NCBI RefSeq assembly: GCF_000621545.1
Contig: NZ_JHYA01000004.1
Location: 124,001-188,000, forward strand
DNA length: 64,000 bases
From: Anaerovibrio lipolyticus LB2005
GTDB taxonomy: Bacteria; Bacillota; Negativicutes; Selenomonadales; Selenomonadaceae
Direction of reading: 5' to 3'
Shown: one piece after another, positions 1 through 64,000 of the stretch
Layout of the letters: each line of letters begins with the position of its first letter
How positions within the stretch are numbered: the first letter of the stretch is position 1
Position numbers and translations under genes: made by a program
The notes under the pieces: model-generated
What the model was told of the DNA's origin: nothing
Database searches by the model: none
Seen by the model: the letters and a program-made list of their open reading frames with translations, nothing else

Positions 1-344
1 CATGGGCAAGACAGGGAGTATTATTGCTAAACACTGTTTTGACGGTGCAGGCCCATAATGCCAATTCCCACCAGGGAAAGGGCTGGGAAATTTTTACTGA
101 CAGGATAATTTCCATTCTTAATGAGCGGGAAAAGCCTATGGTGTTTATTTTGTGGGGGGCACCGGCAAGACGGAAAAAGGCCATGATTACCAATAAGGCT
201 CATCTTATAATTGAGTCGCCCCATCCAAGTCCTCTTTCTGCTTATCGGGGCTTTTTTGGCAGTCGGCCATTTTCCAGAGCCAACGAATTCCTGAAGTCAA
301 CAGGCCAGGAGCCTATTAATTGGCAGCTGCCAAATATACATTAG
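1..344 (+). CDS. ung: Uracil-DNA glycosylase, C-terminal part (cut by left edge)
   Basis: Family 1 uracil-DNA glycosylase removes uracil from DNA to start base-excision repair. The open frame runs in from the left edge (first full codon at position 3), so an apparent TTG start at 24 is internal. Visible family signatures are [15 protein letters not shown] at the edge, then the NSHQGKGW segment, ILWGAPA, and the DNA-intercalation loop [13 protein letters not shown] with its catalytic histidine, followed by FSRANEFL. About half of the usual 220-230 residues is present. It ends at a TAG, and a family 1 palindromic repeat begins 8 bases later. Identification is firm from the motifs; only the N-terminal half with the catalytic aspartate lies outside the window. 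Confidence 0.95.
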
Positions 345-351
345 ATTTTAT

Positions 352-562
352 TGGGCAAATGACTAATGGCTTTCACGCCGTCCCTGTGCTAAAACTTTTT
401 CTTGCTTTTTATATAGCGGCAAAAATCATAACTCGCTTCGCCCTAAAGGACTAGCTTCGCGTCGCTCAAACAGATGATTTTTCCCACTATGATTAAGGTA
501 TAGCAACAAAAAGTTTCTGAACGCACAGTGACTAAATGTTCAAGCCACTAGTCATTTGCCCA
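352..562. repeat. Family 1 long-palindrome repeat, copy A
   Basis: A 211-base imperfect palindrome. The outer arms TGGGCAAATGACTAATGGC and its near-exact inverse at 544-562 pair at 18 of 19 positions. Further inverted segments follow inwards: AAAACTTTTT against AAAAAGTTT, and GCAAAAATCAT against ATGATTTTTCC. The tip is GAGCGACGCGAAGCTAGTCC and onward when read on the minus strand, identical to the tip of copy D. It fills the gap between ung and tRNA-Gln. Other copies are at 26846, 32109, 32927, 36855, 42880, 45602 and 47256. Confidence 0.85.
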
Positions 563-587
563 TAAATCAAATATTAAAAAATAATTG

Positions 588-616
588 TTGACAAGCTGCC
601 ACCTTTTAGATATAAT
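588..616 (+). promoter_or_regulatory. Sigma-70-type promoter of tRNA-Gln
   Basis: A perfect -35 TTGACA (588-593) and a perfect -10 TATAAT (611-616) are separated by 17 bases. They lie 22 bases upstream of the tRNA 5' end, as expected for a strong stable-RNA promoter. Confidence 0.9.
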
Positions 617-638
617 TCTCGTTGTCTGAAAGACTAAT

Positions 639-714
639 AGGGGTATCGCCAAGTTGGTAAGGCACTGGATTCTGAATCCAGCATTCGTAGGTTCGAGTCC
701 TGCTACCCCTGCCA
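639..714 (+). tRNA. tRNA-Gln (anticodon CTG)
   Basis: A full cloverleaf with encoded CCA. The acceptor stem AGGGGTA (639-645) pairs with TACCCCT (704-710). The D arm contains AAGTTGGTAAGG. The anticodon stem CTGGA/TCCAG encloses the loop TTCTGAA, giving anticodon CTG. The T arm is GTAGG TTCGAGT CCTGC. It is followed by discriminator G and CCA. CTG reads only CAG, so a separate TTG isoacceptor is expected elsewhere in the genome. Confidence 0.96.
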
Positions 715-726
715 TTTAACTTCAAG

Positions 727-750
727 AGACTGCGTTGCAGTCTTTTTTTT
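727..750 (+). terminator. Intrinsic terminator of tRNA-Gln
   Basis: A 7-bp stem AGACTGC/GCAGTCT with a 3-base loop is followed by an uninterrupted T run. It lies 13 bases after the tRNA CCA end. Confidence 0.88.
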
Positions 751-823
751 ATGCCTTACCCTATGGGGAAGGGGAATTGTCCCAGTCTTTTGAGACGTTG
801 GATGAGGTAATAAAAAATATTTC

Positions 824-852
824 TTGCATCGAATCTTTCAGAGTGATATAAT
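824..852 (+). promoter_or_regulatory. Promoter of the rpsF-ssb-rpsR operon
   Basis: A -35 TTGCAT (824-829), a 17-base spacer and a perfect -10 TATAAT (847-852). It lies about 100 bases before the rpsF start, leaving a leader long enough for the hairpin at 907-927. Confidence 0.75.
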
Positions 853-906
853 TTTCAAGTCACAAGGACAAAGATAGTTTCAAATTTTCGTTTGATAACT
901 TTCTCT

Positions 907-927
907 GCTCCTTATGTAATAAGGAGC
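907..927 (+). promoter_or_regulatory. Leader hairpin before rpsF
   Basis: A perfect 9-bp stem GCTCCTTAT/ATAAGGAGC closes a 3-base loop, 27 bases upstream of the rpsF GTG. rpsF operons in many bacteria are autoregulated by the S6:S18 complex binding a leader hairpin. That this hairpin has that role is inference; the characteristic bulged CCG motif was not found. Confidence 0.4.
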
Positions 928-953
928 CAAAGACCAAAGAGGGAGGTGATTTC

Positions 954-1238
954 GTGAGAAAGTACGAAGTCATATTCATTGTTAAACCAATGGAAGAAGA
1001 GGCAACTAACGCTGTAGTTGAGAAGTTCACTAAGCTGTTTGCTGCTAATGGCGGTACTGTTGATTCCGAGGATCGTTGGGGCAAGAAGCGTCTTGCTTAT
1101 GAGATCAAGGATTGTACCGAAGGCTACTATGTTCTGCTTAACGTAACTGCAGAGCCTGCTTGCGTAGCTGAAGTTGACCGTGTTATGAAGATTACTGATG
1201 ATCTTCTCAAGCACATGGTTGTACGTGTAGAAGAGTAA
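954..1238 (+). CDS. rpsF: 30S ribosomal protein S6
   Basis: Ribosomal protein S6, 94 residues, sits on the platform of the small subunit next to S18. The sequence MRKYEVIFIVKPMEEE, the central WGKKRLAYEIKD and the YYVLLNVTA strand are typical of the whole family, and the length is normal. Translation starts at a GTG preceded by a strong GGGAGGTGA ribosome binding site. It is the first gene of the standard rpsF-ssb-rpsR operon, and the order matches most Firmicutes. An upstream promoter and leader hairpin suggest operon-level control. Confidence 0.97.
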   Translation: MRKYEVIFIVKPMEEEATNAVVEKFTKLFAANGGTVDSEDRWGKKRLAYEIKDCTEGYYVLLNVTAEPACVAEVDRVMKITDDLLKHMVVRVEE

Positions 1239-1257
1239 TAGTTTCGGGAGGTAAACC

Positions 1258-1698
1258 ATGAACAAGGTTATACTGGCAGGCAGATTAGCTCGTGATCCAG
1301 AAATGCGTTATACCACTTCTGGTAAGGCAGTTGCATCATTTTCTTTGGCAGTAAATCGCCGTTTTGGCCGTAATGCCGGAGATCAGCAGCAGACTGCGGA
1401 TTTTATTCCGATTATCGCTTGGGAAAAATTAGCTGAAATTTGTGGTAATAACCTCATAAAAGGAAGTCAGGTATTGGTAGAAGGCCGTATGCAGGTGAGA
1501 TCCTACGATGCCCAGGACGGATCCAAGAGATACGTTACTGAGGTAGTTGCGAACGAGATTGAGTTTATGGGATCAAAGCAGCAGCGTGACCCTAATGGTG
1601 GTGGATTTGCTCCATCCCCTGCTGCAGCACCAGCTGAAGCAGCTCCTATGGGCGGTTTTGGTGGCAGCCCAGTACCGGATGACGATATTCCATTTTGA
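1258..1698 (+). CDS. ssb: Single-stranded DNA-binding protein
   Basis: SSB coats single-stranded DNA in replication, repair and recombination. The N-terminal OB fold covers about residues 1-105 (MNKVILAGRLARDPEMRYT, then FIPIIAWEKLAE, VEGRMQVRSY). A flexible Gly/Pro/Ala-rich linker follows at about 110-138. The protein ends in the acidic tip DDDIPF, which recruits partner proteins. At 146 residues it is of normal length. The start has a GGGAGG site and lies 19 bases after rpsF, inside the operon. Being encoded with rpsF and rpsR, it is the main cellular SSB rather than a plasmid or competence paralogue. Confidence 0.97.
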   Translation: MNKVILAGRLARDPEMRYTTSGKAVASFSLAVNRRFGRNAGDQQQTADFIPIIAWEKLAEICGNNLIKGSQVLVEGRMQVRSYDAQDGSKRYVTEVVANEIEFMGSKQQRDPNGGGFAPSPAAAPAEAAPMGGFGGSPVPDDDIPF

Positions 1699-1713
1699 TA
1701 GGAGGGAATATAC

Positions 1714-1947
1714 TTGATTAAGCGTGATAGAAGCAGAAGACCTCGTAAGAAGGTTTGCAGTTTCTGCGTAGATAAAGTAGAAGTTATCGACTATAAGGAC
1801 GTTGCTAAGCTCCGTCGTTATATCACCGAGCGTGGTAAGATTTTACCTCGTCGTATTTCTGGCAACTGCGCAAAGCATCAGCGTCAGGTTACCGTAGCTA
1901 TTAAGCGCGCACGTAACATCGCTTTGTTGCCATTTACTGCTGAGTAA
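1714..1947 (+). CDS. rpsR: 30S ribosomal protein S18
   Basis: S18, 77 residues, partners S6 on the 30S platform. The family core [20 protein letters not shown], the [10 protein letters not shown] segment and [12 protein letters not shown] are present. The N-terminal CSFCVDK pair together with the later C and H residues gives a possible zinc-type (C+) S18. Translation starts at TTG with GGAGGG upstream; no ATG in frame would give a standard N-terminus. It is the last gene of the operon and is followed by a UUCG-capped terminator. Confidence 0.97.
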
Positions 1948-1959
1948 TAAAATGATAAG

Positions 1960-1990
1960 GAGGTGTCACTTCGGTGATGCCTCTTTTTAT
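1960..1990 (+). terminator. Intrinsic terminator of the rpsF operon
   Basis: A 10-bp stem (1960-1969 with 1974-1983, including two G-T pairs) is capped by a C(TTCG)G tetraloop and followed by TTTTTAT. It lies 13 bases after the rpsR stop. Confidence 0.88.
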
Positions 1991-2015
1991 TATGTTCCCT
2001 TTTTGAGAGGTTTTT

Positions 2016-3605
2016 ATGGCAACCACAGAAAGATTAATTAAGGATATAACACGGGAACGGCGCTTTCATTTCCGTTTATTTATAGAAGGAATTATTGTAG
2101 GTATTTTTGCAGGCTGTGTCATCGCTCTGTTCAGATACCTGTTGGGGGCTTCGGAAATCCTGCGGCCCATGATTTATAACATGGTGGCAGACAGCTTCGT
2201 GGCTGGTGATTATTCATTGCCCCTGCTGTACATCGCCACCTTTGTAATAATTGGCTGGCTGCTTATGAAGATAGTTCAAAATGAGCCCATGTGTACCGGC
2301 AGTGGTATTCCCCAGATAAAGGGTATACTCATGGGGCGCATGAATATGCGATGGCTGTCCGTGTTGGTTTCCAAGCTCATTGGTGGTGTGCTGGCCATTG
2401 GCGCCGGTTTGTCCCTTGGCCGTGAGGGCCCTAGTGTTCAGCTGGGGGCATGTGTGGGGCAGGGAGTGAGCCGCAGACTTATCAGAACCCGTTACGAGGA
2501 ACGCATATTGATGACTGCTGGTTCCGGAGCTGGCTTGGCGGCTGCCTTTAATGCACCTTTGGCCGGGGTGATTTTCGGTTTGGAGGAGCTTCACAAGAGC
2601 TTTTCCCCGGTGCTACTTATGGCTTCTATTACTGCGGCAGTAACCGCCACCACCTTTACTCAGGTTATTTTTGGGGCGGGACCCGTATTTCATATTGGGG
2701 ATCTGGCAATTTTTCCCTTAAATATGTTTGGTATCCTCATTTTATTAGGTGCTTTCATTGGCCTGTTGGGGCGCATTTTTAACCCCTCCCTGCTCTTTTC
2801 CATGAATACCTATGACCGTTTGGGGCTACGCGGTATTAAACGTCCGCTGCTGCCTCTTTTGCTGGCGGCAGCTCTTGGCTTTATTTTGCCGGATATTTTA
2901 GGGGGCGGCAATCGGTTGGTGGATGCCCTTTCCCATAATTGGTATCCCCTTTATTTTCTCATAATACTATTTGTGGGTAAGTTCCTCTTTACCATGGTGT
3001 GCTTTGGTTCCGGAGTACCGGGTGGCATATTCCTGCCTATGCTGGTGCTGGGGGCTGCTGGAGGTGCAGTATTTGGTAGTGTACTGGCCAGCTTCGGAGT
3101 ATTGCCTTACATATATGTAGGGGATATTATCGTTTTCGGTATGGCGGCGTATTTTGCGGCGGTGGTAAAATCTCCGATTACTGGCAGTGTTCTCATTATG
3201 GAAATGACAGGCTCCTTCCATCATTTGCTGGCCCTTATATGCGTATCCATGACAGCCTATCTGGTGGCGGATCTTACGGGGGGTAAGCCTGTATATGAGG
3301 AGCTTTTAAATCGTGCCATCAGACTGAAGGAAAAGGCTCACGGAATAGGTGCCAGCTCCTCTGGACGACGTATTGCCCTGGAGCTGGTGGTGAGCTCCGG
3401 AAGCGTTGTGGATAAGGCACTTATCAGGGATATAAAATGGCCTGAGCAAACTGTTGTGGTGGACATAAAAAGGGGGCTGCAGCGCATAAACCCCATGGAG
3501 GATGCCCGACTTTATGCAGGGGATTTTGTGTATTTGTTAACCAATGATACTGATATTTCCCTTTTAAAAGATATGATAGAAAAGGAATCTACCCCGAAGC
3601 GTTAA
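2016..3605 (+). CDS. CLC-family chloride/proton antiporter with TrkA-C domain
   Basis: A ClC membrane protein of 529 residues. The selectivity-filter signatures are all visible: GSGIPQ (95-100), GREGPS (135-140, with gating Glu137), the helix segment AAAFNAPLAGVIFGLEEL, and GSGVPGGIFLP. Both glutamates of the LEEL motif (190-191) are kept, which is typical of proton-coupled antiporters rather than pure channels. About 10-12 membrane helices span residues 20-430. The tail (about 450-525) looks like a TrkA-C/RCK-C regulatory domain, suggesting ligand control. A monocistronic unit is likely, since it follows the rpsR terminator. The transported ion is inferred; fluoride-specific CLCs carry different filter motifs. 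Confidence 0.9.
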   Translation: MATTERLIKDITRERRFHFRLFIEGIIVGIFAGCVIALFRYLLGASEILRPMIYNMVADSFVAGDYSLPLLYIATFVIIGWLLMKIVQNEPMCTGSGIPQIKGILMGRMNMRWLSVLVSKLIGGVLAIGAGLSLGREGPSVQLGACVGQGVSRRLIRTRYEERILMTAGSGAGLAAAFNAPLAGVIFGLEELHKSFSPVLLMASITAAVTATTFTQVIFGAGPVFHIGDLAIFPLNMFGILILLGAFIGLLGRIFNPSLLFSMNTYDRLGLRGIKRPLLPLLLAAALGFILPDILGGGNRLVDALSHNWYPLYFLIILFVGKFLFTMVCFGSGVPGGIFLPMLVLGAAGGAVFGSVLASFGVLPYIYVGDIIVFGMAAYFAAVVKSPITGSVLIMEMTGSFHHLLALICVSMTAYLVADLTGGKPVYEELLNRAIRLKEKAHGIGASSSGRRIALELVVSSGSVVDKALIRDIKWPEQTVVVDIKRGLQRINPMEDARLYAGDFVYLLTNDTDISLLKDMIEKESTPKR

Positions 3606-3671
3606 AAAATAAATTTTTTCAGTTGTAGTATTTTTTGAAATTTCGTGCAAAAGAATATGAAATATGATAAA

Positions 3672-3765
3672 GTAATAACGAGTTAAAATGACTGTTGTCT
3701 CGTTGAAACGCTATTTTGAAGATTTTTCTTTTTGCAAAGAAAAATTTGAACAATGGCGTTATACC
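3672..3765 (-). repeat. Family 2 stem-loop repeat, copy a
   Basis: Read on the minus strand it matches the other family 2 copies: ATAACGCCATTGTTCAAATTT, an inverted TTTTTCTTT/AAAGAAAAA-like stem, then GCGTTTCAACGAG, a 16-base loop and CTCGTTAT. The ATAACG edge faces the DeoR gene and presents GTTATACC about 60 bases before its start codon, usable as a -10. The repeat fills most of the gap between the CLC and DeoR genes. Confidence 0.7.
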
Positions 3766-3824
3766 TGGAAAATTGAGACTCATTTAGGATTTTATATAAA
3801 TTTGATTGTAAGGACGTGGGATAG

Positions 3825-4592
3825 ATGTTTTTGGAAGAGCGCCAGGAAAGCATTATGAATTTGCTTAATGCCGAGGGTAAGGTTCGGGTTAAGGAGCTTA
3901 GTGCCAAGTTTAACGTTACAGACGACTGTATCCGTAAAGATCTAGGGTCCCTGGAAAAGCAGGGCCGTCTTAAGAGAACCTATGGCGGCGCAGTGGCTAT
4001 CAGAGAGAATATTCACGCCATCGAGGTCAGCAAGCACAAGGGCTCCGATGTGGATGCCAAGCGTCGCATTGCTCAGGCGGCAGTTAAGCTCATTCACGAG
4101 CACGATATGGTTTTTTTGGATATTTCCACCAGCAATCTGGCCATTGCGGAGCTCTTGATAAAGGACCAGCGGGAGCTTACCATTGTTACCAATATGATTG
4201 ATATTCTGATTATTCTGGCCCGTCACCCTAGGATTCGCGTTATCTTTGCCGGTGGCAAGATTAACAAGAGTCGTGATGGCTTCTGGGGCGGCATGACCAT
4301 GGATTTCATCTCCCATTTGAAGCCGGATATTGCCTTTGTGGGGGCTGTAGGTGTGGATGTAATGGAAAACAGCGTATCCACCTACGATATTGAGGATGGT
4401 ATCAATAAGTCCCGTATTATCCGGGTTAGCAAGCGGGCCTATGTTGTGGCTGAGGCCAAAAAGCTCAGCACCGACGGCAACTATAATTATGCCACCCTGG
4501 ACACCCTGTCCGGTCTAATTACTGACGCCCTGCCAGATGAGAAAATCCGCAAGGCGGCTGCTGACTATGGCGTGGACATTATTGTGCCATAA
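3825..4592 (+). CDS. DeoR-family transcriptional regulator
   Basis: A 255-residue DeoR/GlpR-type regulator. The N-terminal winged helix-turn-helix covers about residues 3-58 (ERQESIMNLLNAEGKVRVKE, then DDCIRKDLGSLEKQGRLKR with the usual R-K-D-L recognition helix). It is followed by the DeoR sensor domain, a ribose-5-phosphate-isomerase-like fold (DMVFLDISTSN, VTNMIDI, FAGGKIN, FVGAVGVD). Members usually bind a phosphorylated sugar. No carbohydrate operon lies next to it: the downstream gene is an LtaS-like transferase 21 bases away, likely co-transcribed, so the target is unclear. The upstream region is a family 2 repeat. Confidence 0.9.
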   Translation: MFLEERQESIMNLLNAEGKVRVKELSAKFNVTDDCIRKDLGSLEKQGRLKRTYGGAVAIRENIHAIEVSKHKGSDVDAKRRIAQAAVKLIHEHDMVFLDISTSNLAIAELLIKDQRELTIVTNMIDILIILARHPRIRVIFAGGKINKSRDGFWGGMTMDFISHLKPDIAFVGAVGVDVMENSVSTYDIEDGINKSRIIRVSKRAYVVAEAKKLSTDGNYNYATLDTLSGLITDALPDEKIRKAAADYGVDIIVP

Positions 4593-4613
4593 GATTTTAA
4601 TCAAGGAAGTAAT

Positions 4614-6656
4614 ATGACAAATAGTAATAAGAACCAGTTCAAGGACTGGAATAATTATTATAATCTTATAATCAAGGGGCTGAAGGTATTTCTTTTTTAT
4701 CTCTCAGTCCTTTCTCTTTGCCGTGTGATATTTATCGGCCTCCTTCGGGATTACATGGGTGCTGATGCAGCCTCTGCCGATATTTGGCTGGCCATTTTCG
4801 GGGGGACCCGCTTAAGTATACAGACGGCTGGTCTTATGACTATGGTGGTGGGATTGCCATCAGCTGTGGCTGCTGTTTTCAGCAGAAAAGGCGGCAAAAT
4901 ACTCTTTAAGGTATTAAGTGCTTTGACAGCGGCTGTTACCATGATACTGTTCTTTGCCAGCATACCCTATTACCATCAGTTCCATTCAAGATTTCATCAG
5001 ATGCTGTTTAATACAGCCAACGATGATGTTTATGCCCTTTTTGTATCTCTTGTTCAGGAATTTAATCTGCCACTAAGGCTTGCCGGGGCTTTGCTGGTGG
5101 CCTTTATGGTGTGGTGGCTGCTCAATAAATTTCTTGAGTTCCAATTTACGGAACGTCTTTGCATAAAGGGAAAGCTGGCATCATTTGGAAGGACCGGTAT
5201 TTGGGCAGAGAAAATATTGGTAATTGCTGTCTTTTATTTGGTGGCCCGCCTTGTATTTTTCGGTGGCAGCCTTAGCTGGGAAAACTCTGTCAGCTGGGAA
5301 AATGCGGGAATTACCAGGGATGCCTTTTTGAATGAGGCTATTTTGGACGATTATCAGGCCATTTATCGTGGGTATCGTATGAACGGGCGGTTACTGTCCT
5401 CTGAGGGATTGGATTTTACCCCTCAGCAGATTCAGGAGCTGGCTGCTCACATGGTGGGCAAGAACCCGGACAGCAATAATCTGGAGGATTATATTACCAG
5501 AAGCGCCCAGGGTCCCCAGATTGAGAAGCCAAAGCATATCTTCTTAATAGTTTCTGAAAGCTACGCCAACTGGCCTCTGCTGGATAAATACAAAAATCTT
5601 CATATCGCCGATGGTATGAGGTCTGTTATCAAGGAACAGGATACAGCCTATTGTCCGGCATTTTTGCCTAATGGGGGCAGTACCGTTTCTGCTGTAACTG
5701 GCATTGTGACTGGGCTGGCGGATGCCAATCTGTATCTTACCACTATGCCCGAGTCCTTTGCGGCTCCGTATCCAACCTCCATTGCTCCACAGATGAAGGA
5801 GCTGGGCTATGATACCACCATGTGGTACGCGGGGCCTTCCACCTGGGAGAGGATAGAGCCATTTGTATTGGCCCAGGGCTTTGACCATTTTCGGGGCAAG
5901 GGCAGTATGCCTCAGGAGGCCACCGGCAGTGTATGGGGTGTTGATGACGAATACCTTTATCAGGCGGTGCTGGAAGGGGTTGACCCTGAAAAGGACAGCT
6001 TTAACGTGATTCTTAATGTTTCAAACCATTCACCATTTAATGTGGATCTGAAATCGAAGGGCTTTGATTCCCAGCAGGTTATTGACGGACTGCCTGAGGA
6101 GGCCAAGGGAGATGCTGAGCTGATTAATCAGCTGGGACATTTTTGGTATGCGGACCGTGAAATGGCAAAATTTATCAAAACCATCAAGGAAAAGTATCCT
6201 GACAGTTTGGTTTTGGTGGTGGGTGATCATGCTGAGCGATATAACATCGATAAGACACCTAACATTTATGAGCGCTATGGTGTGCCTCTTATCATTACTG
6301 GCAAGGGGGTAACCCCAAATCTTATGATTCCAAAGGCAGCGGGAAGCCAGATAGATATTGCTCCAACTATTTTGGAAATGATAGCCCCTAAGGGCTTTAA
6401 GTATATGTCCATAGGCTCCAGCCTTACCCGCCAGAATACCATGGGGGTTAATTATGCCGTATGGTTCACAAGGGATTATTACGGTGAGGCGGATATTTAT
6501 CCTCTCCAGCCAATTCCTATTGATGCCAACGGGGGAGCAGAGCCAATGGATGTGTTGGAAATGCAGATATATTGTGATACAGTTCGCTCTATTTCCTGGT
6601 GGCTGCCAAAATACGGCAATATTATGGATGAGAGTCTGATGGAGGCAAAGAAATGA
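4614..6656 (+). CDS. LtaS/MdoB-type phosphoglycerol transferase (sulfatase fold)
   Basis: A membrane-anchored alkaline-phosphatase-superfamily enzyme of 680 residues. Five hydrophobic helices occupy roughly residues 22-230, and the extracytoplasmic sulfatase domain begins near 305. Motifs: HIFLIVSESYANWP (metal aspartate position replaced by glutamate, as in LtaS), NGGSTVSAVTG (candidate nucleophile threonine) and VVGDHAERY near the C-terminus. Such enzymes transfer glycerol-phosphate or phosphoethanolamine to polymers, glycans or lipid A. In a diderm with LPS, an OM-glycan or lipid A target is as plausible as lipoteichoic acid. The stop codon overlaps the radical SAM gene (ATGA), so the two are translationally coupled. 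Confidence 0.85.
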   Translation: MTNSNKNQFKDWNNYYNLIIKGLKVFLFYLSVLSLCRVIFIGLLRDYMGADAASADIWLAIFGGTRLSIQTAGLMTMVVGLPSAVAAVFSRKGGKILFKVLSALTAAVTMILFFASIPYYHQFHSRFHQMLFNTANDDVYALFVSLVQEFNLPLRLAGALLVAFMVWWLLNKFLEFQFTERLCIKGKLASFGRTGIWAEKILVIAVFYLVARLVFFGGSLSWENSVSWENAGITRDAFLNEAILDDYQAIYRGYRMNGRLLSSEGLDFTPQQIQELAAHMVGKNPDSNNLEDYITRSAQGPQIEKPKHIFLIVSESYANWPLLDKYKNLHIADGMRSVIKEQDTAYCPAFLPNGGSTVSAVTGIVTGLADANLYLTTMPESFAAPYPTSIAPQMKELGYDTTMWYAGPSTWERIEPFVLAQGFDHFRGKGSMPQEATGSVWGVDDEYLYQAVLEGVDPEKDSFNVILNVSNHSPFNVDLKSKGFDSQQVIDGLPEEAKGDAELINQLGHFWYADREMAKFIKTIKEKYPDSLVLVVGDHAERYNIDKTPNIYERYGVPLIITGKGVTPNLMIPKAAGSQIDIAPTILEMIAPKGFKYMSIGSSLTRQNTMGVNYAVWFTRDYYGEADIYPLQPIPIDANGGAEPMDVLEMQIYCDTVRSISWWLPKYGNIMDESLMEAKK

Positions 6657-7585
6657 GCGGCATTTTAGATAATGGTGTAGGGGATTTATTGGCAGACTGT
6701 TCCATATGCCCCCGCCTTTGCCACGCTGATCGCGTAAAGGGAACAGGATTTTGTGGAGGGGGCCTTAAGGCCAAGGTGGCTTTGGTGAGCATTCACCCAT
6801 GGGAGGAGCCGGTAATTGCCGGAGAAAAGGGAGCTGGAACGGTTTTCTTTTCCGGCTGTAACCTTCGCTGTATGTTTTGTCAGAATCATGAGATTAGTCA
6901 CGGCCATAAGGGCATTGAGGTATCTGATGAGCGCTTGGGGGAAATTTTCTATGAGCAGCAGCTGCGGGGCGCATCAACTCTTGATTTGGTTACGCCTACC
7001 CATTACGTTCCCCAAATAATTAGAGGATTATTTTTTGCAAAAAAGAAGGGTTTTTCACTGCCCGTGGTGTATAATTCAAGTGGATATGAAAATATCTCCA
7101 CTTTGGATTTACTTGGAGATATGGTGGACGTGTTTTTGCCGGATTTAAAGTATTATTCGGAAGATTTGGCCGGTGAGTATTCCAAAGCACCGGATTACTT
7201 TCGGGTGGCCAGCAGGGCCATCAGAAAAATGGTTCAGCTGACAGGAGCTGCTGTGGAAAGGGGCGGTATACTCCAAAAGGGGGTGCTGGTACGGCATATG
7301 GTTTTGCCTGGAGCCCGAAAGGACAGTATGGCTTTGTTGAAATGGTTGTGGGAAGAGTTTGGTGACAGCATTATGGTGAGCATAATGAATCAGTATACTC
7401 CAGCCTATAAGGCCCTTGCCCACCCAAAGCTAAAACGGCCTTTGACCACCTTTGAATATGATTCTGTGGTGGATTTTGCACTGGATTTGGGATTTACCAG
7501 ATGCTTTGTACAGGAATCCGGGGCGGCAAGGGAAGAATTCATTCCCAAGTGGACAGGCCAGGGAGTTGAAACTTTCCATATATAA
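6653..7585 (+). CDS. PflX-like radical SAM protein
   Basis: A 310-residue radical SAM protein of the PflA-like PflX group (COG1313). The cluster motif is CNLRCMFC (Cys69, Cys73, Cys76). Four extra cysteines lie upstream in CSICPRLC...GFC (16, 19, 23, 34), a pattern found in this subfamily. The GAGTVFFSGCN strand and the MVLPGARKDS segment also fit. The function of the family is not established; similarity to PFL-activating enzymes suggests protein-radical or cofactor chemistry. It overlaps the LtaS-like gene by 4 bases, so a joint role is possible but unproven. No glycyl radical enzyme partner is adjacent. Confidence 0.88.
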   Translation: MSGILDNGVGDLLADCSICPRLCHADRVKGTGFCGGGLKAKVALVSIHPWEEPVIAGEKGAGTVFFSGCNLRCMFCQNHEISHGHKGIEVSDERLGEIFYEQQLRGASTLDLVTPTHYVPQIIRGLFFAKKKGFSLPVVYNSSGYENISTLDLLGDMVDVFLPDLKYYSEDLAGEYSKAPDYFRVASRAIRKMVQLTGAAVERGGILQKGVLVRHMVLPGARKDSMALLKWLWEEFGDSIMVSIMNQYTPAYKALAHPKLKRPLTTFEYDSVVDFALDLGFTRCFVQESGAAREEFIPKWTGQGVETFHI

Positions 7586-7586
7586 T

Positions 7587-7619
7587 TTAGTTGTCTAAAC
7601 TAATTATTAAAGGTATAAT
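7587..7619 (+). promoter_or_regulatory. Promoter and possible operator of the PocR-MCP gene
   Basis: A -35 TTGTCT (7591-7596), a 17-base spacer and a -10 TATAAT (7614-7619). An inverted repeat TTAGTT-gtcta-AACTAA (7587-7603) covers the -35 and could be an operator. The start codon is about 84 bases downstream. Confidence 0.65.
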
Positions 7620-7702
7620 GGTATTATCCATCTTTTGACGTAATTTGAGAGATCAATTTATCGTGTGTTAAAAACAAACTTCACAGGGAGAGGTGCTTAT
7701 TT

Positions 7703-8725
7703 ATGGCAGATTTAGAGAATATTCGCGTGCAGGATATTTTTGACATGGACTTCTTACAGAAATTCCAGGATACATTCGCTCGTGCAGTAGGCATGACAGC
7801 AGTAACTGTTGATGCAGATGGTAAACCAATTACCAGACCTACTGACTGGTCCGATTTTTGTATGAAGTACACCCGTGATTCCAGAGAAGGCTGTCGCCGT
7901 TGTGAGGAGTGCGACAAGCGTGGTGGTGAGACTGCAGCCAGAACCGGTCGTCCATCTGTATATGAGTGCCATGCTGGCCTTATGGATTTCGGTGCTCCTA
8001 TTCTTCTCAATGGTAAGCAGATTGGTTCCATTTTGGGCGGTCAGATTTTAACTGCTCCACCAGATGAGGAAAAGTTCCGCAATTATGCACGGGAGATTAA
8101 TGTGGACCCGGAAAAGTACGTTGAGGCTGTTCGCAAGATTCAGATCGTTCCAAAGGCTCGTCTGGAGCAGGCTGCTGATTGCCTTTTCCTTATGGCTACT
8201 ACTCTTTCCAATATTGGCTATATGGAGTACCGCCTGAAGACTTTGGCCAGCTCCATTAATGACGCCGTTCTTCATTGCTCTGCAGCAATGGAGGAGCTTG
8301 CAGCTTCTGCCAATGATGTAAATGATAACCAGAAGGGTCTGAATGTTGAAATTCAGAACGTATCCGATATTTCTGGTAAGATTAACGAGTTTACCTCTCT
8401 TATCCGCGATATCGCCAAGCAGACCCGTCTCCTTGGTCTTAACGCTTCCATCGAGGCAGCCCGTGCAGGTACTGCAGGTGCAGGCTTTGCCGTTGTATCC
8501 GAGGAAATCGGTAAGCTGGCTGACAGCTCCCGTGAGACTGTAGACAAGATTCAGGAATTCACTGACCGCATTGGTGAGTCCGTTCAGGAAACCGTTGCCA
8601 AGGGTGAAGCTACCTCCGATATCGTTGGTCAGCAGTCTGCTGCTATTTCTGATGTAGCTCAGGAGCTTACTTCCCTTTCTGAGACTGCATCCCAGCTGGT
8701 TGCTTTGGCAAATAGCAGTAAATAA
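7703..8725 (+). CDS. Soluble PocR-domain methyl-accepting chemotaxis receptor
   Basis: A 340-residue cytoplasmic receptor without membrane segments. Residues about 7-175 form a PocR sensory domain ([20 protein letters not shown], then [20 protein letters not shown] and [14 protein letters not shown]) with cysteines at 53, 64, 67, 70 and 89. The C-terminal half is a short MCP signalling helix pair whose tip reads [14 protein letters not shown] (243-256), so it should contact CheA/CheW. PocR domains bind small ligands, and the clustered cysteines hint at metal or redox sensing (inference). The gene stands alone with its own promoter and a strong terminator. It uses C-ending, 'high-expression' type codons more than its neighbours. 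Confidence 0.9.
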
Positions 8726-8746
8726 TATTTCATAGTATAAAAAGTT

Positions 8747-8787
8747 ATCCCCATCAATGGATATGCATCCGTTGATGGGGATTTTTC
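8747..8787 (+). terminator. Intrinsic terminator of the PocR-MCP gene
   Basis: An 11-bp perfect stem ATCCCCATCAA/TTGATGGGGAT, extended by TGG...CCG and capped by the palindrome ATATGCAT, is followed by TTTTT. It separates this gene from the convergent NlpC/P60 gene and may work in both directions. Confidence 0.88.
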
Positions 8788-8823
8788 GTTTACAAATTTT
8801 TTAAATTTATGAGTGCAGTTTAC

Positions 8824-9627
8824 TTATTTTACGATGTGCTTTCCGGCGGTAAAGGCCTTCTTCCAATATTCATTGGAAAGCTCGTCTATGCGGATACCCT
8901 TACTGGAGGAAGCATGGATGAATTTACCGTTTCCTAAATAGATGCCGCAATGGCTGACGCCACCAGAGCTATCGGTGTGGAAGAATACCAGGTCCCCTGG
9001 CTCCAGCTTGCTTACAGGAGCGTATTTTCCCAGCTTATACTGCACATCTGCAGTACGGGGCACATCAAAGCCGTTCTGCTTAAAAACATACTGGACATAG
9101 CCGGAGCAGTCAAAGCCCTTTGGCGTGGTGCCACCGGAAACGTATTTTACGCCAATATATTTCTTTGCTGTGGCGATAATTCCATTTACCTTGCTCTTTG
9201 GCAAAAACGGTTGACTTTCCGGAACGTATTTTGGTTTTGTAGTGGCAGCCGGTTTATCGGTTTTGCTATTTGTATCAGCGGATGGTTTTACTGCAGGCTT
9301 TGGGCTCTCAGTTTTTACTGTCCCTGGCCTGAGAGTGTTAATGGCCTTCATGGTTTTTTCGTCCACATTGCCACTGAGCTTGATTTTATTGTCTCGCTGA
9401 AAGGCCAGAACCGCCCGTTTCGTGCTGTTGTCGTAAACACCGGAAACCTTCTTGATGTTGTAGCCCAGATCCTTCAGCTTCTGCTGTACTGCCACTACCT
9501 CCGGTCCGGAGGAATTCATGGTAAGGGTTTGGGCCATAGCTATGCCGGAATTAAGGGTAAACACTGTTGCCAGTGCTACGCCTGCAACCAGTGCCTTCCT
9601 TTTTAGGGATAACCAGTTTGTTATCAT
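8824..9627 (-). CDS. Secreted NlpC/P60 peptidoglycan hydrolase with PG-binding domain
   Basis: A 267-residue cell-wall hydrolase. A signal peptide occupies about residues 1-32 (RKALVAGVALATVFTLNSG, cleavage near AMA-QT). A PG_binding_1 domain follows (SSGPEVVAVQQKLKDLGYN to about 97), then a Pro/Lys/Thr linker (100-140). The NlpC/P60 domain spans 145-267 with the catalytic triad Cys174 (FDCSGYV), His226 (VSHCGIYLG) and His238 (FIHASS). The family cleaves D-Glu-gamma-diaminopimelate bonds. The upstream region carries four DnaA boxes, so its expression or the region itself may be linked to the replication initiator. Confidence 0.93.
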   Translation of the reverse strand: MITNWLSLKRKALVAGVALATVFTLNSGIAMAQTLTMNSSGPEVVAVQQKLKDLGYNIKKVSGVYDNSTKRAVLAFQRDNKIKLSGNVDEKTMKAINTLRPGTVKTESPKPAVKPSADTNSKTDKPAATTKPKYVPESQPFLPKSKVNGIIATAKKYIGVKYVSGGTTPKGFDCSGYVQYVFKQNGFDVPRTADVQYKLGKYAPVSKLEPGDLVFFHTDSSGGVSHCGIYLGNGKFIHASSSKGIRIDELSNEYWKKAFTAGKHIVK

Positions 9628-9675
9628 GGGGCAATCACCACTTTTCTAAAAGTAACTTGCTTAACAACAGAATTC

Positions 9676-9755
9676 TGTGGATAAGTCACGGTTTATTCAA
9701 CTAAAAACACAAGTTATCCACATTGTTATCCACTTTTGCGAAAAAATGTGGATAA
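9676..9755. promoter_or_regulatory. Cluster of four DnaA boxes
   Basis: TTATCCACA or its complement occurs at 9676-9684 (-), 9714-9722 (+) and 9747-9755 (-), all perfect, and TTATCCACT at 9726-9734 (+) has one mismatch. AT-rich DNA follows at 9756-9820. The cluster lies between the NlpC/P60 gene and ilvA. No dnaA, dnaN or rpmH is near, so this is more likely an ectopic DnaA-binding locus or regulatory site than the chromosomal origin itself. Confidence 0.75.
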
Positions 9756-9820
9756 ACTACTAAAAAATACTTGACAATAATTATATAGAACATCCAGATT
9801 AAAATCAGATTAGAAAATCT

Positions 9821-11068
9821 TTAGAAAACCTTAACAACATCGTAACCCGCATCATTTAAGGCCTTGGTGAGCTTCTGAATGTGGTCATGGTTGTTGGTTT
9901 CCACGGTAATTTCCAGTTCTACCTTCTTGAAGCTGTCAGTAACCTTGGACTGGTTGTGATCCAGCTTAATAACATTGGCATTGTTGTCTGCTATAATCTT
10001 GGCCACATTCACCAGCTGACCAGGCTTGTCCGGCAGAAGCACGGAGAAGCAGAATACACGGCCTCTGGCAATAAGTGCCTTGTCGATAAGGGCTGAAATT
10101 GTGGAGATATCAATGTTACCGCCACTGATAATGGCTGCCACCTTCTTGCCCTTGAATGGCAGCTTGTTAAGGGCTGCAAGGCTAAGTACACCGGCGCCCT
10201 CTGCAATGAGCTTATGCTTTTCGATAAGGGAAAGAAGAGCAGACATGATTTCCATTTCGGAAACAGTAATAATCTGGTCCAGATACTTTTTGCAGAAGGC
10301 GTAGGTAAGGTCACCAGGGGTCTTTACAGCACAGCCATCAGCCACAGTTTCCACAAAGGAAAGGCTGGAAACCTGTCCCCGGGCAAAGGAATTTTCCATG
10401 CAGGCGGCGCCCTCAGGCTCAACGCCAATTACCTTCACATGAGGATTAACAGCCTTGGTGGCCAGGGCTACACCACTGGCAAAGCCGCCACCGCCGATTG
10501 GTACCAGAATGGCATCCACATCCTTTAGCTGGTCAATTATCTCCAGAGCAGTGGTACCCTGACCCAAAAGAACCTGCTTGTCATTAAATGGATGGATGTA
10601 CACATATCCCTTCTTCTTCTGCAGCTCCAGGGATTTTGCATAGGCATCATCGAAGCTGTCACCATGCAGTACAACCTCAGCCCCCATGGCCTTGGTGGCC
10701 TCCACCTTTAAAAGTGGAGTGGTGGCAGGCATACAGATAACTGCATTTACCCCCAGCTTCTGGGCAGCAAAGGCCACTCCCTGGGCATGGTTACCGGCAG
10801 AAGCAGTAATTACACCAATCTTTTTTTCCTCATCGCTGAGCTGACTAATTTTGTTGTAGGCTCCACGGAGCTTAAAGGAACCCGTATTCTGCAGGTTCTC
10901 CGGCTTCAGATAAACGTTGTTGCCACAAAGATCAGAGAAAAAAGGACTTTCAATGAGCTTTGTTTTCTTTGCCACACCGTCCAGCTGCTTTGCAGCCTTA
11001 TAAACGTCAGCAATAGTGGTATTTTCCAGTATTTCCTCTACGGTACTTACTTTTACTTCTTCTGCCAT
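9821..11068 (-). CDS. ilvA: Threonine ammonia-lyase with C-terminal ACT domain
   Basis: This PLP enzyme deaminates L-threonine to 2-oxobutanoate, feeding isoleucine synthesis or threonine catabolism. The protein has 415 residues. The PLP lysine is Lys66 in TGSFKLRGAYNK, the phosphate-binding loop is PIGGGGFASG, and AGNHAQGVAFAA is present. A single ACT domain occupies about 335-412 (FSVLLPDKPGQLVNVAKII). This medium-length form differs from the long IlvA with two C-terminal regulatory domains and from short TdcB. The ACT domain suggests amino-acid control. It is monocistronic: nrdG's terminator lies upstream and the DnaA-box cluster downstream. The distinction between biosynthetic and catabolic roles cannot be settled from sequence. 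Confidence 0.92.
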   Translation of the reverse strand: MAEEVKVSTVEEILENTTIADVYKAAKQLDGVAKKTKLIESPFFSDLCGNNVYLKPENLQNTGSFKLRGAYNKISQLSDEEKKIGVITASAGNHAQGVAFAAQKLGVNAVICMPATTPLLKVEATKAMGAEVVLHGDSFDDAYAKSLELQKKKGYVYIHPFNDKQVLLGQGTTALEIIDQLKDVDAILVPIGGGGFASGVALATKAVNPHVKVIGVEPEGAACMENSFARGQVSSLSFVETVADGCAVKTPGDLTYAFCKKYLDQIITVSEMEIMSALLSLIEKHKLIAEGAGVLSLAALNKLPFKGKKVAAIISGGNIDISTISALIDKALIARGRVFCFSVLLPDKPGQLVNVAKIIADNNANVIKLDHNQSKVTDSFKKVELEITVETNNHDHIQKLTKALNDAGYDVVKVF

Positions 11069-11192
11069 GTATGTTTCTCCTTACATAATTACGTGATTTG
11101 TCTTAAAGTGTAGCATCTGGAAAAAAGGGTGTCAACGCAGGCAACAAAAAGTTGCAAGAAAAGGGGAAGAAGGACACTGGAAAAAGTGGAAA

Positions 11193-11219
11193 CAAAAAAG
11201 CGGGGAAAAGGCTCCCCGC
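11193..11219 (-). terminator. Intrinsic terminator of the nrd operon
   Basis: On the minus strand GCGGGG-agcctttt-CCCCGC is followed directly by TTTTTTG. It lies 10 bases beyond the nrdG stop. Confidence 0.88.
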
Positions 11220-11229
11220 CAAATAATCA

Positions 11230-11727
11230 CTAAACATCATATAGTACAATGTCATTTTCTTTTAATGTTTTCTGTACATCAATAACCCGTTGATTGCTGC
11301 TTCCCCGGAAGCTGAGGGAAATATCGCGCTTCCATTCCTGATATGGGCCATCCACCAGAACATCAAGCTCCTTCAGCAGTTCCACCTGCTGTGGGGTTCC
11401 CTTTAAGAGCTGTTCTATGGTATAGCCGGTGTAACACCAGACATCCAGACCATGCTGATGAATCTTGCGAGCCAAATCAGCCAATGGCGCCGGCTGGCAG
11501 AAGGGTTCGCCTCCACTGAAGGTGACGCCCTGCAGCAGCGGATTATCCAAAATAGTCCCCAGTATATCATCCGTATCTTCCACATGACCTCCGTCAAAAT
11601 CATGGGTCTGGGGATTGTGGCAGCCAATGCAGTTGTGAGGACACCCCTGGGTGAAGATGGTAAAACGGTACCCTTCACCGTCTACAACTGAATCATTGAC
11701 AGTACCGGCAAGCTTAATTGAGGCCAT
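11230..11727 (-). CDS. nrdG: Anaerobic ribonucleotide reductase activating enzyme
   Basis: NrdG is the radical SAM activase that generates the glycyl radical of class III ribonucleotide reductase. The protein has 165 residues, normal for the family. The cluster motif GCPHNCIGCHNPQTHD carries Cys29, Cys33 and Cys36. TFSGGEPFCQP is the SAM-binding GGE motif. It overlaps the upstream small glycyl-radical gene by 14 bases, so translation is coupled. Its expected substrate glycine is on that small protein rather than on the large NrdD chain, which makes the gene order informative. Confidence 0.96.
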   Translation of the reverse strand: MASIKLAGTVNDSVVDGEGYRFTIFTQGCPHNCIGCHNPQTHDFDGGHVEDTDDILGTILDNPLLQGVTFSGGEPFCQPAPLADLARKIHQHGLDVWCYTGYTIEQLLKGTPQQVELLKELDVLVDGPYQEWKRDISLSFRGSSNQRVIDVQKTLKENDIVLYDV

Positions 11728-12019
11728 GCTTTACGCGATCATGCTCCTCGGAACGCTTGGCATTGTTCCAGCGATCAATAGTACCAACCAGATAACCGGT
11801 GATGCGACGGATACGCTCAAACTTTGCAGGCTGTAACACGTAATCAAGGGCTACGGAGCCATCCTCTGCCGGGGAAATGGTGAGGCTGCTGAGATCCTCA
11901 TCGTTTTCCTCCTCCAGCATGTCGATGTAGCTCATGATTTCCTGCTCGCTGACATCATTCAGTCCCTTTACTGTTACATCAATTCCATTTACTACCATTT
12001 TTTTACACTTTCCTTTCAT
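11714..12019 (-). CDS. Stand-alone glycyl radical domain of class III ribonucleotide reductase
   Basis: A 101-residue protein between nrdD and nrdG. Residues 67-98 (FERIRRITGYLVGTIDRW, then NAKRSEEHDRVKH) match the C-terminal glycyl radical loop of NrdD proteins, where RxxGYL carries the radical. The candidate glycine is Gly75. Residues 8-62 form an unrelated acidic N-terminal part that I do not recognise. The neighbouring NrdD chain ends without this loop, so the radical site appears to have been split off. A second start at 11998 (Met8, behind AAAGGAAAG) is possible. The role as a required subunit is inference; the alternative is a spare or repair part, as YfiD is for PFL. Confidence 0.82.
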   Translation of the reverse strand: MKGKCKKMVVNGIDVTVKGLNDVSEQEIMSYIDMLEEENDEDLSSLTISPAEDGSVALDYVLQPAKFERIRRITGYLVGTIDRWNNAKRSEEHDRVKHGLN

Positions 12020-12051
12020 ATAAAATCACACCTAATAATTACACGCGTGTA

Positions 12052-14322
12052 TTACTTGTCATATTGTGGTCTGCGAACAATCCGGCGCATCTTGTGAGCT
12101 GCTTCACTGCGTCCGCACTGAGGGCAAACATCATATATTATACCGTTGTAGCCGCAAACCGGATCCCGGTCAACAGGATGATTTACTGAGCCATAGCCAA
12201 TGCCATTATCGTGCATGCAGCGAATAATGGCTTCAAAGGCCTTGAGATTCTTGGATGGATCACCGTCCATTTCCACATAGGAAATATGGCCGGCATTGGT
12301 GAGAGCATGATATGGACCCTCCAGCTCCAGCTTCTTGGCAGCGGCAATCTTGTGATAAACCGGAACATGGAAGCTGTTGGTGTAATAATCCTTGTCGGTA
12401 ACTCCCGGGATTTCACCGTATTCCTTGCGGTCAAGACGCACAAAGCGGCCACTGAGTCCCTCGGCAGGAGTAGCCAGCAGGGTGAAGTTAAGACCTGTCT
12501 GCTGGGATTTTTCATCCATGCGCTTGCGCATGTGTTCTACTATTTCAAGACCCAGCTGCTGAGCTTCCTCGGATTCACCGTGATGCTTTCCTATAAGGGC
12601 GATAAGTGTCTCTGCCAGACCGATAAAGCCCATGGAGAGAGTACCATGCTTTAATACCTCGGCCACGCTGTCGTCGGTTTTCAGCTTCTCGCTGTCAATC
12701 CATACACCCTGTCCCATGAGGAAAGGATAATTGCGGACTGTCTTGCTGCACTGAATCTTGAAGCGGTGGAGAAGCTGGCGGAATACCAGCTCAATAATGC
12801 TGTCCAGCTCATTGAAGAAAACCTTCTTATTGCCCTTGGCCTTAAGAGCCAGACGAGGCAAATTGATGCTGGTAAAGCTGAGGTTACCGCGCCCACAGGT
12901 CACCTGACGGTTCTTGTCGTGGACATTGCCCATTACTCTGGTACGGCAGCCCATATAGGCCACCTCGAAGTTGTAATCCCCCTCCTTGTAGAACTGGAGA
13001 TTAAATGGGGCATCCAGGAAGGAGAAATTAGGAAACAGCCTCTTGGCAGAGGTGCGGATGGCCTGCTGGAACAAGTCGAAGTTAGGATCGTGCTTGTTGT
13101 AGTTGACCCCTTCCTTAACCTTAAAAATCTGAACCGGGAAGATAGGGGTTTCACCATTGCCCAACCCTGCAGTGGTGGCCTTTAAAAGATTTCTGATAAC
13201 CATGCGGGCCTCAGGGGAAGTGTCAGTACCATAGTTAATGGAGCTGAAAGGCACTTGGGCACCAGCACGGGAATTCATGGTGTTGAGGTTATGGATAAAT
13301 GCCTCCATAGCCTGATAGGTGGCATCCTCAGTGGCATCCACTGCAGTAGCCACTGCGTAATTATGGGCCCTTTCTGTCTGATTTGGAGAAATGGCCTGAT
13401 AATTGTGACTCTGCTGATGATATGGCAGAAAGTCCACCAAATGATGTAGATACTCATCGGTATTACCAAGGCGGATATCCATAGGGATGCAACGCCGGAT
13501 TTCCTTGGACAAGAGCTTTGCATCATTGGAATTCATGCTGAGAACTGCTATAAAGAAAGCAGCCAGAGCCTTGAAATACTCCTTGGCAAAGGTTTTGGCC
13601 ACACCAGGTGCCATGGCATAATCAAAGTTTGGAATAGACTGTCCACCGTGCATTTCATTTTGATTAGCCTGAATGGCAATACAGCCAAGAGCCGCGTAGG
13701 AACGAATGCCGTTTGGCTCCCTCAGATAGCCGTGGCCTGTGGAAAAACCATCCTTAAATAATTTAAGCAGGTCAATCTGGCAGCAGGTCTCGGTGAGCAT
13801 GTAAAAATCCTTGTCATGGATATGAATGTCGCCGTCAATATGGGCAGCGGCAATATCCTTTGGCAGGATGTAGTTATCAATATAATATTTGGATCCCTCG
13901 GAACCATATTTCAGCATGGTTCCCATGGCAGTGTCCGCGTCAATATTGGCGTTTTCCCGCTTTATATCGGCATCGGCTGATTTTTTAAAGGTCAGCTCGT
14001 TATATATATCCATTAGGTTCCCCTGAGCCTCACGAATCTTGGTGTGCTCTGCCCTATAGATAATATATGCCTTGGCGGTGCTGGCAAAATTGTTGCGAAT
14101 CAGTACCTTTTCAACAGTGTCCTGAATAAATTCCACAGTAGGAATATCCTGGGCGGAAATGGCCTCTGTTACCTCGTTGGTGAGGCGTTCCAGTTCCTTT
14201 GCTGTAAAGGTATCATCAATGGATTCCAGATTAGCCTTTCTGATGGCATCTGTAATCTTCTGCGAAATAAATGGGACAATGTCCCCATTGCGTTTTCGTA
14301 TATTCTGTATATAACTTGCCAT
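12052..14322 (-). CDS. nrdD: Anaerobic (class III) ribonucleotide reductase, large chain lacking the glycyl radical loop
   Basis: NrdD reduces ribonucleoside triphosphates to deoxyribonucleotides under anaerobiosis. The chain has 756 residues. An ATP-cone allosteric domain spans about 1-95 (IRKRNGDIVPFISQKITDAI). The barrel includes HIHDKDFYMLTETCCQIDLL, FSSINYGTDTSPE, YMGCRTRVMGN and RGNLSFTSINLP. The C-terminus has VCGYNG and CPQCG (Cys723, 733, 736) and then stops at RRPQYDK. The canonical RxxGYL loop is absent here and is found in the next gene, 32 bases downstream. Two NrdR-like boxes and a promoter lie upstream, so repression by NrdR is expected. No internal frameshift is visible. Confidence 0.94.
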   Translation of the reverse strand: MASYIQNIRKRNGDIVPFISQKITDAIRKANLESIDDTFTAKELERLTNEVTEAISAQDIPTVEFIQDTVEKVLIRNNFASTAKAYIIYRAEHTKIREAQGNLMDIYNELTFKKSADADIKRENANIDADTAMGTMLKYGSEGSKYYIDNYILPKDIAAAHIDGDIHIHDKDFYMLTETCCQIDLLKLFKDGFSTGHGYLREPNGIRSYAALGCIAIQANQNEMHGGQSIPNFDYAMAPGVAKTFAKEYFKALAAFFIAVLSMNSNDAKLLSKEIRRCIPMDIRLGNTDEYLHHLVDFLPYHQQSHNYQAISPNQTERAHNYAVATAVDATEDATYQAMEAFIHNLNTMNSRAGAQVPFSSINYGTDTSPEARMVIRNLLKATTAGLGNGETPIFPVQIFKVKEGVNYNKHDPNFDLFQQAIRTSAKRLFPNFSFLDAPFNLQFYKEGDYNFEVAYMGCRTRVMGNVHDKNRQVTCGRGNLSFTSINLPRLALKAKGNKKVFFNELDSIIELVFRQLLHRFKIQCSKTVRNYPFLMGQGVWIDSEKLKTDDSVAEVLKHGTLSMGFIGLAETLIALIGKHHGESEEAQQLGLEIVEHMRKRMDEKSQQTGLNFTLLATPAEGLSGRFVRLDRKEYGEIPGVTDKDYYTNSFHVPVYHKIAAAKKLELEGPYHALTNAGHISYVEMDGDPSKNLKAFEAIIRCMHDNGIGYGSVNHPVDRDPVCGYNGIIYDVCPQCGRSEAAHKMRRIVRRPQYDK

Positions 14323-14359
14323 GTAAACTTACCTGTCCCCCCTCTATAATCTACAGATG

Positions 14360-14425
14360 ATTTTACAATATATAGTATCTAGTGTCAAACTGAAACACTA
14401 CATCTTGTGGTTTACCTTATCCACA
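14360..14425 (-). promoter_or_regulatory. nrdD promoter with two NrdR-like boxes and a DnaA box
   Basis: On the minus strand a -35 TTGACA (14388-14383) and a -10 TAAAAT (14365-14360) are 17 bases apart. Two 16-base sites resemble the NrdR consensus ACACTATATATAGTGT: 14363-14378 over the -10 and 14395-14410 just upstream of the -35, each matching at 12 of 16 positions. Their starts are 32 bases (three helix turns) apart, the usual NrdR arrangement. A perfect DnaA box TTATCCACA lies at 14417-14425. Confidence 0.72.
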
Positions 14426-14469
14426 ACCGCATATTAGTATATGTGAGTATATTGCATAAATATGCAGAA

Positions 14470-14506
14470 AATGAAAGAAGACCGCTAATAAAAGTCGGCC
14501 TTCTTA
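14470..14506 (-). terminator. Terminator of deoB
   Basis: The stem AGAAG-a-CCG / CGG-c-CTTCT (14476-14484 with 14496-14504) is followed on the minus strand by a T-rich stretch (TTTCATTTTC). It separates deoB from the nrdD promoter region. Confidence 0.65.
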
Positions 14507-14598
14507 TTGTATATACAACACATGTATATGAAATTTTGGGGATAAGTTAGTAAGTAGAAATCTTTAGTATGTTAAAAGAGTATAAATAGGTATAGGCA

Positions 14599-15774
14599 TT
14601 ACTCTTTTACCTCATCCCAGAAGCTCTGTCCTCTTGTGGCATAAGGAATACGCATAATTTTGGAAACAGTGGCGGCAATATCAGCAAAGCTGTGTCTTGT
14701 TCCCAAATCAACACCCTTCTTTATTCCCTCACCATAAATCATCATTGGTACATATTCTCTGGTGTGATCTGTGCCGGCACCTCTAGGGTCACAGCCATGA
14801 TCGGCGGTAATAATCAGCACATCGCCCCGCTTCATCTTAGGAAGGAATTCTCCCAGCTGCTCATCGAAACGGGTGAGGGCAGCTGCATAGCCGTCCACAT
14901 CTCTGCGGTGACCGTATTTCATATCAAAATCCACCAGATTTACGAAGCAAAGTCCGTAATAATTTCTGTCAAGCTCCGCAATGGCCTTTTCCATGCCATC
15001 CTCATTGCTGGTAATTGCCACATGGCGGCTAATACCCCGTCCTGCAAATATATCATTGATTTTACCAATACTTACCACGGAATTTCCTGCCACCTTCAAA
15101 AGGTCCAGAATAGTATCTCCCGGTGGCTCCATGGAATAGTCGTGACGTCTAGGGGTACGCTCAAAATTAGGGAATTCACCAATAAACGGACGGGCAATAA
15201 TACGGCCTACGGAATGTTCACCACTCATTATTTTCCGCGCTTCCTTGCAATATTCATAAAGCTGCTCAACAGGCACTACATCCTCATGGGCGGCGATTTG
15301 CAATACGCTGTCTGCTGAGGTGTATACTATGAGGGCACCAGTTTCCATGTGCTCCTTGCCGTAATCTTGAATCACCTGGGTACCGGAATATGGCTTGTTG
15401 CAGATAACCTTGCGTCCAAAGGCAGCCTCCAGCTTTTCAATGACATCCTTGGGAAAGCCATCAGGATATGTAGGTAGAGGTGTATCGGAAACAAGGCCGG
15501 CAATTTCCCAATGACCAATGGTGGTATCCTTGCCCTTTGATGCCTCCTGAAGTCTGGCGAAGGACGCATCGGGATTCGGTTCCTTTTCGCCATCTTCCAC
15601 TCCATCTATGTTGAAAAGCCCCAGCTTCTTCATATTTGGAATGTTTAATTTATCTGAGGTCGTAACGCTCTTTAAGGTATTTACGGTGTCTGCATCACCG
15701 AATTCATTGGCATCAGGCTCAGCACCAATGCCAAAGCTGTCCAATACTATGAGAAATATTCGCTTGAATATCAT
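14599..15774 (-). CDS. deoB: Phosphopentomutase
   Basis: DeoB interconverts (deoxy)ribose 1-phosphate and 5-phosphate in nucleoside salvage. It belongs to the alkaline-phosphatase superfamily. The metal-site motifs are FLIVLDSFGIG at the start, GKDTTIGHWEIAG in the middle, and LIITADHGCDP and TDHTREYVPM near the end. From the ATG at 15774 it has 391 residues, as usual. An in-frame ATG at 15789 lies inside the GGGGGA ribosome binding site, so the downstream start is preferred. deoC, which uses its product, is 11 kb away rather than in the same operon. Flanking genes are the nrd operon and the divergent mscS. Confidence 0.95.
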   Translation of the reverse strand: MIFKRIFLIVLDSFGIGAEPDANEFGDADTVNTLKSVTTSDKLNIPNMKKLGLFNIDGVEDGEKEPNPDASFARLQEASKGKDTTIGHWEIAGLVSDTPLPTYPDGFPKDVIEKLEAAFGRKVICNKPYSGTQVIQDYGKEHMETGALIVYTSADSVLQIAAHEDVVPVEQLYEYCKEARKIMSGEHSVGRIIARPFIGEFPNFERTPRRHDYSMEPPGDTILDLLKVAGNSVVSIGKINDIFAGRGISRHVAITSNEDGMEKAIAELDRNYYGLCFVNLVDFDMKYGHRRDVDGYAAALTRFDEQLGEFLPKMKRGDVLIITADHGCDPRGAGTDHTREYVPMMIYGEGIKKGVDLGTRHSFADIAATVSKIMRIPYATRGQSFWDEVKE

Positions 15775-15967
15775 AATAAAATCCCCCATTCGAAAAATAA
15801 TCTTTATCTTACTTTAATTCTACATTTTTCCGCCGTACCCTGCAATTTTCTCTTTTTACAGGAAAATTTCCAATAATTGGGTTATACTTACTATTGAGCA
15901 AGTATGAAATAACAATGAGATACTATTGAAGGAAAATGAATGATGTATCTCGGTTTGGAGGTAATAT

Positions 15968-17110
15968 ATGTTTGATTTTACAGACTTTGATGTGCATTTG
16001 TTCCGGGATTATGTGGAGTCACTTAATCCCCATGAATTATTCCTTTTATTTTTGCCACCGATTATAGGTCTTGTGCTGGCCATATTTGTGGGCTGGTGCT
16101 GCAATAGATATGTGAGCAATCAGATAGAGTCCCATCCTACATTACAGAAGCTGACCTGGAAGACCGCACTGATTCGTGGACTGAAAGGGGCCCCTATCCT
16201 CATAGTTGTTTCACTATATCTGAGCTTCGTTACCAAAATGATGAGTATGCCAGAACCGGTAGAGCATCTGCTGACCTATATTTTCTTCATTATTTTAATT
16301 ATTACGGTAATGCAGGTTATAGCCCGCACCGCCACTGCTATTATCAACAATATAATAGTAGCCAGAAATGAAAATATTTCAGAGACTTCATTGCTTACTG
16401 ATATGGTAAGCTGGAGTATATATGTAATAGGAATTATCATTATATTGGCAGAATGTGGAATATCCATTACACCTTTTATTACTGCCATGGGTGTTGGTGG
16501 TATGGCTCTGGCTCTTGGTATGCAGGAAACTCTGGCCAGTGTCTTTGCTGGTTTCACCATGATTTTTGCTCCCCAGATCCGTAATAATGATTTTGTTCGC
16601 CTCAGTAACGGCCAGGAGGGGCGTATTGTGGATATCGCCTGGCGGTATACCACCATTGAAAACCTTGAGGGGAATACTATTGTGGTGCCCAATAAGCAAA
16701 TTGCTTCTGCTATACTTACCAATTACAGTGTTCCGGCTCAGGACATCAAGGTGAAGCTGCAGTGCGGCGTAGCCTATGACAGTGATCTTGATAAGGTGGA
16801 GCAGGTGGTGTTGGAGGTGGCCCAGAAGATTCAGGATGATGTAACCAAGGATATTCTGGCCTCCAAGGGGAAGATAGCAGCGGATGCTTCAGTGACAACA
16901 GCCAAGCCGGGAATATTCTTTCATACCTTTGGTGACAGTGCCATAGAATTTAGCGTAACCCTTAACTGTAAGGCTTTTACCCATCAGTACCGCATGAAGC
17001 ACGAATTTATTAAGGCCCTGACCAAACGGTTCCGGGAGGAGGGCATCGAAATTCCATTCCCTATTGTGACTGTACAGCAGACCAGGGACGATGGAGAAAG
17101 TAGTAATTGA
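15968..17110 (+). CDS. Small-conductance mechanosensitive channel (MscS family)
   Basis: An MscS-type channel of 380 residues that releases solutes on hypo-osmotic shock. Four hydrophobic segments lie at about 22-45, 75-95, 103-125 and 140-165. The pore helix TM3 follows with the glycine/alanine pattern MGVGGMALALGMQETLASVF. The conserved beta domain is marked by NDFVRLSNGQEGRIVDIAWR and GNTIVVPNKQ, then an alpha/beta C-terminal cage. A GGAGG site precedes the ATG. It is monocistronic, ending at a strong terminator. The tail beyond about 360 is short and polar. Confidence 0.93.
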   Translation: MFDFTDFDVHLFRDYVESLNPHELFLLFLPPIIGLVLAIFVGWCCNRYVSNQIESHPTLQKLTWKTALIRGLKGAPILIVVSLYLSFVTKMMSMPEPVEHLLTYIFFIILIITVMQVIARTATAIINNIIVARNENISETSLLTDMVSWSIYVIGIIIILAECGISITPFITAMGVGGMALALGMQETLASVFAGFTMIFAPQIRNNDFVRLSNGQEGRIVDIAWRYTTIENLEGNTIVVPNKQIASAILTNYSVPAQDIKVKLQCGVAYDSDLDKVEQVVLEVAQKIQDDVTKDILASKGKIAADASVTTAKPGIFFHTFGDSAIEFSVTLNCKAFTHQYRMKHEFIKALTKRFREEGIEIPFPIVTVQQTRDDGESSN

Positions 17111-17132
17111 TCGAAAATTACACGAAAATAAA

Positions 17133-17172
17133 AAACGACAGCAGAGATCCCCTTCTGCTGTCGTTTGTTTTC
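17133..17172 (+). terminator. Intrinsic terminator of mscS
   Basis: A perfect 13-bp stem AAACGACAGCAGA/TCTGCTGTCGTTT with an 8-base loop is followed by a T-rich run. The A-rich left flank lets it act for the convergent gene at 17209-17508 as well. Confidence 0.9.
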
Positions 17173-17208
17173 TTTTATAAATCCCCTATAAATTTAATAA
17201 TAAAATCT

Positions 17209-17508
17209 TTACTTTAACTGATTTCCCCCGTAAATCATGGTAGTGGCCTTAAGACTAGGCAACATCAGCTTCATTTCTTTGAAGAAGCTATCCAAGGTAT
17301 TCGTGTTTTGGGGATTAAGGGACAACATATAATCATAGCCTGAGCTATAATTGCTGTAGCAATTCTGCACAATGTTGTCCTTAAGGAAATAATCCAAAAA
17401 CAGTTTCTCCTCCTGTGAGTTTTCGATACTTACATACATGTGGGCCTTCAGACCGGGATCTATATGTAGTTGCTGTTCTTGAGTAACAACAGAATTTTTC
17501 CTCCTCAT
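17209..17508 (-). CDS. Small protein resembling a stand-alone Lrp/AsnC ligand-binding (RAM) domain
   Basis: A 99-residue protein. After about 20 variable residues, the pattern AHMYVSIENSQEEKLFLDYF, then a strand-turn GYDYMLSLNP, a helix LDSFFKEMKLMLP and a final strand matches the beta-alpha-beta-beta-alpha-beta RAM domain of Lrp/AsnC regulators. In those, the segment before GEYD/GxxD binds effector amino acids. There is no helix-turn-helix and no room for one upstream, so it cannot bind DNA like Lrp itself. Stand-alone RAM proteins exist in bacteria and archaea. The similarity is by eye and moderate; a truncated regulator or an unrelated ACT-like protein are alternatives. The gene has a GGGAGG-type site (TAAGGGAGG) upstream. 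Confidence 0.6.
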   Translation of the reverse strand: MRRKNSVVTQEQQLHIDPGLKAHMYVSIENSQEEKLFLDYFLKDNIVQNCYSNYSSGYDYMLSLNPQNTNTLDSFFKEMKLMLPSLKATTMIYGGNQLK

Positions 17509-17712
17509 AATAATAAACCTCCCTTAAAAATAAAACTTATATGATAAATAAATTTATCACGATGATTATTATAGCACTATTGTCCCGTAATTCAAGAGGA
17601 TTTAAGAAAATAATCAGGAAAAACTATACTTGTTTAGAATATTTAGTATAACAATTGATGTTAAAGTATAAATAACTAATAATTATAGATATAAATTCTT
17701 AATTAATTTCTT

Positions 17713-18138
17713 TTATTTTAGTAATGGTACAAGTCCAAAATCATGGAGTATTATATTTATATCAGAAACACCAAGATGCTTTTCCAGCCCGTACCATATA
17801 ACCCTGTCCCAGGAATTCTTTACGTAGAGCTTTTCCTCTTTGGCATAATATAATAAGCGTTGTACTTCTTCGTGGGAAAGCTGCATAGCTACTGCAATGG
17901 CCAATAGCTTTGGGCGTCCAGGATTTTTGTCTCCTGAGAATATTTTATAGCCGTAGGTACGTTCCAGATTTGCTGCTTTGATTACATCCTTGGCTTCCAT
18001 TTTGTGAATTTTGAGCAATTCTTCCAGATATTGACTTACTGAAAGCTTCGGGATTATATTTGAAATATTATTAACGGATTCAATATCATTGGAGGCAGAT
18101 ATTTGATTTTCCAATTCCCTGGTATCGATTTCTTTCAT
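17713..18138 (-). CDS. Small XRE-like helix-turn-helix protein
   Basis: A 141-residue protein. Residues about 34-95 (SQYLEELLKIHKMEAKDVIK, NLERTYGYKIFSGDKNPGRP, KLLAIAVAMQLSHEEVQRLL) form a helix-turn-helix of the XRE/lambda-repressor type. The tail about 100-141 (SWDRVIWYGLEKH, LHDFGLVPL) is conserved in similar proteins that I associate with serine/threonine kinase genes. A kinase-like N-terminal fragment does lie just upstream in the divergent orientation (18250). DNA binding is inferred from the fold only. It may regulate that locus or be left over from it. 204 bases of AT-rich DNA separate it from the RAM-like gene. Confidence 0.65.
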   Translation of the reverse strand: MKEIDTRELENQISASNDIESVNNISNIIPKLSVSQYLEELLKIHKMEAKDVIKAANLERTYGYKIFSGDKNPGRPKLLAIAVAMQLSHEEVQRLLYYAKEEKLYVKNSWDRVIWYGLEKHLGVSDINIILHDFGLVPLLK

Positions 18139-18234
18139 AATGGATTCCTTTCCCCTTGATAGCTTGTATATTTTGATGGTTGCATTCTATTATATTATGG
18201 GGTAAGAGTATTTAACAAGGTAGGTGTACCATCC

Positions 18235-18347
18235 TTGCATAAACTCACTATGGACTTTTTGCAGGAACAATATAAAAAAATAAAATTACTCAGAAGCTCC
18301 AGCAAGGGTGAGGTGTGGCTGGTAACTCAGGCAGATGATATAGTTTT
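18235..18347 (+). pseudogene. Possible remnant of a serine/threonine kinase N-terminus
   Basis: From the ATG at 18250 the frame reads MDFLQEQYKKIKLLRSSSKG followed by EVWLVTQADD. This resembles the glycine-rich ATP loop at the start of a Ser/Thr kinase (L-x-x-S-x-x-G-E-V-W-L-V). After about 31 residues the similarity ends, and the reading frame runs through an intrinsic terminator and stops at 18426. The divergent HTH gene at 17713 belongs to a type often placed beside such kinases. It may be a decayed gene or, alternatively, a short leader ORF. This is the only content of the 316-base gap besides the terminator. Confidence 0.4.
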
Positions 18348-18373
18348 AGGTTGCCTGGTGGGCAACCTTTTTG
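18348..18373 (+). terminator. Terminator after the kinase-like fragment
   Basis: GGTTGCC-tggtg-GGCAACC (18349-18355 with 18361-18367) is followed by TTTTTG. It ends transcription before the YkvA-like gene or acts as an attenuator for it. Confidence 0.75.
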
Positions 18374-18454
18374 CTTCTGGCTCCTGTATACTGTTTATTA
18401 AGCAGGAAAGTTATATTATGTTGTAGAAATGTAGCTAACGAGGGAGGACTAATC

Positions 18455-18859
18455 ATGAAGGATAAAATTATTGATGCAGATTTCAGCGAGATTGAGGTAG
18501 AGAATTATACTGAGAAATATTCTGAAGAAGATTTTTGGACTAAAATAAAGAATAACGTCACCAATATTGGAATCAGCCTAATTTACAAGGCGTTACAGCT
18601 TTATTATGTGACACAATCACCAAAATGTCCTATGAAGGTTAAGGCCGGAATTTACGGTGCTCTGGGATATTTGATTTCTCCGTTTGATATTATCCCTGAT
18701 TTCACCCCAATCGCTGGTTATACTGATGATGCGGCAGCTATTGGAGTTGCCCTAATTTTGGCTCAGATGTACATAGATGATAATATTAGGGCTCAGGCCA
18801 AAGGGAAAATAAAGGATATATTTGGTGCGAAGGCTCTGGAAAAGCTGGACGAAGACTAA
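18455..18859 (+). CDS. YkvA-like DUF1232 membrane protein
   Basis: A 134-residue protein with a DUF1232 domain at about 50-105: CPMKVKAGIYGALGYLISPF, DIIPDFTPIAGYTDDAA and a following hydrophobic helix. The D-x-I-P-D core motif is diagnostic. The domain is found in YkvA and its function is unknown; it is thought to be membrane-associated. The ATG at 18455 follows GAGGGAGGA, so the longer upstream frame from 18371 is not used. The N-terminal 45 residues are acidic and variable. A small hypothetical gene follows 10 bases later. Confidence 0.85.
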   Translation: MKDKIIDADFSEIEVENYTEKYSEEDFWTKIKNNVTNIGISLIYKALQLYYVTQSPKCPMKVKAGIYGALGYLISPFDIIPDFTPIAGYTDDAAAIGVALILAQMYIDDNIRAQAKGKIKDIFGAKALEKLDED

Positions 18860-18869
18860 GGGTGTTGCT

Positions 18870-19058
18870 ATGGCTGAAAACGTTTTAAGCAAAAAGAAAA
18901 TTGATATTAGGGATATAGCCTGTGATGGCTATGGCTTGACTGCAGAAACATCTGGGCTTAACAGATATATGTCGAAGTACCTGGAAAAAGTTATGGCAGA
19001 ATCAGAGCATAAGCCTGCACATCCTGAGAAAAATGGCATCGAGCGACAAGATAAGTGA
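18870..19058 (+). CDS. Small hypothetical protein
   Basis: A 62-residue frame starting at an ATG 10 bases after the YkvA-like gene, preceded by a weak AAGGGTG site. It is hydrophilic, Lys/Glu-rich and has no membrane segment or motif that I recognise. Its tight spacing suggests co-transcription with the DUF1232 gene. A strong bidirectional terminator follows about 80 bases later. The protein could be lineage-specific; chance ORF status cannot be excluded, though the start and position are reasonable. Confidence 0.5.
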   Translation: MAENVLSKKKIDIRDIACDGYGLTAETSGLNRYMSKYLEKVMAESEHKPAHPEKNGIERQDK

Positions 19059-19140
19059 TAAAGAATTGCTACTTGTAAAATAAAAGTAACTGCGTGAGGC
19101 AGTTAATTACCTCATTTAATGAACTGCATGGAAGGTAAAA

Positions 19141-19187
19141 TCCCCGCTAAGGCTGTATGGTCGTACAGTCCCTAGCGGGGATTTTTG
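19141..19187. terminator. Bidirectional terminator between convergent genes
   Basis: The stem TCCCCGCTA...TAGCGGGGA (19141-19149 with 19173-19181) contains an inner stem GCTGTA/TACAGT. It is followed by TTTTTG on the plus strand and by TTTTA on the minus strand, serving the 18455-19058 pair and the ATPase gene. Confidence 0.88.
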
Positions 19188-19191
19188 CAAT

Positions 19192-20598
19192 TTATTTGTA
19201 AAGTCGTGGCAAATCCACCATAAATATTTTTTTCTTTTGTGCATTAGTTTTAACCCAGTCAGAGAAACCACTCTTGGAGAAAAGCAGGTATTGGACTACT
19301 TGATATTTTTTATTAAGCAAATCCTTTCTTTCTTCCAGTTGTTCAAAGACGCTCTTATCCAATAATTCATTCTTGTATTTACATTCACCAATAATAGCCT
19401 GTTTTCCAATAGTATCAATACCTACTACATCAATATCAGTTTCTTCTTTTTTGGCTGGGTTAGTGCCCCACCATTTTCCGACCTTCATTACCATACAAGC
19501 CAATTCACCAGTACAACCTGCATCCATAGTAAAGTAACGGCACATATCCTCAAAAACACTCCCCATATAGTGGGCAATGTTATTTTTTACCACATTTTCG
19601 TAATATACATCTCCACGTCCATAGTCAATCATGCTAACGCCCGGAGAAACAAACTGATACCAAAACCTGAACATATTGTCAGCTAATACATACTGGACTT
19701 TACGCTTATTGCTCTCATCAGTAATGGCATAGTCTTTACTGAGTATTCCTGTACTAACCAAATTCGCTACTGCGTGAGAAACCTGGGTCTTTTCCATGTG
19801 TGTAAGGTCAGCAATGGTGACAATTCTGTTTCTGCCGGATGCTACAGCTTCAATGATGGCATTATAAAGAGCTACATTTTTAAACTCCTGTGTCAGAAGA
19901 TTATTAGGCTCCTCATACAAATATCCTGTGTCGGAGAAAAACAGATTCTTAAGGTTATCATCCAATGATAATCCATCGTCAAACATAGCCAGATACTTGG
20001 CTATACCACCAGTAACACCATATACAACAGCTTTATCTTCAAAACTGTATTTTGGTACAAATTCTGCTGCTTCCCGATAGTTGAAGGCTTTTAATTTTAA
20101 TTGTGATGTCCTGCGGCCGAACAGAGGACTCTTTTCGCTTAATACTTCATCTTCCATGAAACTGATTGAAGAACCGCTCAGGATAAAGAACATATTTCCT
20201 GTGATCCATTCTCTGTCGATATACTTCTGCAGCACTGAAAGCAGCGATTTATCCTGCTCAGCCATATAAGGGAACTCATCAATTATAAATATGATTCGTT
20301 CATTTCTGGCCTTTTCACCTATCCAATGAAATAATTGCTCGTATGAATCAAAGCTAATGCCCTGCATTTCTGGAGCCAAAGCCTCAACAACATAATCACT
20401 CAGAAGTTTAAGGTTCCTTTGACTGCTGCTTCTCACAGCTGTATAAAATATTGATTTCTTTCCTTCAATGAATTTCTGTAGCAATGTGGACTTACCAACC
20501 CGGCGCCGACCATAAAGCACCATCATTTGGAAGCCTTCCTTTTTGCAAATACCATCAAGAGCATTAAGTTCACGCTGACGACCAATAAATTCTTTCAT
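19192..20598 (-). CDS. AAA-type ATPase with DUF234 C-terminal region
   Basis: A 468-residue ATPase of the archaeal-ATPase/DUF234 group. Walker A is GRRRVGKST (30-38) and Walker B is FIIDEFPYM. A sensor-like region ILSGSSISFMEDEVL follows. A winged-helix segment is at about 270-320 (NRIVTIADLTHMEKTQVSHA). The C-terminal DUF234 region resembles a restriction-endonuclease-like fold (TDIDVVGIDTIGKQAIIGEC, with D and E-C-K). The cellular role is not known; some members have been linked to mobile elements or defence. The ATG at 20598 has an AGGTG site; a GTG three codons upstream is less well placed. It stands alone between two terminators. Confidence 0.85.
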   Translation of the reverse strand: MKEFIGRQRELNALDGICKKEGFQMMVLYGRRRVGKSTLLQKFIEGKKSIFYTAVRSSSQRNLKLLSDYVVEALAPEMQGISFDSYEQLFHWIGEKARNERIIFIIDEFPYMAEQDKSLLSVLQKYIDREWITGNMFFILSGSSISFMEDEVLSEKSPLFGRRTSQLKLKAFNYREAAEFVPKYSFEDKAVVYGVTGGIAKYLAMFDDGLSLDDNLKNLFFSDTGYLYEEPNNLLTQEFKNVALYNAIIEAVASGRNRIVTIADLTHMEKTQVSHAVANLVSTGILSKDYAITDESNKRKVQYVLADNMFRFWYQFVSPGVSMIDYGRGDVYYENVVKNNIAHYMGSVFEDMCRYFTMDAGCTGELACMVMKVGKWWGTNPAKKEETDIDVVGIDTIGKQAIIGECKYKNELLDKSVFEQLEERKDLLNKKYQVVQYLLFSKSGFSDWVKTNAQKKKIFMVDLPRLYK

Positions 20599-20760
20599 TG
20601 TATTCACCTGCCCATCGGATTTTAGTTGAAAATGTTTTCAATGAAATTAACTTCAGCTTATTATACATTATTTTTGATAATATCAGCTACATTTTTCTTT
20701 TTCGCTCTCATTCTTCTGCTCAGAGTAGATTTTGAAATTTTTGCTTATGTCTGGCACACA

Positions 20761-20795
20761 AAAGGCCCTATGACATTTTCTGTCATAGGGCCTAA
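20761..20795. terminator. Terminator of tRNA-Gly (bidirectional)
   Basis: A perfect 13-bp stem AGGCCCTATGACA/TGTCATAGGGCCT (20763-20775 with 20781-20793) with a 5-base loop. On the minus strand it is followed by TTTTG. It lies 10 bases past the tRNA CCA end. Confidence 0.92.
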
Positions 20796-20804
20796 ATTTC
20801 TTTC

Positions 20805-20878
20805 TGGAGCGGGCGAGGGGAATCGAACCCCCCTCTAAAGCTTGGGAAGCTTCCATTCTACCGATGAACTACGCCCGC
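20805..20878 (-). tRNA. tRNA-Gly (anticodon CCC)
   Basis: A complete cloverleaf on the minus strand with encoded CCA. The acceptor GCGGGCG pairs with CGCCCGC. The D arm includes GTTCATCGGTAGAA. The anticodon stem GAAGC/GCTTT encloses the loop TTCCCAA, giving CCC, which reads GGG. The T arm is GGGG TTCGATT CCCC. The discriminator is T. A TATAAT lies 13 bases upstream inside a family 2 repeat. Confidence 0.95.
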
Positions 20879-20890
20879 GCTCAATTCCTT

Positions 20891-20981
20891 ATTATAACGC
20901 ATTTGTTCAGTTTTTTCCATCAAAAATGGAAAAAAATTCCAATTAGGCGTTTCAACGAGGCCAAATTATTTATGACTCGTT
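20891..20981 (+). repeat. Family 2 stem-loop repeat, copy b (first of a tandem pair)
   Basis: The core ATAACGCATTTGTTCAG begins at 20894. It is followed by the stem TTTTTTCC-atcaaaaat-GGAAAAAA, then TTAGGCGTTTCAACGAGG, a 15-base loop and CTCGTT. On the minus strand the left edge reads CGTTATAATAAGG, with TATAAT at 20896-20891 correctly placed as the -10 of tRNA-Gly and a weak -35 TGGAAA 17 bases upstream. Confidence 0.78.
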
Positions 20982-21033
20982 ATAACGCATTTGTTCAGAT
21001 ATTTCCATCAAAAATGGAAAAATATTCCAATTA
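20982..21033 (+). repeat. Family 2 stem-loop repeat, copy c (second of the pair)
   Basis: A 52-base copy of the arm of copy b at a period of 88 bases, differing mainly where CAGTTTT became CAGATAT and GGAAAAAAA became GGAAAAATA, that is, on both sides of the stem. Its last three bases TTA are the stop codon of the FtsA-like gene on the minus strand, so the repeat abuts or overlaps the coding end. Confidence 0.78.
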
Positions 21034-23721
21034 ATCATCCAGGAAAGGACTCTTGGTGCTGTTTCTGGAACTGCTGAGAGCTGCGCTGAGTCCTGGAATG
21101 CTGTTAATCTTGTCCGCCAGTCTTTCCTGATCACGCTTGGCTGCCTCAGTCATTGGCGGTGCTGTAAAGCTGCCCTCAGTAGGGGATACAGGCATGCCAT
21201 TGGAATCCAGCTGTGGCTTTGCAGGGGCCTCAACTGCAGTGGAAGCATCCTTTTCACCATTTCCTGCTGCAGAGCTGTGATGTGATTCTATATCGGAAAT
21301 AATAACCTCCAGAGTATCACCGTTCTTAATAGGATCGGTAAAGTTCACCGGCTGGTTGTTTACCAGAATAGTAAAGGTCTTTCTGGAGGAAGCAGCAGGT
21401 GGCTGGAAGCCTACAGCCAGTAATGCATCACTGATGGTAGTGGTTGCCCTGAGGGACTTCATGTAACGTACCTCGGCGCCGTCCTCAATAATGGTTCCAG
21501 TGCTGGCAGGATGTCCATTTACCTCCAGAGAAACAGTGGCGGAAGGAATCTTATGCTCCTGTCCCTCGTAGTAGATAACCAGAGTTGCATCCAGCTCGGA
21601 TACGTTCAGCACGTTGCCCAGCTTTGGCTCCTCGGACTCAATGTATTCAATATAATCCTTTTCATGCACCTCTGTGGACAGAGTAGCAGGATTATCATTC
21701 AGCAAAATTGTAGGGGACACAGTGAACTGGGACTCCTTGCCGTTAAGGGTGTATTTTATCTTACGGCCCATAGGTGGCATATTCAGGGAATTCAGCACCT
21801 CACCTAACAGGCGGGTGTCCTTGCTGGTAATAATATCCCCATCCTTAAGGAGCTGGCCTGGTTCTGCAGGCTGGCCGTTAATGGTGAACTGGGCGTCAAT
21901 ATGGCGTTCCTCACCATTTATATAAACAGTGTAGGAAGGCGGAATTTCCAGTACATCGTTGATAGTTACCTCTGGCTGAGTACCATCCTTTCCCTGGATA
22001 ATCTCAATGTGGCTGTCTTCCTTAACCACGGTGTCCAAAGTAGCAGGACGACCATCAAGATTAAGCTGGGCCATGGTACCCATGGTGCCAGGAATGAATT
22101 TATTTTCCCCATTCACGGTGAGCATAACACCAAGGCCAGGACGGCCGTTCATTTTTTTCAGCTGAATACCCGCATTTAAGAGGGCATCGGAAACGGTGAG
22201 CTCACGGAAATTAAAGAGGCTGTACTCGTCATTATTTACGAATATTTTAAGGAAATGCAGGGAAGTAAGGGCGGCTACCTTCAAAATACCCAATGGAGTA
22301 ACTGCATCTGGCAGCTTCAGCTCATCTGGAATTTCATTGATTCCGTCAATCTTTTCAGGGTGGCGCACTGCCACGCGGCCAGGAGCCAGTCCTAATATTT
22401 CTCCCACATAATCAGCAAGGTGTGGAGTAAGGGAACCGCCACCCACCATAATAACGGCCTGTGGCTGGTCGCTGCCATTCAGCTCCATAATCTGCTTGGC
22501 AATAGCATCTGCCAGATTTTTGATGTTTGGCAGAACTGGATCCAGAACATCCTTGGCGGAAAGATCGTATTCTGCTCCCAGAATATCGGTAAAATGAACA
22601 TCCTTGCCATGGGCAGCATCCCGCTTTAATTGCTCGGCGACGTTAAAGTCCAGAAGGAATCGCTGGGAAATGGCTTCAGTGACCTCATCACCAGCCTGTG
22701 GTACCATACCATAGGCAATAACAGAGCCGTTTTTGGTAATGGCCACGTCTGAGGTGCCCGCTCCAACATCCACCAGTACCAGATTCAGGTGGCGCATGGT
22801 AGGAGGAATCAGTACGTTGATGGCAGCAATTGGCTCCAAGGTAAGTGCCCGCATATCCAGCTTAGTAGCCTGGAGAGCTGAGTGCATGGAGTCAATAACT
22901 TGACGAGGCAGGAAGGTGGCGATAACTGTAGCGTTGGCTATACGTCCGCGCTGTCCTACCAGAGTCTTTAACTGGGTACCATCCAAATCATATTTTATGG
23001 TGCTGTAACCAACACAGTAATACTTGGTGGGATCATCAATTGTCTTGGAAGCCGCCAGTTTGGCCTGGGCAGCCTGAACACCAGCAAAATCCAGTGCTCT
23101 TTCCTGCTCTGGGGTAATAATGCCATTGATTTCCATGTCAGCATCAGCAGTCATGGTGTAAAGGGCACGGCCGGCGGCGGCCACGGCAGCACTCTTAAGA
23201 GGACCAGTCCGCTTAACCAGAGCTTTTTTTACATTATCAATGATTTCGGCTACCTGAGGAACATCGTGAATCTGTCCGTCCAGCATGGCACGGGTTTTAT
23301 GCTCCTGACGCTCGGTGGCCACGATTTTAAGACCGTTGGCTTCCTTTTCGGCTACGATACCAATAACGCTTCTGGTACCAATATCCAGAGCAAAGATGCG
23401 CTCCTTCCGTTCCTTCCTCGGCTCGGAAGTTTTCTTTTTGGTACCCCGTTTTTTAGTGGACTTGCCACGGGTGGTTTTTCTGGTTTTCTTGGTGCTCTCA
23501 GCAGTTTCGGTATCATCAGCCTCTGCTGATTCTTCCACTTGGGAAATAATTTCGATTTCCTCAGCTGCTTCCACGGCCTCAACTGGTTCAGGTGCTTCAA
23601 CAGTCTGGGCTGTAGCAGATTTTTTGGATGCCCTGCTAGCTCTTGAGCTTCTGGTGGTTACCTTGGTTTCTGCAATCTCTTTGGTGTCTTTGGTAGACTC
23701 TTTATTGACTGATTTTGCCAT
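21031..23721 (-). CDS. FtsA-like actin-family ATPase with long C-terminal repeat region
   Basis: An 896-residue protein. Residues 1-108 are low complexity (Lys/Arg/Thr and Ala/Glu-rich). The actin-like ATPase core spans about 109-480: FALDIGTRSVIGIV (phosphate 1 loop), LVDVGAGTSDVAI (phosphate 2 loop) and VIMVGGGSLTPHLA (adenosine loop). The next 330 residues contain four or five divergent beta-rich repeats with the pattern NGxPAxxxTxxxxxDxIE, resembling beta-grasp or SLBB-like modules. The tail is Pro/Ser-rich. Such FtsA-domain proteins differ from canonical FtsA (about 420 residues, no such tail), so a role in cell-envelope or cytoskeletal scaffolding is inference. It diverges from the FakA-like gene across a family 2 repeat. 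Confidence 0.82.
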   Translation of the reverse strand: MAKSVNKESTKDTKEIAETKVTTRSSRASRASKKSATAQTVEAPEPVEAVEAAEEIEIISQVEESAEADDTETAESTKKTRKTTRGKSTKKRGTKKKTSEPRKERKERIFALDIGTRSVIGIVAEKEANGLKIVATERQEHKTRAMLDGQIHDVPQVAEIIDNVKKALVKRTGPLKSAAVAAAGRALYTMTADADMEINGIITPEQERALDFAGVQAAQAKLAASKTIDDPTKYYCVGYSTIKYDLDGTQLKTLVGQRGRIANATVIATFLPRQVIDSMHSALQATKLDMRALTLEPIAAINVLIPPTMRHLNLVLVDVGAGTSDVAITKNGSVIAYGMVPQAGDEVTEAISQRFLLDFNVAEQLKRDAAHGKDVHFTDILGAEYDLSAKDVLDPVLPNIKNLADAIAKQIMELNGSDQPQAVIMVGGGSLTPHLADYVGEILGLAPGRVAVRHPEKIDGINEIPDELKLPDAVTPLGILKVAALTSLHFLKIFVNNDEYSLFNFRELTVSDALLNAGIQLKKMNGRPGLGVMLTVNGENKFIPGTMGTMAQLNLDGRPATLDTVVKEDSHIEIIQGKDGTQPEVTINDVLEIPPSYTVYINGEERHIDAQFTINGQPAEPGQLLKDGDIITSKDTRLLGEVLNSLNMPPMGRKIKYTLNGKESQFTVSPTILLNDNPATLSTEVHEKDYIEYIESEEPKLGNVLNVSELDATLVIYYEGQEHKIPSATVSLEVNGHPASTGTIIEDGAEVRYMKSLRATTTISDALLAVGFQPPAASSRKTFTILVNNQPVNFTDPIKNGDTLEVIISDIESHHSSAAGNGEKDASTAVEAPAKPQLDSNGMPVSPTEGSFTAPPMTEAAKRDQERLADKINSIPGLSAALSSSRNSTKSPFLDD

Positions 23722-23829
23722 TGTATTGTCCTCATTTATTCAAAATTTAAAGGTGATAAAAAAGGTTTATTCGAATATTTCGCGAATAACACAGTAGATT
23801 CCTTTTTTGGATTTGCAAAACATAACCTT

Positions 23830-23930
23830 ATTATAACGTATTTGTTCTAATTTTTCCTTTACATTTTGAAAAAGGAGAAATATTCCTATTGGTATCGCGA
23901 CGAGATGGTGGACATTTTTCATCGAGTTAT
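23830..23930 (+). repeat. Family 2 stem-loop repeat, copy d
   Basis: The core ATAACGTATTTGTTCTAATTT at 23833, a stem TTTTTCCTTT...AAAAAGGAGAAAT, then GGTATCGCGACGAG, a loop and CATCGAGTTATATATGAT. It lies between two divergent genes. The left edge shows TATAAT towards the FtsA-like gene; the right edge shows TATATA/TATGAT towards the FakA-like gene. Confidence 0.7.
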
Positions 23931-23987
23931 ATATGATTTTGAATGAGAGAATAAAGTCATTATGCTTTATGGAGGCATTAGCTAAAA

Positions 23988-25316
23988 ATGGCAGACACGA
24001 TTGATAACGATAATACAGGAGAAATGATAACGGGAAGTGACTATAAGCGCATGGTTTTGGGTGCTTATGGGGAGTTTCTCAACGAGTTTGAAAATATAAA
24101 TGCCGTAAAAGAATCCTCTACATTTTTCTACTCCGGCAAGCCGGGCTCCGATGTTTTGCGTACTATGGGGGCGGCGGTGATTCCTTTGACCGAGGCGGTA
24201 AACGAGAGTATTGGCGGCTTGGCCAGGCGCGTTGCAGACGCGTCTGTTTTGGGTGCCCGTGGAAATGCGGGGGTTATTGTTTCCCAGATTTTAAGGGGTA
24301 TTGCCAAGGGGCTTATTGGAAAGTACACTGCCACCTCCCAGGAGTTTGGCAAGGCGTTCCAATATGGTATTCTCTACGCCCAAAAGGCTGTGCCAGAGGA
24401 AAAAAATCGTCCTATAATTGTGGCCTCAAAGGTGGTGGCCAAGGGTGCCCATGATGCGGTGAAATCCGGGAAGCATATCAGCGATATTCTTTTGGCGGCC
24501 ATTAAGGCCAGCAGCGAAAATAACTCTACCCATAAGGATTGTGGTGAGCAGATTTTGCAGGTATTTTTGGAGGGCTGCTTAAAGGGACTCCAGGGAGATT
24601 TAAACTTACCACCGATTGATGTGGGAAAGAAAATGTATGAGGCCAGGGGCATAGTAAGCCCTATCCATGACAAGGCCCGTCCTTACTGCGTCAGCTTTTT
24701 GGTGGCAAATCCTAAGCTGTCAGTGCCTCTTATCGAAAAAGAGCTTCAGGAGATCGGTAACTTTGTGGTGGTGGAACGCCGCTTTAAGACCATATTTATT
24801 CATGTTCATTCCGAGCATCCCGGCACTATTTTGGAGCGTGCTGTTGCCTGGGGGCACGTGGGAGAGATTCATATTAATATTATGGCAGAGCCTCATGCCA
24901 TGGCCATGGTGCAGCAGGCCTGCATTATGCCACAGGCTCTGTTGACTGTGGCAGAAAATGAAGAATGGGCCCAGAAGCTCCAGGAGGCCGGGGCCATGGT
25001 TATTATTGACGGCAGTGATCCTTCGGGACCATCAGTGGAGGAAATCGTCAATGCGGCCCATAGTGATATTGCCAATAAATATATTCTGTTGACGGATTCG
25101 GAGCATCTGCGTCTTGTAATGCATCAGGTGAAGCGTATTATGGGTGACCGTGTCAGTGTGGTGGTGGCCAATAACAATGAGGAGCAGATTTATGCTGTAC
25201 GGGCATTTTTCCCTGAACTTTCCATGGAGGAAAATGTGGCTCAAATGCGGGAGGCTATCCGCCGTATGTCACAGGACAGAAAAAAAAATATCCCTCAGGA
25301 AGATAAGGATAATTAA
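23988..25316 (+). CDS. FakA/YloV-like DAK2-domain protein lacking the kinase metal motif
   Basis: A 442-residue protein aligned by eye with FakA, the ATP-dependent kinase that phosphorylates FakB-bound fatty acids. The DAK2 motif GARGNAGVIVSQILRGIAKG is retained. The C-terminal half matches too (ARPYCVSFLVANP, HVHSEHPGTILERAVAWG, AGAMVIIDGSDPSGPS). However, the Mg-ATP motif DGDTGTNM expected near residue 45-55 is replaced by SGKPGSDV, and the later VDSGG segment by KDCGEQ. The protein is therefore probably not an active kinase. It is shorter than FakA (about 550). It may be a regulator or have another ligand (inference). A canonical FakA is expected elsewhere in the genome. Confidence 0.8.
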   Translation: MADTIDNDNTGEMITGSDYKRMVLGAYGEFLNEFENINAVKESSTFFYSGKPGSDVLRTMGAAVIPLTEAVNESIGGLARRVADASVLGARGNAGVIVSQILRGIAKGLIGKYTATSQEFGKAFQYGILYAQKAVPEEKNRPIIVASKVVAKGAHDAVKSGKHISDILLAAIKASSENNSTHKDCGEQILQVFLEGCLKGLQGDLNLPPIDVGKKMYEARGIVSPIHDKARPYCVSFLVANPKLSVPLIEKELQEIGNFVVVERRFKTIFIHVHSEHPGTILERAVAWGHVGEIHINIMAEPHAMAMVQQACIMPQALLTVAENEEWAQKLQEAGAMVIIDGSDPSGPSVEEIVNAAHSDIANKYILLTDSEHLRLVMHQVKRIMGDRVSVVVANNNEEQIYAVRAFFPELSMEENVAQMREAIRRMSQDRKKNIPQEDKDN

Positions 25317-25324
25317 CTGTATAA

Positions 25325-25554
25325 AAACAAGAAAGGAGCTGCTACCGAAGTAACAGCTCCTCGAAAGCGGGGTCCGCATATGCCGTAGTCCAACAGGCTA
25401 AACCTGTATGTTAAAGTGGGTATCCTAAGTAACAGGTTCTGCTATTCGTTCGGAGACGATCCAGCATCTGCTGCACAAAATCAGATTCCCTTATGAAAAA
25501 GAGTCGGCTAGACGATGAATGGAAGCTACGGTCAAAGAAGATTATCCCTCTTTA
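25325..25554 (-). ncRNA. Candidate structured RNA, family unknown
   Basis: A likely RNA gene of about 230 nt on the minus strand, in the 426-base gap after the FakA-like gene. It has its own promoter (25560-25588). The 3' end is a hairpin AGGAGCTG-t-TAC-TTCG-GTA-g-CAGCTCCT followed by TTTCTTGTTTTT, an intrinsic terminator with a C(UUCG)G loop. Ahead of it, a rod-like fold closes 5' AAAG-a-GGG on CCC-cg-CTTT and CCGTAG-ct-TCC on GGA-CTACGG. Inner helices include AACCTGT/ACAGGTT. No open frame or known riboswitch signature was seen. Length and rod shape recall 6S RNA, but the family cannot be assigned by eye; SRP and RNase P signatures are absent. Confidence 0.5.
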
Positions 25555-25559
25555 GCTGT

Positions 25560-25588
25560 ATAATACCATAGGTTCATAGGAATAACAA
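25560..25588 (-). promoter_or_regulatory. Promoter of the candidate RNA
   Basis: On the minus strand a -35 TTGTTA (25588-25583), a 17-base spacer and a -10 TATTAT (25565-25560). It is divergent from the plus-strand promoter at 25592. Confidence 0.6.
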
Positions 25589-25591
25589 GAC

Positions 25592-25621
25592 TTGACAAAA
25601 TGGTTAAAAGGTGGGTAAGAT
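25592..25621 (+). promoter_or_regulatory. Promoter of the DUF3846-like gene
   Basis: A -35 TTGACA (25592-25597) and a -10 TAAGAT (25616-25621) with an 18-base spacer. The gene starts at 25743. Confidence 0.55.
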
Positions 25622-25742
25622 TAAAGAATAGTGTGGTAAAATTATAGTTACTATATACAAAATAGCATACAAAGTAGAATCTTTTTTATATGTAGAAAAA
25701 ATACCCAAAAAAGCTGAAATTTAGGAAGGAAGATAAACAAGG

Positions 25743-26351
25743 ATGAGTAACCAGCAGATGATGCGTGCCATATTGATTGAACCAGGCAAGGACCCGTCTA
25801 TTATCAAGCTTCCAGCAGCTCATGGACCTCATGATGAGGCCATCAAGGATACTCTGGAGGGCAACTATGGTGCTGTGGAATTTTTCCAGATTCAGCCGGG
25901 TATTTCTTTGTTTATTCTGGTTAATGACTTGGCGGCAGCCCTGGGAATGAAGCCGAACCGCCGCTTCCCTGGGGCTGACAGCGACCAGATTATTTGGGGC
26001 AAGGCTATTTTTATTGCAGCCTATAATGGTGACGATGAAACCAAGGAAGGCACCTTGGATATGTCCGAGGAAACCTGCCTTATGTTTATAGAGCAAATCA
26101 AGCTGAATTTTCCAATGTGCGATGGCACAGAGGAACCACGGCCGGAGGATACCCTTTATTACGATGAGGATGAGGAGGGCAATCCTGCACCATATCGTTG
26201 GATTGAGATTTCCAAGCCTTCCGGCTTGCCAAAGCCACTGGAGGCCGGTCGTGTAAAGTTTTACCGTATGCCAGCCCAGGAGGTAATGGAGATAAATGAT
26301 CGCTACTTTAAGAAGGTGGCGGTATATACCTCTGATTCAAAGCTGAATTAA
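25743..26351 (+). CDS. Hypothetical protein, DUF3846-like N-terminus
   Basis: A 202-residue acidic soluble protein. The N-terminal 100 residues (MMRAILIEPGKDPSIIKLPA, EGNYGAVEFFQIQPGISLF, LGMKPNRRFPGADSDQIIWG, FIAAYNGDD) have the layout of the DUF3846 family: a short strand with EPGK, a xxxVExFQI segment and an NR...I.G.xFIxA end. The C-terminal 100 residues are very acidic (YYDEDEEGNPAP) and unrecognised. The function is unknown; DUF3846 is common in plasmid and phage-derived genes. It has its own promoter. A second small unknown gene follows 84 bases later. Confidence 0.6.
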   Translation: MSNQQMMRAILIEPGKDPSIIKLPAAHGPHDEAIKDTLEGNYGAVEFFQIQPGISLFILVNDLAAALGMKPNRRFPGADSDQIIWGKAIFIAAYNGDDETKEGTLDMSEETCLMFIEQIKLNFPMCDGTEEPRPEDTLYYDEDEEGNPAPYRWIEISKPSGLPKPLEAGRVKFYRMPAQEVMEINDRYFKKVAVYTSDSKLN

Positions 26352-26435
26352 TGCTAGCCAAAATTGACTTTTGTAGTATAATATTAACGTCAATATGAGT
26401 AGTTAATTATGAATATATTTTAAGGGAGAAATAAA

Positions 26436-26756
26436 ATGGAAGATAAAATATATAGCGTAGCTGTAAGCTGCCGTGGAGTTAATGGCTGGGTAGAATATGA
26501 TTCCGAGGCTAAGACTGTAAAGGTATTTTTGGATGATGAAAAGGCTGTGGCTGATGCTGAGAAGTTCCTTAGCGAGAAGCATGTAATCAAGGTGCCTCAC
26601 GAGTCATTGCTGGACTTTACCGAGGAGACCTTCGATCCTTTAGCAGACGTAAAGAGCTTCCAGACCGTGCTCACCAGACTGTGGGAGAACACCGAGGTCC
26701 ACGTGGACTGGAGCCGTCCTGTGGAGTACGTAAAGGCTCACCCAACCCTAGATTAA
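26436..26756 (+). CDS. Hypothetical protein
   Basis: A 106-residue acidic protein without signal peptide or membrane segment. It begins MEDKIYSVAVSCRGVNGWVE and contains Asp/Glu-rich helices and conserved-looking tryptophans near the end (VHVDWSRPVEY). I recognise no family. A clear AAGGGAGAA ribosome binding site and a strong terminator behind it support a real gene. The codon use resembles its neighbours. It may be specific to the lineage. Confidence 0.65.
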   Translation: MEDKIYSVAVSCRGVNGWVEYDSEAKTVKVFLDDEKAVADAEKFLSEKHVIKVPHESLLDFTEETFDPLADVKSFQTVLTRLWENTEVHVDWSRPVEYVKAHPTLD

Positions 26757-26767
26757 GATGCATAATT

Positions 26768-26822
26768 AAAAGACAGGTAGAGAGTTGTGAGGGCACCTCA
26801 GAAATCTTACCTGTCTTTTTTA
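26768..26822 (+). terminator. Intrinsic terminator after the 26436 gene
   Basis: The stem AAAAGACAGGTA/TACCTGTCTTTT (26768-26779 with 26808-26819) encloses an inner GAGG/CCTC stem and is followed by T-rich sequence. Confidence 0.85.
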
Positions 26823-26845
26823 GTTGGATTATTGTTTAAGGAAGG

Positions 26846-27041
26846 GGCGATGTCGATTGACTAGAGCAGTTGAAGCCAGAGCGTAAAGAAATTTTTTCTT
26901 ATCGTACCTATGTATTAGTGGAAAAAATTACTTGTTTGAGCGAAGTCCTATAAGGACGAAGCGAGTTGTAATTTTTTTTCACTATATGAGGAGAAGAGAA
27001 AATTTTAGCGATGGATTCGTGCTATAGGCAACGACCTCGCC
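26846..27041. repeat. Family 1 long-palindrome repeat, copy B
   Basis: A 196-base palindrome with ends GGCGATGTCGATTG and CAACGACCTCGCC. The core is TTTGAGCGAAG-tcctataagga-CGAAGCGAG flanked by GTGGAAAAAATTAC and GTAATTTTTTTTCAC. It lies between the convergent 26436 and deoC genes. Confidence 0.82.
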
Positions 27042-27048
27042 GCTTTTA

Positions 27049-27714
27049 TTAAACCTCTGAATCCATCTTGTCCTTTAAAAGCCCCACGGCGGCGCTGGCT
27101 CCGATGCGCTCACAGCCTTCAGCCAAATACTGCTTCATATCCTCCAGTGTGCGGATGCCACCTGCGGCCTTCATTTTCACATTTGGACCAATGTGGGCGG
27201 CAAAGAGCTTAATATCCTCATGGGTGGCTCCCCCTGTTCCAAAGCCTGTGGAGGTCTTAATAAAGTCTGCCTTGGCATCGGTAACGCATTTGCACAGGGC
27301 TTTCTTTTCCTCATCTGTAAGGTAGCATACCTCGATAATAACCTTCAAGATATTGTTCCCCACGGCCTTTTTTATTTCAGCAATTTCTTCGGTGATTTTT
27401 TCAAAGCTTCCATTTTTGGCATCCGTAATATTGATGACCATATCAACTTCTTTTGCACCATCTTTTATGGCCTGTTCAGCGGCGGTAATTTTTGCTTCCT
27501 TGCTGTCATAGCCCAAAGGAAAGCCAATAACAGTACAAATATTGAGCTTATCCCCAAATTCCTTATGAACCGGCGCCACATAGCTGGCAGGAATACAAAC
27601 AGAGGCGGTTTTACAGCTAATGGCCTCCTGGCACAGCTCCTTGATTTGTTCCCAGGTGGCTGTTGGCTTCAACAAGGTGTGGTCCACGTGGGCAAGAATT
27701 TCAGATCCCTTCAT
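27049..27714 (-). CDS. deoC: Deoxyribose-phosphate aldolase
   Basis: DeoC cleaves 2-deoxyribose 5-phosphate to acetaldehyde and glyceraldehyde 3-phosphate in nucleoside catabolism. From the ATG at 27714 (behind TAGGAGG) it has 221 residues, the usual size; an open frame further upstream lacks a site. Motifs: HVDHTLLKPTAT, CTVIGFPLG, KVIIEVCYLT, the Schiff-base lysine in DFIKTSTGFG, and KMKAAGGIRT. It probably acts together with DeoB (14599). Its neighbours on either side are a family 1 repeat and the divergent nagA. Confidence 0.95.
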   Translation of the reverse strand: MKGSEILAHVDHTLLKPTATWEQIKELCQEAISCKTASVCIPASYVAPVHKEFGDKLNICTVIGFPLGYDSKEAKITAAEQAIKDGAKEVDMVINITDAKNGSFEKITEEIAEIKKAVGNNILKVIIEVCYLTDEEKKALCKCVTDAKADFIKTSTGFGTGGATHEDIKLFAAHIGPNVKMKAAGGIRTLEDMKQYLAEGCERIGASAAVGLLKDKMDSEV

Positions 27715-27819
27715 AATAGAAAATCCTCCTATATCGTGATATATTTTAATTATACTATTTGTTAATTCAATGATGAGTTTAATTATATAACATAACATGG
27801 TAAAAATTAAGGTGAAAAT

Positions 27820-28986
27820 ATGAAGGTAATTGTTAATGGCAAACTGATTACTCCAGGTCCAAATGGGGACTTTCGGGTGGAGCAGGACAAGGTAGTTATA
27901 TTTGAGGACAGAATACTTGAAATAATTGATAAAGCAGAATTTGATACGCGTGACAGAAGCTCCTTTGAGGAAGTATATTACGCCCAGGGACAGTATGTGT
28001 CACCGGGATTTATAAATCTTCATATCCATGGCTGTGTAGGCTCGGATACAATGGATTGCCGGGAAATGGGACTTCGTCGGATGACTGTTTTTCAGGCATC
28101 TACGGGAGTAACTTCCATGCTGCCCACCACTATGACCTATGATATGCCAAAGGTGAATGCGGCACTTAATCTTGTTCGTCAGGCTACATCCTACAGGGAT
28201 GGTGCCAGAATTCTGGGGGCTAATATGGAAGGGCCTTTTATTAGTGAAAGCCATAAGGGAGCCCAGAAGGCATCCAATATTAGAAAGGCTGATTTTGAGC
28301 TGATAAAAGAATACAGTGATGTGATAAAGCTTATAACTATCGCCCCTGAGGAGCTGCCAGCTGGCAGTGATTTTATAAGTAAATGCCATGATGCTGGTAT
28401 CATGGTGTCCTTGGGGCACACCTCGGCAGATTACGACTGCGCCATAAATGCCATTAATAATCAGGGCGCAACCCATATTACACATCTCTTTAACGCCATG
28501 ACGGGACTTCATCACCGTAATCCGGGAGTGGTGGGAGCAGCCTTTGATTCCGATGCTTTTTGTGAGCTCATAACGGATAATATTCATGTGTCCCCGGGCG
28601 CTCAGCGCATAGTACATAAAGTAAAGGGAAAAGAGCGGACAGTTCTGATTACTGATTCCATGCGGGCCTGTGGCCTTGGGGATGGTGAATCGGAACTGGG
28701 TGGGCAGAAGGTTTTTGTCACCGGGCAACGGGCTGTTCTTGAGGATGGTACCATCGCCGGCAGTGTACTCACCATGGATAAGGGAATATATAACTATGCC
28801 CAAAATATCCATATTCCATTATGGGAGGCCGTGGAATGTGCCACCATAACCCCAGCCAGGGCCATTGGTATGGAAAAGGCTTTAGGCTCCATAGAAGTCG
28901 GCAAAATGGCAGATTTGACAGTTTTTGATGAAAATGTTCATGTAAGTATAACATTTTGTGCAGGAAAAGAAATATTTTTGGAATAA
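27820..28986 (+). CDS. nagA: N-acetylglucosamine-6-phosphate deacetylase
   Basis: NagA deacetylates GlcNAc-6-phosphate to glucosamine-6-phosphate in amino-sugar and cell-wall recycling. The protein has 388 residues. It shows the amidohydrolase motifs: PGFINLHIHGC, NMEGPFISESHKGAQ (metal glutamate), VSLGHTSADY, THLFNAMTGLHHRNPG, and the catalytic aspartate in VLITDSMRACG. No nagB is adjacent. It diverges from deoC; a LysR gene follows 69 bases downstream. Confidence 0.94.
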   Translation: MKVIVNGKLITPGPNGDFRVEQDKVVIFEDRILEIIDKAEFDTRDRSSFEEVYYAQGQYVSPGFINLHIHGCVGSDTMDCREMGLRRMTVFQASTGVTSMLPTTMTYDMPKVNAALNLVRQATSYRDGARILGANMEGPFISESHKGAQKASNIRKADFELIKEYSDVIKLITIAPEELPAGSDFISKCHDAGIMVSLGHTSADYDCAINAINNQGATHITHLFNAMTGLHHRNPGVVGAAFDSDAFCELITDNIHVSPGAQRIVHKVKGKERTVLITDSMRACGLGDGESELGGQKVFVTGQRAVLEDGTIAGSVLTMDKGIYNYAQNIHIPLWEAVECATITPARAIGMEKALGSIEVGKMADLTVFDENVHVSITFCAGKEIFLE

Positions 28987-29055
28987 ATTTGCATAGTTCA
29001 ATATAAAAGTATATTATATATGTAATATATTATATACTGCGGAAGGTATGATTTT

Positions 29056-29934
29056 ATGGAAATTAAAGACATGCAGGCGTTTTACGCCATTGTAGAAGAA
29101 GGCAATATCAGTCATGCGGCCATTCGACTGAATGTGGCCCAGCCGGCACTCAGCCGTCAGATGAAGCGTCTGGAGACTTCTCTGGGGGTAAAGCTCTTTG
29201 AGCGTGGCAGCCGCCGTATTCGTCTTACTGATGCGGGAATGCTTCTCTATTCCAGGGTAAAGCACATATTGGGCATGGTGGACGGCACCATGAGGGAGCT
29301 GATTGATATTGGCTCCGGCGTGGCGGGAACCATTAAGCTGGGAACCATTACTTCATCTGGTTCCATGCTTATTCCGGAGCTGGTGGAGGACTTCACCAAA
29401 AAGTATCCGCTGGTAACCTTCCAGGTATGGGAGGGTGAGGGGGCCCGTATGCTGGAGCTCCTTGACAGTCATATTATTGAGATCGCCATTACCCGTACCC
29501 AGGTGGATAACGCCTCCTATGAGTCCATTATCCTTCCGGATGAGCCGCTGGTTTTGGCTATGCACAAGAGCTTTTGTGACGATGACAAGAGTGAGTTTGT
29601 TCACATTCAGGACCTGAAGGACAAGCCACTTCTGGTGCCTCTTCGCTGGAAAACCGCCTTTATGTCCCATTGTCAGAAGGCAAAATTTGAGCCAAATATC
29701 TTAAGTGTCAGCGACAGCCAGATTCAGAATATGCTGTGGACCCAGCGGGGCATCGGCATTTCCCTGGTTCCATTATCTGCCCGTAGTCTGATGCGTTCCG
29801 ATGATATCGTGTTCAAGCATCTTGAGGAGGCAGAAATCTATACCCATACTGTTGTATCCTGGCTGAAGAGCCGCACTCTTTCCAGCAGCTGTCAGCATTT
29901 TATTGAAATGTTCCGTCAGAAATACGTTAAGTAA
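29056..29934 (+). CDS. LysR-family transcriptional regulator
   Basis: A 292-residue LysR-type regulator. The winged helix-turn-helix is at about 1-60 (MQAFYAIVEEGNISHAAIRL, QPALSRQMKRLETSLGVKLF). The effector-binding domain (about 90-290) has LGTITSSGSMLIPELVEDF and IGISLVPLSARSL. The set of motifs resembles CidR/AlsR-type regulators by eye, but the ligand cannot be read from sequence. It is followed 24 bases later by a two-component pair, so the three may be co-transcribed. No metabolic target is adjacent. Confidence 0.92.
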   Translation: MEIKDMQAFYAIVEEGNISHAAIRLNVAQPALSRQMKRLETSLGVKLFERGSRRIRLTDAGMLLYSRVKHILGMVDGTMRELIDIGSGVAGTIKLGTITSSGSMLIPELVEDFTKKYPLVTFQVWEGEGARMLELLDSHIIEIAITRTQVDNASYESIILPDEPLVLAMHKSFCDDDKSEFVHIQDLKDKPLLVPLRWKTAFMSHCQKAKFEPNILSVSDSQIQNMLWTQRGIGISLVPLSARSLMRSDDIVFKHLEEAEIYTHTVVSWLKSRTLSSSCQHFIEMFRQKYVK

Positions 29935-29958
29935 GTTGATATTTAGTGAGGTATAAAT

Positions 29959-30657
29959 ATGGCAGATGGAAAAAAGATTTTTATAGTGGAGGATGAGAAC
30001 CGCATTGCCCGTTTCCTGCAAATGGAGCTGGAGCATGAGGGGTTTGAAACTGAGACGGAATCCAATGGCAGCCGTGCCTATGAGCGCATTATCCAGGGTG
30101 ACTTTGATCTTGTATTGCTTGATGTGATGCTGCCGGATATGGATGGCCTTACAATCTGCAAGAAAGTGCGTGAGCTTTCAGATGTGCCGATTATTATGCT
30201 TACAGCCCGGGATGACGTAAATGACAAGGTCCAGGGCCTTGATATCGGTGCTGATGACTATGTTACCAAGCCTTTTGCAATTCCGGAGCTTTTTGCCCGT
30301 ATGCGGGTGGCTCTCAGAAAGCGTACTGCCCCTGAGCATTCCGGGGAGACCTCCAATGGTGAGGAGCTGAAGCTGAAAAATCTCACCATGAATATAGCCC
30401 GTCATGAGGTTATGGTGGATGATGTGCTGGTGGAGCTGACCAAAAAGGAATTTGACCTTTTGGAATACCTTATCCGCAACAAGCGCAGTGTGCTTACACG
30501 TGACCAGATTCTCTCCCAGGTCTGGGGCTATGACTATATGGGTGATACCAACGTGGTAGACGTTTATATCCGCTATTTGCGGGCCAAGCTGGATGATAAA
30601 TTTAATGAAAAATACATTCATACCATGCGGGGGGTAGGCTATGTCGTCAAAGACTAG
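29959..30657 (+). CDS. OmpR-family response regulator
   Basis: A 232-residue response regulator. The receiver has the acidic pocket VEDENR, phospho-acceptor Asp55 in LVLLDVMLPD, the threonine in IIMLTARDD, and lysine in YVTKPFAI. A winged-helix DNA-binding domain is at about 130-230 (LTKKEFDLLEYLIRNKRSVL, WGYDYMGDTNVVDVYIRYLR). It resembles ArlR-type regulators. The following histidine kinase gene overlaps its end by 17 bases, forming one two-component system. Confidence 0.95.
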   Translation: MADGKKIFIVEDENRIARFLQMELEHEGFETETESNGSRAYERIIQGDFDLVLLDVMLPDMDGLTICKKVRELSDVPIIMLTARDDVNDKVQGLDIGADDYVTKPFAIPELFARMRVALRKRTAPEHSGETSNGEELKLKNLTMNIARHEVMVDDVLVELTKKEFDLLEYLIRNKRSVLTRDQILSQVWGYDYMGDTNVVDVYIRYLRAKLDDKFNEKYIHTMRGVGYVVKD

Positions 30658-32095
30658 TCTCTGGAAAAGAATCATCAACTACCCAAAGCAGTGGGAAATT
30701 TCCACCCGTCTTACCCTCATTTATGCCGCGGTTATCACCATTCTTTTGGGCTGTGCCTGTATGGCCTCGGTTATCGGTATGTATTATATAATTTATCATC
30801 AGGCCGAAACGGAAATGACCATCAGTGTGGAAATAGCCCTGGATAAAATGAATGATCCGCAATTCATGAGCCAGGCGGAGGAAAAGCCCCATGAGGCCAC
30901 CGAGGAAGTGCTGCTTCCGGGAGTGGTGCTGAGGGTAGCCGACGAGGATGGCAAAATCGTATATGATACGGATAAGCATTTTGCTTCAGTGGACAGGCTT
31001 AGGGAGAATTTTACTGATGACAAAATGTTTTGGGCTTCCGAAAAATACCAGCTGGTACGGCTAAAGCATTTTATGATTTATTATCATGAGGTGCCTATGG
31101 ACTACAAGGGACATCACTATACCTTGATTTTTAGTCGCGTTATTACTGCTGAACGGCCAATGCTGGCCAAGATGCAGGAGCGTCTCATTTTAGGCGGTGC
31201 CATAGGAATCCTGTTTGTTATGCTGATTGTGTACATCGGTATAAAGCGGGCCTTCAGGCCTTTAAGGGATTTTATTGCTACGGCCAAAACCATTGAGGTC
31301 AGCGACTTGAGTACCCGTATGGAGGTGCCTCCAAGTCATGACGAGATGACGGAGCTGGCTACCACCTTCAACAGGATGCTGGACCGAATTGAGGAGGGCT
31401 TTAAGCTTCAGCAGCGTTTTGTTTCTGATGCCTCCCATGAGCTGCGTACTCCGGTGACGGTAATTAAGGGATATGCAGATATGCTGAGCCGTTGGGGACA
31501 TTCTGATGCGGCGACTCTTGATGAGGGAATTAATGCCATAAAAACCGAGGCGGAGGACATGCAGGAGCTTATTGAAAAGCTGTTGTTCCTAGCCAGAGCT
31601 GACCAGAACCGTCAGATTGTGAACAAGGTTCCGCTGGAGATCAGTGAGTTGGTGGAGGATGTATACAAGAAGCTGAAGCTAACCGCCGTCAATCATACCG
31701 TGGAGCTTCTTCGCAACGAGGAAGGCTACATAATGGGTGACAAGGTCATTATGAAGGAGCTTATACGGATTTTCCTAGAAAATGGTATAAAATACACACC
31801 TGAGGGTGGTACAATCACCATTGACAGCCATGAGATGCCCCACTATATGTGTCTGGAAATTGCAGATAATGGCATTGGTATTGCTCCTGAGGACAGGGAA
31901 AAGATTTTCCAGCGGTTTTATCGTGTGGACAGCTCCCGAACCAAGGCTGCAGGACAGCCAGGGGGAACCGGGCTGGGACTTTCCATTGCCAAGTGGATTG
32001 CAGATAATCACGATATTGGTATTTCTCTGGACAGCGAATTAGGGAAGGGTACCAAATTTATTTTGATGATTCCGCTGATTGAGGAAGAAAACTAG
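30641..32095 (+). CDS. Membrane sensor histidine kinase
   Basis: A 484-residue kinase partnering the OmpR regulator. Transmembrane helices lie at about 22-48 and 181-203, with an extracytoplasmic sensor of about 130 residues between. HAMP follows (RPLRDFIATAKTIEVSDLST). The dimerisation helix carries the phospho-histidine in FVSDASHELRTPVTVIKGYA. The ATPase has the N box (RIFLENGIKYTPEGG), G1 (DNGIGIAPEDREKIFQRFYR) and G2 (GGTGLGLSIAKWI). The layout resembles ArlS. The stimulus is unknown. Behind it lies a family 1 repeat and a terminator shared with the convergent cupin gene. Confidence 0.94.
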   Translation: MSSKTSLWKRIINYPKQWEISTRLTLIYAAVITILLGCACMASVIGMYYIIYHQAETEMTISVEIALDKMNDPQFMSQAEEKPHEATEEVLLPGVVLRVADEDGKIVYDTDKHFASVDRLRENFTDDKMFWASEKYQLVRLKHFMIYYHEVPMDYKGHHYTLIFSRVITAERPMLAKMQERLILGGAIGILFVMLIVYIGIKRAFRPLRDFIATAKTIEVSDLSTRMEVPPSHDEMTELATTFNRMLDRIEEGFKLQQRFVSDASHELRTPVTVIKGYADMLSRWGHSDAATLDEGINAIKTEAEDMQELIEKLLFLARADQNRQIVNKVPLEISELVEDVYKKLKLTAVNHTVELLRNEEGYIMGDKVIMKELIRIFLENGIKYTPEGGTITIDSHEMPHYMCLEIADNGIGIAPEDREKIFQRFYRVDSSRTKAAGQPGGTGLGLSIAKWIADNHDIGISLDSELGKGTKFILMIPLIEEEN

Positions 32096-32108
32096 TGGTA
32101 AATAAAAA

Positions 32109-32294
32109 GGGCAGATGGCAGTTGATTGGAGCGGTTGAACAGGTCGCGTTAAGAAAACTAATTTTTACATTCCTGCATTAGTGATAAAAATTATTTGTTT
32201 GAGCGAAGCGAGTTATAATTTTTATTGCTATTACAATAGTTGTAAAAAATAGTTTTAGAGTCCTGTTCTTGCGACAGACAACTGTTATCTGCCC
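32109..32294. repeat. Family 1 long-palindrome repeat, copy C
   Basis: A 186-base palindrome with ends GGGCAGATGGCAGTTG and CAACTGTTATCTGCCC. The core GATAAAAATTATTTGTTTGA and GCGAAGCGAGTTATAATTTT is almost the same as in copy F, and the AACAGGTCGCGTTAAGAAAA arm is identical to F. The tip is the short version GAGCGAAGCGAG. It lies between convergent genes. Confidence 0.86.
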
Positions 32295-32312
32295 GTTGCT
32301 ATTACGCAAATA

Positions 32313-32352
32313 AAGAGAAGCCCGTTCTGCGGTGTGCAGAGCGGGCTTTGAG
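32313..32352. terminator. Bidirectional terminator between the kinase and cupin genes
   Basis: The perfect 13-bp stem AAGCCCGTTCTGC/GCAGAGCGGGCTT (one G-T pair) with loop GGTGT is flanked by A-rich and T-rich ends. Confidence 0.85.
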
Positions 32353-32376
32353 TTTTAATATGAATTTGGCAGTGGA

Positions 32377-32721
32377 TTACAGAGTCTTGGAAATCAGAGC
32401 CATAAATACCAGATCTCCGGAGGAGGAGGCATTCTCGATGCCGTGGCCTTCCCCGTCAGGGCAGTAAGTGGTGGCGCCTACACCGATGGTCATTTCCTTG
32501 CCGTTATCGTTGTAGAGAGCCTCACCCTGAAGAATGTGATAGGTCTCAGCATTGCCATGGTGCTCATGGAAACCGATGGAGCATCCAGGTGGAATGGTAA
32601 CCTTGGCGAACATGTCGTTGCCACCCAGCTCCTTTTCTCCCAAGAGCTTTTCAATGGTGATGGTACCCTTGCCGCCAGCCTTGTTCTCAGCCTTTACGAT
32701 GTTGCTTGTTAATGTCTGCAT
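32377..32721 (-). CDS. Cupin-domain protein
   Basis: A 114-residue single-domain cupin. Motif 1 is GFHEHHGNAETYHILQGEA (His, His, His and Glu for metal binding) and motif 2 is YCPDGEGHGIENAS with the final histidine. The fold binds a metal and small ligands; the substrate is unknown. Family 2 repeats e and f lie upstream, with TATAAT facing this gene 60 bases before its start. It is convergent with the kinase gene and monocistronic. Confidence 0.88.
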   Translation of the reverse strand: MQTLTSNIVKAENKAGGKGTITIEKLLGEKELGGNDMFAKVTIPPGCSIGFHEHHGNAETYHILQGEALYNDNGKEMTIGVGATTYCPDGEGHGIENASSSGDLVFMALISKTL

Positions 32722-32778
32722 AGTTCTTTCTCTCCTTTATTACACAATATGATAACCATATTATCTCACTTATGGTAT

Positions 32779-32866
32779 ATTATAACGTAGTTGTTCAAAT
32801 TTTTCCTCTATTTAGGGGAAAAATATTCTTTATTGACGTTTCGTCGAGGCATAGGTTTTTCTCGAC
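32779..32866 (+). repeat. Family 2 stem-loop repeat, copy e (first of a tandem pair)
   Basis: The 52-base arm at 32782-32833 (ATAACGTAGTTGTTCAAATT, then a stem TTTTTCC/GGGGAAAAA) is followed by GACGTTTCGTCGAGG, a loop and CTCGAC. The arm recurs without a mismatch in copy f. On the minus strand the left edge reads CGTTATAATATACC towards the cupin gene. Confidence 0.85.
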
Positions 32867-32918
32867 ATAACGTAGTTGTTCAAATTTTTCCTCTATTTAG
32901 GGGAAAAATATTCTTTAT
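32867..32918 (+). repeat. Family 2 stem-loop repeat, copy f (second of the pair)
   Basis: An exact 52-base direct repeat of 32782-32833 at a period of 85 bases. It ends 8 bases before family 1 copy D. Copies e, f and D together fill most of the 445-base gap between the cupin and YdcF genes. Confidence 0.88.
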
Positions 32919-32926
32919 AAATATCA

Positions 32927-33134
32927 GGGGAGTGGACTGCTGCGTTGAACATTGAGTACCAGTGCGTTAAGAAACTTTTTATTGCTATACCTTGGTTATA
33001 GTGGGAAAAATCATCTGTTTGAGCGACGCGAAGCTAGTCCTTTAGGGCGAAGCGAGTTATGATTTTTACCACTATATAAAAGCAAGAAAAAGTTTTAGTG
33101 CTGGGACGGCGTGAAACGTAGCAGTCTACTCCCC
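32927..33134. repeat. Family 1 long-palindrome repeat, copy D
   Basis: A 208-base palindrome with ends GGGGAGTGGACTGCTGCGTT and AACGTAGCAGTCTACTCCCC. The tip GAGCGACGCGAAGCTAGTCC...GAAGCGAG is the long version and is the exact complement of that in copy A. It is the only copy between divergent genes. Confidence 0.86.
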
Positions 33135-33166
33135 GAATAATCATTCGATATTTTGGAGCATTAACC

Positions 33167-33925
33167 ATGATTTATATATTAAAATTTGGTGCCAGCCTTC
33201 TCATGCCACCGGGAATTTTTATTCTTATATTCTTGGCGTTGGGAATATGGCTTTGGCGGAAAAACGAGAAAAGGGCTGCTTCCGTAGTCGGGGCGGTAAC
33301 AATAGTATTTTATCTGCTGTCCACCTTCTGGGTTTCGGGACTTCTTATAGGTTCCTTGGAAAATAAGTATTCTATGCCAGAAAAATTTAATGGTGATTGT
33401 ATTGTGATGCTTGGGGGCGGTGCCTTGTCCGGAACACCAGCATTAGATGGTGAAGGCACTCTTTCCGGGGCGGCGGCCAGTCGTATGGCCTTGGTGGCCC
33501 AGCTGTATAAAAAGACTGGATTTCCCGTTATTGTCAGTGGTGGCCAGGTTTATGATGACAGCGGCAACGAAGCCCATATTGCCACTCGGGAGCTGATGCT
33601 TCTGGGGGTTCCGGAGGATAAAATATTTATCGAGGATAAGAGTCTTAATACACGGCAAAACGCCATATACACTTGTGAAATTATCAGAAAACATGGCTGG
33701 AACAGGCCAATTTTGGTAACCTCTGCCTTTCACATGGATCGCTCGGTGCTGAATTTTGAAAAAGAGGGAGTGGAGGTTATTCCTGCTCCAGCGGATTTTC
33801 GCACAAATCGTCCTCAGAGCTTTAATATGAATAAGCTCCGTCCAAATGCAGATGCCTTGAGCGACAGTGTAATTTATATGCAGGAAAAGCTCAGAAGTGT
33901 GGTGACTCAGTATCTGGGTTATTGA
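33167..33925 (+). CDS. YdcF/SanA-family (DUF218) membrane protein
   Basis: A 252-residue protein with two N-terminal membrane helices (about 5-28 and 38-58) and a DUF218 domain facing outward (GDCIVMLGGGALSGTPALDG, FPVIVSGGQVYDDSGNEA, EDKSLNTRQNAIYTC, LVTSAFHMDRSVLNFEKEG). Members such as ElyC and SanA affect envelope integrity and peptidoglycan or enterobacterial common antigen in E. coli; the chemistry is not known. It probably forms a transcription unit with the MATE gene 25 bases downstream. The TIR of repeat D ends 33 bases before its start. Confidence 0.88.
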   Translation: MIYILKFGASLLMPPGIFILIFLALGIWLWRKNEKRAASVVGAVTIVFYLLSTFWVSGLLIGSLENKYSMPEKFNGDCIVMLGGGALSGTPALDGEGTLSGAAASRMALVAQLYKKTGFPVIVSGGQVYDDSGNEAHIATRELMLLGVPEDKIFIEDKSLNTRQNAIYTCEIIRKHGWNRPILVTSAFHMDRSVLNFEKEGVEVIPAPADFRTNRPQSFNMNKLRPNADALSDSVIYMQEKLRSVVTQYLGY

Positions 33926-33950
33926 TAATCATAGAAAGTAAGGTCTTATA

Positions 33951-35321
33951 ATGACAAAAAAATTAACTGAAGGTAGTCCTGCAAAGCTAATATTGTTTTT
34001 CACTTTGCCGCTAATTGGCGGAAATATTTTTCAGCAGCTATACAGCTTTGTTGATACCCTGATAGTAGGCCGCTTTTTGGGGGTTGAAGCCCTGGCAGCT
34101 GTGGGCTGTACTGGCTGTATCATGTTTCTTACAGTGGGATTTATAATCGGCCTGTCATCGGGACTTTCCATATTTACTGGTCAGCGGTTTGGCGCCAAGG
34201 ATTATGAGGGAGTTCATCACAGCGCTGCCGCTTGTTTGGTACTGGGCTTGGCGGTTGGCTTTGTTTTGGCGGTAATCGGCTACGTCTTTTCGCAGGATGC
34301 CTTGGTATTTATGGATACACCACCAGAAATACTGGAGGGGGCGGTGGATTTTATTTCCATTGTCTGTGCTGGTATTCCGATTACAGTGGTTTTCATGCTG
34401 GAGGCAAATCTTATTAGAGCTCTGGGGGACAGCCGTGCTCCAACCTATATTTTGGCCACAGCCCTTATTATTAATATTATTGTGGAGCCTTTGTTTCTGC
34501 TGGTTTTTGAGTGGGGTATCCCGGGAGCTGCCTACGGCATCCTGGTGTCCCAGTTCATTGGTGGCGTAATTGTGGTTACCTATATTTGGAAAAGGGTTCC
34601 TCATTTGATAATTCGCCGTCGGGACTGGCAGTATCTTAATTGGGACTTTATGAAAAAGCATCTGGTCATTGCCTTGCCAATGGCCTTTCAGACTTCTATT
34701 ATTGCCGTGGGTACCATTATTGTGCAGATGGCCCTGAATCGCTTGGGACCTGTGGCAGTGGCAGCCTTTGCGGCGGCCCAGAAGGTGGAGATGATAGCCC
34801 TGATGCCAATGATGTCCTTTGGTATTGCCATGGCGGCATATACGGCACAGAACTATGGTGCAGGAAAATTTGCCCGTATAAAAAAAGGCGTGAACCAGTG
34901 TATACTCATGTCCGGAGCATTCAGTATTCTGGTGGGAGTGTTCATTGTTATCTTTGGGCCAAACTTCATGGAGCTCTTTGTGGGAGCCGAGGAGATTGAT
35001 GTAATTGAGCTGGGGCATGTCTATCTGGTAACTACTTCTGCGTGCTATATTGTGTTGGCGCTGCTGTTTATTTACCGTAATACTCTGCAGGGGTTGGGAC
35101 AGAGCTTTGTACCAACCTTTGCGGGAATTATGGAGCTGGTTATGAGGGCCATCGTTGGTCTGTATTTCGTGGATACATTGGGCTTCTGGGGGGCCACTAT
35201 TGCCAGCCCCGCCGCCTGGTTTGGCTCCTGTATTCCTTTGGCTCTGGCCTACTATTATACCCTTCGCAGGATGAAGAAAAATATTCGAAAACTAAAAAGG
35301 GAACAAATAATTTCAAAATAA
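33951..35321 (+). CDS. MATE-family multidrug/toxin efflux transporter
   Basis: A 456-residue transporter with 12 predicted membrane helices in two six-helix halves. The N-terminal signature LTEGSPAKLILFFTLPLIGG and NIFQQLYSFVDTLIVGRFLG and the mid-protein ALPMAFQTSIIAVGTIIVQM place it in the NorM/DinF-like MATE group. It would exchange Na+ or H+ for cationic drugs or metabolites; the substrate is not predictable. It follows the YdcF gene by 25 bases. The C-terminus is basic. pgi follows 63 bases later with its own site. Confidence 0.93.
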   Translation: MTKKLTEGSPAKLILFFTLPLIGGNIFQQLYSFVDTLIVGRFLGVEALAAVGCTGCIMFLTVGFIIGLSSGLSIFTGQRFGAKDYEGVHHSAAACLVLGLAVGFVLAVIGYVFSQDALVFMDTPPEILEGAVDFISIVCAGIPITVVFMLEANLIRALGDSRAPTYILATALIINIIVEPLFLLVFEWGIPGAAYGILVSQFIGGVIVVTYIWKRVPHLIIRRRDWQYLNWDFMKKHLVIALPMAFQTSIIAVGTIIVQMALNRLGPVAVAAFAAAQKVEMIALMPMMSFGIAMAAYTAQNYGAGKFARIKKGVNQCILMSGAFSILVGVFIVIFGPNFMELFVGAEEIDVIELGHVYLVTTSACYIVLALLFIYRNTLQGLGQSFVPTFAGIMELVMRAIVGLYFVDTLGFWGATIASPAAWFGSCIPLALAYYYTLRRMKKNIRKLKREQIISK

Positions 35322-35384
35322 ACAAGGACTTTTGAACTGAATAGAGAAATATGTAAGGTGAAAGACTTATAGGGGGGATTTTCT

Positions 35385-36833
35385 ATGGAGTTAAAATTAA
35401 AATCCGGTTTTACCTTTGATTACGGCAATCTTGTGGGTGATGGCAAGGTTACTAAGGAAGATGTTAAGGAACTGGCTGGAAAGATTGATGAAGCCAACAA
35501 GGCCATTAAGGTTATGCGTGAAGAGGGCATAATTCGTGGGCATCTGTCCAAGGATGGCACACCGGAGAAGGTTTATTTCTCCCAGCTGCCTTATGTGGAG
35601 GAGGGGCATCTCAATTCTCCTGCATCCATTAAGCATCTGAAGGAGCTGACTGCTTCTGTAAAGAATCGTGTTGATGCTGTGGTATCCCTGGGTATTGGCG
35701 GTTCCTATCTGGGGGACAAGGTTATTTTTGATGTTCAGTGCGGTGAGTTTTGGAATTCCATGACCACAGAGGAACGTGGTGGTATGCCAAAGATTTACTT
35801 CAGCGGCAACAATATTGATCCACGTCGCACCGGGGATTTAATCAAGGAGCTGGAGCGTTCAGCCCGTATTGCCAAGTCCCATCTGAAGCGCAAGCTGGTG
35901 GTGGATTTGATGGTTATTTCCAAATCCGGCGGCACTCTGGATACCATGTCCAATTTCATGGTTATCTATGAGGAGCTTAAGAAGAATCCGGATATCGAGG
36001 TGGAGGTAATCGCGGTTACCGATCCTAACGAGGAAAAGCCTACTATCCTGAAAAAGCTGGCCATGGACAACAACTGGCCACAGTACAGTGTTCCAGATGG
36101 TGTTGGGGGACGCTTCTCCATTTTCTGTGATGTGGGCCTTGTGCTGGCGGCTGTATGCGGCTTTGATATTGAGGCTTTCCTCAATGGTGCCAAGGATATG
36201 GATATTGCCTGCCAGAACGAAGATGTATGGCAGAATCCGGCTCTACTTAATGCAGTGCTGAAATATATCGCCTCTGAGAAATATGGCCGCGATATGGAAG
36301 TTATGATGCCTTATGGTGATTATCTGAAATCTGTTTCCGAATGGTACATTCAGCTGTTGGCTGAATCCCTTGGCAAGCAGGTGGACAGAAACGGCAAGGA
36401 CGTGTACTATGGCCGTACCCCTATTGTGGCTGTGGGTACCACTGATATGCACGCTCAGACCCAGCAGCATCAGGAGGGCAAGCTGAACAAGGTGGTTCAG
36501 TTTATCAGAGTGGAAAATTGGGATACGGATTTTGTTATTCCGAATTCATTCCCAGAGGTGAAGAAGCTGGCTGATATTTCCGGCGTAAAGATGAGTCAGG
36601 CTCTGGAGGTGGCCCGTCAGTCCAATGCAGATGCCTTGGCTTCCAACAACCGCTTCAATGCTCTGTTCTCACTGCCAAAGCTGGATGCCTATCATTTAGG
36701 TGAGCTCCTTTATATGCTGGCTTTGACCATTGCTTACGAGGGGGAGCTGGCAGATGTGGATGCCTTCAATCAGCCTGGTGTTGAGGCCTATAAGCGCATT
36801 ATGGGACCAAGTCTGCAGGCACTGAAGAAGTGA
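35385..36833 (+). CDS. pgi: Glucose-6-phosphate isomerase
   Basis: Pgi interconverts glucose 6-phosphate and fructose 6-phosphate in glycolysis and gluconeogenesis. At 482 residues it is the shorter Firmicute-type enzyme. Motifs: VVSLGIGGSYLGDKVIFD, ISKSGGTLDTMSNFMV (the SIS phosphate site), PDGVGGRFSIFCDVGL, and TTDMHAQTQQHQEG near the catalytic histidine. A GGGGGA site precedes the ATG. The codon use favours highly expressed codons. Repeat copy E and a 335-base gap follow it. Confidence 0.95.
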   Translation: MELKLKSGFTFDYGNLVGDGKVTKEDVKELAGKIDEANKAIKVMREEGIIRGHLSKDGTPEKVYFSQLPYVEEGHLNSPASIKHLKELTASVKNRVDAVVSLGIGGSYLGDKVIFDVQCGEFWNSMTTEERGGMPKIYFSGNNIDPRRTGDLIKELERSARIAKSHLKRKLVVDLMVISKSGGTLDTMSNFMVIYEELKKNPDIEVEVIAVTDPNEEKPTILKKLAMDNNWPQYSVPDGVGGRFSIFCDVGLVLAAVCGFDIEAFLNGAKDMDIACQNEDVWQNPALLNAVLKYIASEKYGRDMEVMMPYGDYLKSVSEWYIQLLAESLGKQVDRNGKDVYYGRTPIVAVGTTDMHAQTQQHQEGKLNKVVQFIRVENWDTDFVIPNSFPEVKKLADISGVKMSQALEVARQSNADALASNNRFNALFSLPKLDAYHLGELLYMLALTIAYEGELADVDAFNQPGVEAYKRIMGPSLQALKK

Positions 36834-36854
36834 TCCGTATTTAATATTATTGCC

Positions 36855-37053
36855 GTGGGCAGGGAACTGCTGCGTTTCACGTCGGCCCAGCACTAAAACT
36901 TTTTATTGCTCTTATATAGTGGCAAAAATCATAACTCGTTTCGTCCTTTCAGGACTCGCTCAAACAAATGATTTTTTCCACTATAATCAAGGTATAGCAA
37001 TCAAAAGTTTCTTAACGTACTGGTCCTAATTGTTCAACTCATCAGTCCCCGAC
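36855..37053. repeat. Family 1 long-palindrome repeat, copy E
   Basis: A 199-base palindrome in the reverse orientation like copy A. Left TGCTGCGTTTCAC and right GTTCAACTCATCAGTCCCC mark the ends. The core CATAACTCG-tttcgtcctttcaggact-CGCTCAAACA lies between CACTAaaACTTTTT and AAAAGTTTCTTAACGTACTG arms. The TIRs are less perfect than in the others. It occupies the gap between pgi and the PilP-like gene; no gene is seen in the remaining 335 bases. Confidence 0.78.
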
Positions 37054-37168
37054 CATGTAACTTATTTTTAAACTAAATAATTCAGTATTATATGGCAGAA
37101 ATTCGCAAGCGTGTATCCTTTTGCATGGTTTTTCTGTCAGCATAATATGTCGAAAAGGAGAGGCAAAA

Positions 37169-37780
37169 ATGCAGGGAATGATTCAATCCCTTGCTGAAAA
37201 GGCTGGCCGGCATTTATTGCAGTTAATGACATTGCTGAAGGAAAATATGCTGGCGCGGGTGGCTTTATTTACAGTCATCTGCGCCCTTATTTTTCTGGCA
37301 TTTACGGTAATTGATGGCCTGGGAGATTCCTCTCAGGCCATTACTGCTTTTTCAGAGGGGAATTTAATGGAGGAAAATGAGGTTGTCAAAGGCGGCTTTA
37401 AGGAAATAAAGGGCATGAAGGAGGTTCGGGAGTTTAAGGGCCTGAATAATCCATTTGAGGAAGGACAAGGAAGGCAGGGGCGGCGAGATAGATTTAAGAA
37501 AAGTGATATAACGAAAGCTGGTAATAGAAATTTCGGCGGGGAAAATTCCTCCAGGGAAAATACGAAGGAAGCCAAGGATAAAAAAGCTCCGAAAGGAACA
37601 GCTCCCAGGATAAAAGGTATTGTGGAGGGGAGCAGTGGCCCGGCGGTGTTGCTGGAGTATGGCGGAAGTCAATATATGCTGTCAACGGGAGATGTGGTGG
37701 ACAATATATTCGTGGAGGCAGTGGGAGAGAACAGTGTTAAGGTGAATGTACAGGGGAGAATAATGTGGGTAGAAAGATAA
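37169..37780 (+). CDS. PilP/GspC-like inner-membrane protein
   Basis: A 203-residue protein with a cytoplasmic N-terminus, one membrane helix (about 27-47, ALFTVICALIFLAFTVIDGL), a long charged low-complexity linker (60-145) and a C-terminal domain of about 50 residues (IKGIVEGSSGPAVLLEYGGS, then GDVVDNIFVEAVGENSVKV). This end resembles the beta-domain of GspC/PilP proteins that binds secretins (GxVxxSDxxxAxLxxxGxxxxYxxGD). The secretin-like gene follows with a 16-base overlap. The start at 37169 has an AAAAGGAGAG site. The identification as an assembly partner is inferred. Confidence 0.7.
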   Translation: MQGMIQSLAEKAGRHLLQLMTLLKENMLARVALFTVICALIFLAFTVIDGLGDSSQAITAFSEGNLMEENEVVKGGFKEIKGMKEVREFKGLNNPFEEGQGRQGRRDRFKKSDITKAGNRNFGGENSSRENTKEAKDKKAPKGTAPRIKGIVEGSSGPAVLLEYGGSQYMLSTGDVVDNIFVEAVGENSVKVNVQGRIMWVER

Positions 37781-39030
37781 TAATTATAGGGCTGCTCATG
37801 GCCTTAATGAATGTATTTTGGGGTACTTATACCATGGGTGAAGCCCTGTCCATGCGGGTGGCTGATGGCAGTGCAGCAGAGCTTATCCGCTTTGCGGCCC
37901 GGGAAGGAAATATTAATGTGATTATAGACAGCGGGGCGGACAGCCATGTGAGCGTAAATTTTCAGGATATCTCCCCGCGGGAGGCCATTGATAAAATCGT
38001 GCTGGCCAGTGGACTTAGCATCAGTGAGCGGGAAGGTACTTTAATAATTGGCAGGGGAAAAAATATTGTGTCCCAGCTGGGGCAGGTCCATGTGATACCG
38101 GTTGCCTATGGAGATTTGGAGGAGCTTAAAAGGGAAGCGGAACTGTATTTTCAAAACAAGTATTTAACGGAACCGAAAAAAGCAGCTAAAAACAAGGAGA
38201 CCAAGTCTGGAAAAGCATCTGAAAATGCCATCAGCAATGATATCAATAAGGAATCAGGGAAAAGCTCCCAGCGAGTTGATGCGGCTGGAAATAGCAGTAA
38301 CAGCGGCAGCAATATCAGCAAAAATCCCCGGGTGGAGGTGGACATTAATACCCGTTCTCTGTTGGTATATGGTACTCCGGAAGAAGCCAGGGAAATAAGT
38401 CAGCTTTTAAAGAGGGTGGATATTCCGGCACCTCAGGTGGCTTTGGAAGCCAAGGTGGTGGCTATGAAGCGGGAGGATCTGGAGAAACTGGGGGTGACCT
38501 GGGAGTGGACTAAAATTCCCCATGATTTTACCTATGATGCCACATTGGATTTATTAATTTCCAAGGGCAAGGCCAAGGTGCTGTCAAGACCAAATATCGT
38601 CACCATGCAGGGGCGGGAGGCGGTTATAAATATTGGTGGAGAGGTTCCTGTTCCCGAGGTTTCCATTACAAATACCACCACCACTACCTCCATAAAATAC
38701 AGGCCAGCTGGTATTCTTTTGCAGTGCCGTCCCTTTGTAAACGAGGATGGCTATATTGATTCCCAGCTGAATATTGAGGTCAGTGCCCCCAGCTATGTAA
38801 AGGAAATGAATGCCTACAGCTTTCAAAAGCGCTCAGCCCAGACCAGAGTGAGACTCAAAGACGGGGAAACTCTGGTTATCGGTGGTCTCATTAGCAGGGA
38901 GGAGATTAAGCAGCTTCAAAAGATTCCATTTTTGGGAGATATCCCTATTTTGGGAAACCTTTTCAAGGCAAACTCCTCCAAAGTGACGGAGGAGGAACTC
39001 ACCATCTTCATTAAGGCTACAATTTTGTGA
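37765..39030 (+). CDS. Short secretin-domain outer-membrane protein
   Basis: A 421-residue protein with a signal peptide (about 1-26, IIIIGLLMALMNVFWG). An N-terminal STN/N0 domain (about 28-90) and an N1-like domain with a Lys/Ser/Asn-rich insert (140-190) follow. The secretin region spans about 225-421: VALEAKVVAMKREDLEKLGV, LSRPNIVTMQGREAVINIGG, and the diagnostic VRLKDGETLVIGGLISREE and IPFLGDIPILGNLFK end. It starts at GTG behind CAGGGGAG. Secretins form OM channels for type IV pili, type II secretion or filamentous phage; here there are only this gene and the PilP-like one, so the system is incomplete in this window. Confidence 0.88.
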   Translation: MGRKIIIIGLLMALMNVFWGTYTMGEALSMRVADGSAAELIRFAAREGNINVIIDSGADSHVSVNFQDISPREAIDKIVLASGLSISEREGTLIIGRGKNIVSQLGQVHVIPVAYGDLEELKREAELYFQNKYLTEPKKAAKNKETKSGKASENAISNDINKESGKSSQRVDAAGNSSNSGSNISKNPRVEVDINTRSLLVYGTPEEAREISQLLKRVDIPAPQVALEAKVVAMKREDLEKLGVTWEWTKIPHDFTYDATLDLLISKGKAKVLSRPNIVTMQGREAVINIGGEVPVPEVSITNTTTTTSIKYRPAGILLQCRPFVNEDGYIDSQLNIEVSAPSYVKEMNAYSFQKRSAQTRVRLKDGETLVIGGLISREEIKQLQKIPFLGDIPILGNLFKANSSKVTEEELTIFIKATIL

Positions 39031-39171
39031 GGCCACTAGAACAAAGGTCTTACAATAAAAGATAGTAAAAAAAGGCTATATGAAAAGCCTTCAACAGATA
39101 ATTCAAATATGGTATAATGTTGAGGTGATGAGTGACTACACTTTTTGTAGTGAATGAAGTGAGGAATTACA

Positions 39172-39843
39172 ATGGCGATAAGAGTGTTAATTGCTGATGA
39201 TCATGCTCTTTTGAGACAGGGGCTTAAAAGAGTGTTAAATTTTGAAGATGATATTGAGGTTGTGGGAGAAACAGAGGACGGCCAGGAGACACTGGCTAGG
39301 ACTTTGGTGTTGCAGCCCGATATTTTATTATTGGATCTCAATATGCCTGGGCTGAATGGCTTGGACGTAGCCAGCCAGCTTCAAGCTGCCAAGTGTAATA
39401 CCAAGATTATTGCTCTGACTATTCATGATAATGACAATTATGTATTGGAAATGCTGAAGAATGGTGCTTCTGGTTATCTCCTGAAGGATGTGGAGCCGGA
39501 TATGCTCATTAAGGCCATTCACATCGTCTATGAGGGTGGCGCCTATATTTATCCCGAGCTGGAGGAGCGCATTTTCGGCAGCCTTTGTGTGGAGGACGAT
39601 ATTAACGAGAAGGCCAAGGAGCTGTGGCGCACTGGTCGCGGTGAACGCCTTACCGCCAGAGAGCTGGATGTGCTGTCCTGCATTGCCAAGGGCTTCAGCA
39701 ACCAGGACATTGCTCAGGCCCTGTTTGTCAGCGAGAAGACAGTTAAGAACCACCTTACCAACATTTTCCGTAAGCTGAATGTTAATGATCGTACTCAGGC
39801 CCTTATTTATGTTTTGAAGCATAATATCATGAAACTTGACTAA
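39172..39843 (+). CDS. NarL/LuxR-family response regulator
   Basis: A 223-residue regulator. The receiver has IADDHALLRQG, phospho-acceptor Asp55 (ILLLDLNMPGLNGLDV), KIIALTIHD, and lysine in GYLLKDVEPD. A LuxR-type helix-turn-helix is at about 157-215 (LTARELDVLSCIAKGFSNQD, FVSEKTVKNHLTNIFRKL). No kinase gene is adjacent, so it is an orphan here. TATAAT at 39113-39118 lies 54 bases before the ATG. The secretin gene precedes it by 140 bases and the tetrapyrrole genes follow a terminator. Confidence 0.93.
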   Translation: MAIRVLIADDHALLRQGLKRVLNFEDDIEVVGETEDGQETLARTLVLQPDILLLDLNMPGLNGLDVASQLQAAKCNTKIIALTIHDNDNYVLEMLKNGASGYLLKDVEPDMLIKAIHIVYEGGAYIYPELEERIFGSLCVEDDINEKAKELWRTGRGERLTARELDVLSCIAKGFSNQDIAQALFVSEKTVKNHLTNIFRKLNVNDRTQALIYVLKHNIMKLD

Positions 39844-39853
39844 GGCAACCTAT

Positions 39854-39884
39854 GAGCCATGGCATCGCCTGCTGTGGCTCTTTT
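39854..39884 (+). terminator. Intrinsic terminator after the NarL-type gene
   Basis: GAGCCA (39854-39859) pairs with TGGCTC (39875-39880) and is followed by TTTTAATTT. Confidence 0.6.
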
Positions 39885-39956
39885 AATTTGCCCGTGAGTG
39901 GTGTATAATTATAAAGATGAATATGATTCATTTAATTGCTTTTTGAAGAGGATAAA

Positions 39957-40604
39957 ATGTATCCAATCAATTTGAAGCTTGATAACAGAAAATGTGCCGT
40001 GGTGGGTGGCGGTAAGGTGGCCTGCAGAAAGATAGGCAGGCTGCTGGAAAATAACGCCCAGATAACGGTTATATCCCCTGAGGCGGACAGTGAAATTCAA
40101 GACTGGGCCCGGGAGAATAAAATTACATGGAAACAGGAGACTTACAGTAAGGATTTGCTGGAAGGTTTTTTTTGTGTCTTTTGTGCCACGGATAATGGAG
40201 CTGTGAACCGTCAGGCGGCAATGGATGCCAAGGCGGCCGGCATTCTGGTGAATGTGGCCAGTGAGCCGGAGCTTTGCGATTTTACGGTTCCCGGCGTGGT
40301 AAATCGGGGAAGGATTCAATTTACCGTGTCTAGTGAGGGGGCCAGTCCCGCCTATACCCGATTGCTCAGACAAGATCTGGAAAAGCGGTATCATCATGGA
40401 TTTGGGGAAATGGCAGATTTTATTGACAGCATACGTCAGGAGCTTATCCATGGAAAAAATGAGGACAAGGCTGCCACATCACAACAACGACAGAAAATTT
40501 GGCGTCAGGCACTGACACCAGAAATAATAGAACTAATTTACAATCAGGATTTGGATAGGGCGGAAAATGAAATCAGGAATGCAATTAATCGCGCTGGGTC
40601 TTAA
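39957..40604 (+). CDS. Precorrin-2 dehydrogenase / siroheme synthase (CysG-N type)
   Basis: A 215-residue NAD-dependent precorrin-2 dehydrogenase, with possible ferrochelatase activity, acting on the branch to siroheme and cobalamin. The Rossmann motif is VVGGGKVACRKIGRLLEN. The conserved FCATDNGAVN, VNVASEPELCDFTVPGVV and FTVSSEGASPAYTRLLRQ follow. The start at 39957 has GAAGAGGA upstream. It overlaps hemA by 38 bases, starting the tetrapyrrole operon. The usual C-terminal methyltransferase of CysG is absent and is supplied by the CobA-HemD fusion downstream. TATAAT at 39904-39909 may be its -10. Confidence 0.9.
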   Translation: MYPINLKLDNRKCAVVGGGKVACRKIGRLLENNAQITVISPEADSEIQDWARENKITWKQETYSKDLLEGFFCVFCATDNGAVNRQAAMDAKAAGILVNVASEPELCDFTVPGVVNRGRIQFTVSSEGASPAYTRLLRQDLEKRYHHGFGEMADFIDSIRQELIHGKNEDKAATSQQRQKIWRQALTPEIIELIYNQDLDRAENEIRNAINRAGS

Positions 40605-41859
40605 CCACAGAACAGCCCCCGTAGAAGTGCGGGAAAAATTCAGCCTGTCCCCGGAGACTATCCGGGAGGGCTTAAAAAAACTATATAAATATGAGCATCT
40701 CCACGAGGCCGTGGTCCTTTCCACCTGCAATCGTAGTGAGATATATGCGGTGGTTAGCCGGGGATGCAGCAACGCCTTGGCCAGCTTTTGGGGGGATCTG
40801 AACAAAACGGAATGCTCCCAGGAGTTTTTCCATCGCTACACCTATAAATATGAGGATGAGGACTGCATAGAGCATTTGCTGCGGGTTACCGCCAGCCTTG
40901 ATTCTCTGGTTATTGGTGAGGGACAGATTCTCAGCCAGGTGAAGCATGCTTATGCCATTGCCCAGACTGCAGGGGCCACTGGTACTATTTTGAATCTTAT
41001 GTTCAATAGGGCCATTGCTGCGGGCAAAAGAGTGCGCACCGAAACCAGAATTGCCTTTAATGCAGTATCTGTCAGCTATGCGGCAGTAGAGCTGGCAAAG
41101 GGCACCTTTGGAGATTTTTCCAATAGCAGTGTTCTGCTCTTTGGTGCGGGAAAAATGGCGGAGCTTACAGCCACCCACCTTATGAGCCATGGTCTGAAGA
41201 ATCTCTATGTGGCCAATCGCCATATTGAAAGGGCAGAGCAGCTGGCGGATAAGTACGGTGGCACAGCTGTGGACCTGAATGATGTGTTTGAACTGTTGGA
41301 CAAGGTGGATATAATTATCACCTCCACCGGTGCTCCCCATTATGTCATTTACAAGCGGGAAATGGTCCATGTGATGGCGGCCCGTCAGGGGAAGCCACTG
41401 ATGCTTATAGATATTGCCGTGCCTCGTGATGTGGAGCCCGATGTAGGCTGTCTTGCGGGGGTGAAGCTCTATAACATTGACGACCTGGAGGCTGTAGTAG
41501 ACGACAATCTCCACGAGCGACAGCGTGAAGCCGTCAGGGCCCAGCGCATAATTCAGGAAGAGGTGGACGCTCTCTTGGAGCGGTTTAACTACCTTTCCAT
41601 GCAGCCAGTTATGGCTCAGCTTACGGACAAGGCAGAATTTATTCGGGAGCGGGAGCTGAAGAGAGCCATGCGGAAGCTGCCGGAGCTCACAGAGGAAGAA
41701 TACAAGGTTGTTGATAAAATGACCCACATGATAGTGCGCAAGATGCTTCGGGATCCTATGCGCATGGTTAATAATACAGCAGGCACCTCGCGGGAAAGAG
41801 TGCTGAAATTTGCCATCCGCAAGCTGTTTAAGCTGCAGGAGGAATCCATAGATGAGTGA
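40567..41859 (+). CDS. hemA: Glutamyl-tRNA reductase
   Basis: HemA reduces glutamyl-tRNA to glutamate 1-semialdehyde, the first step of C5 tetrapyrrole synthesis. The protein has 430 residues. The catalytic cysteine is Cys54 in VVLSTCNRSEIY. GLNHRTAPVEVREKF begins the N-terminal domain. LVIGEGQILSQVKHAY and an NADPH domain (LLFGAGKMAELTATHL) follow, then a C-terminal dimerisation helix. It overlaps the precorrin-2 dehydrogenase gene by 38 bases, and hemC begins within its last codons, so translation is coupled. Heme feedback control is often seen in this enzyme but nothing in the DNA shows it here. Confidence 0.95.
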   Translation: MKSGMQLIALGLNHRTAPVEVREKFSLSPETIREGLKKLYKYEHLHEAVVLSTCNRSEIYAVVSRGCSNALASFWGDLNKTECSQEFFHRYTYKYEDEDCIEHLLRVTASLDSLVIGEGQILSQVKHAYAIAQTAGATGTILNLMFNRAIAAGKRVRTETRIAFNAVSVSYAAVELAKGTFGDFSNSSVLLFGAGKMAELTATHLMSHGLKNLYVANRHIERAEQLADKYGGTAVDLNDVFELLDKVDIIITSTGAPHYVIYKREMVHVMAARQGKPLMLIDIAVPRDVEPDVGCLAGVKLYNIDDLEAVVDDNLHERQREAVRAQRIIQEEVDALLERFNYLSMQPVMAQLTDKAEFIRERELKRAMRKLPELTEEEYKVVDKMTHMIVRKMLRDPMRMVNNTAGTSRERVLKFAIRKLFKLQEESIDE

Positions 41860-42793
41860 CAATAAAAAAGAAAAAATCGTAATCGGCACCCGCAGCAGCC
41901 AGTTGGCCCTGTGGCAGGCGGATTACATTGCAGACAGACTGAGAAAACAGTATCCGGGTCTGGTGGTGGAAAGGGTGCTTATGACCACCAAGGGGGATAA
42001 AATTCTTGATGCCCCATTGGCTAAAATCGGTGGTAAGGGACTTTTTACCAAAGAACTGGAAACGGCCATGCTTAATGGTGATATTGATATAGCAGTACAT
42101 AGTCTGAAGGATATGCCCGTGGAGGTGCCTGAGGGACTGAAAATAACTGCAGTTACCCAGCGTGAGGACCCGGGAGATGTACTGGTAAGTCCTAAATATA
42201 AGCTGTTCAGCGAGCTGCCTAAGGGGGCCAAAATCGGTACCTCCAGCCTCAGAAGAAAGGCCCAGCTCCTAAGTGCAAGGCCGGACCTTACCATTTGTGA
42301 TTTACGGGGAAATGTGAATACCCGTCTGAAAAAGCTGGAGGAGGAAAACTTCGATGGCATCATTCTGGCAGCGGCTGGGCTGAAGCGTCTGGGCTTTGGC
42401 AGCCGAATTACCGATGTGCTGGACAAGAAGGTTTGTCTCCCAGCAGTGGGCCAGGGGGCCTTGGCTGTGGAGTCAAGGGCTGATGACAAAGAAGTCAATG
42501 AACTGGTGGCTTTCCTTAACGATGATGACACACTGACCTGCACCAAGGCCGAGCGGTCCTTCTTAAACCGAGTTCAAGGTGGCTGTCAGGTTCCTGTGGG
42601 CGTATATGGCACCATGGATGATGGTGTCCTCAATGTGGAGGGGGTTATAGCCTCTCTTGACGGCAGCAAGGTCTACAGAGACCACATCATGGGCCAGCCA
42701 ACAGATGCAGAAGCTTTGGGACAGCAGCTGGCAGACCGACTTCTGGAAGCCGGCGGCCGAACAGTTCTTGCAGAGTTAGGTATAGAGCTGTAA
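41852..42793 (+). CDS. hemC: Porphobilinogen deaminase (hydroxymethylbilane synthase)
   Basis: HemC joins four porphobilinogens into hydroxymethylbilane. The protein has 313 residues. Conserved segments are IGTRSSQLALWQADYIAD, KGLFTKELETAMLNGDIDIA, VHSLKDMPVEVPEGL, IGTSSLRRKAQLL, LRGNVNTRLKKLEE and the dipyrromethane-cofactor cysteine in GGCQVPVGVY. It overlaps hemA by 8 bases. A family 3 palindrome/terminator and family 1 copy F separate it from cobA-hemD, although these are functionally one pathway. Confidence 0.96.
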   Translation: MSDNKKEKIVIGTRSSQLALWQADYIADRLRKQYPGLVVERVLMTTKGDKILDAPLAKIGGKGLFTKELETAMLNGDIDIAVHSLKDMPVEVPEGLKITAVTQREDPGDVLVSPKYKLFSELPKGAKIGTSSLRRKAQLLSARPDLTICDLRGNVNTRLKKLEEENFDGIILAAAGLKRLGFGSRITDVLDKKVCLPAVGQGALAVESRADDKEVNELVAFLNDDDTLTCTKAERSFLNRVQGGCQVPVGVYGTMDDGVLNVEGVIASLDGSKVYRDHIMGQPTDAEALGQQLADRLLEAGGRTVLAELGIEL

Positions 42794-42807
42794 TAAAGAT
42801 AAAAGAA

Positions 42808-42849
42808 GCGGTGAAACTTTTTCGGCTTCATGCGAAAAATTTCCCCCGC
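42808..42849 (+). terminator. Family 3 palindrome (short form), likely terminator of hemC
   Basis: GCGGtGAAAcTTTTTCG (42808-42824) pairs with CGAAAAAtTTCccCCGC (42833-42849) around the loop GCTTCATG. Its left arm (25 bases, 42807-42831) recurs exactly, inverted, at 47438-47462, so it is a repeat as well as a possible terminator. Confidence 0.7.
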
Positions 42850-42879
42850 TTTATTAAGTGATAATTATAGTACATGAAG

Positions 42880-43064
42880 TGGCAAATGACAGTTGACTAG
42901 CGCGGTTGAACAGGTCGCGTTAAGAAAATATTTTTTACATACCTGCATTAGTGATAAAAATTATTTGTTTGAGCGTAGCGAGTTATAATTTTTATCGCTA
43001 TTCCAATAATAGTAAAAAATATTTTTAGTGACCTGTTCTTGCGATAGGCAACTGTTATCTGCCA
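42880..43064. repeat. Family 1 long-palindrome repeat, copy F
   Basis: A 185-base palindrome with ends TGGCAAATGACAGTTG and CAACTGTTATCTGCCA, close to copy C throughout. The tip is GAGCGTAGCGAG. It lies between hemC and cobA-hemD inside the tetrapyrrole gene set; with the family 3 palindrome it explains the 301-base gap. Confidence 0.86.
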
Positions 43065-43094
43065 ATATTAAGGAGATAACATAAGGAGAACAAT

Positions 43095-44612
43095 ATGGCA
43101 GGAAAAGTATTTCTCGTTGGCGCCGGTCCCGGAGACTATCGCCTCTTAACCATAAAGGCAGTGGATTGCCTTAAAATAGCCGATACCGTTGTATATGACC
43201 GCCTGGCAGACCCACGCATCCTTCAGTATGCCCCAAAGGATGCAGAATACATCTATGTGGGCAAGGCCTCCAGCCAGCACACCATGACCCAGGACAAAAT
43301 ATGTCAGCTTCTGGTGGATTTGGCCAAGGAGGGCAAGACAGTAGTACGTCTTAAGGGCGGCGACCCATTTGTCTTTGGCCGTGGTGGCGAAGAAGCCCTG
43401 CTTCTGAAGGAAAACAATCTGCCCTTTGAAGTGGTACCAGGGGTTACATCAGCCATTTCTGTACCGGCCTATGCGGGCATCCCTGTTACCCATCGGGGCG
43501 TAGCAGCATCCTTTTCCGTAATCACCGGCCACGAGGACCCTACCAAGGAAACCTCTGACATTAACTGGCCACAGCTGGCCAAGGCCACTGACACTCTCGT
43601 ATTCCTCATGGGTGTGGCCAACCTGCCTAAGATTACTTCAAAGCTCATTGAAAACGGCAGACCAGCATCTACACCTATTGCCATTATCCGTTGGGGTACC
43701 AAGCTGAAGCAGCAGGTGTGGACCAGCACCCTGGATGATGCGACGGATATGGCTAAGCGTGAAGCCATTAAGCCACCATGCATTTTCCTTGTGGGTGATG
43801 TGGTAAATCTGCGGAAGGATTTGGCGTGGTTTGACAATGTGGCAATGAAGCCACTCTTTGGCAAGAAGATTCTGGTGACCCGTTCCCGGTCTCAGGCTTC
43901 CAAGCTAACCTTCCAGCTGGAGGAGTTAGGGGCAGAGTGCATGGAGGCCCCTGCTATTTCCATTAAGGCCCCATCAGATGATTACAAGGCTTTGGACAAG
44001 GCTATTGAGAGCCTTGATAAATATAACTGGCTTATTCTCACCTCTGCCAATGGTGTAGAGCACTTCTGGCAGCGTCTTGATAAGGCTGGTAAGGATGCCA
44101 GAGCACTGGCGAGTGCCAAAATTTGTGCTATAGGCTCTGCCACAGCAGATGCATTGAAGGCCCATGGTCTGGTGGCTGATGTAGTACCAGATCGCTATCA
44201 GGCGGAGGGAATTATTGATGCCCTTAAGGGCGAGATTAAAGAGGGCACAAAGGTACTCATTCCTAGAGCTGCAGAGGCAAGGGAAATCCTTCCAGAGGCC
44301 CTTAGAAAAGTCGGGGCGGAGGTGGATGTGGTTCCAGCCTATGAGACGGTTATGGGAGACGGAGATGCTGAGGAAATCAAGAAGGAACTGTCCGCAGGCA
44401 ATATTGATGCCGTAACCTTCACCAGCTCTTCTACTGTAACCAACTTCCTCAAGCTGCTTGAGGGAGATACGGCTCTTCTTAACAAGGTGAAGCTGGGAGC
44501 CATCGGTCCGATTACCGCCGAAACCATGAAGAAAAATGGCCTTACTGTAAGTGTTGAGGCCAAGGAATATACTATTGACGGCCTTGTGGAGGCCCTGAAG
44601 GAGGCATTTTGA
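43095..44612 (+). CDS. cobA-hemD: Uroporphyrinogen-III methyltransferase / uroporphyrinogen-III synthase fusion
   Basis: A 505-residue fusion. The N-terminal SUMT domain (about 1-245) makes precorrin-2 with two [61 protein letters not shown]. The C-terminal HemD domain (about 255-505) cyclises hydroxymethylbilane to uroporphyrinogen [55 protein letters not shown]. Such fusions are common in Firmicutes. Having the methyltransferase directly attached suggests that flux goes to siroheme or cobalamin rather than protoheme. It overlaps the hemB start (TGATG). Confidence 0.95.
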
Positions 44613-45589
44613 TGATTGAGCAGAAGCTGCGCCCTCGTCGTATGCGTATCAGTGAAAATGTTCGTGCCATGGTTAGAGAGACTAACCTCTCTGCCAAGGA
44701 TTTTGTTTACCCAATGTTTGTTATCCCAGGGGAAAACAAAAAGGAAGAAATTTCCAGTATGCCAGGATGCTACCGCTATACTGTGGATTTGGCAGTGAAG
44801 CTGGCCAAGGAGATTTATGAGCTGGGTATTCCTTCCGTGGAGGTATTCGGACTTCCAGAATACAAGGACGAAATTGGCTCCAGTGCCTGGGATATGAATT
44901 CCCCGGTTCAGCGGGCCATTAAGGCTATCAAGGAAGCAGTGCCAGAGCTGGTTATTATCGGCGATGTATGCCTTTGCCAGTACACCAGCCATGGTCATTG
45001 CGGTCAGCTTTGTGGCCATTATGTGGATAATGATGCTACATTGAAGCTCCTCCAAAAGGTGGCTGTAAGCCAGGCCCAGGCCGGCGCAGATATTATCGCC
45101 CCATCAGATATGATGGATGGTCGCGTGGCAGCCATTCGTGAAGCACTGGACGAAAATGGTTTTATCAACGTATCCATCATGTCCTATGCAGTAAAATATG
45201 CTTCTGGTTATTACGGCCCATTCCGTGATGCAGCGGATTCTGCACCACAGTTTGGCGATCGTCGTGCTTATCAGATGGACCCTGCCAACAGCCGTGAGGC
45301 CATGAAGGAAGTAGAGCTGGATCTGGCTGAGGGTGCTGATATTATTATGGTGAAGCCTGCTCTTGCCTACATGGATATTATTTCCAAGGTTCGTGACCGC
45401 ATTAATTTGCCAGTGGCCTGCTACAATGTAAGTGGCGAATATGCCATGGTGAAGGCAGCTGCCGCCAATGGCTGGATTGACGAAAAGCGCATTGTGCTGG
45501 AAACCCTTACCAGCATGAAACGGGCCGGTGCCGATATTATTATTACCTATCATGCAATTGACGCCGCCAAGTGGCTTATGGAGAGGTAA
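44612..45589 (+). CDS. hemB: Delta-aminolevulinate dehydratase (porphobilinogen synthase)
   Basis: HemB condenses two aminolevulinates to porphobilinogen. The protein has 325 residues from the ATG at 44612, which overlaps the cobA-hemD stop and has GGAGG upstream. The zinc cysteines are visible in [15 protein letters not shown], so it is the zinc-dependent type. The two active-site lysines lie in [18 protein letters not shown] and [12 protein letters not shown]. It is the fifth tetrapyrrole gene in the run; repeat copy G follows it. Confidence 0.96.
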
Positions 45590-45601
45590 AACATGAGACA
45601 A

Positions 45602-45784
45602 GTAAGGGTGATGATGTGTTGAACAATTAGTCACGGTACGTTAAGAAACTTTTTAGTGCTATACCTTGATTATAGTGGGAAAAATCATTATGTTTGAGCG
45701 GAGCGAGTTATGATTTTTGCCGCTATATAAGAGCAATCAAAAGTTTTAGTGCCGGGACGTCGTGAAACACAGCATTATCCTTAC
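45602..45784. repeat. Family 1 long-palindrome repeat, copy G
   Basis: A 183-base palindrome with ends GTAAGGGTGATGATGTGTT and AACACAGCATTATCCTTAC. The arms ACGTTAAGAAACTTTTTAGT and CAAAAGTTTTAGTGCCGGGA match copies A, D and E. The tip is GAGCGGAGCGAG (short). It lies between hemB and hemL. Confidence 0.86.
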
Positions 45785-45825
45785 TGTACTGAAAGCAATT
45801 ATATTTAACAGGAAAGGATTATAAT

Positions 45826-47145
45826 ATGCTTAATTTAGAGAAATCTGCCGCAGCCTTTGAAGAAGCGAAGACCTTAATGCCCGGCGGTGTAAACAGCCCT
45901 GTCCGTTCCTATAGAAATGTGGACTGCAACCCTCCCTTTATCGAGAGAGCTGAGGGCTCCCATATTTACGATATTGACGGCAATGAATATATAGATTATG
46001 TGGGCTCATGGGGCCCAATGGTGGTAGGCCATGCTCATCCTCAGGTGGTAAAGGCCTTGCAGGAGGCAGCCACCCGTGGCACCAGCTACGGAGCTCCTAC
46101 CCTTATTGAAAGTGAGCTGGCCAAGCTGGTAATGGAGGTATATCCTTCCATTGAGGTTATTCGCATGGTTAACTCCGGCACCGAGGCCACTATGAGTGCA
46201 TTGCGTCTGGCCCGTGGATTCACCGGACGCAACAAAATTTTGAAGTTTATCGGCTGCTATCACGGCCATAGTGACAGCCTTTTGGTTAAGGCTGGTTCTG
46301 GTTTGGCTACCTTTGGCGTTCCAGATAGCCCTGGTGTTACTCCTGGTACTGCCAACGACACCATTACCATTCCATATAACGATTTTGAAGCCTTTACTGA
46401 GGTTATGAAAAAGAGTGGGAATGAGATTGCAGCGGTTATTGTGGAGCCAGTGGCTGGCAATATGGGCTTGGTACTGCCAAAGCCAGGATATCTTGACCTT
46501 CTGAGAAAGCTCACCAAGGAAACTGGATCGTTGCTGATTTTCGATGAAGTAATGTGCGGCTTCAGAGCATCCCTGGGCGGCGCCCAAAAGGCCTATGCCG
46601 TTACCCCTGATCTTACTTGTCTTGGCAAGATTATTGGCGGTGGTCTTCCAGTAGCAGCCTATGGCGGTCGCCGTGATATTATGAATCATATAGCTCCGGC
46701 TGGTCCTGTATATCAGGCGGGTACCCTTTCCGGAAACCCATTGGCCATGACAGCTGGCTTGGAAACACTTAAGATAATCACTGAGGAGCCAGAGCCGGGA
46801 GAACCAGATTACAGCCGTGTTCTCACCATCAAGACCAAGAAACTGGTACTGGGCATTGCTCAGAAGGCAAAAGAAGCCGGTGTAACACTTCAGGTTCAGC
46901 AGGCGGGCTCCATGTTTGGTTTCTTCTTTAACGACAAGGAAGTAGTGGATTACGAAACCTCAGCTGCTTCCAATCAGGAGGCCTTCAAGGTGTGGTTCAA
47001 GGCCATGCTGGAGCAGGGCATCTATCTGGCCCCATCCCAGTTTGAAACCCTGTTCATGTCCGGTGCCCACACCGATGAAGACATCGATAAAACCATCGAA
47101 GCTGCAGGAGTAGCCCTTAAAAAGGTTGCAGAGTTTCTAAAATAA
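45826..47145 (+). CDS. hemL: Glutamate-1-semialdehyde 2,1-aminomutase
   Basis: HemL converts glutamate 1-semialdehyde to 5-aminolevulinate with PMP/PLP. The protein has 439 residues. Motifs: [81 protein letters not shown] and the PLP lysine in [17 protein letters not shown]. It completes the route from glutamate to uroporphyrinogen III in this window. It is separated from hemB by repeat G, so it might have its own promoter. Confidence 0.96.
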
Positions 47146-47255
47146 TCATTCCGATAGTGACATTGCTTTCAGCAAGCAATTGCCCCTATCGAAAAGCTAT
47201 AATCCAATTTTATTCATATTTTAATCAGATTTAAATGTTACCATTGTATAAGAGA

Positions 47256-47496
47256 GGCAGGGGGATACTGTGTTGAACATTTTTAGGAGTGGGGGAATTT
47301 TTTCGCCTGCAAGACTGGAGTCCACCCGCCGGAGGCTCATCATGGGCACGAAATAATTGAATGCCTCGATGTATGTGCGACTGTGTCGCCATCGAAGAAG
47401 TCAATAAAACTCAGTGCATGATGATTTGGACGGAGGGATGAAGCCGAAAAAGTTTCACCGCTTTATTTTAGTTGTGAAACACAGTATTATCCTGCC
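47256..47496. repeat. Family 1 long-palindrome repeat, copy H, with family 3 core
   Basis: The ends GGCAGGGGGATACTGTGTTGAAC and GTGAAACACAGTATTATCCTGCC (241 bases apart) are family 1 TIRs similar to copy G. The usual GAGCG core is missing. In its place (about 47288-47466) is a long family 3 element with GGGGGAATTTTTTCGCC at one end and CCGAAAAAGTTTCACCGCTT at the other. It includes inner stems TCATCATGGGCAC/GTGCATGATGA and CGATG/CATCG. It explains the 406-base gap after hemL. Confidence 0.78.
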
Positions 47497-47551
47497 GTTC
47501 TTGAAAGCAATCATAATATACATTTACCACTGAATGTAGGAGGATTTTGAA

Positions 47552-48481
47552 ATGCTTAAGAAATTATTCAGTATCTTTTTAAGCGGTGTGTTCCTGGTAT
47601 CTTCTCTGGGCACGGCAGCAGCAGAGGTTCCAAACACCGCCAACGGCAAGCTGGGAGCTGTGGAAACCATTACCTACGGTCAGGAGCAGACCGGTGCCAT
47701 CGTAGAACGAATTAAAAAGCTGGAAAAGGATTACGAGTGCAGCAACACCAGCGGTGGTATGATGAACCGCATCAATAACCTGTACGACACCACCTTTGAT
47801 AATTCTTCCAGTCCATCCCTTATTACCCAGCTCAACGCTTTGGAGTGGACCATTTCCCACAAGGTAAGTGCAGACCCTATCCAGAAGCGCATCAGCGATA
47901 TGGAGCTGCAGATTAATGGCAAGAATTCTGATGCTTCCATCAAGAAGCGTATCGAAGGACTGGCAACCTTTGCCTTTGGCAGCACCACTATTCCGTTAAG
48001 TCAAGTGAATGTACCAGCCAACACCTTGGTAAAGATTTCTCTGGTAACTCCAATTAATGCTAAGGAATTGAAAAAGGGTGACATTATTAAGTTCAAGGCA
48101 GCCGAGGATGTTATCGAAAATGATATGCTTCTTATAACTGCCGGTGCCTTGGGTGAAGGTGTAGTTACCGATGTTTCCCAGGCTCAAAACTTTGGCCGTG
48201 ATGCCAAGATAAACATTGATTTTAAGGACATGGAGGCTGTTGACGGCACTAAGATTGACATGACCTTGGGCGAGGAAGCCAAGGAAAACATGGAACAGAT
48301 GGGCATGGCAGCCGGTGCCAGCCTGGCCGGCATGATCATTCTTGGACCTATCGGTATCATTGGTGGTGCCTTTGTAAAGGGTAAGAATATAAATCTCCCT
48401 GAAGGCACTGAGATGTATCTTCAGACCGAAAAGGATTGTTCAATATACGCTATTCCAACCACCAGCGCCGAGCAGTTCTGA
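47552..48481 (+). CDS. Exported protein of unknown function
   Basis: A 309-residue protein with a signal peptide (about 1-25, LFSIFLSGVFLVSSLGTAAA). Residues 30-145 are helical and contain four related 'xRIxxLE' segments (IVERIKKLEKDYE, MMNRINNLYDTTF, IQKRISDMELQING, IKKRIEGLATFAFG), suggesting a coiled-coil repeat. Residues 150-235 are beta-rich (LVKISLVTPINAKELKKGDI). A glycine-rich hydrophobic stretch at 265-285 (MAAGASLAGMIILGPIGIIG) could cross or touch a membrane. I recognise no named family. An AGGAGG site and a terminator frame it. An envelope role is inferred from export and from the downstream LptD-like gene. Confidence 0.7.
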   Translation: MLKKLFSIFLSGVFLVSSLGTAAAEVPNTANGKLGAVETITYGQEQTGAIVERIKKLEKDYECSNTSGGMMNRINNLYDTTFDNSSSPSLITQLNALEWTISHKVSADPIQKRISDMELQINGKNSDASIKKRIEGLATFAFGSTTIPLSQVNVPANTLVKISLVTPINAKELKKGDIIKFKAAEDVIENDMLLITAGALGEGVVTDVSQAQNFGRDAKINIDFKDMEAVDGTKIDMTLGEEAKENMEQMGMAAGASLAGMIILGPIGIIGGAFVKGKNINLPEGTEMYLQTEKDCSIYAIPTTSAEQF

Positions 48482-48511
48482 TTTAGTATTGAAAAGCTAA
48501 AATATTCATAG

Positions 48512-48552
48512 AGCCTCTTCCGATAAATTATTATTATCGGAAGGGGCTTTCT
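48512..48552 (+). terminator. Intrinsic terminator after the exported protein
   Basis: AGCCTCTTCCGATAA (48512-48526) pairs with TTATCGGAAGGGGCT (48534-48548), a 15-bp stem with one G-T pair, followed by TTCTTGTGTT. Confidence 0.85.
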
Positions 48553-48642
48553 TGTGTTATATGGTTAAATGGAGTATCATATAGTAGAGTATGTATGCAA
48601 TTAAGGGCAACTGTGCCCATTTATAGATAGGGGATACATTTG

Positions 48643-50178
48643 ATGAAGAGAAATACCAAGGCATTGTTGTGTGCCGGATTGATGGCTGTTAGCTTGGTTT
48701 TGCCTCAAGTAGCAGACGCATCCAAATATAATGCCAGTACTGATACAAATGCGGATGTACTGGATTATCTGGAAAACAATAAACGCTCCGCCAGAGAAAA
48801 TGCCATTACCGATGAGCAGAAACAACTAGTGCATGATGCTTTTGAAATGCGAAAAAATCTACGGGACCCATTGGATCCTACCAAGAATGTTCCGGTGGCA
48901 ATGGAAGGTGACGAGCTTTTTTATGATCAGCGTAATGGTGATTTTTATGCCATAGGACAAGTTAATATTACCTTCTTGGATGCCCAGCGTTTTCAGACTG
49001 AAGAGGTCAACGGTAATATACAAAATACTGAGGTTAATGTGCCTGGTAAGGGACACATGGTTCAGATGACTCCGGGACAGGCCAAAATTGTTATGGATGG
49101 CTATAAAATCCAGTATAACTATGGTAAAAAGATCGGCAGTATGGAAGATGCCAGTGGCAAGATTGACCATGAGTACATTAAGGGCAAGCGCATCGAGATG
49201 TATCCTGATAAAATCATTGTTTATGATGGCACCATGACCAAGTGTTCCGCCATAAATCCTGATTATCATACATCTGCCTCTAAGATTGAGGTTTATCCCG
49301 GGGACAAGATGATATGTTATGATTTGAAATTCTGGCTGGGACATGTGCCAGTTTATTCCACCAAGAAGCGGACCTTTAGATTGGATCAAGAGGATGACCA
49401 GACTGACTTGCCTAAGGTGGGTTATACAAATGATGATGGCTGGTGGATTAGCAAGGACTTCCGTTATAATTTAGCTAAACGGCTATATATTGATTCGGAG
49501 GTTAAGTACACAGGTAAGCATGGCTTCCGCAGTCATGCAGATTTGGTTTATGCCACCAGACTGGGAACCTTTAAAGTTTTGTATGGTTATTTTGAAAGCT
49601 CTAACAATAAGTGGGTAAAGAAGGAACCTTCATTTACCTATGAAAAATCAATACCATTAGGTGATTTACCATTAAGCTTAGGCCTCAATTATGAACGTGG
49701 TCGTTGGAATCAAAACAATATTCACAGTATGCATACTTACTATGGAATCTCCTTAAGTCACAATACTATTAATTTGGGTGGTAACCATCGACTTGATTTG
49801 AGTACCAGTTACTCCATAACCAATGAGTCTACTAATAGATCCAGTGTCAGAGGTTTCGGCTATACGGCTCTTTTGAGACGTGATGTGGATGACCGTTGGT
49901 CATACTACGCAAGGTGGAGTTATTCCCAGGCAAACACCAAGAATTCCCTTTTCGATTATGATTTGGACAGCTATTCTCGTAAGTTCGCTACTGGCTTTAG
50001 CTATAAGTTTAGCGACCATGACAGGGTTTTAGTAGGAAGCGCATTTGATGTGAATGATAGATCCCTGGCAGACATGGACCTTTACTGGTTCCATGAATTC
50101 CACTGTCTGCAACTTATTTCCCGCTATCGTGTAAAGAGACATCAGGTAAACTTTACTCTGCAGTTTAATCCATGGTAA
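48643..50178 (+). CDS. LptD-like outer-membrane protein
   Basis: A 511-residue OM protein with a signal peptide (about 1-27, LLCAGLMAVSLVLPQVADA). The periplasmic part (about 75-225) looks like the LptA/OstA beta-jellyroll (AMEGDELFYDQRNGDFYAIG, VNITFLDAQRFQTEEVNG, ITKxxTMTKC-type repeat GTMTKCSAINPDYHTSASKI, RIEMYPDKIIVYDG). The rest (about 240-511) is a beta-barrel with alternating strands and ends in the aromatic VNFTLQFNPW, a typical BAM signal. It is shorter than proteobacterial LptD (about 780), so it may be a reduced, Negativicutes-type LPS exporter component. It overlaps the start region of the next gene and heads the envelope run. Confidence 0.78.
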   Translation: MKRNTKALLCAGLMAVSLVLPQVADASKYNASTDTNADVLDYLENNKRSARENAITDEQKQLVHDAFEMRKNLRDPLDPTKNVPVAMEGDELFYDQRNGDFYAIGQVNITFLDAQRFQTEEVNGNIQNTEVNVPGKGHMVQMTPGQAKIVMDGYKIQYNYGKKIGSMEDASGKIDHEYIKGKRIEMYPDKIIVYDGTMTKCSAINPDYHTSASKIEVYPGDKMICYDLKFWLGHVPVYSTKKRTFRLDQEDDQTDLPKVGYTNDDGWWISKDFRYNLAKRLYIDSEVKYTGKHGFRSHADLVYATRLGTFKVLYGYFESSNNKWVKKEPSFTYEKSIPLGDLPLSLGLNYERGRWNQNNIHSMHTYYGISLSHNTINLGGNHRLDLSTSYSITNESTNRSSVRGFGYTALLRRDVDDRWSYYARWSYSQANTKNSLFDYDLDSYSRKFATGFSYKFSDHDRVLVGSAFDVNDRSLADMDLYWFHEFHCLQLISRYRVKRHQVNFTLQFNPW

Positions 50179-50192
50179 TTAAGGAGCCAATG

Positions 50193-51191
50193 ATGGAAAA
50201 GGCTAAATTAATAAATGTAATAGAAAAAATCCAGGGCTCCGAGGTTCTGATAATCGGTGATATGATTGCTGATATTTACCTCGATGGTACTATTTCCCGC
50301 ATTTCCAGAGAGGCTCCAGTATTGGTATTGGAGCAGGCTTCAGAAAAGGTGGTGGCCGGAGGTGCCGCTAATGTGGTAAATAACGCTGCAACCCTTGGGG
50401 GCAAGGTCCACGCTGCAGGATTATTAGGAGATGACAACGGAGCCAAGGGCCTTACGGAAATACTTGAAGGACGTGGGGTGGATGTGGCTGGTTTTATAAA
50501 AGATGTCACAAGAGACACTATCTCTAAAACAAGGGTCATTGCCGGGGGGAGGACTACTGTTAGCCAGCAAATTGTGCGCATTGACAAGGAGTCCAAGGAA
50601 CCCATGTCCTCAGAACATGAGGCTGAGCTGTCTCAGTATTTGGCTGAGGTTCTGCCGAAGGTTAAGGGGGTAGTTCTCAGCGATTATGGTAGTGGCACTA
50701 TTACGGAAAAGCTAAAAAATCAGATTTTCGATTATTGTCACCAGAATGATATTCCCACAATTGTGGATTCCCGCTATGATATTCTCCGCTTTAAAACTGT
50801 GGACTATATTAAGCAGAATGATGCGGAGTTAGCTGCAGCTGTTGGCAGGACCCTAAATAATGAGGAAGAGCTTATGGAAGCTGGCAAAGAGCTTCTGCAA
50901 AAAATGGAAGCTAGGGGAGTTCTTATTACTCGCGGTGAACAGGGCATGACTCTGTTCATGGTTGATGGTAGTGTAGAAAATATCCCAGTTTCCGATAAGA
51001 GCGAGGTTTTTGATGTTTCTGGTGCTGGTGATACCTGTGTAGCTACAGTTATATTGGCCTTGGCAGCAGGCGTGGAGCCATTGACGGCAGCAACCTTGTC
51101 AAATATAGCTTCCGGGATTGCCGTAAGAAAAATGGGTACTTCCACCGTAAGTGCCAAAGAGCTTAGAGATTATATTACTAAACATATGTAA
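50193..51191 (+). CDS. RfaE1-like PfkB-family kinase (divergent paralogue)
   Basis: A 332-residue ribokinase-like protein resembling domain 1 of HldE. Motifs: VLIIGDMIADIYLDGTISRI, SREAPVLVLE, GGAANVVNNAATLGGKV, SDYGSGTIT, and the anion-hole/catalytic base FDVSGAGDTCVATV. In the segment where canonical RfaE1 has VDPKGxD...TPN it has VDSRYDILRF and KQN, so the substrate may differ. A second, canonical RfaE1 lies 3 kb downstream (53943). The chosen ATG at 50193 is 6 bases after AAGGAG. The RfaE2 gene follows, so heptose activation is the likely context; which kinase does the work is open. Confidence 0.75.
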   Translation: MEKAKLINVIEKIQGSEVLIIGDMIADIYLDGTISRISREAPVLVLEQASEKVVAGGAANVVNNAATLGGKVHAAGLLGDDNGAKGLTEILEGRGVDVAGFIKDVTRDTISKTRVIAGGRTTVSQQIVRIDKESKEPMSSEHEAELSQYLAEVLPKVKGVVLSDYGSGTITEKLKNQIFDYCHQNDIPTIVDSRYDILRFKTVDYIKQNDAELAAAVGRTLNNEEELMEAGKELLQKMEARGVLITRGEQGMTLFMVDGSVENIPVSDKSEVFDVSGAGDTCVATVILALAAGVEPLTAATLSNIASGIAVRKMGTSTVSAKELRDYITKHM

Positions 51192-51221
51192 GGGGTATTC
51201 CCCTGCTTTAAGGTATTTATT

Positions 51222-51698
51222 ATGCTTATAGATGGTTCAAAAATAGCAGAATTTTGTAAGGTCCTGCGGGAGGGCGGACAGAAAGTGGTATTTACCAATG
51301 GCTGCTTCGATATTCTTCATGCAGGACATGTAAGATATTTAAAAAAAGCCCGCTCCTTTGGGGACTGTTTGGTGCTGGGCCTTAATAGTGATGCCTCCGT
51401 AAGGCGCATTAAGGGGCCTACCCGGCCTATTAACTGTCAGGAGGACAGGGCAGAGGTGGCAGATGCCTTGGGGTGCGTGGATTATGTAGTATTTTTCGAC
51501 GAGCCTACAGCTGAGTCACTTATTACCAAGGTCCATCCAGATGTTTATGTAAAGGGTGGAGATTATACCTTGGAGACATTGCCGGAGGGGCAAATAGTAA
51601 AGGGCTACGGCGGTGAGGTGGAGCTGGTAACTCTCGTTGAGGGTCGTTCCACCACCAATATCATCAATAAAATTCAGGCAGGTGACAGCAATGGCTAA
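51222..51698 (+). CDS. hldE2: D-glycero-beta-D-manno-heptose 1-phosphate adenylyltransferase (RfaE2)
   Basis: This nucleotidyltransferase makes ADP-D-glycero-D-manno-heptose for LPS inner core. The protein has 158 residues and corresponds to domain 2 of the bifunctional HldE. The cytidylyltransferase motif is FTNGCFDILHAGHVRYL, then GLNSDASVRRIKGPTRPI and the end motif VEGRSTTNIINKI. It is a separate gene here, unlike the fused enterobacterial HldE. It overlaps the GT9 gene by 8 bases. The symbol is descriptive. Confidence 0.93.
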   Translation: MLIDGSKIAEFCKVLREGGQKVVFTNGCFDILHAGHVRYLKKARSFGDCLVLGLNSDASVRRIKGPTRPINCQEDRAEVADALGCVDYVVFFDEPTAESLITKVHPDVYVKGGDYTLETLPEGQIVKGYGGEVELVTLVEGRSTTNIINKIQAGDSNG

Positions 51699-52728
51699 TA
51701 TAAAAAGTGTTCTTGTAGTAAAGCTTAGTGCCATTGGTGATGTGATTCACGCCCTGCCGGTGTCCTACGCCATTAAGGAGACATATCCGGATGCAAAAAT
51801 TACCTGGGTAGTGGAGCCACCGGCTTACGATTTATTAAAGGATAACCCATATATAGACAAGATTATTGTTTTTGAAAAGAAGAAATTTAAGTCCTTTAAG
51901 GGCTTTTTAAAAAATTACGGACCTTTTTCAAAGATAATCAGGGCAGATCGTTATGATGCTTCCTTGGATTTACAGGGCCTCTTTAAGTCTGCTGCTATAG
52001 TTTGGAATGCCAAGGCCCGTCTTCGTCTTGGCACCTGCAACATGCGGGAAATGTCCCATAAAATAAGTCGCCCGGTAGTTGGTCCTAATTCCAATGGTCA
52101 CATTGTGGAGCGTTATCTGGACGTGGTCAGGGCTCTGGGGTGTAAAGTGGAAAATGTGGTATTTCCCATGGAGATTACAGAGCGTGACCGTATAGGGGCT
52201 GAAGGAGCTATGCAGCAGGCGGGAGCACGTATGGAGAATCCCTATGTGGTGCTGGCTGTGGGAGCCAACTGGCCCAATAAGCGTTGGCCAACCAGATACT
52301 ATGCCCAGCTGTCTGACTGGCTTTATGGGATGAAAATTATTCCAGTTATTATCGGTGGTGGTGTTTTGGACAGCACATTGGCGGCAGATATTGAAGCTGC
52401 GGCAGAAATTCCACCGATTAATTTAGTGGGTAAAACCTCCTTAAAGCAGCTTGCCTATATTATTCAACAGTCTCAAGCTGTAGTTGGTGGCGATACTGGA
52501 CCGGTTCACCTCTCTGCAGGCCTTGGAAAGCCAACGGTCATGGTGATGGGGCCTACAGATGCTAACCGTAATGGTCCTTATGGACAGCTGGAAAATGCTA
52601 TTGAGGCCAACCGTCCATGCAAGTATTGCTGGAAAAGGGCTTGTCCTAAGGGACTGGAGTGCCTGTCAGTGATTCACCCAGATGAGGTTGAAAAGAAGCT
52701 GTTGGCACTGCTAAAAAATGACAAGTAA
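51691..52728 (+). CDS. GT9 heptosyltransferase (WaaC/WaaF-like)
   Basis: A 345-residue glycosyltransferase family 9 protein that adds heptose from ADP-heptose to the LPS inner core. The N-terminal VVKLSAIGDVIHALPVSYAI and the C-terminal VVGGDTGPVHLSAGLGKPTV, MVMGPTDANRNGPYG and heptosyltransferase cysteine-containing tail (CKYCWKRACPKGLECL) are diagnostic. The alpha-1,5 or alpha-1,3 linkage cannot be told apart by eye. The ATG at 51691 lies inside the hldE2 end. A second GT9 gene follows 17 bases later. Confidence 0.9.
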   Translation: MANIKSVLVVKLSAIGDVIHALPVSYAIKETYPDAKITWVVEPPAYDLLKDNPYIDKIIVFEKKKFKSFKGFLKNYGPFSKIIRADRYDASLDLQGLFKSAAIVWNAKARLRLGTCNMREMSHKISRPVVGPNSNGHIVERYLDVVRALGCKVENVVFPMEITERDRIGAEGAMQQAGARMENPYVVLAVGANWPNKRWPTRYYAQLSDWLYGMKIIPVIIGGGVLDSTLAADIEAAAEIPPINLVGKTSLKQLAYIIQQSQAVVGGDTGPVHLSAGLGKPTVMVMGPTDANRNGPYGQLENAIEANRPCKYCWKRACPKGLECLSVIHPDEVEKKLLALLKNDK

Positions 52729-52745
52729 AGGTATAAAAAGTATCT

Positions 52746-53927
52746 ATGAGGAACTACAACAATATTCTGGTCATTAATCTTATGCATATTGGTGACTTAA
52801 TGCTGGCTACGCCGGTCTTGAGAACATTGAGAGCAAATTATCCTAATTCCAGAATAACTCTGCTGGCGGATAAGAAGCTGGCAGATCTGGTGGTGCATAA
52901 TAAATGGATTAATGAGTGCTTATTGATAGATAAAAAGGGTGCAGATAATGCATTGCCAGCCTTTGTAAAATTCATTAAAAAGGTTCGTCAGAAAAAATAT
53001 GACCTGGTAATAAATCTTCATCGCAACGAGAGAGCATCAGCCTTGGCGGCCTTTAGTGGGGCCAAAACCATTGTGGGCTACAGCAAGCCCATATTTTCTC
53101 TGTGGTTTACAAAGGTAATGAACAACCCTTCAGTGGCTCATCATATCGGCTGGGGACCATTTCATTTGTTTCCGCCATATAAGTATGTACCAGGCTGGGA
53201 GCATCAGGTCCATGCCCATATTAATGTTTTAAAAGAATCATTGGATATTGAGAAAATTGATGACGGCGGACTGGAAATGTGGGTGGATGAAAAGGATACC
53301 GCCTCTGCTGATAAAATTTGGCAGGACAGCTTTCCAAATGATACCAAGGTGGTGGCCTTTAATATAGGTGCCAGCTGGATAACCAAACGATGGATTGATA
53401 GTTATTTTGCCCAGTGTGCTGACCAGCTTTTAGATAAGGGCTACGGGGTGGCGTTCTTTGGTGGTCCTATGGATACAGAAATTGTTAATAAGTGCATTTC
53501 CCAGATGAAAAATAAGGACAGTGAGCTTATAAAAGTATTTACTGGAAAGCTGTCTTTGGCAGAGCTGGCGGCCATGTTGAGAAAATGTGCCCTTATGCTC
53601 ACTACAGATTCTGGACCAATGCATGTGGGAGTTTCCCAGAGTGTACCAGTGGTTACCATGTTTGGTGCCTCTCCGGTGCCGGGTTTTTATCCCTATGATG
53701 CCAAGGATGTGCTCATAAAGAGCCCTGAACCATGCCATCCATGTGGAATTCATCAGTGCCCACATGATAGGGATAGGAATTTGGCATGTATGAAGAATAT
53801 TACAGTAGAAACCGTTATGAAATACGTATGGGAGCTGCTGGAAAAATACGAAGATCAGGCGGGAAATATGCCAAGAGAATATGGTGCATATCAGTGCCGT
53901 GTCGTAGAAGCAACAAAAGCGGAGTAA
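52746..53927 (+). CDS. GT9 heptosyltransferase, second copy
   Basis: A 393-residue GT9 protein. It starts ILVINLMHIGDLMLATPVL, has the acceptor-side YDLVINLHRNERASAL, and the donor motifs KVVAFNIGASWITKRW, LMLTTDSGPMHVGVSQSVP and the cysteine-rich CHPCGIHQCPHDRDRNLAC. It is only distantly similar to the upstream GT9 protein, so it probably adds a different heptose. The two are adjacent with a 17-base gap. The canonical RfaE1 gene follows 15 bases downstream with an AAGGAGG site. Confidence 0.9.
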   Translation: MRNYNNILVINLMHIGDLMLATPVLRTLRANYPNSRITLLADKKLADLVVHNKWINECLLIDKKGADNALPAFVKFIKKVRQKKYDLVINLHRNERASALAAFSGAKTIVGYSKPIFSLWFTKVMNNPSVAHHIGWGPFHLFPPYKYVPGWEHQVHAHINVLKESLDIEKIDDGGLEMWVDEKDTASADKIWQDSFPNDTKVVAFNIGASWITKRWIDSYFAQCADQLLDKGYGVAFFGGPMDTEIVNKCISQMKNKDSELIKVFTGKLSLAELAAMLRKCALMLTTDSGPMHVGVSQSVPVVTMFGASPVPGFYPYDAKDVLIKSPEPCHPCGIHQCPHDRDRNLACMKNITVETVMKYVWELLEKYEDQAGNMPREYGAYQCRVVEATKAE

Positions 53928-53942
53928 GGAGGAAGTAGTATC

Positions 53943-54950
53943 ATGACCACAAATAAGGATAGATTAAAGGAATTTGTCACCTCAGGCATGTCCAAGGTGC
54001 ATATTCTTGTGGTAGGTGATGTAATGCTGGATAAGTATTACTATGGAGAAGTAACCAGAATATCACCGGAGGCCCCTGTGCCAATTACCCGTGTGGTTGA
54101 CACCAAGGACACCATGGGTGGTGCTGCCAACGTAGCCCATAACTTGGCCCTTCTTGGTTGTAAAACATCTATTGCTGGTTTTGTGGGTGATGATTACCAT
54201 TGCCAGACCTTGGTGGATAAGTTTATTTCCCGTGGCATAGACTATAAGGGAATAATTTATCGTGAGGAGCCTACTACCACCAAGCTACGTGTTATAGGCG
54301 GCCACCAGCAGATGCTTCGTCTGGATTTTGAGGATACAGAGCCGGTGAAGCCTCTGTATGCAAACCGCCTCTTGAATTATGTGGAGCAGTCACTGGATGA
54401 TGTGGATGCGATTATTCTCTCCGATTATGGCAAGGGAGCCTGCACTGATGAGGTTTGTGAAAGTGTCATTGAAATGTGCAACAACGCTCAGGTGCCTGTA
54501 TTGGTGGATCCAAAGGGACGTGACTGGAGCAAGTATACCAATGCGGATTTCATTACTCCAAATGTAAAAGAAATCAATGAAATTTTAGAAAAGCCTATTA
54601 AGAATCGTGATGAGGCCATTAAGCAGGCGGCTACATACATCATGAGCAAATTCAAGATTAAGAATGTATTGGCTACCCGTTCTGAGTGCGGTATGTCCAT
54701 GGTAACGCCAACGGAGACAGTTCATATTCCTACAAAATCTCAGGAGGTTTTTGATGTATCTGGTGCCGGTGATACTGTTATAGCTGTATTTGCATTGGGT
54801 ATCGCAGGAGGTCTGATTCCTCGTGAAGCCGCATACCTTGCAAATTTGGCCGCCAGTGTTGTTGTAGGTAAGCTGGGTACTTATGCCGTAAGCAAGGATG
54901 AGCTTGAAGGTGTGCTTTTACAGACCATAGCGTCTGAGGAGGATAAATAG
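53943..54950 (+). CDS. hldE1: D-glycero-beta-D-manno-heptose-7-phosphate kinase (canonical RfaE1)
   Basis: This PfkB-type kinase phosphorylates heptose 7-phosphate to the 1,7-bisphosphate. The protein has 335 residues. The motifs HILVVGDVMLDKYYYGEVTR, ISPEAPVPITRV, GGAANVAHNLALLG, VLVDPKGRDWSKYTNADFIT, PNVKEINEIL and FDVSGAGDTVIAVF follow HldE domain 1 closely. It sits with HldD, GmhB and RfaE2, so together they complete ADP-heptose synthesis except for GmhA, which is not in the window. The symbol is descriptive. Confidence 0.92.
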   Translation: MTTNKDRLKEFVTSGMSKVHILVVGDVMLDKYYYGEVTRISPEAPVPITRVVDTKDTMGGAANVAHNLALLGCKTSIAGFVGDDYHCQTLVDKFISRGIDYKGIIYREEPTTTKLRVIGGHQQMLRLDFEDTEPVKPLYANRLLNYVEQSLDDVDAIILSDYGKGACTDEVCESVIEMCNNAQVPVLVDPKGRDWSKYTNADFITPNVKEINEILEKPIKNRDEAIKQAATYIMSKFKIKNVLATRSECGMSMVTPTETVHIPTKSQEVFDVSGAGDTVIAVFALGIAGGLIPREAAYLANLAASVVVGKLGTYAVSKDELEGVLLQTIASEEDK

Positions 54951-54953
54951 TAA

Positions 54954-55955
54954 ATGATTATCGTAACCGGTGGTGCCGGCTTTATCGGCAGCAATATTGT
55001 AAAAGAGCTTAACCGTCAGGGACGCAGTGATATACTCATCGTTGACGATTTAAATAACCGCAAGGAGCAGAGTCAGTCCTACCGCAATCTTCGTGGTTTG
55101 CAGTTTATAGATTACATGCACAAGGATGACTTCCTCACTGCCATTCAAAATAAGGAATTTGATGGCGTTGATGTGGATGTAGTGTTCCACGAGGGGGCCT
55201 GCTCCGATACCATGGAGTATGATGTAAACTATATGATGAAGGCCAATTATGAGTATTCCAAGGCTGTACTTCATTTTTGCATGGAGCATCGGATTCCATT
55301 TCTTTATGCCTCCTCTGCCTCCACCTATGGTGCAGGAGAAAATGGCTTCCGTGAGGGGGACGAATGTGAGGATGCCTTGAATCCGTATGCCTATTCCAAG
55401 CTGTTGTTTGACCGTTATGTGCGTCAGGTGATGTCCGATACCCAGAGCCAGATTGTTGGCTTGAAGTACTTTAATGTATATGGTCCTCAGGAGCATCACA
55501 AGGGAAATATGGCCTCCATTTTCTATCAGCTGTATCATCAGGTGAAAAATGATGGAGTATGCCGTCTTTTTGAAGGCTGGGGCAAGTTCAGTGATGGTAC
55601 CGATGTACCAAATGGCGGTCAGAAGCGTGACTTCATCTACGTCAAGGACGTGGTAAAGGTAAATCTTTGGTTCTGGCAGCATAAGGGACCAAGCGGAATT
55701 TATAACTGCGGTACAGGCAAGGCCCATACCTACAATGAGGTGGCTGACAGCGTAATCAAGGCACTGGGCACTGGTAAAATTGAGTACCGTGATTTCCCGG
55801 AGGTATTAAAGGGCAAGTATCAAAACTATACTGAGTCTGATACCACCAAGCTGTTGGAGGCTGGCTACGATCAGGGCTTCTATGATATGTATGAGGCTGT
55901 AAAGGAATATTGTGACTTCCTTGATGCCGGCGGCTACTTTAAATACGGCAAATAG
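54954..55955 (+). CDS. hldD: ADP-L-glycero-D-manno-heptose 6-epimerase
   Basis: HldD epimerises C6 of ADP-heptose, the last step before transfer to lipid A-Kdo. The protein has 333 residues. The Rossmann motif is IIVTGGAGFIGSNIVKELN. HEGACSDTMEYD, FLYASSASTYG and the catalytic YAYSKLLFDRY (Tyr and Lys) are present. GLKYFNVYGPQEHHKGNMAS and RDFIYVKDV are typical HldD segments. It begins 3 bases after the kinase stop. The neighbouring GmhB begins 8 bases later. Confidence 0.96.
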   Translation: MIIVTGGAGFIGSNIVKELNRQGRSDILIVDDLNNRKEQSQSYRNLRGLQFIDYMHKDDFLTAIQNKEFDGVDVDVVFHEGACSDTMEYDVNYMMKANYEYSKAVLHFCMEHRIPFLYASSASTYGAGENGFREGDECEDALNPYAYSKLLFDRYVRQVMSDTQSQIVGLKYFNVYGPQEHHKGNMASIFYQLYHQVKNDGVCRLFEGWGKFSDGTDVPNGGQKRDFIYVKDVVKVNLWFWQHKGPSGIYNCGTGKAHTYNEVADSVIKALGTGKIEYRDFPEVLKGKYQNYTESDTTKLLEAGYDQGFYDMYEAVKEYCDFLDAGGYFKYGK

Positions 55956-55963
55956 GTATTTTT

Positions 55964-56464
55964 ATGAAAAAGGCAGTTTTTTTTGACCGTGATGGTACCC
56001 TAAACGAAGAGGTCCATTACCTTCACAAAATCGAAGACTTTAAGTGGATAGAGGGCGCTATAGACGCCATAAAGTATTGTAATGACAATGGTTATTTGGC
56101 CATTGTCATTACTAATCAGAGCGGAGTTGCCAGAGGGTTTTATCCGGAAAGCGATATTATGAAGCTCTATGATTGGATGAATGCTGATTTGGCAAAGCAT
56201 GGAGCCCATCTTGACGGTATTTATTATTGTCCTCACCATCCTGCTGGCAAGGTGAAGGAATATGCTATAGACTGCGATTGTCGTAAGCCAAAGCCAGGTA
56301 TGCTCTTTAAGGCTCAGAAAGACCATAACATTGAGCTAAAATCATCTTATCTTATAGGGGATGGTGCCAGAGATGTGGAATGTGCTGAGACTGCTGGAGT
56401 GAAGGGAATCCGCTATATAGGTGGCAATCTTTATCAGGCCCTTGTGGACGGTATAAAACAGTAA
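55964..56464 (+). CDS. gmhB: D-glycero-D-manno-heptose 1,7-bisphosphate phosphatase
   Basis: GmhB removes the C7 phosphate during ADP-heptose synthesis. The protein has 166 residues. The HAD motif 1 is VFFDRDGTLN with nucleophile and acid aspartates. Motif 2 is IVITNQSGVARG, the lysine is in CRKPKPGML, and LIGDGARDVECAETAG carries the metal aspartates. The structural zinc ligands are CPHHP...CDC. It fits between HldD and the GT4 gene in the run, with 8 and 27 base gaps. Confidence 0.94.
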   Translation: MKKAVFFDRDGTLNEEVHYLHKIEDFKWIEGAIDAIKYCNDNGYLAIVITNQSGVARGFYPESDIMKLYDWMNADLAKHGAHLDGIYYCPHHPAGKVKEYAIDCDCRKPKPGMLFKAQKDHNIELKSSYLIGDGARDVECAETAGVKGIRYIGGNLYQALVDGIKQ

Positions 56465-56491
56465 TTATTGATTTAGAATTGAGGATACATA

Positions 56492-57568
56492 ATGAAAATT
56501 ATTCAGATAGCCCATGCACTTACAAAGGATGATGCCGCCAGCCGGCAACTTATCAATATGGATTCCATGTTTCGCGAGCTGGGCTACGATACGGCTATGT
56601 ATGCTCACAAGGTTGACAGCCAGCTGGGTGATGCTGTGCAGACAATGGAGGTTTTTCAGGCGGAGAAGGAAGATATTGTCATATATCATATGACCACTGG
56701 AACTTCCTTTAATGACTGGGTAGCAAAATATCCTCAGAAAATTGTTATGTACTATCACAATATTACTCCGGCAAAATTTTTCTTTGGAAATGCTTGGGGG
56801 TCTTGGTGGAAGTGTATTAAAGGCCGTCGTCAGCTGAAAAAGATAGTAAAGAATACATTCTTTTCCTGGGCCGCATCAGAGTACTCCCGCAAAGAGCTGG
56901 AAGAGCTTGGCTTAAAGCACACCAAAGAACTTTCCATTGCTGTAGAGCCGGAAAAGTATACTCATTATGAGCCTATTCAGGAAATGCTGGATAAGTACAA
57001 TGATGATGTTACAACTTTGCTAATGGTGGGCCGGGGAGTTCCACATAAAAAGCTGGATGAAGCTATTGCAGCCATTGCCTGGTATAAAGAGAATATTTCT
57101 GAGAAAATACGACTGGTATTAGCTGGTAATATAAAACCAAGCTATGGTAAAAAACTTCACAAAATGGTGCAGCAGCTTAAGGTGGATGAAAATGTAATTT
57201 TTACCGGGAAGATTTCCAATGAGGAGCTATGTACCTGGTTCCGTATTACTGCTGGAGTGTTGTCCCTTAGCGAGCATGAAGGCTTCTGCGTGCCATTGGT
57301 GGAAGGCATGATTTTTGAAAAGCCAGTTTTTGCTTATGCTTGCTCTGCAGTGCCGGAAACCTTGGGGAATGCTGGTGTGCTGATTCAAGATAAGTCACCA
57401 AAGAATATAGCTACCATCATCCATGATGTGCTTGAGGATGAAAATAAACTGGCAGAGCTGTTCAAGGGCAGGAAACAGCGTTTGGAAGAATTGTCTTGTA
57501 AGAAACTTTTAGAGCAGTTAAAACAAGACATGGAAGAAATAATAGAGCTGAAGAAACAACAGCTATAA
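56492..57568 (+). CDS. GT4-family glycosyltransferase
   Basis: A 358-residue GT-B glycosyltransferase. The acceptor half starts MKIIQIAHALTKDDAASRQL. The donor half has LLMVGRGVPHKKLDEAIAAI, VIFTGKISNEELCTWF and the family 1/4 signature LSLSEHEGFCVPLVEGMIF (E-x7-E). It could add a hexose to the LPS core; the sugar is not predictable. It is followed 19 bases later by the WaaE-like gene. Confidence 0.88.
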   Translation: MKIIQIAHALTKDDAASRQLINMDSMFRELGYDTAMYAHKVDSQLGDAVQTMEVFQAEKEDIVIYHMTTGTSFNDWVAKYPQKIVMYYHNITPAKFFFGNAWGSWWKCIKGRRQLKKIVKNTFFSWAASEYSRKELEELGLKHTKELSIAVEPEKYTHYEPIQEMLDKYNDDVTTLLMVGRGVPHKKLDEAIAAIAWYKENISEKIRLVLAGNIKPSYGKKLHKMVQQLKVDENVIFTGKISNEELCTWFRITAGVLSLSEHEGFCVPLVEGMIFEKPVFAYACSAVPETLGNAGVLIQDKSPKNIATIIHDVLEDENKLAELFKGRKQRLEELSCKKLLEQLKQDMEEIIELKKQQL

Positions 57569-57587
57569 TAAGGATGTGTTCCTAAAT

Positions 57588-58352
57588 ATGCCTAAACTCA
57601 CCGTATTGATTTTGGCCAAAAATGAAGAAAAGAATATTGAGGATTGCGTAAAAAGTGCCCTTTTTGCCGATGAGGTGCTGGTAATTGATGACTTCAGCAC
57701 GGATAATACTGTGAAGCTTGCCGAGGCATTAGGGGCAAAAGTAATCCAGCATCCTTTGGATGATAACTGGGGCCAGCAAAAGACCTTTGGAATAAATGAA
57801 GCCCAAGGGGATTGGATTTTCTTTTTGGATGCAGATGAGCGCATCACAGAAGCATTGCAGACAGAAATAAGCAAGGCTGTAGGCAGTAATGAAAAATATG
57901 CCTATTATACAGCACGGCTGAATCATTTTTGCGGCAATGTGGTAAGGCATTGTGGTTGGTTTCCGGATTATGGTATTCGCCTTATACCTAAAGAAGGTTC
58001 CTCTGTTACGGGATATGTTCATGAACAGGTACATTACAATTGCCCGGAAAAGCATTTTCCCAAATCTGCCTATATGCTTCACTATACCTATGTATCTTGG
58101 GAACAGTATCTAAGAAAGCTCAATAACTACACCACTTTGGGGGCTAAAAAGCAGTATGATGCTGGAAAAAGGGCAGGACTCTTAGATATTATTTTTCACA
58201 CATTATTTGGTGTAATAAAAATATTCTTTATTCAGCGGGCCTTTATGGATGGCATGACGGGGGTGTTTCTTACCGTTGGTCATGGTGTAAGCGTATTTAT
58301 GAAGTATACCAAGCTCTACTATTTAGGCAAGGGTATTGGGGAGAAGAGTTGA
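57588..58352 (+). CDS. GT2-family glycosyltransferase (WaaE/KdtX-like)
   Basis: A 254-residue GT-A glycosyltransferase. It has LTVLILAKNEEKNIEDCVKS, the nucleotide-binding VLVIDDFSTDNT, FFLDADERITEAL (DxD) and GYVHEQVHYNCPEK. These match WaaE/KdtX-type LPS core beta-1,4-glucosyltransferases. The C-terminus has a hydrophobic stretch (about 205-235). The ATG at 57588 is 13 bases after AAGGA, which is rather far; a GTG at 57576 is the alternative but overlaps the site. It overlaps nothing; the next start is 5 bases beyond the stop. Confidence 0.86.
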   Translation: MPKLTVLILAKNEEKNIEDCVKSALFADEVLVIDDFSTDNTVKLAEALGAKVIQHPLDDNWGQQKTFGINEAQGDWIFFLDADERITEALQTEISKAVGSNEKYAYYTARLNHFCGNVVRHCGWFPDYGIRLIPKEGSSVTGYVHEQVHYNCPEKHFPKSAYMLHYTYVSWEQYLRKLNNYTTLGAKKQYDAGKRAGLLDIIFHTLFGVIKIFFIQRAFMDGMTGVFLTVGHGVSVFMKYTKLYYLGKGIGEKS

Positions 58353-58357
58353 TATTC

Positions 58358-59275
58358 ATGAGTGAAAACAAGCTTCAAAGCTATATTGCTTTGGGGAAAC
58401 AGATATATGATATAAGCAAGACAAGGGAAGCACGCCGTTATTATGTGTTTTTGCTTCGCTCGTTGCGCTATAGGAGTAGGTTAAATAGTCTGCAGCGGCA
58501 TTTTAACAGCGATCCGTTATTGAAAGAAATACAGAAATTATATCCATTCGTTTACGAGCAGCCTACCCGTGCATTTTTCTTTAATAAATCTACTTTTGAT
58601 GAGCGGGCCAATATAGTTAAAAATCATTTGGATTATTTGGCGGATAAGTTACAGCCAGAGGTGTTGAAGGATTTATATCAGGAAAAGAACCTCACCATAT
58701 GGGATGGGGGCGAAATAGATGGTCAGCACTTTCGGGCGGTTCTGTATTATGAAGCCGGTCAACGTAAGGAAGGCATGATGTCTGTAGTTTTACGCCTGGA
58801 CAACAAGCCTCTTTATCAGATTATTTTTTGGATAGCTCCTGATAAAAAAGAAAATTGGTCCATGTGGATAGGGGCCATGCAGGGGCCCAATATGGACGAT
58901 GCCAAGGAGATTGTTAAGAAAATAACCAACAGCTGTCATCGTTATCGAACAAAGAATTTGATTTTGTATATTGCTCAGGCTGTAGCCAGAATTTTAGGTC
59001 TGCAGAAGATATATGCTGTAACTAATTATGGATATTATGCCAATAATCATATCCGCACTGATCGTAAGTTAAAGACCTCATTTAGTGATTTCTGGGCGGA
59101 GGCCGGTGGGCATTCAACTGCGGATGAACGGTTCGATGAACTTCCGCTGGTGGAGCCACGTAAGACCATGGATGAGGTTCCAACTAGAAAGCGTGCCGTT
59201 TACAGACGTCGTTTTGAATTATTAGATACGATAGATGCTGCAATAGCAGAGTCAATAAAGAAAATGCTTCGATAG
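58358..59275 (+). CDS. VirK/YbjX-family (DUF535) protein
   Basis: A 305-residue DUF535 protein. The region from about 55 (LYPFVYEQPTRAFFFNKSTF, DERANIVKNHLDYL) through WDGGEIDGQHFRAVLYYEAG, RKEGMMSVVLRLDNKPLYQI, WIGAMQGPNMDDAKEIVKKI and YAVTNYGYYANNHIRTDRKL is characteristic. In enteric bacteria YbjX and VirK are linked to envelope stress and LPS modification; the activity is unknown. The position here, inside an LPS core operon, supports an LPS-related role. The ATG at 58358 is preceded by GGGGAGAAGAG. Confidence 0.88.
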   Translation: MSENKLQSYIALGKQIYDISKTREARRYYVFLLRSLRYRSRLNSLQRHFNSDPLLKEIQKLYPFVYEQPTRAFFFNKSTFDERANIVKNHLDYLADKLQPEVLKDLYQEKNLTIWDGGEIDGQHFRAVLYYEAGQRKEGMMSVVLRLDNKPLYQIIFWIAPDKKENWSMWIGAMQGPNMDDAKEIVKKITNSCHRYRTKNLILYIAQAVARILGLQKIYAVTNYGYYANNHIRTDRKLKTSFSDFWAEAGGHSTADERFDELPLVEPRKTMDEVPTRKRAVYRRRFELLDTIDAAIAESIKKMLR

Positions 59276-59301
59276 AAAATTAGCGTAAGAAAATGTTATA
59301 A

Positions 59302-60537
59302 ATGAGTACACTGGGATGGTGGAAGATAGTGTTTAATTTGGATAAGTTTATTAATAAATATGTTACCAAACGGGAACAGAGTATGTTTCTCACCGATATT
59401 GAGGACAATAAAGAGCAGTTAAGTAGGAAAATATCTGATAAAACTGTTCTTGTTATTGGTGGGGCGGGCTCAATTGGTTCATCATTTATCAAAGCCATTT
59501 TGCCATTTAAGCCAGCAACTCTTGTCGTAGTGGATACAAATGAAAATGGTTTGGCAGAGCTGACCCGTGATTTGCGTTCAACGAAAGGAATGTACGTACC
59601 ATATGATTATGTACCATACCCTATGAATTTTGCATATACGGTGTTTGAAAAGATGTTCAGAAGTCGTGGTGGTTTTGATATTGTGGCCAATTTTTCCGCT
59701 CACAAGCATGTCCGTTCGGAAAAAGATATTTATTCTGTGGAAGCTCTCTTACAGAATAATGTTTTACAGGCCAAGAAGTTATTGGATTTGTTGGCAGAAA
59801 TTCCTCCGGAGGAATATTTCTGCGTTTCTACGGATAAGGCTGCAAATCCTGTAAATATAATGGGTGCCAGCAAGCGCATTATGGAAGATGTTATTTTTGC
59901 TTACTCCGATAAATTCCCAGTAAAAACTGCGCGTTTTGCTAATGTTGCTTTTTCTAATGGCTCACTTCCAGCGGGATTCATTGCCAGACTGCAAAAGCTT
60001 CAGCCTATCAGTGCACCCTCTGACATAAAGCGTTATTTTGTGTCCCCAGAGGAAAGCGGGCAAATTTGTATGTTGTCCTGTATGTTGGGAAATAACCGGG
60101 AAATCTTCTTCCCTCGTCTTGAAGAGGCCCAGATGATGACCTTTGATAAAATAGCCACAGCTTTTTTGAAAGAACATGGTTATGATGTATTGGAATGTGA
60201 CAGCGATGAGGAAGCTATTGATAACGCTATTGAATTAAAGAATGGAAGTAATAAATATCCAGTACATTATTCTGGCTCCAACACCTCTGGCGAAAAGGCC
60301 TATGAGGAGTTTTATACAGATGCTGAAATGGTTGATATGAACCGCCTTAAATCTTTGGGTGTGGTAACTGGTAAAGAGATACCTGACAAGGCAAAAGTCG
60401 CGGCATTGTTTGATAAATTAACAGCTGTATTTGATAAAGAGAATACCACCAAGGAAGAAGTGGTGGCTATAATGGCGGATTATTTGCCAAATTTTGAACA
60501 TATTGAAACTGGAAAGTCACTGGATAGCAAAATGTAA
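59302..60537 (+). CDS. UDP-GlcNAc 4,6-dehydratase-like (LegB/CapD-type) protein
   Basis: A 411-residue extended short-chain dehydrogenase. The cofactor motif is VLVIGGAGSIGSSF, and VVVDTNENGLAELTRDLRS, FSAHKHVRSEKDIYSVEAL and CVSTDKAANPVNIMGASKRI are hallmarks of the CapD/PglF/LegB dehydratases (MGxSK replaces the YxxxK). The following aminotransferase, CBS-guanylyltransferase, acetyltransferase and NeuB genes mirror the Campylobacter legionaminic acid pathway, so LegB is the likely role. The N-terminal 40 residues before the Rossmann fold are unusual. No strong ribosome binding site is visible before the ATG, so the start is uncertain. Confidence 0.82.
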   Translation: MSTLGWWKIVFNLDKFINKYVTKREQSMFLTDIEDNKEQLSRKISDKTVLVIGGAGSIGSSFIKAILPFKPATLVVVDTNENGLAELTRDLRSTKGMYVPYDYVPYPMNFAYTVFEKMFRSRGGFDIVANFSAHKHVRSEKDIYSVEALLQNNVLQAKKLLDLLAEIPPEEYFCVSTDKAANPVNIMGASKRIMEDVIFAYSDKFPVKTARFANVAFSNGSLPAGFIARLQKLQPISAPSDIKRYFVSPEESGQICMLSCMLGNNREIFFPRLEEAQMMTFDKIATAFLKEHGYDVLECDSDEEAIDNAIELKNGSNKYPVHYSGSNTSGEKAYEEFYTDAEMVDMNRLKSLGVVTGKEIPDKAKVAALFDKLTAVFDKENTTKEEVVAIMADYLPNFEHIETGKSLDSKM

Positions 60538-60555
60538 TTTGTGGGAGATGTAAAT

Positions 60556-61734
60556 GTGAACAGATTTGTACCTTTATCTATACCAAATTTCGAAGGAAAT
60601 GAACGAAAATATGTAGACGATGCCATTGAACAAGGCTGGGTTTCCACTGGTGGCTCCTATATTACCAATCTTGAGAAAAAGCTGGCAGATTTTTTACATA
60701 CAGATAATGTGGCTGCCTGTCAGAGTGGTACAGCTGCGTTACATCTTTCTATGGTGGAGGCTGGCGTACGCCCTGGAGATGTGGTATTGGTTCCACCACT
60801 CACCTTTATTGCTGCGGTAAATCCAGTAAAATATCAGTTCGCCACTCCAATATTTATCGACTGTGATGACAGCTTTTGTATGGATCCAATAAAATTACAG
60901 GCATTTTGCGAAAATGACTGCAGCTTTGATGGAAACCAGCTTCATTATCATAATCAAGCAGTAAAGGCTGTAGTGGTGGTTCACGTCTTTGGCAATATGG
61001 CAGATATGGTTGCAATTATGGATATTGCCAAGAAATATAACCTCAAAGTAATTGAGGATGCTACTGAGGCTTTGGGCAGTAAATATACAGTGGGTCCTTT
61101 TGCTGAAAAATACGCTGGCACGATTGGTGATTTTGGCTGTTATTCCTTTAATGGAAATAAGATTATAACCACTGGTGGTGGTGGTGCTGTTACCGCCAAC
61201 GATACAAAGGTTGTGGATCATATCAGATATTTGTCTACCCAGGCGAAGGATGATGTTCATTATTACATTCATAATGAAGTGGGCTATAACTACCGAATGA
61301 CTAATCTCCAAGCTGCCTTGGGAGTAGCTCAGATGGAAGAATTGCCAGATTTTATCCACCGTAAGCAGTCCAATTTTGAGCTATATTGTGAACTGTTTGA
61401 GGGCTTTGAATATGGAAAGATGATAGGATTCCGCGAGGATATTTACTCCAATATGTGGTTTTATTCTTTGGAAATCAATCGTGATAAAGTTAAAGCAAGT
61501 ATGCGTGATATTATCACGGCACTGGAAAAGTGTGGGGTTCAGACCCGTGCTATTTGGGGGCTCATTAATGAGCAGATACCATATAAGAAAGAGGTAACCT
61601 ATAAGCTGGAAAAGGCACCATATTATGCAGAAAGGATTTTAAATCTGCCGTCCAGTACTCAAATAACCAAGGAAGAAATTGAGTTTGTTGTTGAGCAGGT
61701 AAAGAAAGTGTTGGGGGAATTTGCTCATGAATAA
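60556..61734 (+). CDS. LegC-type PLP aminotransferase
   Basis: A 392-residue DegT/DnrJ/EryC1-type sugar aminotransferase. The N-terminus VPLSIPNFEGNERKYVDDAI and QGWVSTGGSYITNLEKKLAD is characteristic of LegC. ACQSGTAALHLSMVEAGV and VPPLTFIAAVNPVKYQ follow. The PLP lysine is in YSFNGNKIITTGGGGAV, and NYRMTNLQAALGVAQME is present. It would transfer an amino group to the C4 keto sugar made by the LegB-like enzyme. The GTG at 60556, seven bases after GGGAGA, fits homologues better than the GTG at 60541. The next gene starts inside its last codons. Confidence 0.87.
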   Translation: MNRFVPLSIPNFEGNERKYVDDAIEQGWVSTGGSYITNLEKKLADFLHTDNVAACQSGTAALHLSMVEAGVRPGDVVLVPPLTFIAAVNPVKYQFATPIFIDCDDSFCMDPIKLQAFCENDCSFDGNQLHYHNQAVKAVVVVHVFGNMADMVAIMDIAKKYNLKVIEDATEALGSKYTVGPFAEKYAGTIGDFGCYSFNGNKIITTGGGGAVTANDTKVVDHIRYLSTQAKDDVHYYIHNEVGYNYRMTNLQAALGVAQMEELPDFIHRKQSNFELYCELFEGFEYGKMIGFREDIYSNMWFYSLEINRDKVKASMRDIITALEKCGVQTRAIWGLINEQIPYKKEVTYKLEKAPYYAERILNLPSSTQITKEEIEFVVEQVKKVLGEFAHE

Positions 61735-62806
61735 GGAGCGAATAAAGGTGTTTATAAGCACATTACCACTAACAGTGGTAGAAGCTATGGCAAAAATAGA
61801 TAGCCACGCCAGTGATGCGGGCATTTTATTTATTGTAGATAGTTCACAGGCCTTAATCGGTTGTATAACTGATGGTGATATTAGACGGTGGATATTAAAG
61901 GGTGGTGAACTAACAGCTTCAGCTGAAGCTGTTATGTTTAAAAATCCGGTTAGTTTACCTGTTCACGAAAAAAATAGAGCTAAATCCATAATGGTGGAAA
62001 AATCCATTACAGCGGTACCGATTTTAGATAGTCGTTATAGAATTATAGATATTGTTATACTGAAGGAGATTAGTAATGCATCCTTATCGCATAAAAGTCT
62101 CAAAGGCGTACCAGTAGTTATAATGGCTGGTGGCAAAGGTACCCGCCTTTACCCGTTTACCAAAATCCTCCCTAAGCCTCTTATTCCTATTGGGGACACT
62201 CCTATCGTTGAGCGTATAATTGACTGTTATGTAGAATACGATATTAATGAATATTACATGACAGTTAATTATAAAAAAGGGATGTTGCGTTCCTATTTTA
62301 ATGATTTGTCACCTCAATACAAGGTAAAATTTGTCGAGGAAGATAAGCCTTTGGGAACTGGTGGTAGTATCAAACTAATAGAGGATAAGTTTGATAGGCC
62401 TCTTTTTGTAACGAATTGTGATGCATTGATAAGGGCAGATTATGCTGATATATATGAGCATCATATTAATTCGGGTAACGATATTACCATGGTCTCAGCA
62501 TTAAAAAATATTACGGTTCCTTATGGTGTTGTTAATTCAGGAGTGAATGGTGAGTTGCTTTCCATGGAGGAAAAACCAACACTTTCCTATTTTATTAATA
62601 CTGGTATGTATATCATTAATCCTGAAACTATTGATTTGATACCAGCTGATACCTTGTTCCACATGACTCATTTGGTGGAAAAAGTAATTAAGAGTGGCGG
62701 CAAGGTTGGTACGTATCCTATAAGTGAGGATTCATTCCTGGATATGGGTGAGTTTGAAGAAATGAAGCGAATGGAGCAGAAGTTGAATATAATTTCTGAG
62801 AAATGA
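61727..62806 (+). CDS. CBS-domain sugar nucleotidyltransferase (PtmE-like)
   Basis: A 359-residue protein with paired CBS motifs (about 5-115: ILFIVDSSQALIGCITDGDI, KNPVSLPVHEKNRAKSIMV) and a nucleotidyltransferase (about 122-355) beginning VVIMAGGKGTRLYPFTKILP, with PLGTGGSIKLIEDKFDRPLF and CDALIRADYADIYEHH. In Campylobacter the same domain pair in PtmE makes GDP-glucosamine for legionaminic acid, so a GDP-linked pathway is inferred here. It overlaps the aminotransferase by 8 bases and the acetyltransferase by 4. Confidence 0.85.
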   Translation: MNKERIKVFISTLPLTVVEAMAKIDSHASDAGILFIVDSSQALIGCITDGDIRRWILKGGELTASAEAVMFKNPVSLPVHEKNRAKSIMVEKSITAVPILDSRYRIIDIVILKEISNASLSHKSLKGVPVVIMAGGKGTRLYPFTKILPKPLIPIGDTPIVERIIDCYVEYDINEYYMTVNYKKGMLRSYFNDLSPQYKVKFVEEDKPLGTGGSIKLIEDKFDRPLFVTNCDALIRADYADIYEHHINSGNDITMVSALKNITVPYGVVNSGVNGELLSMEEKPTLSYFINTGMYIINPETIDLIPADTLFHMTHLVEKVIKSGGKVGTYPISEDSFLDMGEFEEMKRMEQKLNIISEK

Positions 62807-63378
62807 TTATGGAAGATATTGTGATAGTTGGCTTTGGTGGTCACGCGAAAAGTGTGGCTGACTGTATTGAACGGGAAGGAAAATACCATATAGTTGGTTA
62901 CACTGATTTACAAAAAGCAGACTCGCAGTATTCCTATATGGGAACTGATGATGAGCTTCAAGCTATTTTTGATAGTGGTATAAAAAATGCTGCTATTGGT
63001 GTCGGCTATATGGGGAAAGGTGAAATCAGGCGGCAGCTTTATAGTAAGTTGAAAGACATTGGTTTCAAATTACCAATTATTGTAGATCCATCAGCTAGTG
63101 TCTCTGATACAGCTGCAATCGGGGAAGGGTCTTTTGTGGGTAAAGGTGCAATAATAAATACTGAGGCTGGTGTTGGCAAGATGGTTATTATCAACACAAA
63201 GGCTCTTGTTGAACATGAATGTGTTGTGGGGGATTATGCCCATGTGGCTGTTGGGGCAGTATTGTGTGGGCAAGTTAAAGTTGGAGAAGCTGCCTTTATT
63301 GGAGCGAATGCCACAGTGATACAGTGTCGTGAGGTAAAGGGTAATGCCATCATTCCGGCGGGAGCTACTATTAGATAA
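62803..63378 (+). CDS. NeuD/PglD-family sugar acetyltransferase
   Basis: A 191-residue left-handed beta-helix acyltransferase. The N-terminal nucleotide-sugar domain has IVIVGFGGHAKSVADCIERE. The hexapeptide repeat region (about 100-190) has ASVSDTAAIGEGSFVGKGAI, VIINTKALVEHECVVGDYAH (catalytic His) and VAVGAVLCGQVKVGEAAFIG. Members N- or O-acetylate amino sugars in sialic, legionaminic and bacillosamine pathways; LegH-like activity is likely in this context. It overlaps the previous gene (ATGA). Confidence 0.88.
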   Translation: MIMEDIVIVGFGGHAKSVADCIEREGKYHIVGYTDLQKADSQYSYMGTDDELQAIFDSGIKNAAIGVGYMGKGEIRRQLYSKLKDIGFKLPIIVDPSASVSDTAAIGEGSFVGKGAIINTEAGVGKMVIINTKALVEHECVVGDYAHVAVGAVLCGQVKVGEAAFIGANATVIQCREVKGNAIIPAGATIR

Positions 63379-63389
63379 GGACGATTTTT

Positions 63390-64000
63390 ATGCAAAAGGT
63401 ATGTATTATCGCTGAAGCAGGCGTAAATCATAATGGTGACATAACAACTGCTAGAAAAATGGTTGATGCTGCTAAAAAAGCTGGTGTTGACTATATTAAA
63501 TTTCAGACATTTGTGCCAGAGAAGCTAGTTTCCCGTTATGCTGAAAAGGCGGAGTATCAAAAAGAGACAACTGACTCCGCCGAATCCCAGTTGGATATGC
63601 TAAAAAAGTTGTCATTATCCAATAATGAATTTGTGTCTTTAAAAGCGTACTGTGATGAGATTGGAATAGGCTTCATCTCTACTCCTTTTGATTTGGAAAG
63701 TATTGATTTCCTGGAAAAGTTGGAAATGGATTTTTGGAAAGTTCCATCCGGCGAGATTACCAATTTGCCATATCTTGAAAAAATAGCCGGAACGGGGCGC
63801 AAAGTTATTCTTTCCACAGGTATGAGTGATATTCAGGAGATTAAGGAGGCTGTCAAGGCCTTGGAGAAAGGCGGTACACCGGAAATAATTCTTCTTCATT
63901 GTAATACGCAGTATCCTACCCCATTTGAAGATGTAAATTTATCAGCTATGAATACTATTGCTCAGGAGACGGGCAAGCCTGTTGGTTATTCTGACCATAC
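63390..64000 (+). CDS. N-acetylneuraminate/legionaminate synthase, N-terminal part (cut by right edge)
   Basis: The first 203 residues of a NeuB-family enzyme, which condenses phosphoenolpyruvate with a 6-carbon sugar to form a nonulosonic acid. The frame runs off the window end. Motifs: CIIAEAGVNHNGDITTARKM, AKKAGVDYIKFQTFVPEKLV, GIGFISTPFDLESIDFLEKL, WKVPSGEITNLPYLEKIA, ILSTGMSDIQEI and HCNTQYPTPFEDVNL. The C-terminal SAF domain is beyond the edge. The upstream LegB/LegC/PtmE-like/NeuD set favours legionaminate synthase (LegI) over sialate synthase. The start has TAAGGA upstream. Confidence 0.93.
   Translation, partial: MQKVCIIAEAGVNHNGDITTARKMVDAAKKAGVDYIKFQTFVPEKLVSRYAEKAEYQKETTDSAESQLDMLKKLSLSNNEFVSLKAYCDEIGIGFISTPFDLESIDFLEKLEMDFWKVPSGEITNLPYLEKIAGTGRKVILSTGMSDIQEIKEAVKALEKGGTPEIILLHCNTQYPTPFEDVNLSAMNTIAQETGKPVGYSDH

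Follow-up and report, generated by a model that had tools for sequence, protein, structure and literature searches.

Organization of the locus

The window, a 64,000-nucleotide stretch of the Anaerovibrio lipolyticus LB2005 genome, carries on its reverse strand a gene for the catalytic chain of a class III ribonucleotide reductase (RNR), a small gene for a protein with a glycyl-radical loop, and nrdG (Table 1). The large chain, whose C-terminal end is CPQCGRSEAAHKMRRIVRRPQYDK, matched the Pfam NRDD profile at positions 1-540 of 562 (E = 7.5e-192) and the NCBIfam model NF005497 at positions 2-718 of 746 (1066 bits against a cut-off of 764), and thus holds the NrdD catalytic barrel and family profile, together with an ATP-cone at residues 7-94 (Pfam, E = 4.4e-18). 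According to Pfam, the glycyl-radical loop is absent from the C-terminus of this chain and lies on the small chain instead, in agreement with the preliminary description of a 756-residue NrdD lacking that loop; the enzyme is therefore filed as a two-chain variant rather than an ordinary member of the NrdD family. Cys459 is presumably the finger-loop (thiyl) cysteine, with the role that this residue has in T4 NrdD, and its motif was found by pattern match in all 37 loopless NrdD rows. A narrow pattern for the second active-site cysteine, compared among loopless rows alone, matched 20 of the 37, with NCCQ in ten further rows, other cysteine pairs in two and no pattern match in five (L217, L225, L154, L156 and L157). 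A weak NrdR-box-like site was also seen at 14395-14410 (5 matches in the window, 2.8 expected).

Table 1. Features of the two-chain reductase locus (window positions; codon numbering for Gly75 follows the 101-aa reading frame)
Feature	Position	Strand	Basis
nrdG, radical-SAM activase, 165 aa	11230..11727	-	TIGR02491, 152.7 bits (cut-off 126.1)
Small glycyl-radical subunit, open reading frame of 101 aa, stop codon included	11714..12019	-	Pfam and NCBIfam matches
Small glycyl-radical subunit, probable coding sequence of 94 aa (predicted N-terminal domain and radical loop)	11714..11998	-	Relatives' frames, alignment, AlphaFold2 model
Predicted radical glycine codon, Gly75 (GGT), in RRITGYL	11795..11797	-	Invariant in 46 alignment rows
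nrdD, class III RNR catalytic chain without glycyl-radical loop, 756 aa	12052..14322	-	Pfam and NCBIfam matches
Cys459 codon, presumed finger-loop (thiyl) cysteine, in MGCRTR	12946..12948	-	Matching Cys motif in loopless rows

The sole Pfam match of the small open reading frame was to NRDD positions 533-562 (E = 1.9e-7, a score that passes the curated cut-off), so that the matches of the two chains tile one family. In NCBIfam it reached three NrdD models, at their ends only (E = 2.6e-14, 1.2e-11 and 5.1e-8) and with scores far under those models' whole-protein cut-offs. The loop reported in the preliminary description therefore stands, whilst the length of 101 residues probably does not, as the true start is probably Met8, seven codons later. 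In the relatives L026, L030, L038, L040 and L045 the open frames begin no more than one or two codons before that methionine, and a Shine-Dalgarno-like AAAGGAAAG makes up codons 2-4 of the longer frame; in the other alignment rows starts were picked by a script favouring the Met8 position, and these rows consequently lend it no independent support. The gap from the large-chain stop codon is 32 bases to the 101-aa start and 53 bases to the 94-aa start. At its other end the small gene overlaps nrdG, as previously noted, by 14 bases, and the adjoining activase gene is as expected for a class III RNR.

The acidic N-terminus already remarked upon is real, with 14 D/E against one K/R over the first 58 residues. 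In an AlphaFold2 model of the small protein alone, this part was predicted to form a beta-beta-alpha-beta-beta domain (pLDDT 86-90 over residues 11-60), and the radical loop was of low confidence. Foldseek searches with the model found nothing in PDB or BFVD at an E of 0.001 or below, and the best VIA-align result, to ToxR-type periplasmic domains (Z 5.7), lay under that tool's informative level. Short versions of the small protein in other lineages have no N-terminal domain. Compared with seven close relatives, the small gene shows 0.009-0.16 non-synonymous and 0.1-2.6 synonymous changes per site and an almost invariant loop; it is under strong purifying selection, which makes its decay unlikely.

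The genome of the window (estimated 100% complete) encodes two NrdDs, one small protein and one NrdG match, and no class I/II reductase was detected in this draft assembly, although a draft can hide a gene. Both NrdDs are loopless. A second, full-length nrdD with an intact loop had been raised in the preliminary description as a counter-argument; the second NrdD of the genome occurs in loopless form only, and an intact one is rejected. Taken together, this gene content makes the split class III enzyme very probably the only reductase of the organism.

Distribution of the two chains and alternative readings

One sample comprised 60 genomes, that of the window and its relatives. Loopless NrdD occurred in 40 of these, always together with a small loop protein; an intact NrdD was absent from 38 of the 40, and no PF02867 (class I/II) reductase was found in 33, three of them single-contig chromosomes. 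Small-protein matches in G038, G046 and G047 fell under the family cut-off, yet were also found with the window's protein as query, and an extra weak partial NRDD match in G056 was left out of the counts. A second sample covered 61 genomes from the order of a Desulfovibrio MAG, where the same 10 genomes encoded both loopless NrdD and a small protein of this type, the latter being found in none of the 48 remaining genomes with NrdD (Fisher p = 1.9e-11, relatedness ignored); the seven loopless rows of this order in the tree form one clade, so the co-occurrence counts are not independent. One genome (G365) held, in addition to an intact NrdD, a divergent match that stops at profile position 483 and was not scored as loopless NrdD. 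A careful NrdD tree called for at least five changes in the state of the loop, by loss or regain; this tree left out nine distant rows (L275, L254, L256, L258, L259, L117, L132, L159 and L209) and L113, which is identical to L112. A first quick tree (75 rows, L255 and L257 not included) gave nine loop changes, at least five of them forced. The survey of the gene trio proposed earlier thus found the split to be widespread, recurrent and kept in relatives rather than lost from them.

In 24 genomes, the small protein occurs alongside an intact NrdD. Part of the genomes surveyed here had been picked for having the small protein (G181 for an N-terminal domain match only), and these have no bearing on the co-occurrence. 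For 22 small genes, in 19 of the 24 genomes, neither nrdG nor nrdD was found in the flanks examined, as would suit a stand-alone repair gene, and in two of the 24 the small protein is fused in one frame to NrdG. Such pairings with intact enzymes speak for the small protein being a mere repair part for oxygen-damaged NrdD, with loopless NrdDs drawing their radical from elsewhere, for example a residue of their own tail. We regard this as very unlikely, since every genome with loopless NrdD in the two samples listed in full (40/40 and 10/10) also had a small loop protein, and the loopless tails (RRPQYDK, KRPVFE, RRVKKA, HRITE and PHMPRWE) share no common residue.

The gene order large-small-nrdG recurs in several genera, also at Desulfovibrio-order loci, and in many genomes the small and large genes lie far apart or at different loci. 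This distance, and the phages that have the small protein alone, could indicate a general radical carrier serving several glycyl radical enzymes rather than an NrdD subunit in particular. Such a role is highly improbable, given that the loop matches NrdD models only and that, in the genomes inspected visually, the loop type corresponds to an NrdD that the genome itself encodes; in G047, it fits the loopless short-form and not the intact long-form NrdD.

Four of the 15 adjacent pairs tested lie in one frame, which would allow the two chains to be joined during or after translation, by readthrough, frameshifting or protein trans-splicing, and to act as one ordinary NrdD. This is extremely improbable and was rejected, as the other 11 pairs are out of frame, the genes are distant in many genomes and family scans of both window chains gave no intein model. 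A frameshift, assembly error or decaying gene is scarcely conceivable and was likewise rejected, just as the preliminary description had set aside a simple frameshift: the large chain does end at the loop border, in G125 at FERIHRITE directly before the expected place of the glycine, but the split recurs in dozens of species, frame and spacing vary, and the two genes often lie at separate loci; the selection on the small gene and the want of any other reductase found in its genome point the same way. A plain frameshift may apply to L275 (G206), a distantly related loopless NrdD that is closely followed by a short open reading frame, out of frame with it, whose loop belongs to another type. L275 came from a phylum survey with the NRDD profile, read among the matches listed (to about E = 2e-192), where partnerless loopless NrdDs could exist.

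On virus contigs the small protein stands alone, all 36 of those tested having no other NrdD piece and no NrdG. Among 50,697 annotated phage records, only 14 gave a match to the window's small protein, and a single one of these extended over 80% of its length; this is evidence against wide spread in known phages. The virus-borne gene has so far been seen mainly in uncultivated virus contigs.

Proposed mechanism and relation to known systems

Judging from sequence, the locus in all likelihood encodes a class III (anaerobic) RNR with its glycyl radical on a separate, exchangeable small subunit. NrdG would abstract a hydrogen atom from the small protein at Gly75, and the loop at the C-terminal end of that protein would enter the barrel of the loopless NrdD at the usual place of the fused loop; the glycyl radical would convert Cys459 to a thiyl radical, after which nucleotides would be reduced in the usual NrdD manner. 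The earlier proposal of two chains acting as a single enzyme, the small one activated by NrdG, is the best-supported reading, the chemistry being inferred. In the genome of the window, both catalytic chains would share a single small subunit and a single NrdG. An AlphaFold2 model of the read-through chain of L024 (39-row alignment) gave no usable fold (pLDDT 62, pTM 0.42), with low confidence over large parts, catalytic region included.

The catalytic family, ATP-cone, finger-loop cysteine, NrdG and gene neighbourhood are the same as in the canonical class III NrdD/NrdG systems of E. coli, phage T4 and Thermotoga maritima, from which the window enzyme differs in having its radical loop on another polypeptide. 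Similar in kind are YfiD/GrcA of E. coli, described as an autonomous glycyl radical cofactor of pyruvate formate-lyase (PFL) (PMC8683613), and its counterpart Y06I of phage T4. These are likewise small stand-alone proteins, each a copy of the C-terminal segment that bears the glycyl radical in a large enzyme, and the activase of that enzyme acts on YfiD in trans (PMC8683613), as we infer for the window's small protein, and they too include a phage-borne version. Unlike them, the small protein matches NrdD rather than PFL, is in the lineage of the window the only source of the loop rather than a repair part, has an N-terminal part predicted to be folded where that of YfiD is disordered (PMC8683613), and is fused to the activase in two genomes. 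It matched NRDD/NrdD models only (Pfam and NCBIfam, E up to 1) and not Gly_radical (PF01228); membership of GrcA/YfiD was therefore rejected, the PF01228-like C-terminus being missing. The 22 loci without nrdD or nrdG in relatives with intact NrdD, as opposed to the window gene between nrdD and nrdG, support working like GrcA/YfiD and not membership. The small protein is accordingly best read as an autonomous class III RNR glycyl-radical subunit that would work like YfiD/GrcA and belong to another family.

A ribonucleotide reductase in two chains is also known from the class II NrdJa/NrdJb of Pseudomonas aeruginosa, where NrdJb is described as holding domains that are C-terminal in other class II enzymes (PMC9669993); that enzyme has no glycyl radical and NrdJb is no radical carrier. 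Phage nrdD genes may be spread over several coding regions, owing to introns, homing endonucleases or fragmentation; unlike the present case, these are mobile-element interruptions or have a cause given as unknown (PMC3653736); the word 'glycyl' is absent from the main text of that paper. Our search of the open literature found no description of a separate small NrdD glycyl-radical protein.

As to origins, the small protein may first have served NrdD as an independent spare part, in the way that YfiD serves PFL, and several NrdD lineages would later have lost their own loop and come to depend on it, a scenario of which we are less sure. Somewhat more probably than otherwise, a family of autonomous radical subunits supplies intact NrdDs with spare parts and loopless NrdDs with obligate subunits (one possibly shared by two chains), and acts also as a one-chain fusion with the activase and as a stand-alone phage gene that would keep or capture host anaerobic dNTP synthesis during infection.

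Significance

With the radical glycine apparently on a separate small protein in many anaerobic bacteria and some of their viruses, the 'ignition' part of the enzyme looks interchangeable. Such enzymes can escape notice where sequences are filtered by length or compared with family models built on one chain; in one large RNR phylogeny, sequences of fewer than 400 residues were removed (PMC9531940). If our reading is true, an essential radical enzyme would run on a separate radical subunit, and activation (small protein and NrdG) would be divided from catalysis (NrdD), each step testable alone. It would also bring in a recurring phage gene directed at the nucleotide metabolism of the host. The spare-part idea is described as validated for pyruvate formate-lyase only and as speculation for other glycyl radical enzymes (PMC8683613); it would here reach DNA-precursor synthesis, with an obligate end state arrived at repeatedly.

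A radical loop on a separate chain

The preliminary description of this locus had placed the glycyl radical loop of NrdD on a separate small protein, and profile searches bore this out: the large chain matched positions 1-540 of the 562-position Pfam NrdD profile (NRDD), plus an ATP-cone, and the small chain matched positions 533-562 only. Against NCBIfam, the small chain aligned with three NrdD models, solely over their final 31-37 positions, with scores far under the whole-protein cut-offs. The length of 101 residues is that of the open reading frame; the protein is probably 94 residues long, because open frames in several relatives start one to two codons ahead of Met8 of the window frame. 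Across 46 aligned small proteins, FERIRRITGYL, one more glycine and the residues N, K, E, R, K and H were invariant, and comparison with seven close relatives revealed strong purifying selection on the gene, strongest in the loop. The N-terminal domain was predicted with fair confidence to fold as beta-beta-alpha-beta-beta, with no confident structural relative found, and perhaps docks or guards the loop; short versions of the protein without this domain also exist. The loop was of low confidence when modelled alone, and joint modelling of NrdD with the small chain gave no usable result. A NrdR-box-like site (ACACTACATCTTGTGG, window 14395-14410) upstream of nrdD was statistically weak within the window.

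Coordinates of features in the window, the same genome and other genomes
Feature	Position	Strand	Length	Remark
nrdD	14322..12052	minus	756 aa	
Small ORF	12019..11714	minus	101 aa	
nrdG	11727..11230	minus		above curated NrdG cut-off (NCBIfam)
Second NrdD	L104:8823-11087	minus		G000:C4, about 55 kb from window nrdD; loopless
Fused small protein-NrdG frame	L243:2352-3236	+		
Fused small protein-NrdG frame	L244:1925-3034	-		
Loop-less paralogue	L234:2146-2499	-		
Loop-less paralogue	L235:2339-2632	-		
Loop-less paralogue	L236:2388-2702	+		
Loop-less paralogue	L237:2165-2563	-		

Co-occurrence across genomes

Among 60 genomes of relatives, the host included, 40 encoded a loopless NrdD, defined by an NRDD match that ends within profile positions 529-540, and a short loop protein accompanied it in every one of these 40, that of G047 scoring under the family cut-off, yet also recovered with the window protein as query. 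Only two of the 40 (G025 and G047) carried an intact NrdD alongside, and no match to PF02867, the class I/II reductase marker, was detected in 33 of them, including three single-contig chromosomes (G022, G023 and G034). The small protein was present in 12 of the 20 intact-only genomes (two of these, G038 and G046, below the cut-off but recovered also with the window protein) and absent from eight, so that 40/40 versus 12/20 gives a Fisher p of 5e-5, uncorrected for kinship. Four genomes of the window's family encode paralogues in which F[ED]RIRR and the N-terminal domain are retained and the glycine loop at the end is missing, possibly competitors or regulators.

A survey of 299 phylum-sampled genomes, counting loop proteins in open frames under 400 codons, recovered 26 with the small-protein profile, eight of them from the window's family; by the NRDD profile, the other 18 comprised eight with loopless NrdD only (G125, G322, G299, G250, G274, G063, G109 and G182) and ten with intact NrdD. 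Loopless NrdD accompanied the small protein in Marasmitruncus (G354) and a Desulfovibrio MAG (G355) as well, and intact NrdD did so in G352 and G353; intact-plus-small genomes total 24, including the 12 from the relatives sample. Of 61 genomes sampled from the order to which G355 belongs, 58 had an NRDD match; loopless NrdD and a short loop protein of this type occurred in the same ten genomes and in no others. The remaining 48 included an NrdD cut by a contig end (G401), one in pieces (G413) and an additional divergent match ending at position 483 (G365). The split arrangement is real and widespread.

Two further arrangements were observed. G368, also among the 48, encodes an intact NrdD and an extra stand-alone ORF (L274:1755-2261 (+)) with two CxxC pairs and another loop type, RIVGYYRPV; it may represent an independent class of spare part for NrdD. 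In G206 (L275:1216-3463 (+)), a loopless NrdD is followed by a short ORF in another frame with a different loop type, RVVGYLSPISHWN, representing either another split or a frameshift.

Origin of the loopless chains

Loopless chains end in RRPQYDK or KRPVFE in the host genome, RRVKKA and similar in the large genes of L154-L157, and PHMPRWE and similar in the Desulfovibrio order; the G125 chain ends in FERIHRITE, halting just ahead of the glycine site. On a 65-row NrdD tree built from the core without the loop, the loopless label needed seven changes, at least five of them forced by well-supported branches; the counts give no direction (loss versus regain), and a single origin appeared in 0% of 200 bootstrap trees. 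Since some intact rows (L105, L107, L108 and L111) nest within loopless ones, the loop may in places have been regained by recombination. The finger-loop cysteine motif was found by pattern in 37/37 loopless rows; for the second cysteine, 20 matched a narrow pattern, ten had NCCQ, two had other Cys pairs and five had none. Intein-like insertions sit precisely at the NrdD finger-loop cysteine (MGC...CRTR), one in a bacterial MAG (L233, G361) and one at the same site in the NrdD of Eggerthella phage EL753P1 (L360:647-3505), which is loopless too and followed by a loop-bearing ORF that appears interrupted.

For 22 small genes, drawn from 19 of the 24 intact-plus-small genomes, the few kb of flanking sequence fetched showed neither nrdD nor nrdG (NrdG cut at E 1e-20). 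At L154-L157, nrdG adjoins the gene for the loopless chain, with the small gene outside the fetched stretch. In the genomes inspected by eye, the small protein had a loop of the type FERIRRITGYLVGT or SPIRRIRRITGYLS, in agreement with an NrdD of the same genome; G047 has an intact long-form and a loopless short-form NrdD, and there the small protein follows the short form. Together, the isolated genes, this layout and the loop-type agreement suggest that a stand-alone part came first, followed by loop loss in several lineages. A single uninterrupted open frame encodes both the small protein and NrdG in two congeneric genomes (stop to stop, 295 codons in G329 and 370 in G305), and each genome also has an intact NrdD beside its own NrdG (L214 and L212). 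This natural fusion offers direct, though inconclusive, support for the small protein as a substrate of NrdG.

Small proteins in phages

An IMG/VR scan yielded 270 coding stretches, of which the best 80 (L280-L359) were analysed. Among these 80, the loop sat on a long NrdD in five, a separate NrdD ORF lay in the flank (at most 3 kb) in 14, some ordered nrdD-small-nrdG, and 61 had no NrdD ORF in that flank, counting L290, which the loop pattern missed and whose record shows no other NRDD match. Whole-record searches of 36 of the 61 (G423-G458), mostly longer contigs of 21-252 kb classed as linear and possibly fragments, found in every case a single loop match with no other NRDD part, and NrdG in none. 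PHROGs scans of 20 proteins from 11 loci (two small proteins and 18 neighbours) identified terminase and portal (L297), integrase and endolysin (L282), integrase (L287), helicase and processivity factor (L292), ParA and ParB (L284), a clamp loader (L300) and a virion protein (L315); tested neighbours at L280, L281, L303 and L306 included no phage hallmark. The scanned small proteins were matched solely by the ends of NrdD families. Only 14 of 50,697 annotated phage records matched, one across 80% of the query. The second small gene of G001 has the same coordinates as in an IMG/VR record, and its contig is equal in length to that record.

Implications for deoxynucleotide synthesis

Searches of open full-text papers turned up no title or abstract opening that mentions a separate glycyl-radical subunit of NrdD, and passages of PMC9669993, PMC4390871, PMC8683613, PMC12288474, PMC3653736, PMC4493059, PMC3019208 and PMC9531940 describe none. 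According to PMC8683613, YfiD and Y06I alone have been validated; the paper speculates that other glycyl radical enzymes may have spare parts too. The predicted radical chemistry would follow known NrdD/NrdG biology.

The host assembly comprises 31 contigs, with a stated completeness of 100 and contamination of 1.07, and contains three NRDD matches: the window large chain, a second large chain and a single loop protein. A second full-length nrdD with an intact loop would have spoken against the split; a second NrdD does exist, but it is loopless, ending in ECPHCKRKEIITGHKIVKRPVFE, which is the sole tail type in certain other Selenomonadaceae, G023 and G031 among them. The only NrdG match is the window's own, and no class I/II reductase (PF02867) was found in the genome. 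Judging from this gene inventory, loopless NrdD with the small protein would be the only route to de novo deoxynucleotides here, unless an assembly gap hides something, and by elimination of other routes the split enzyme is probably essential in its Anaerovibrio host.
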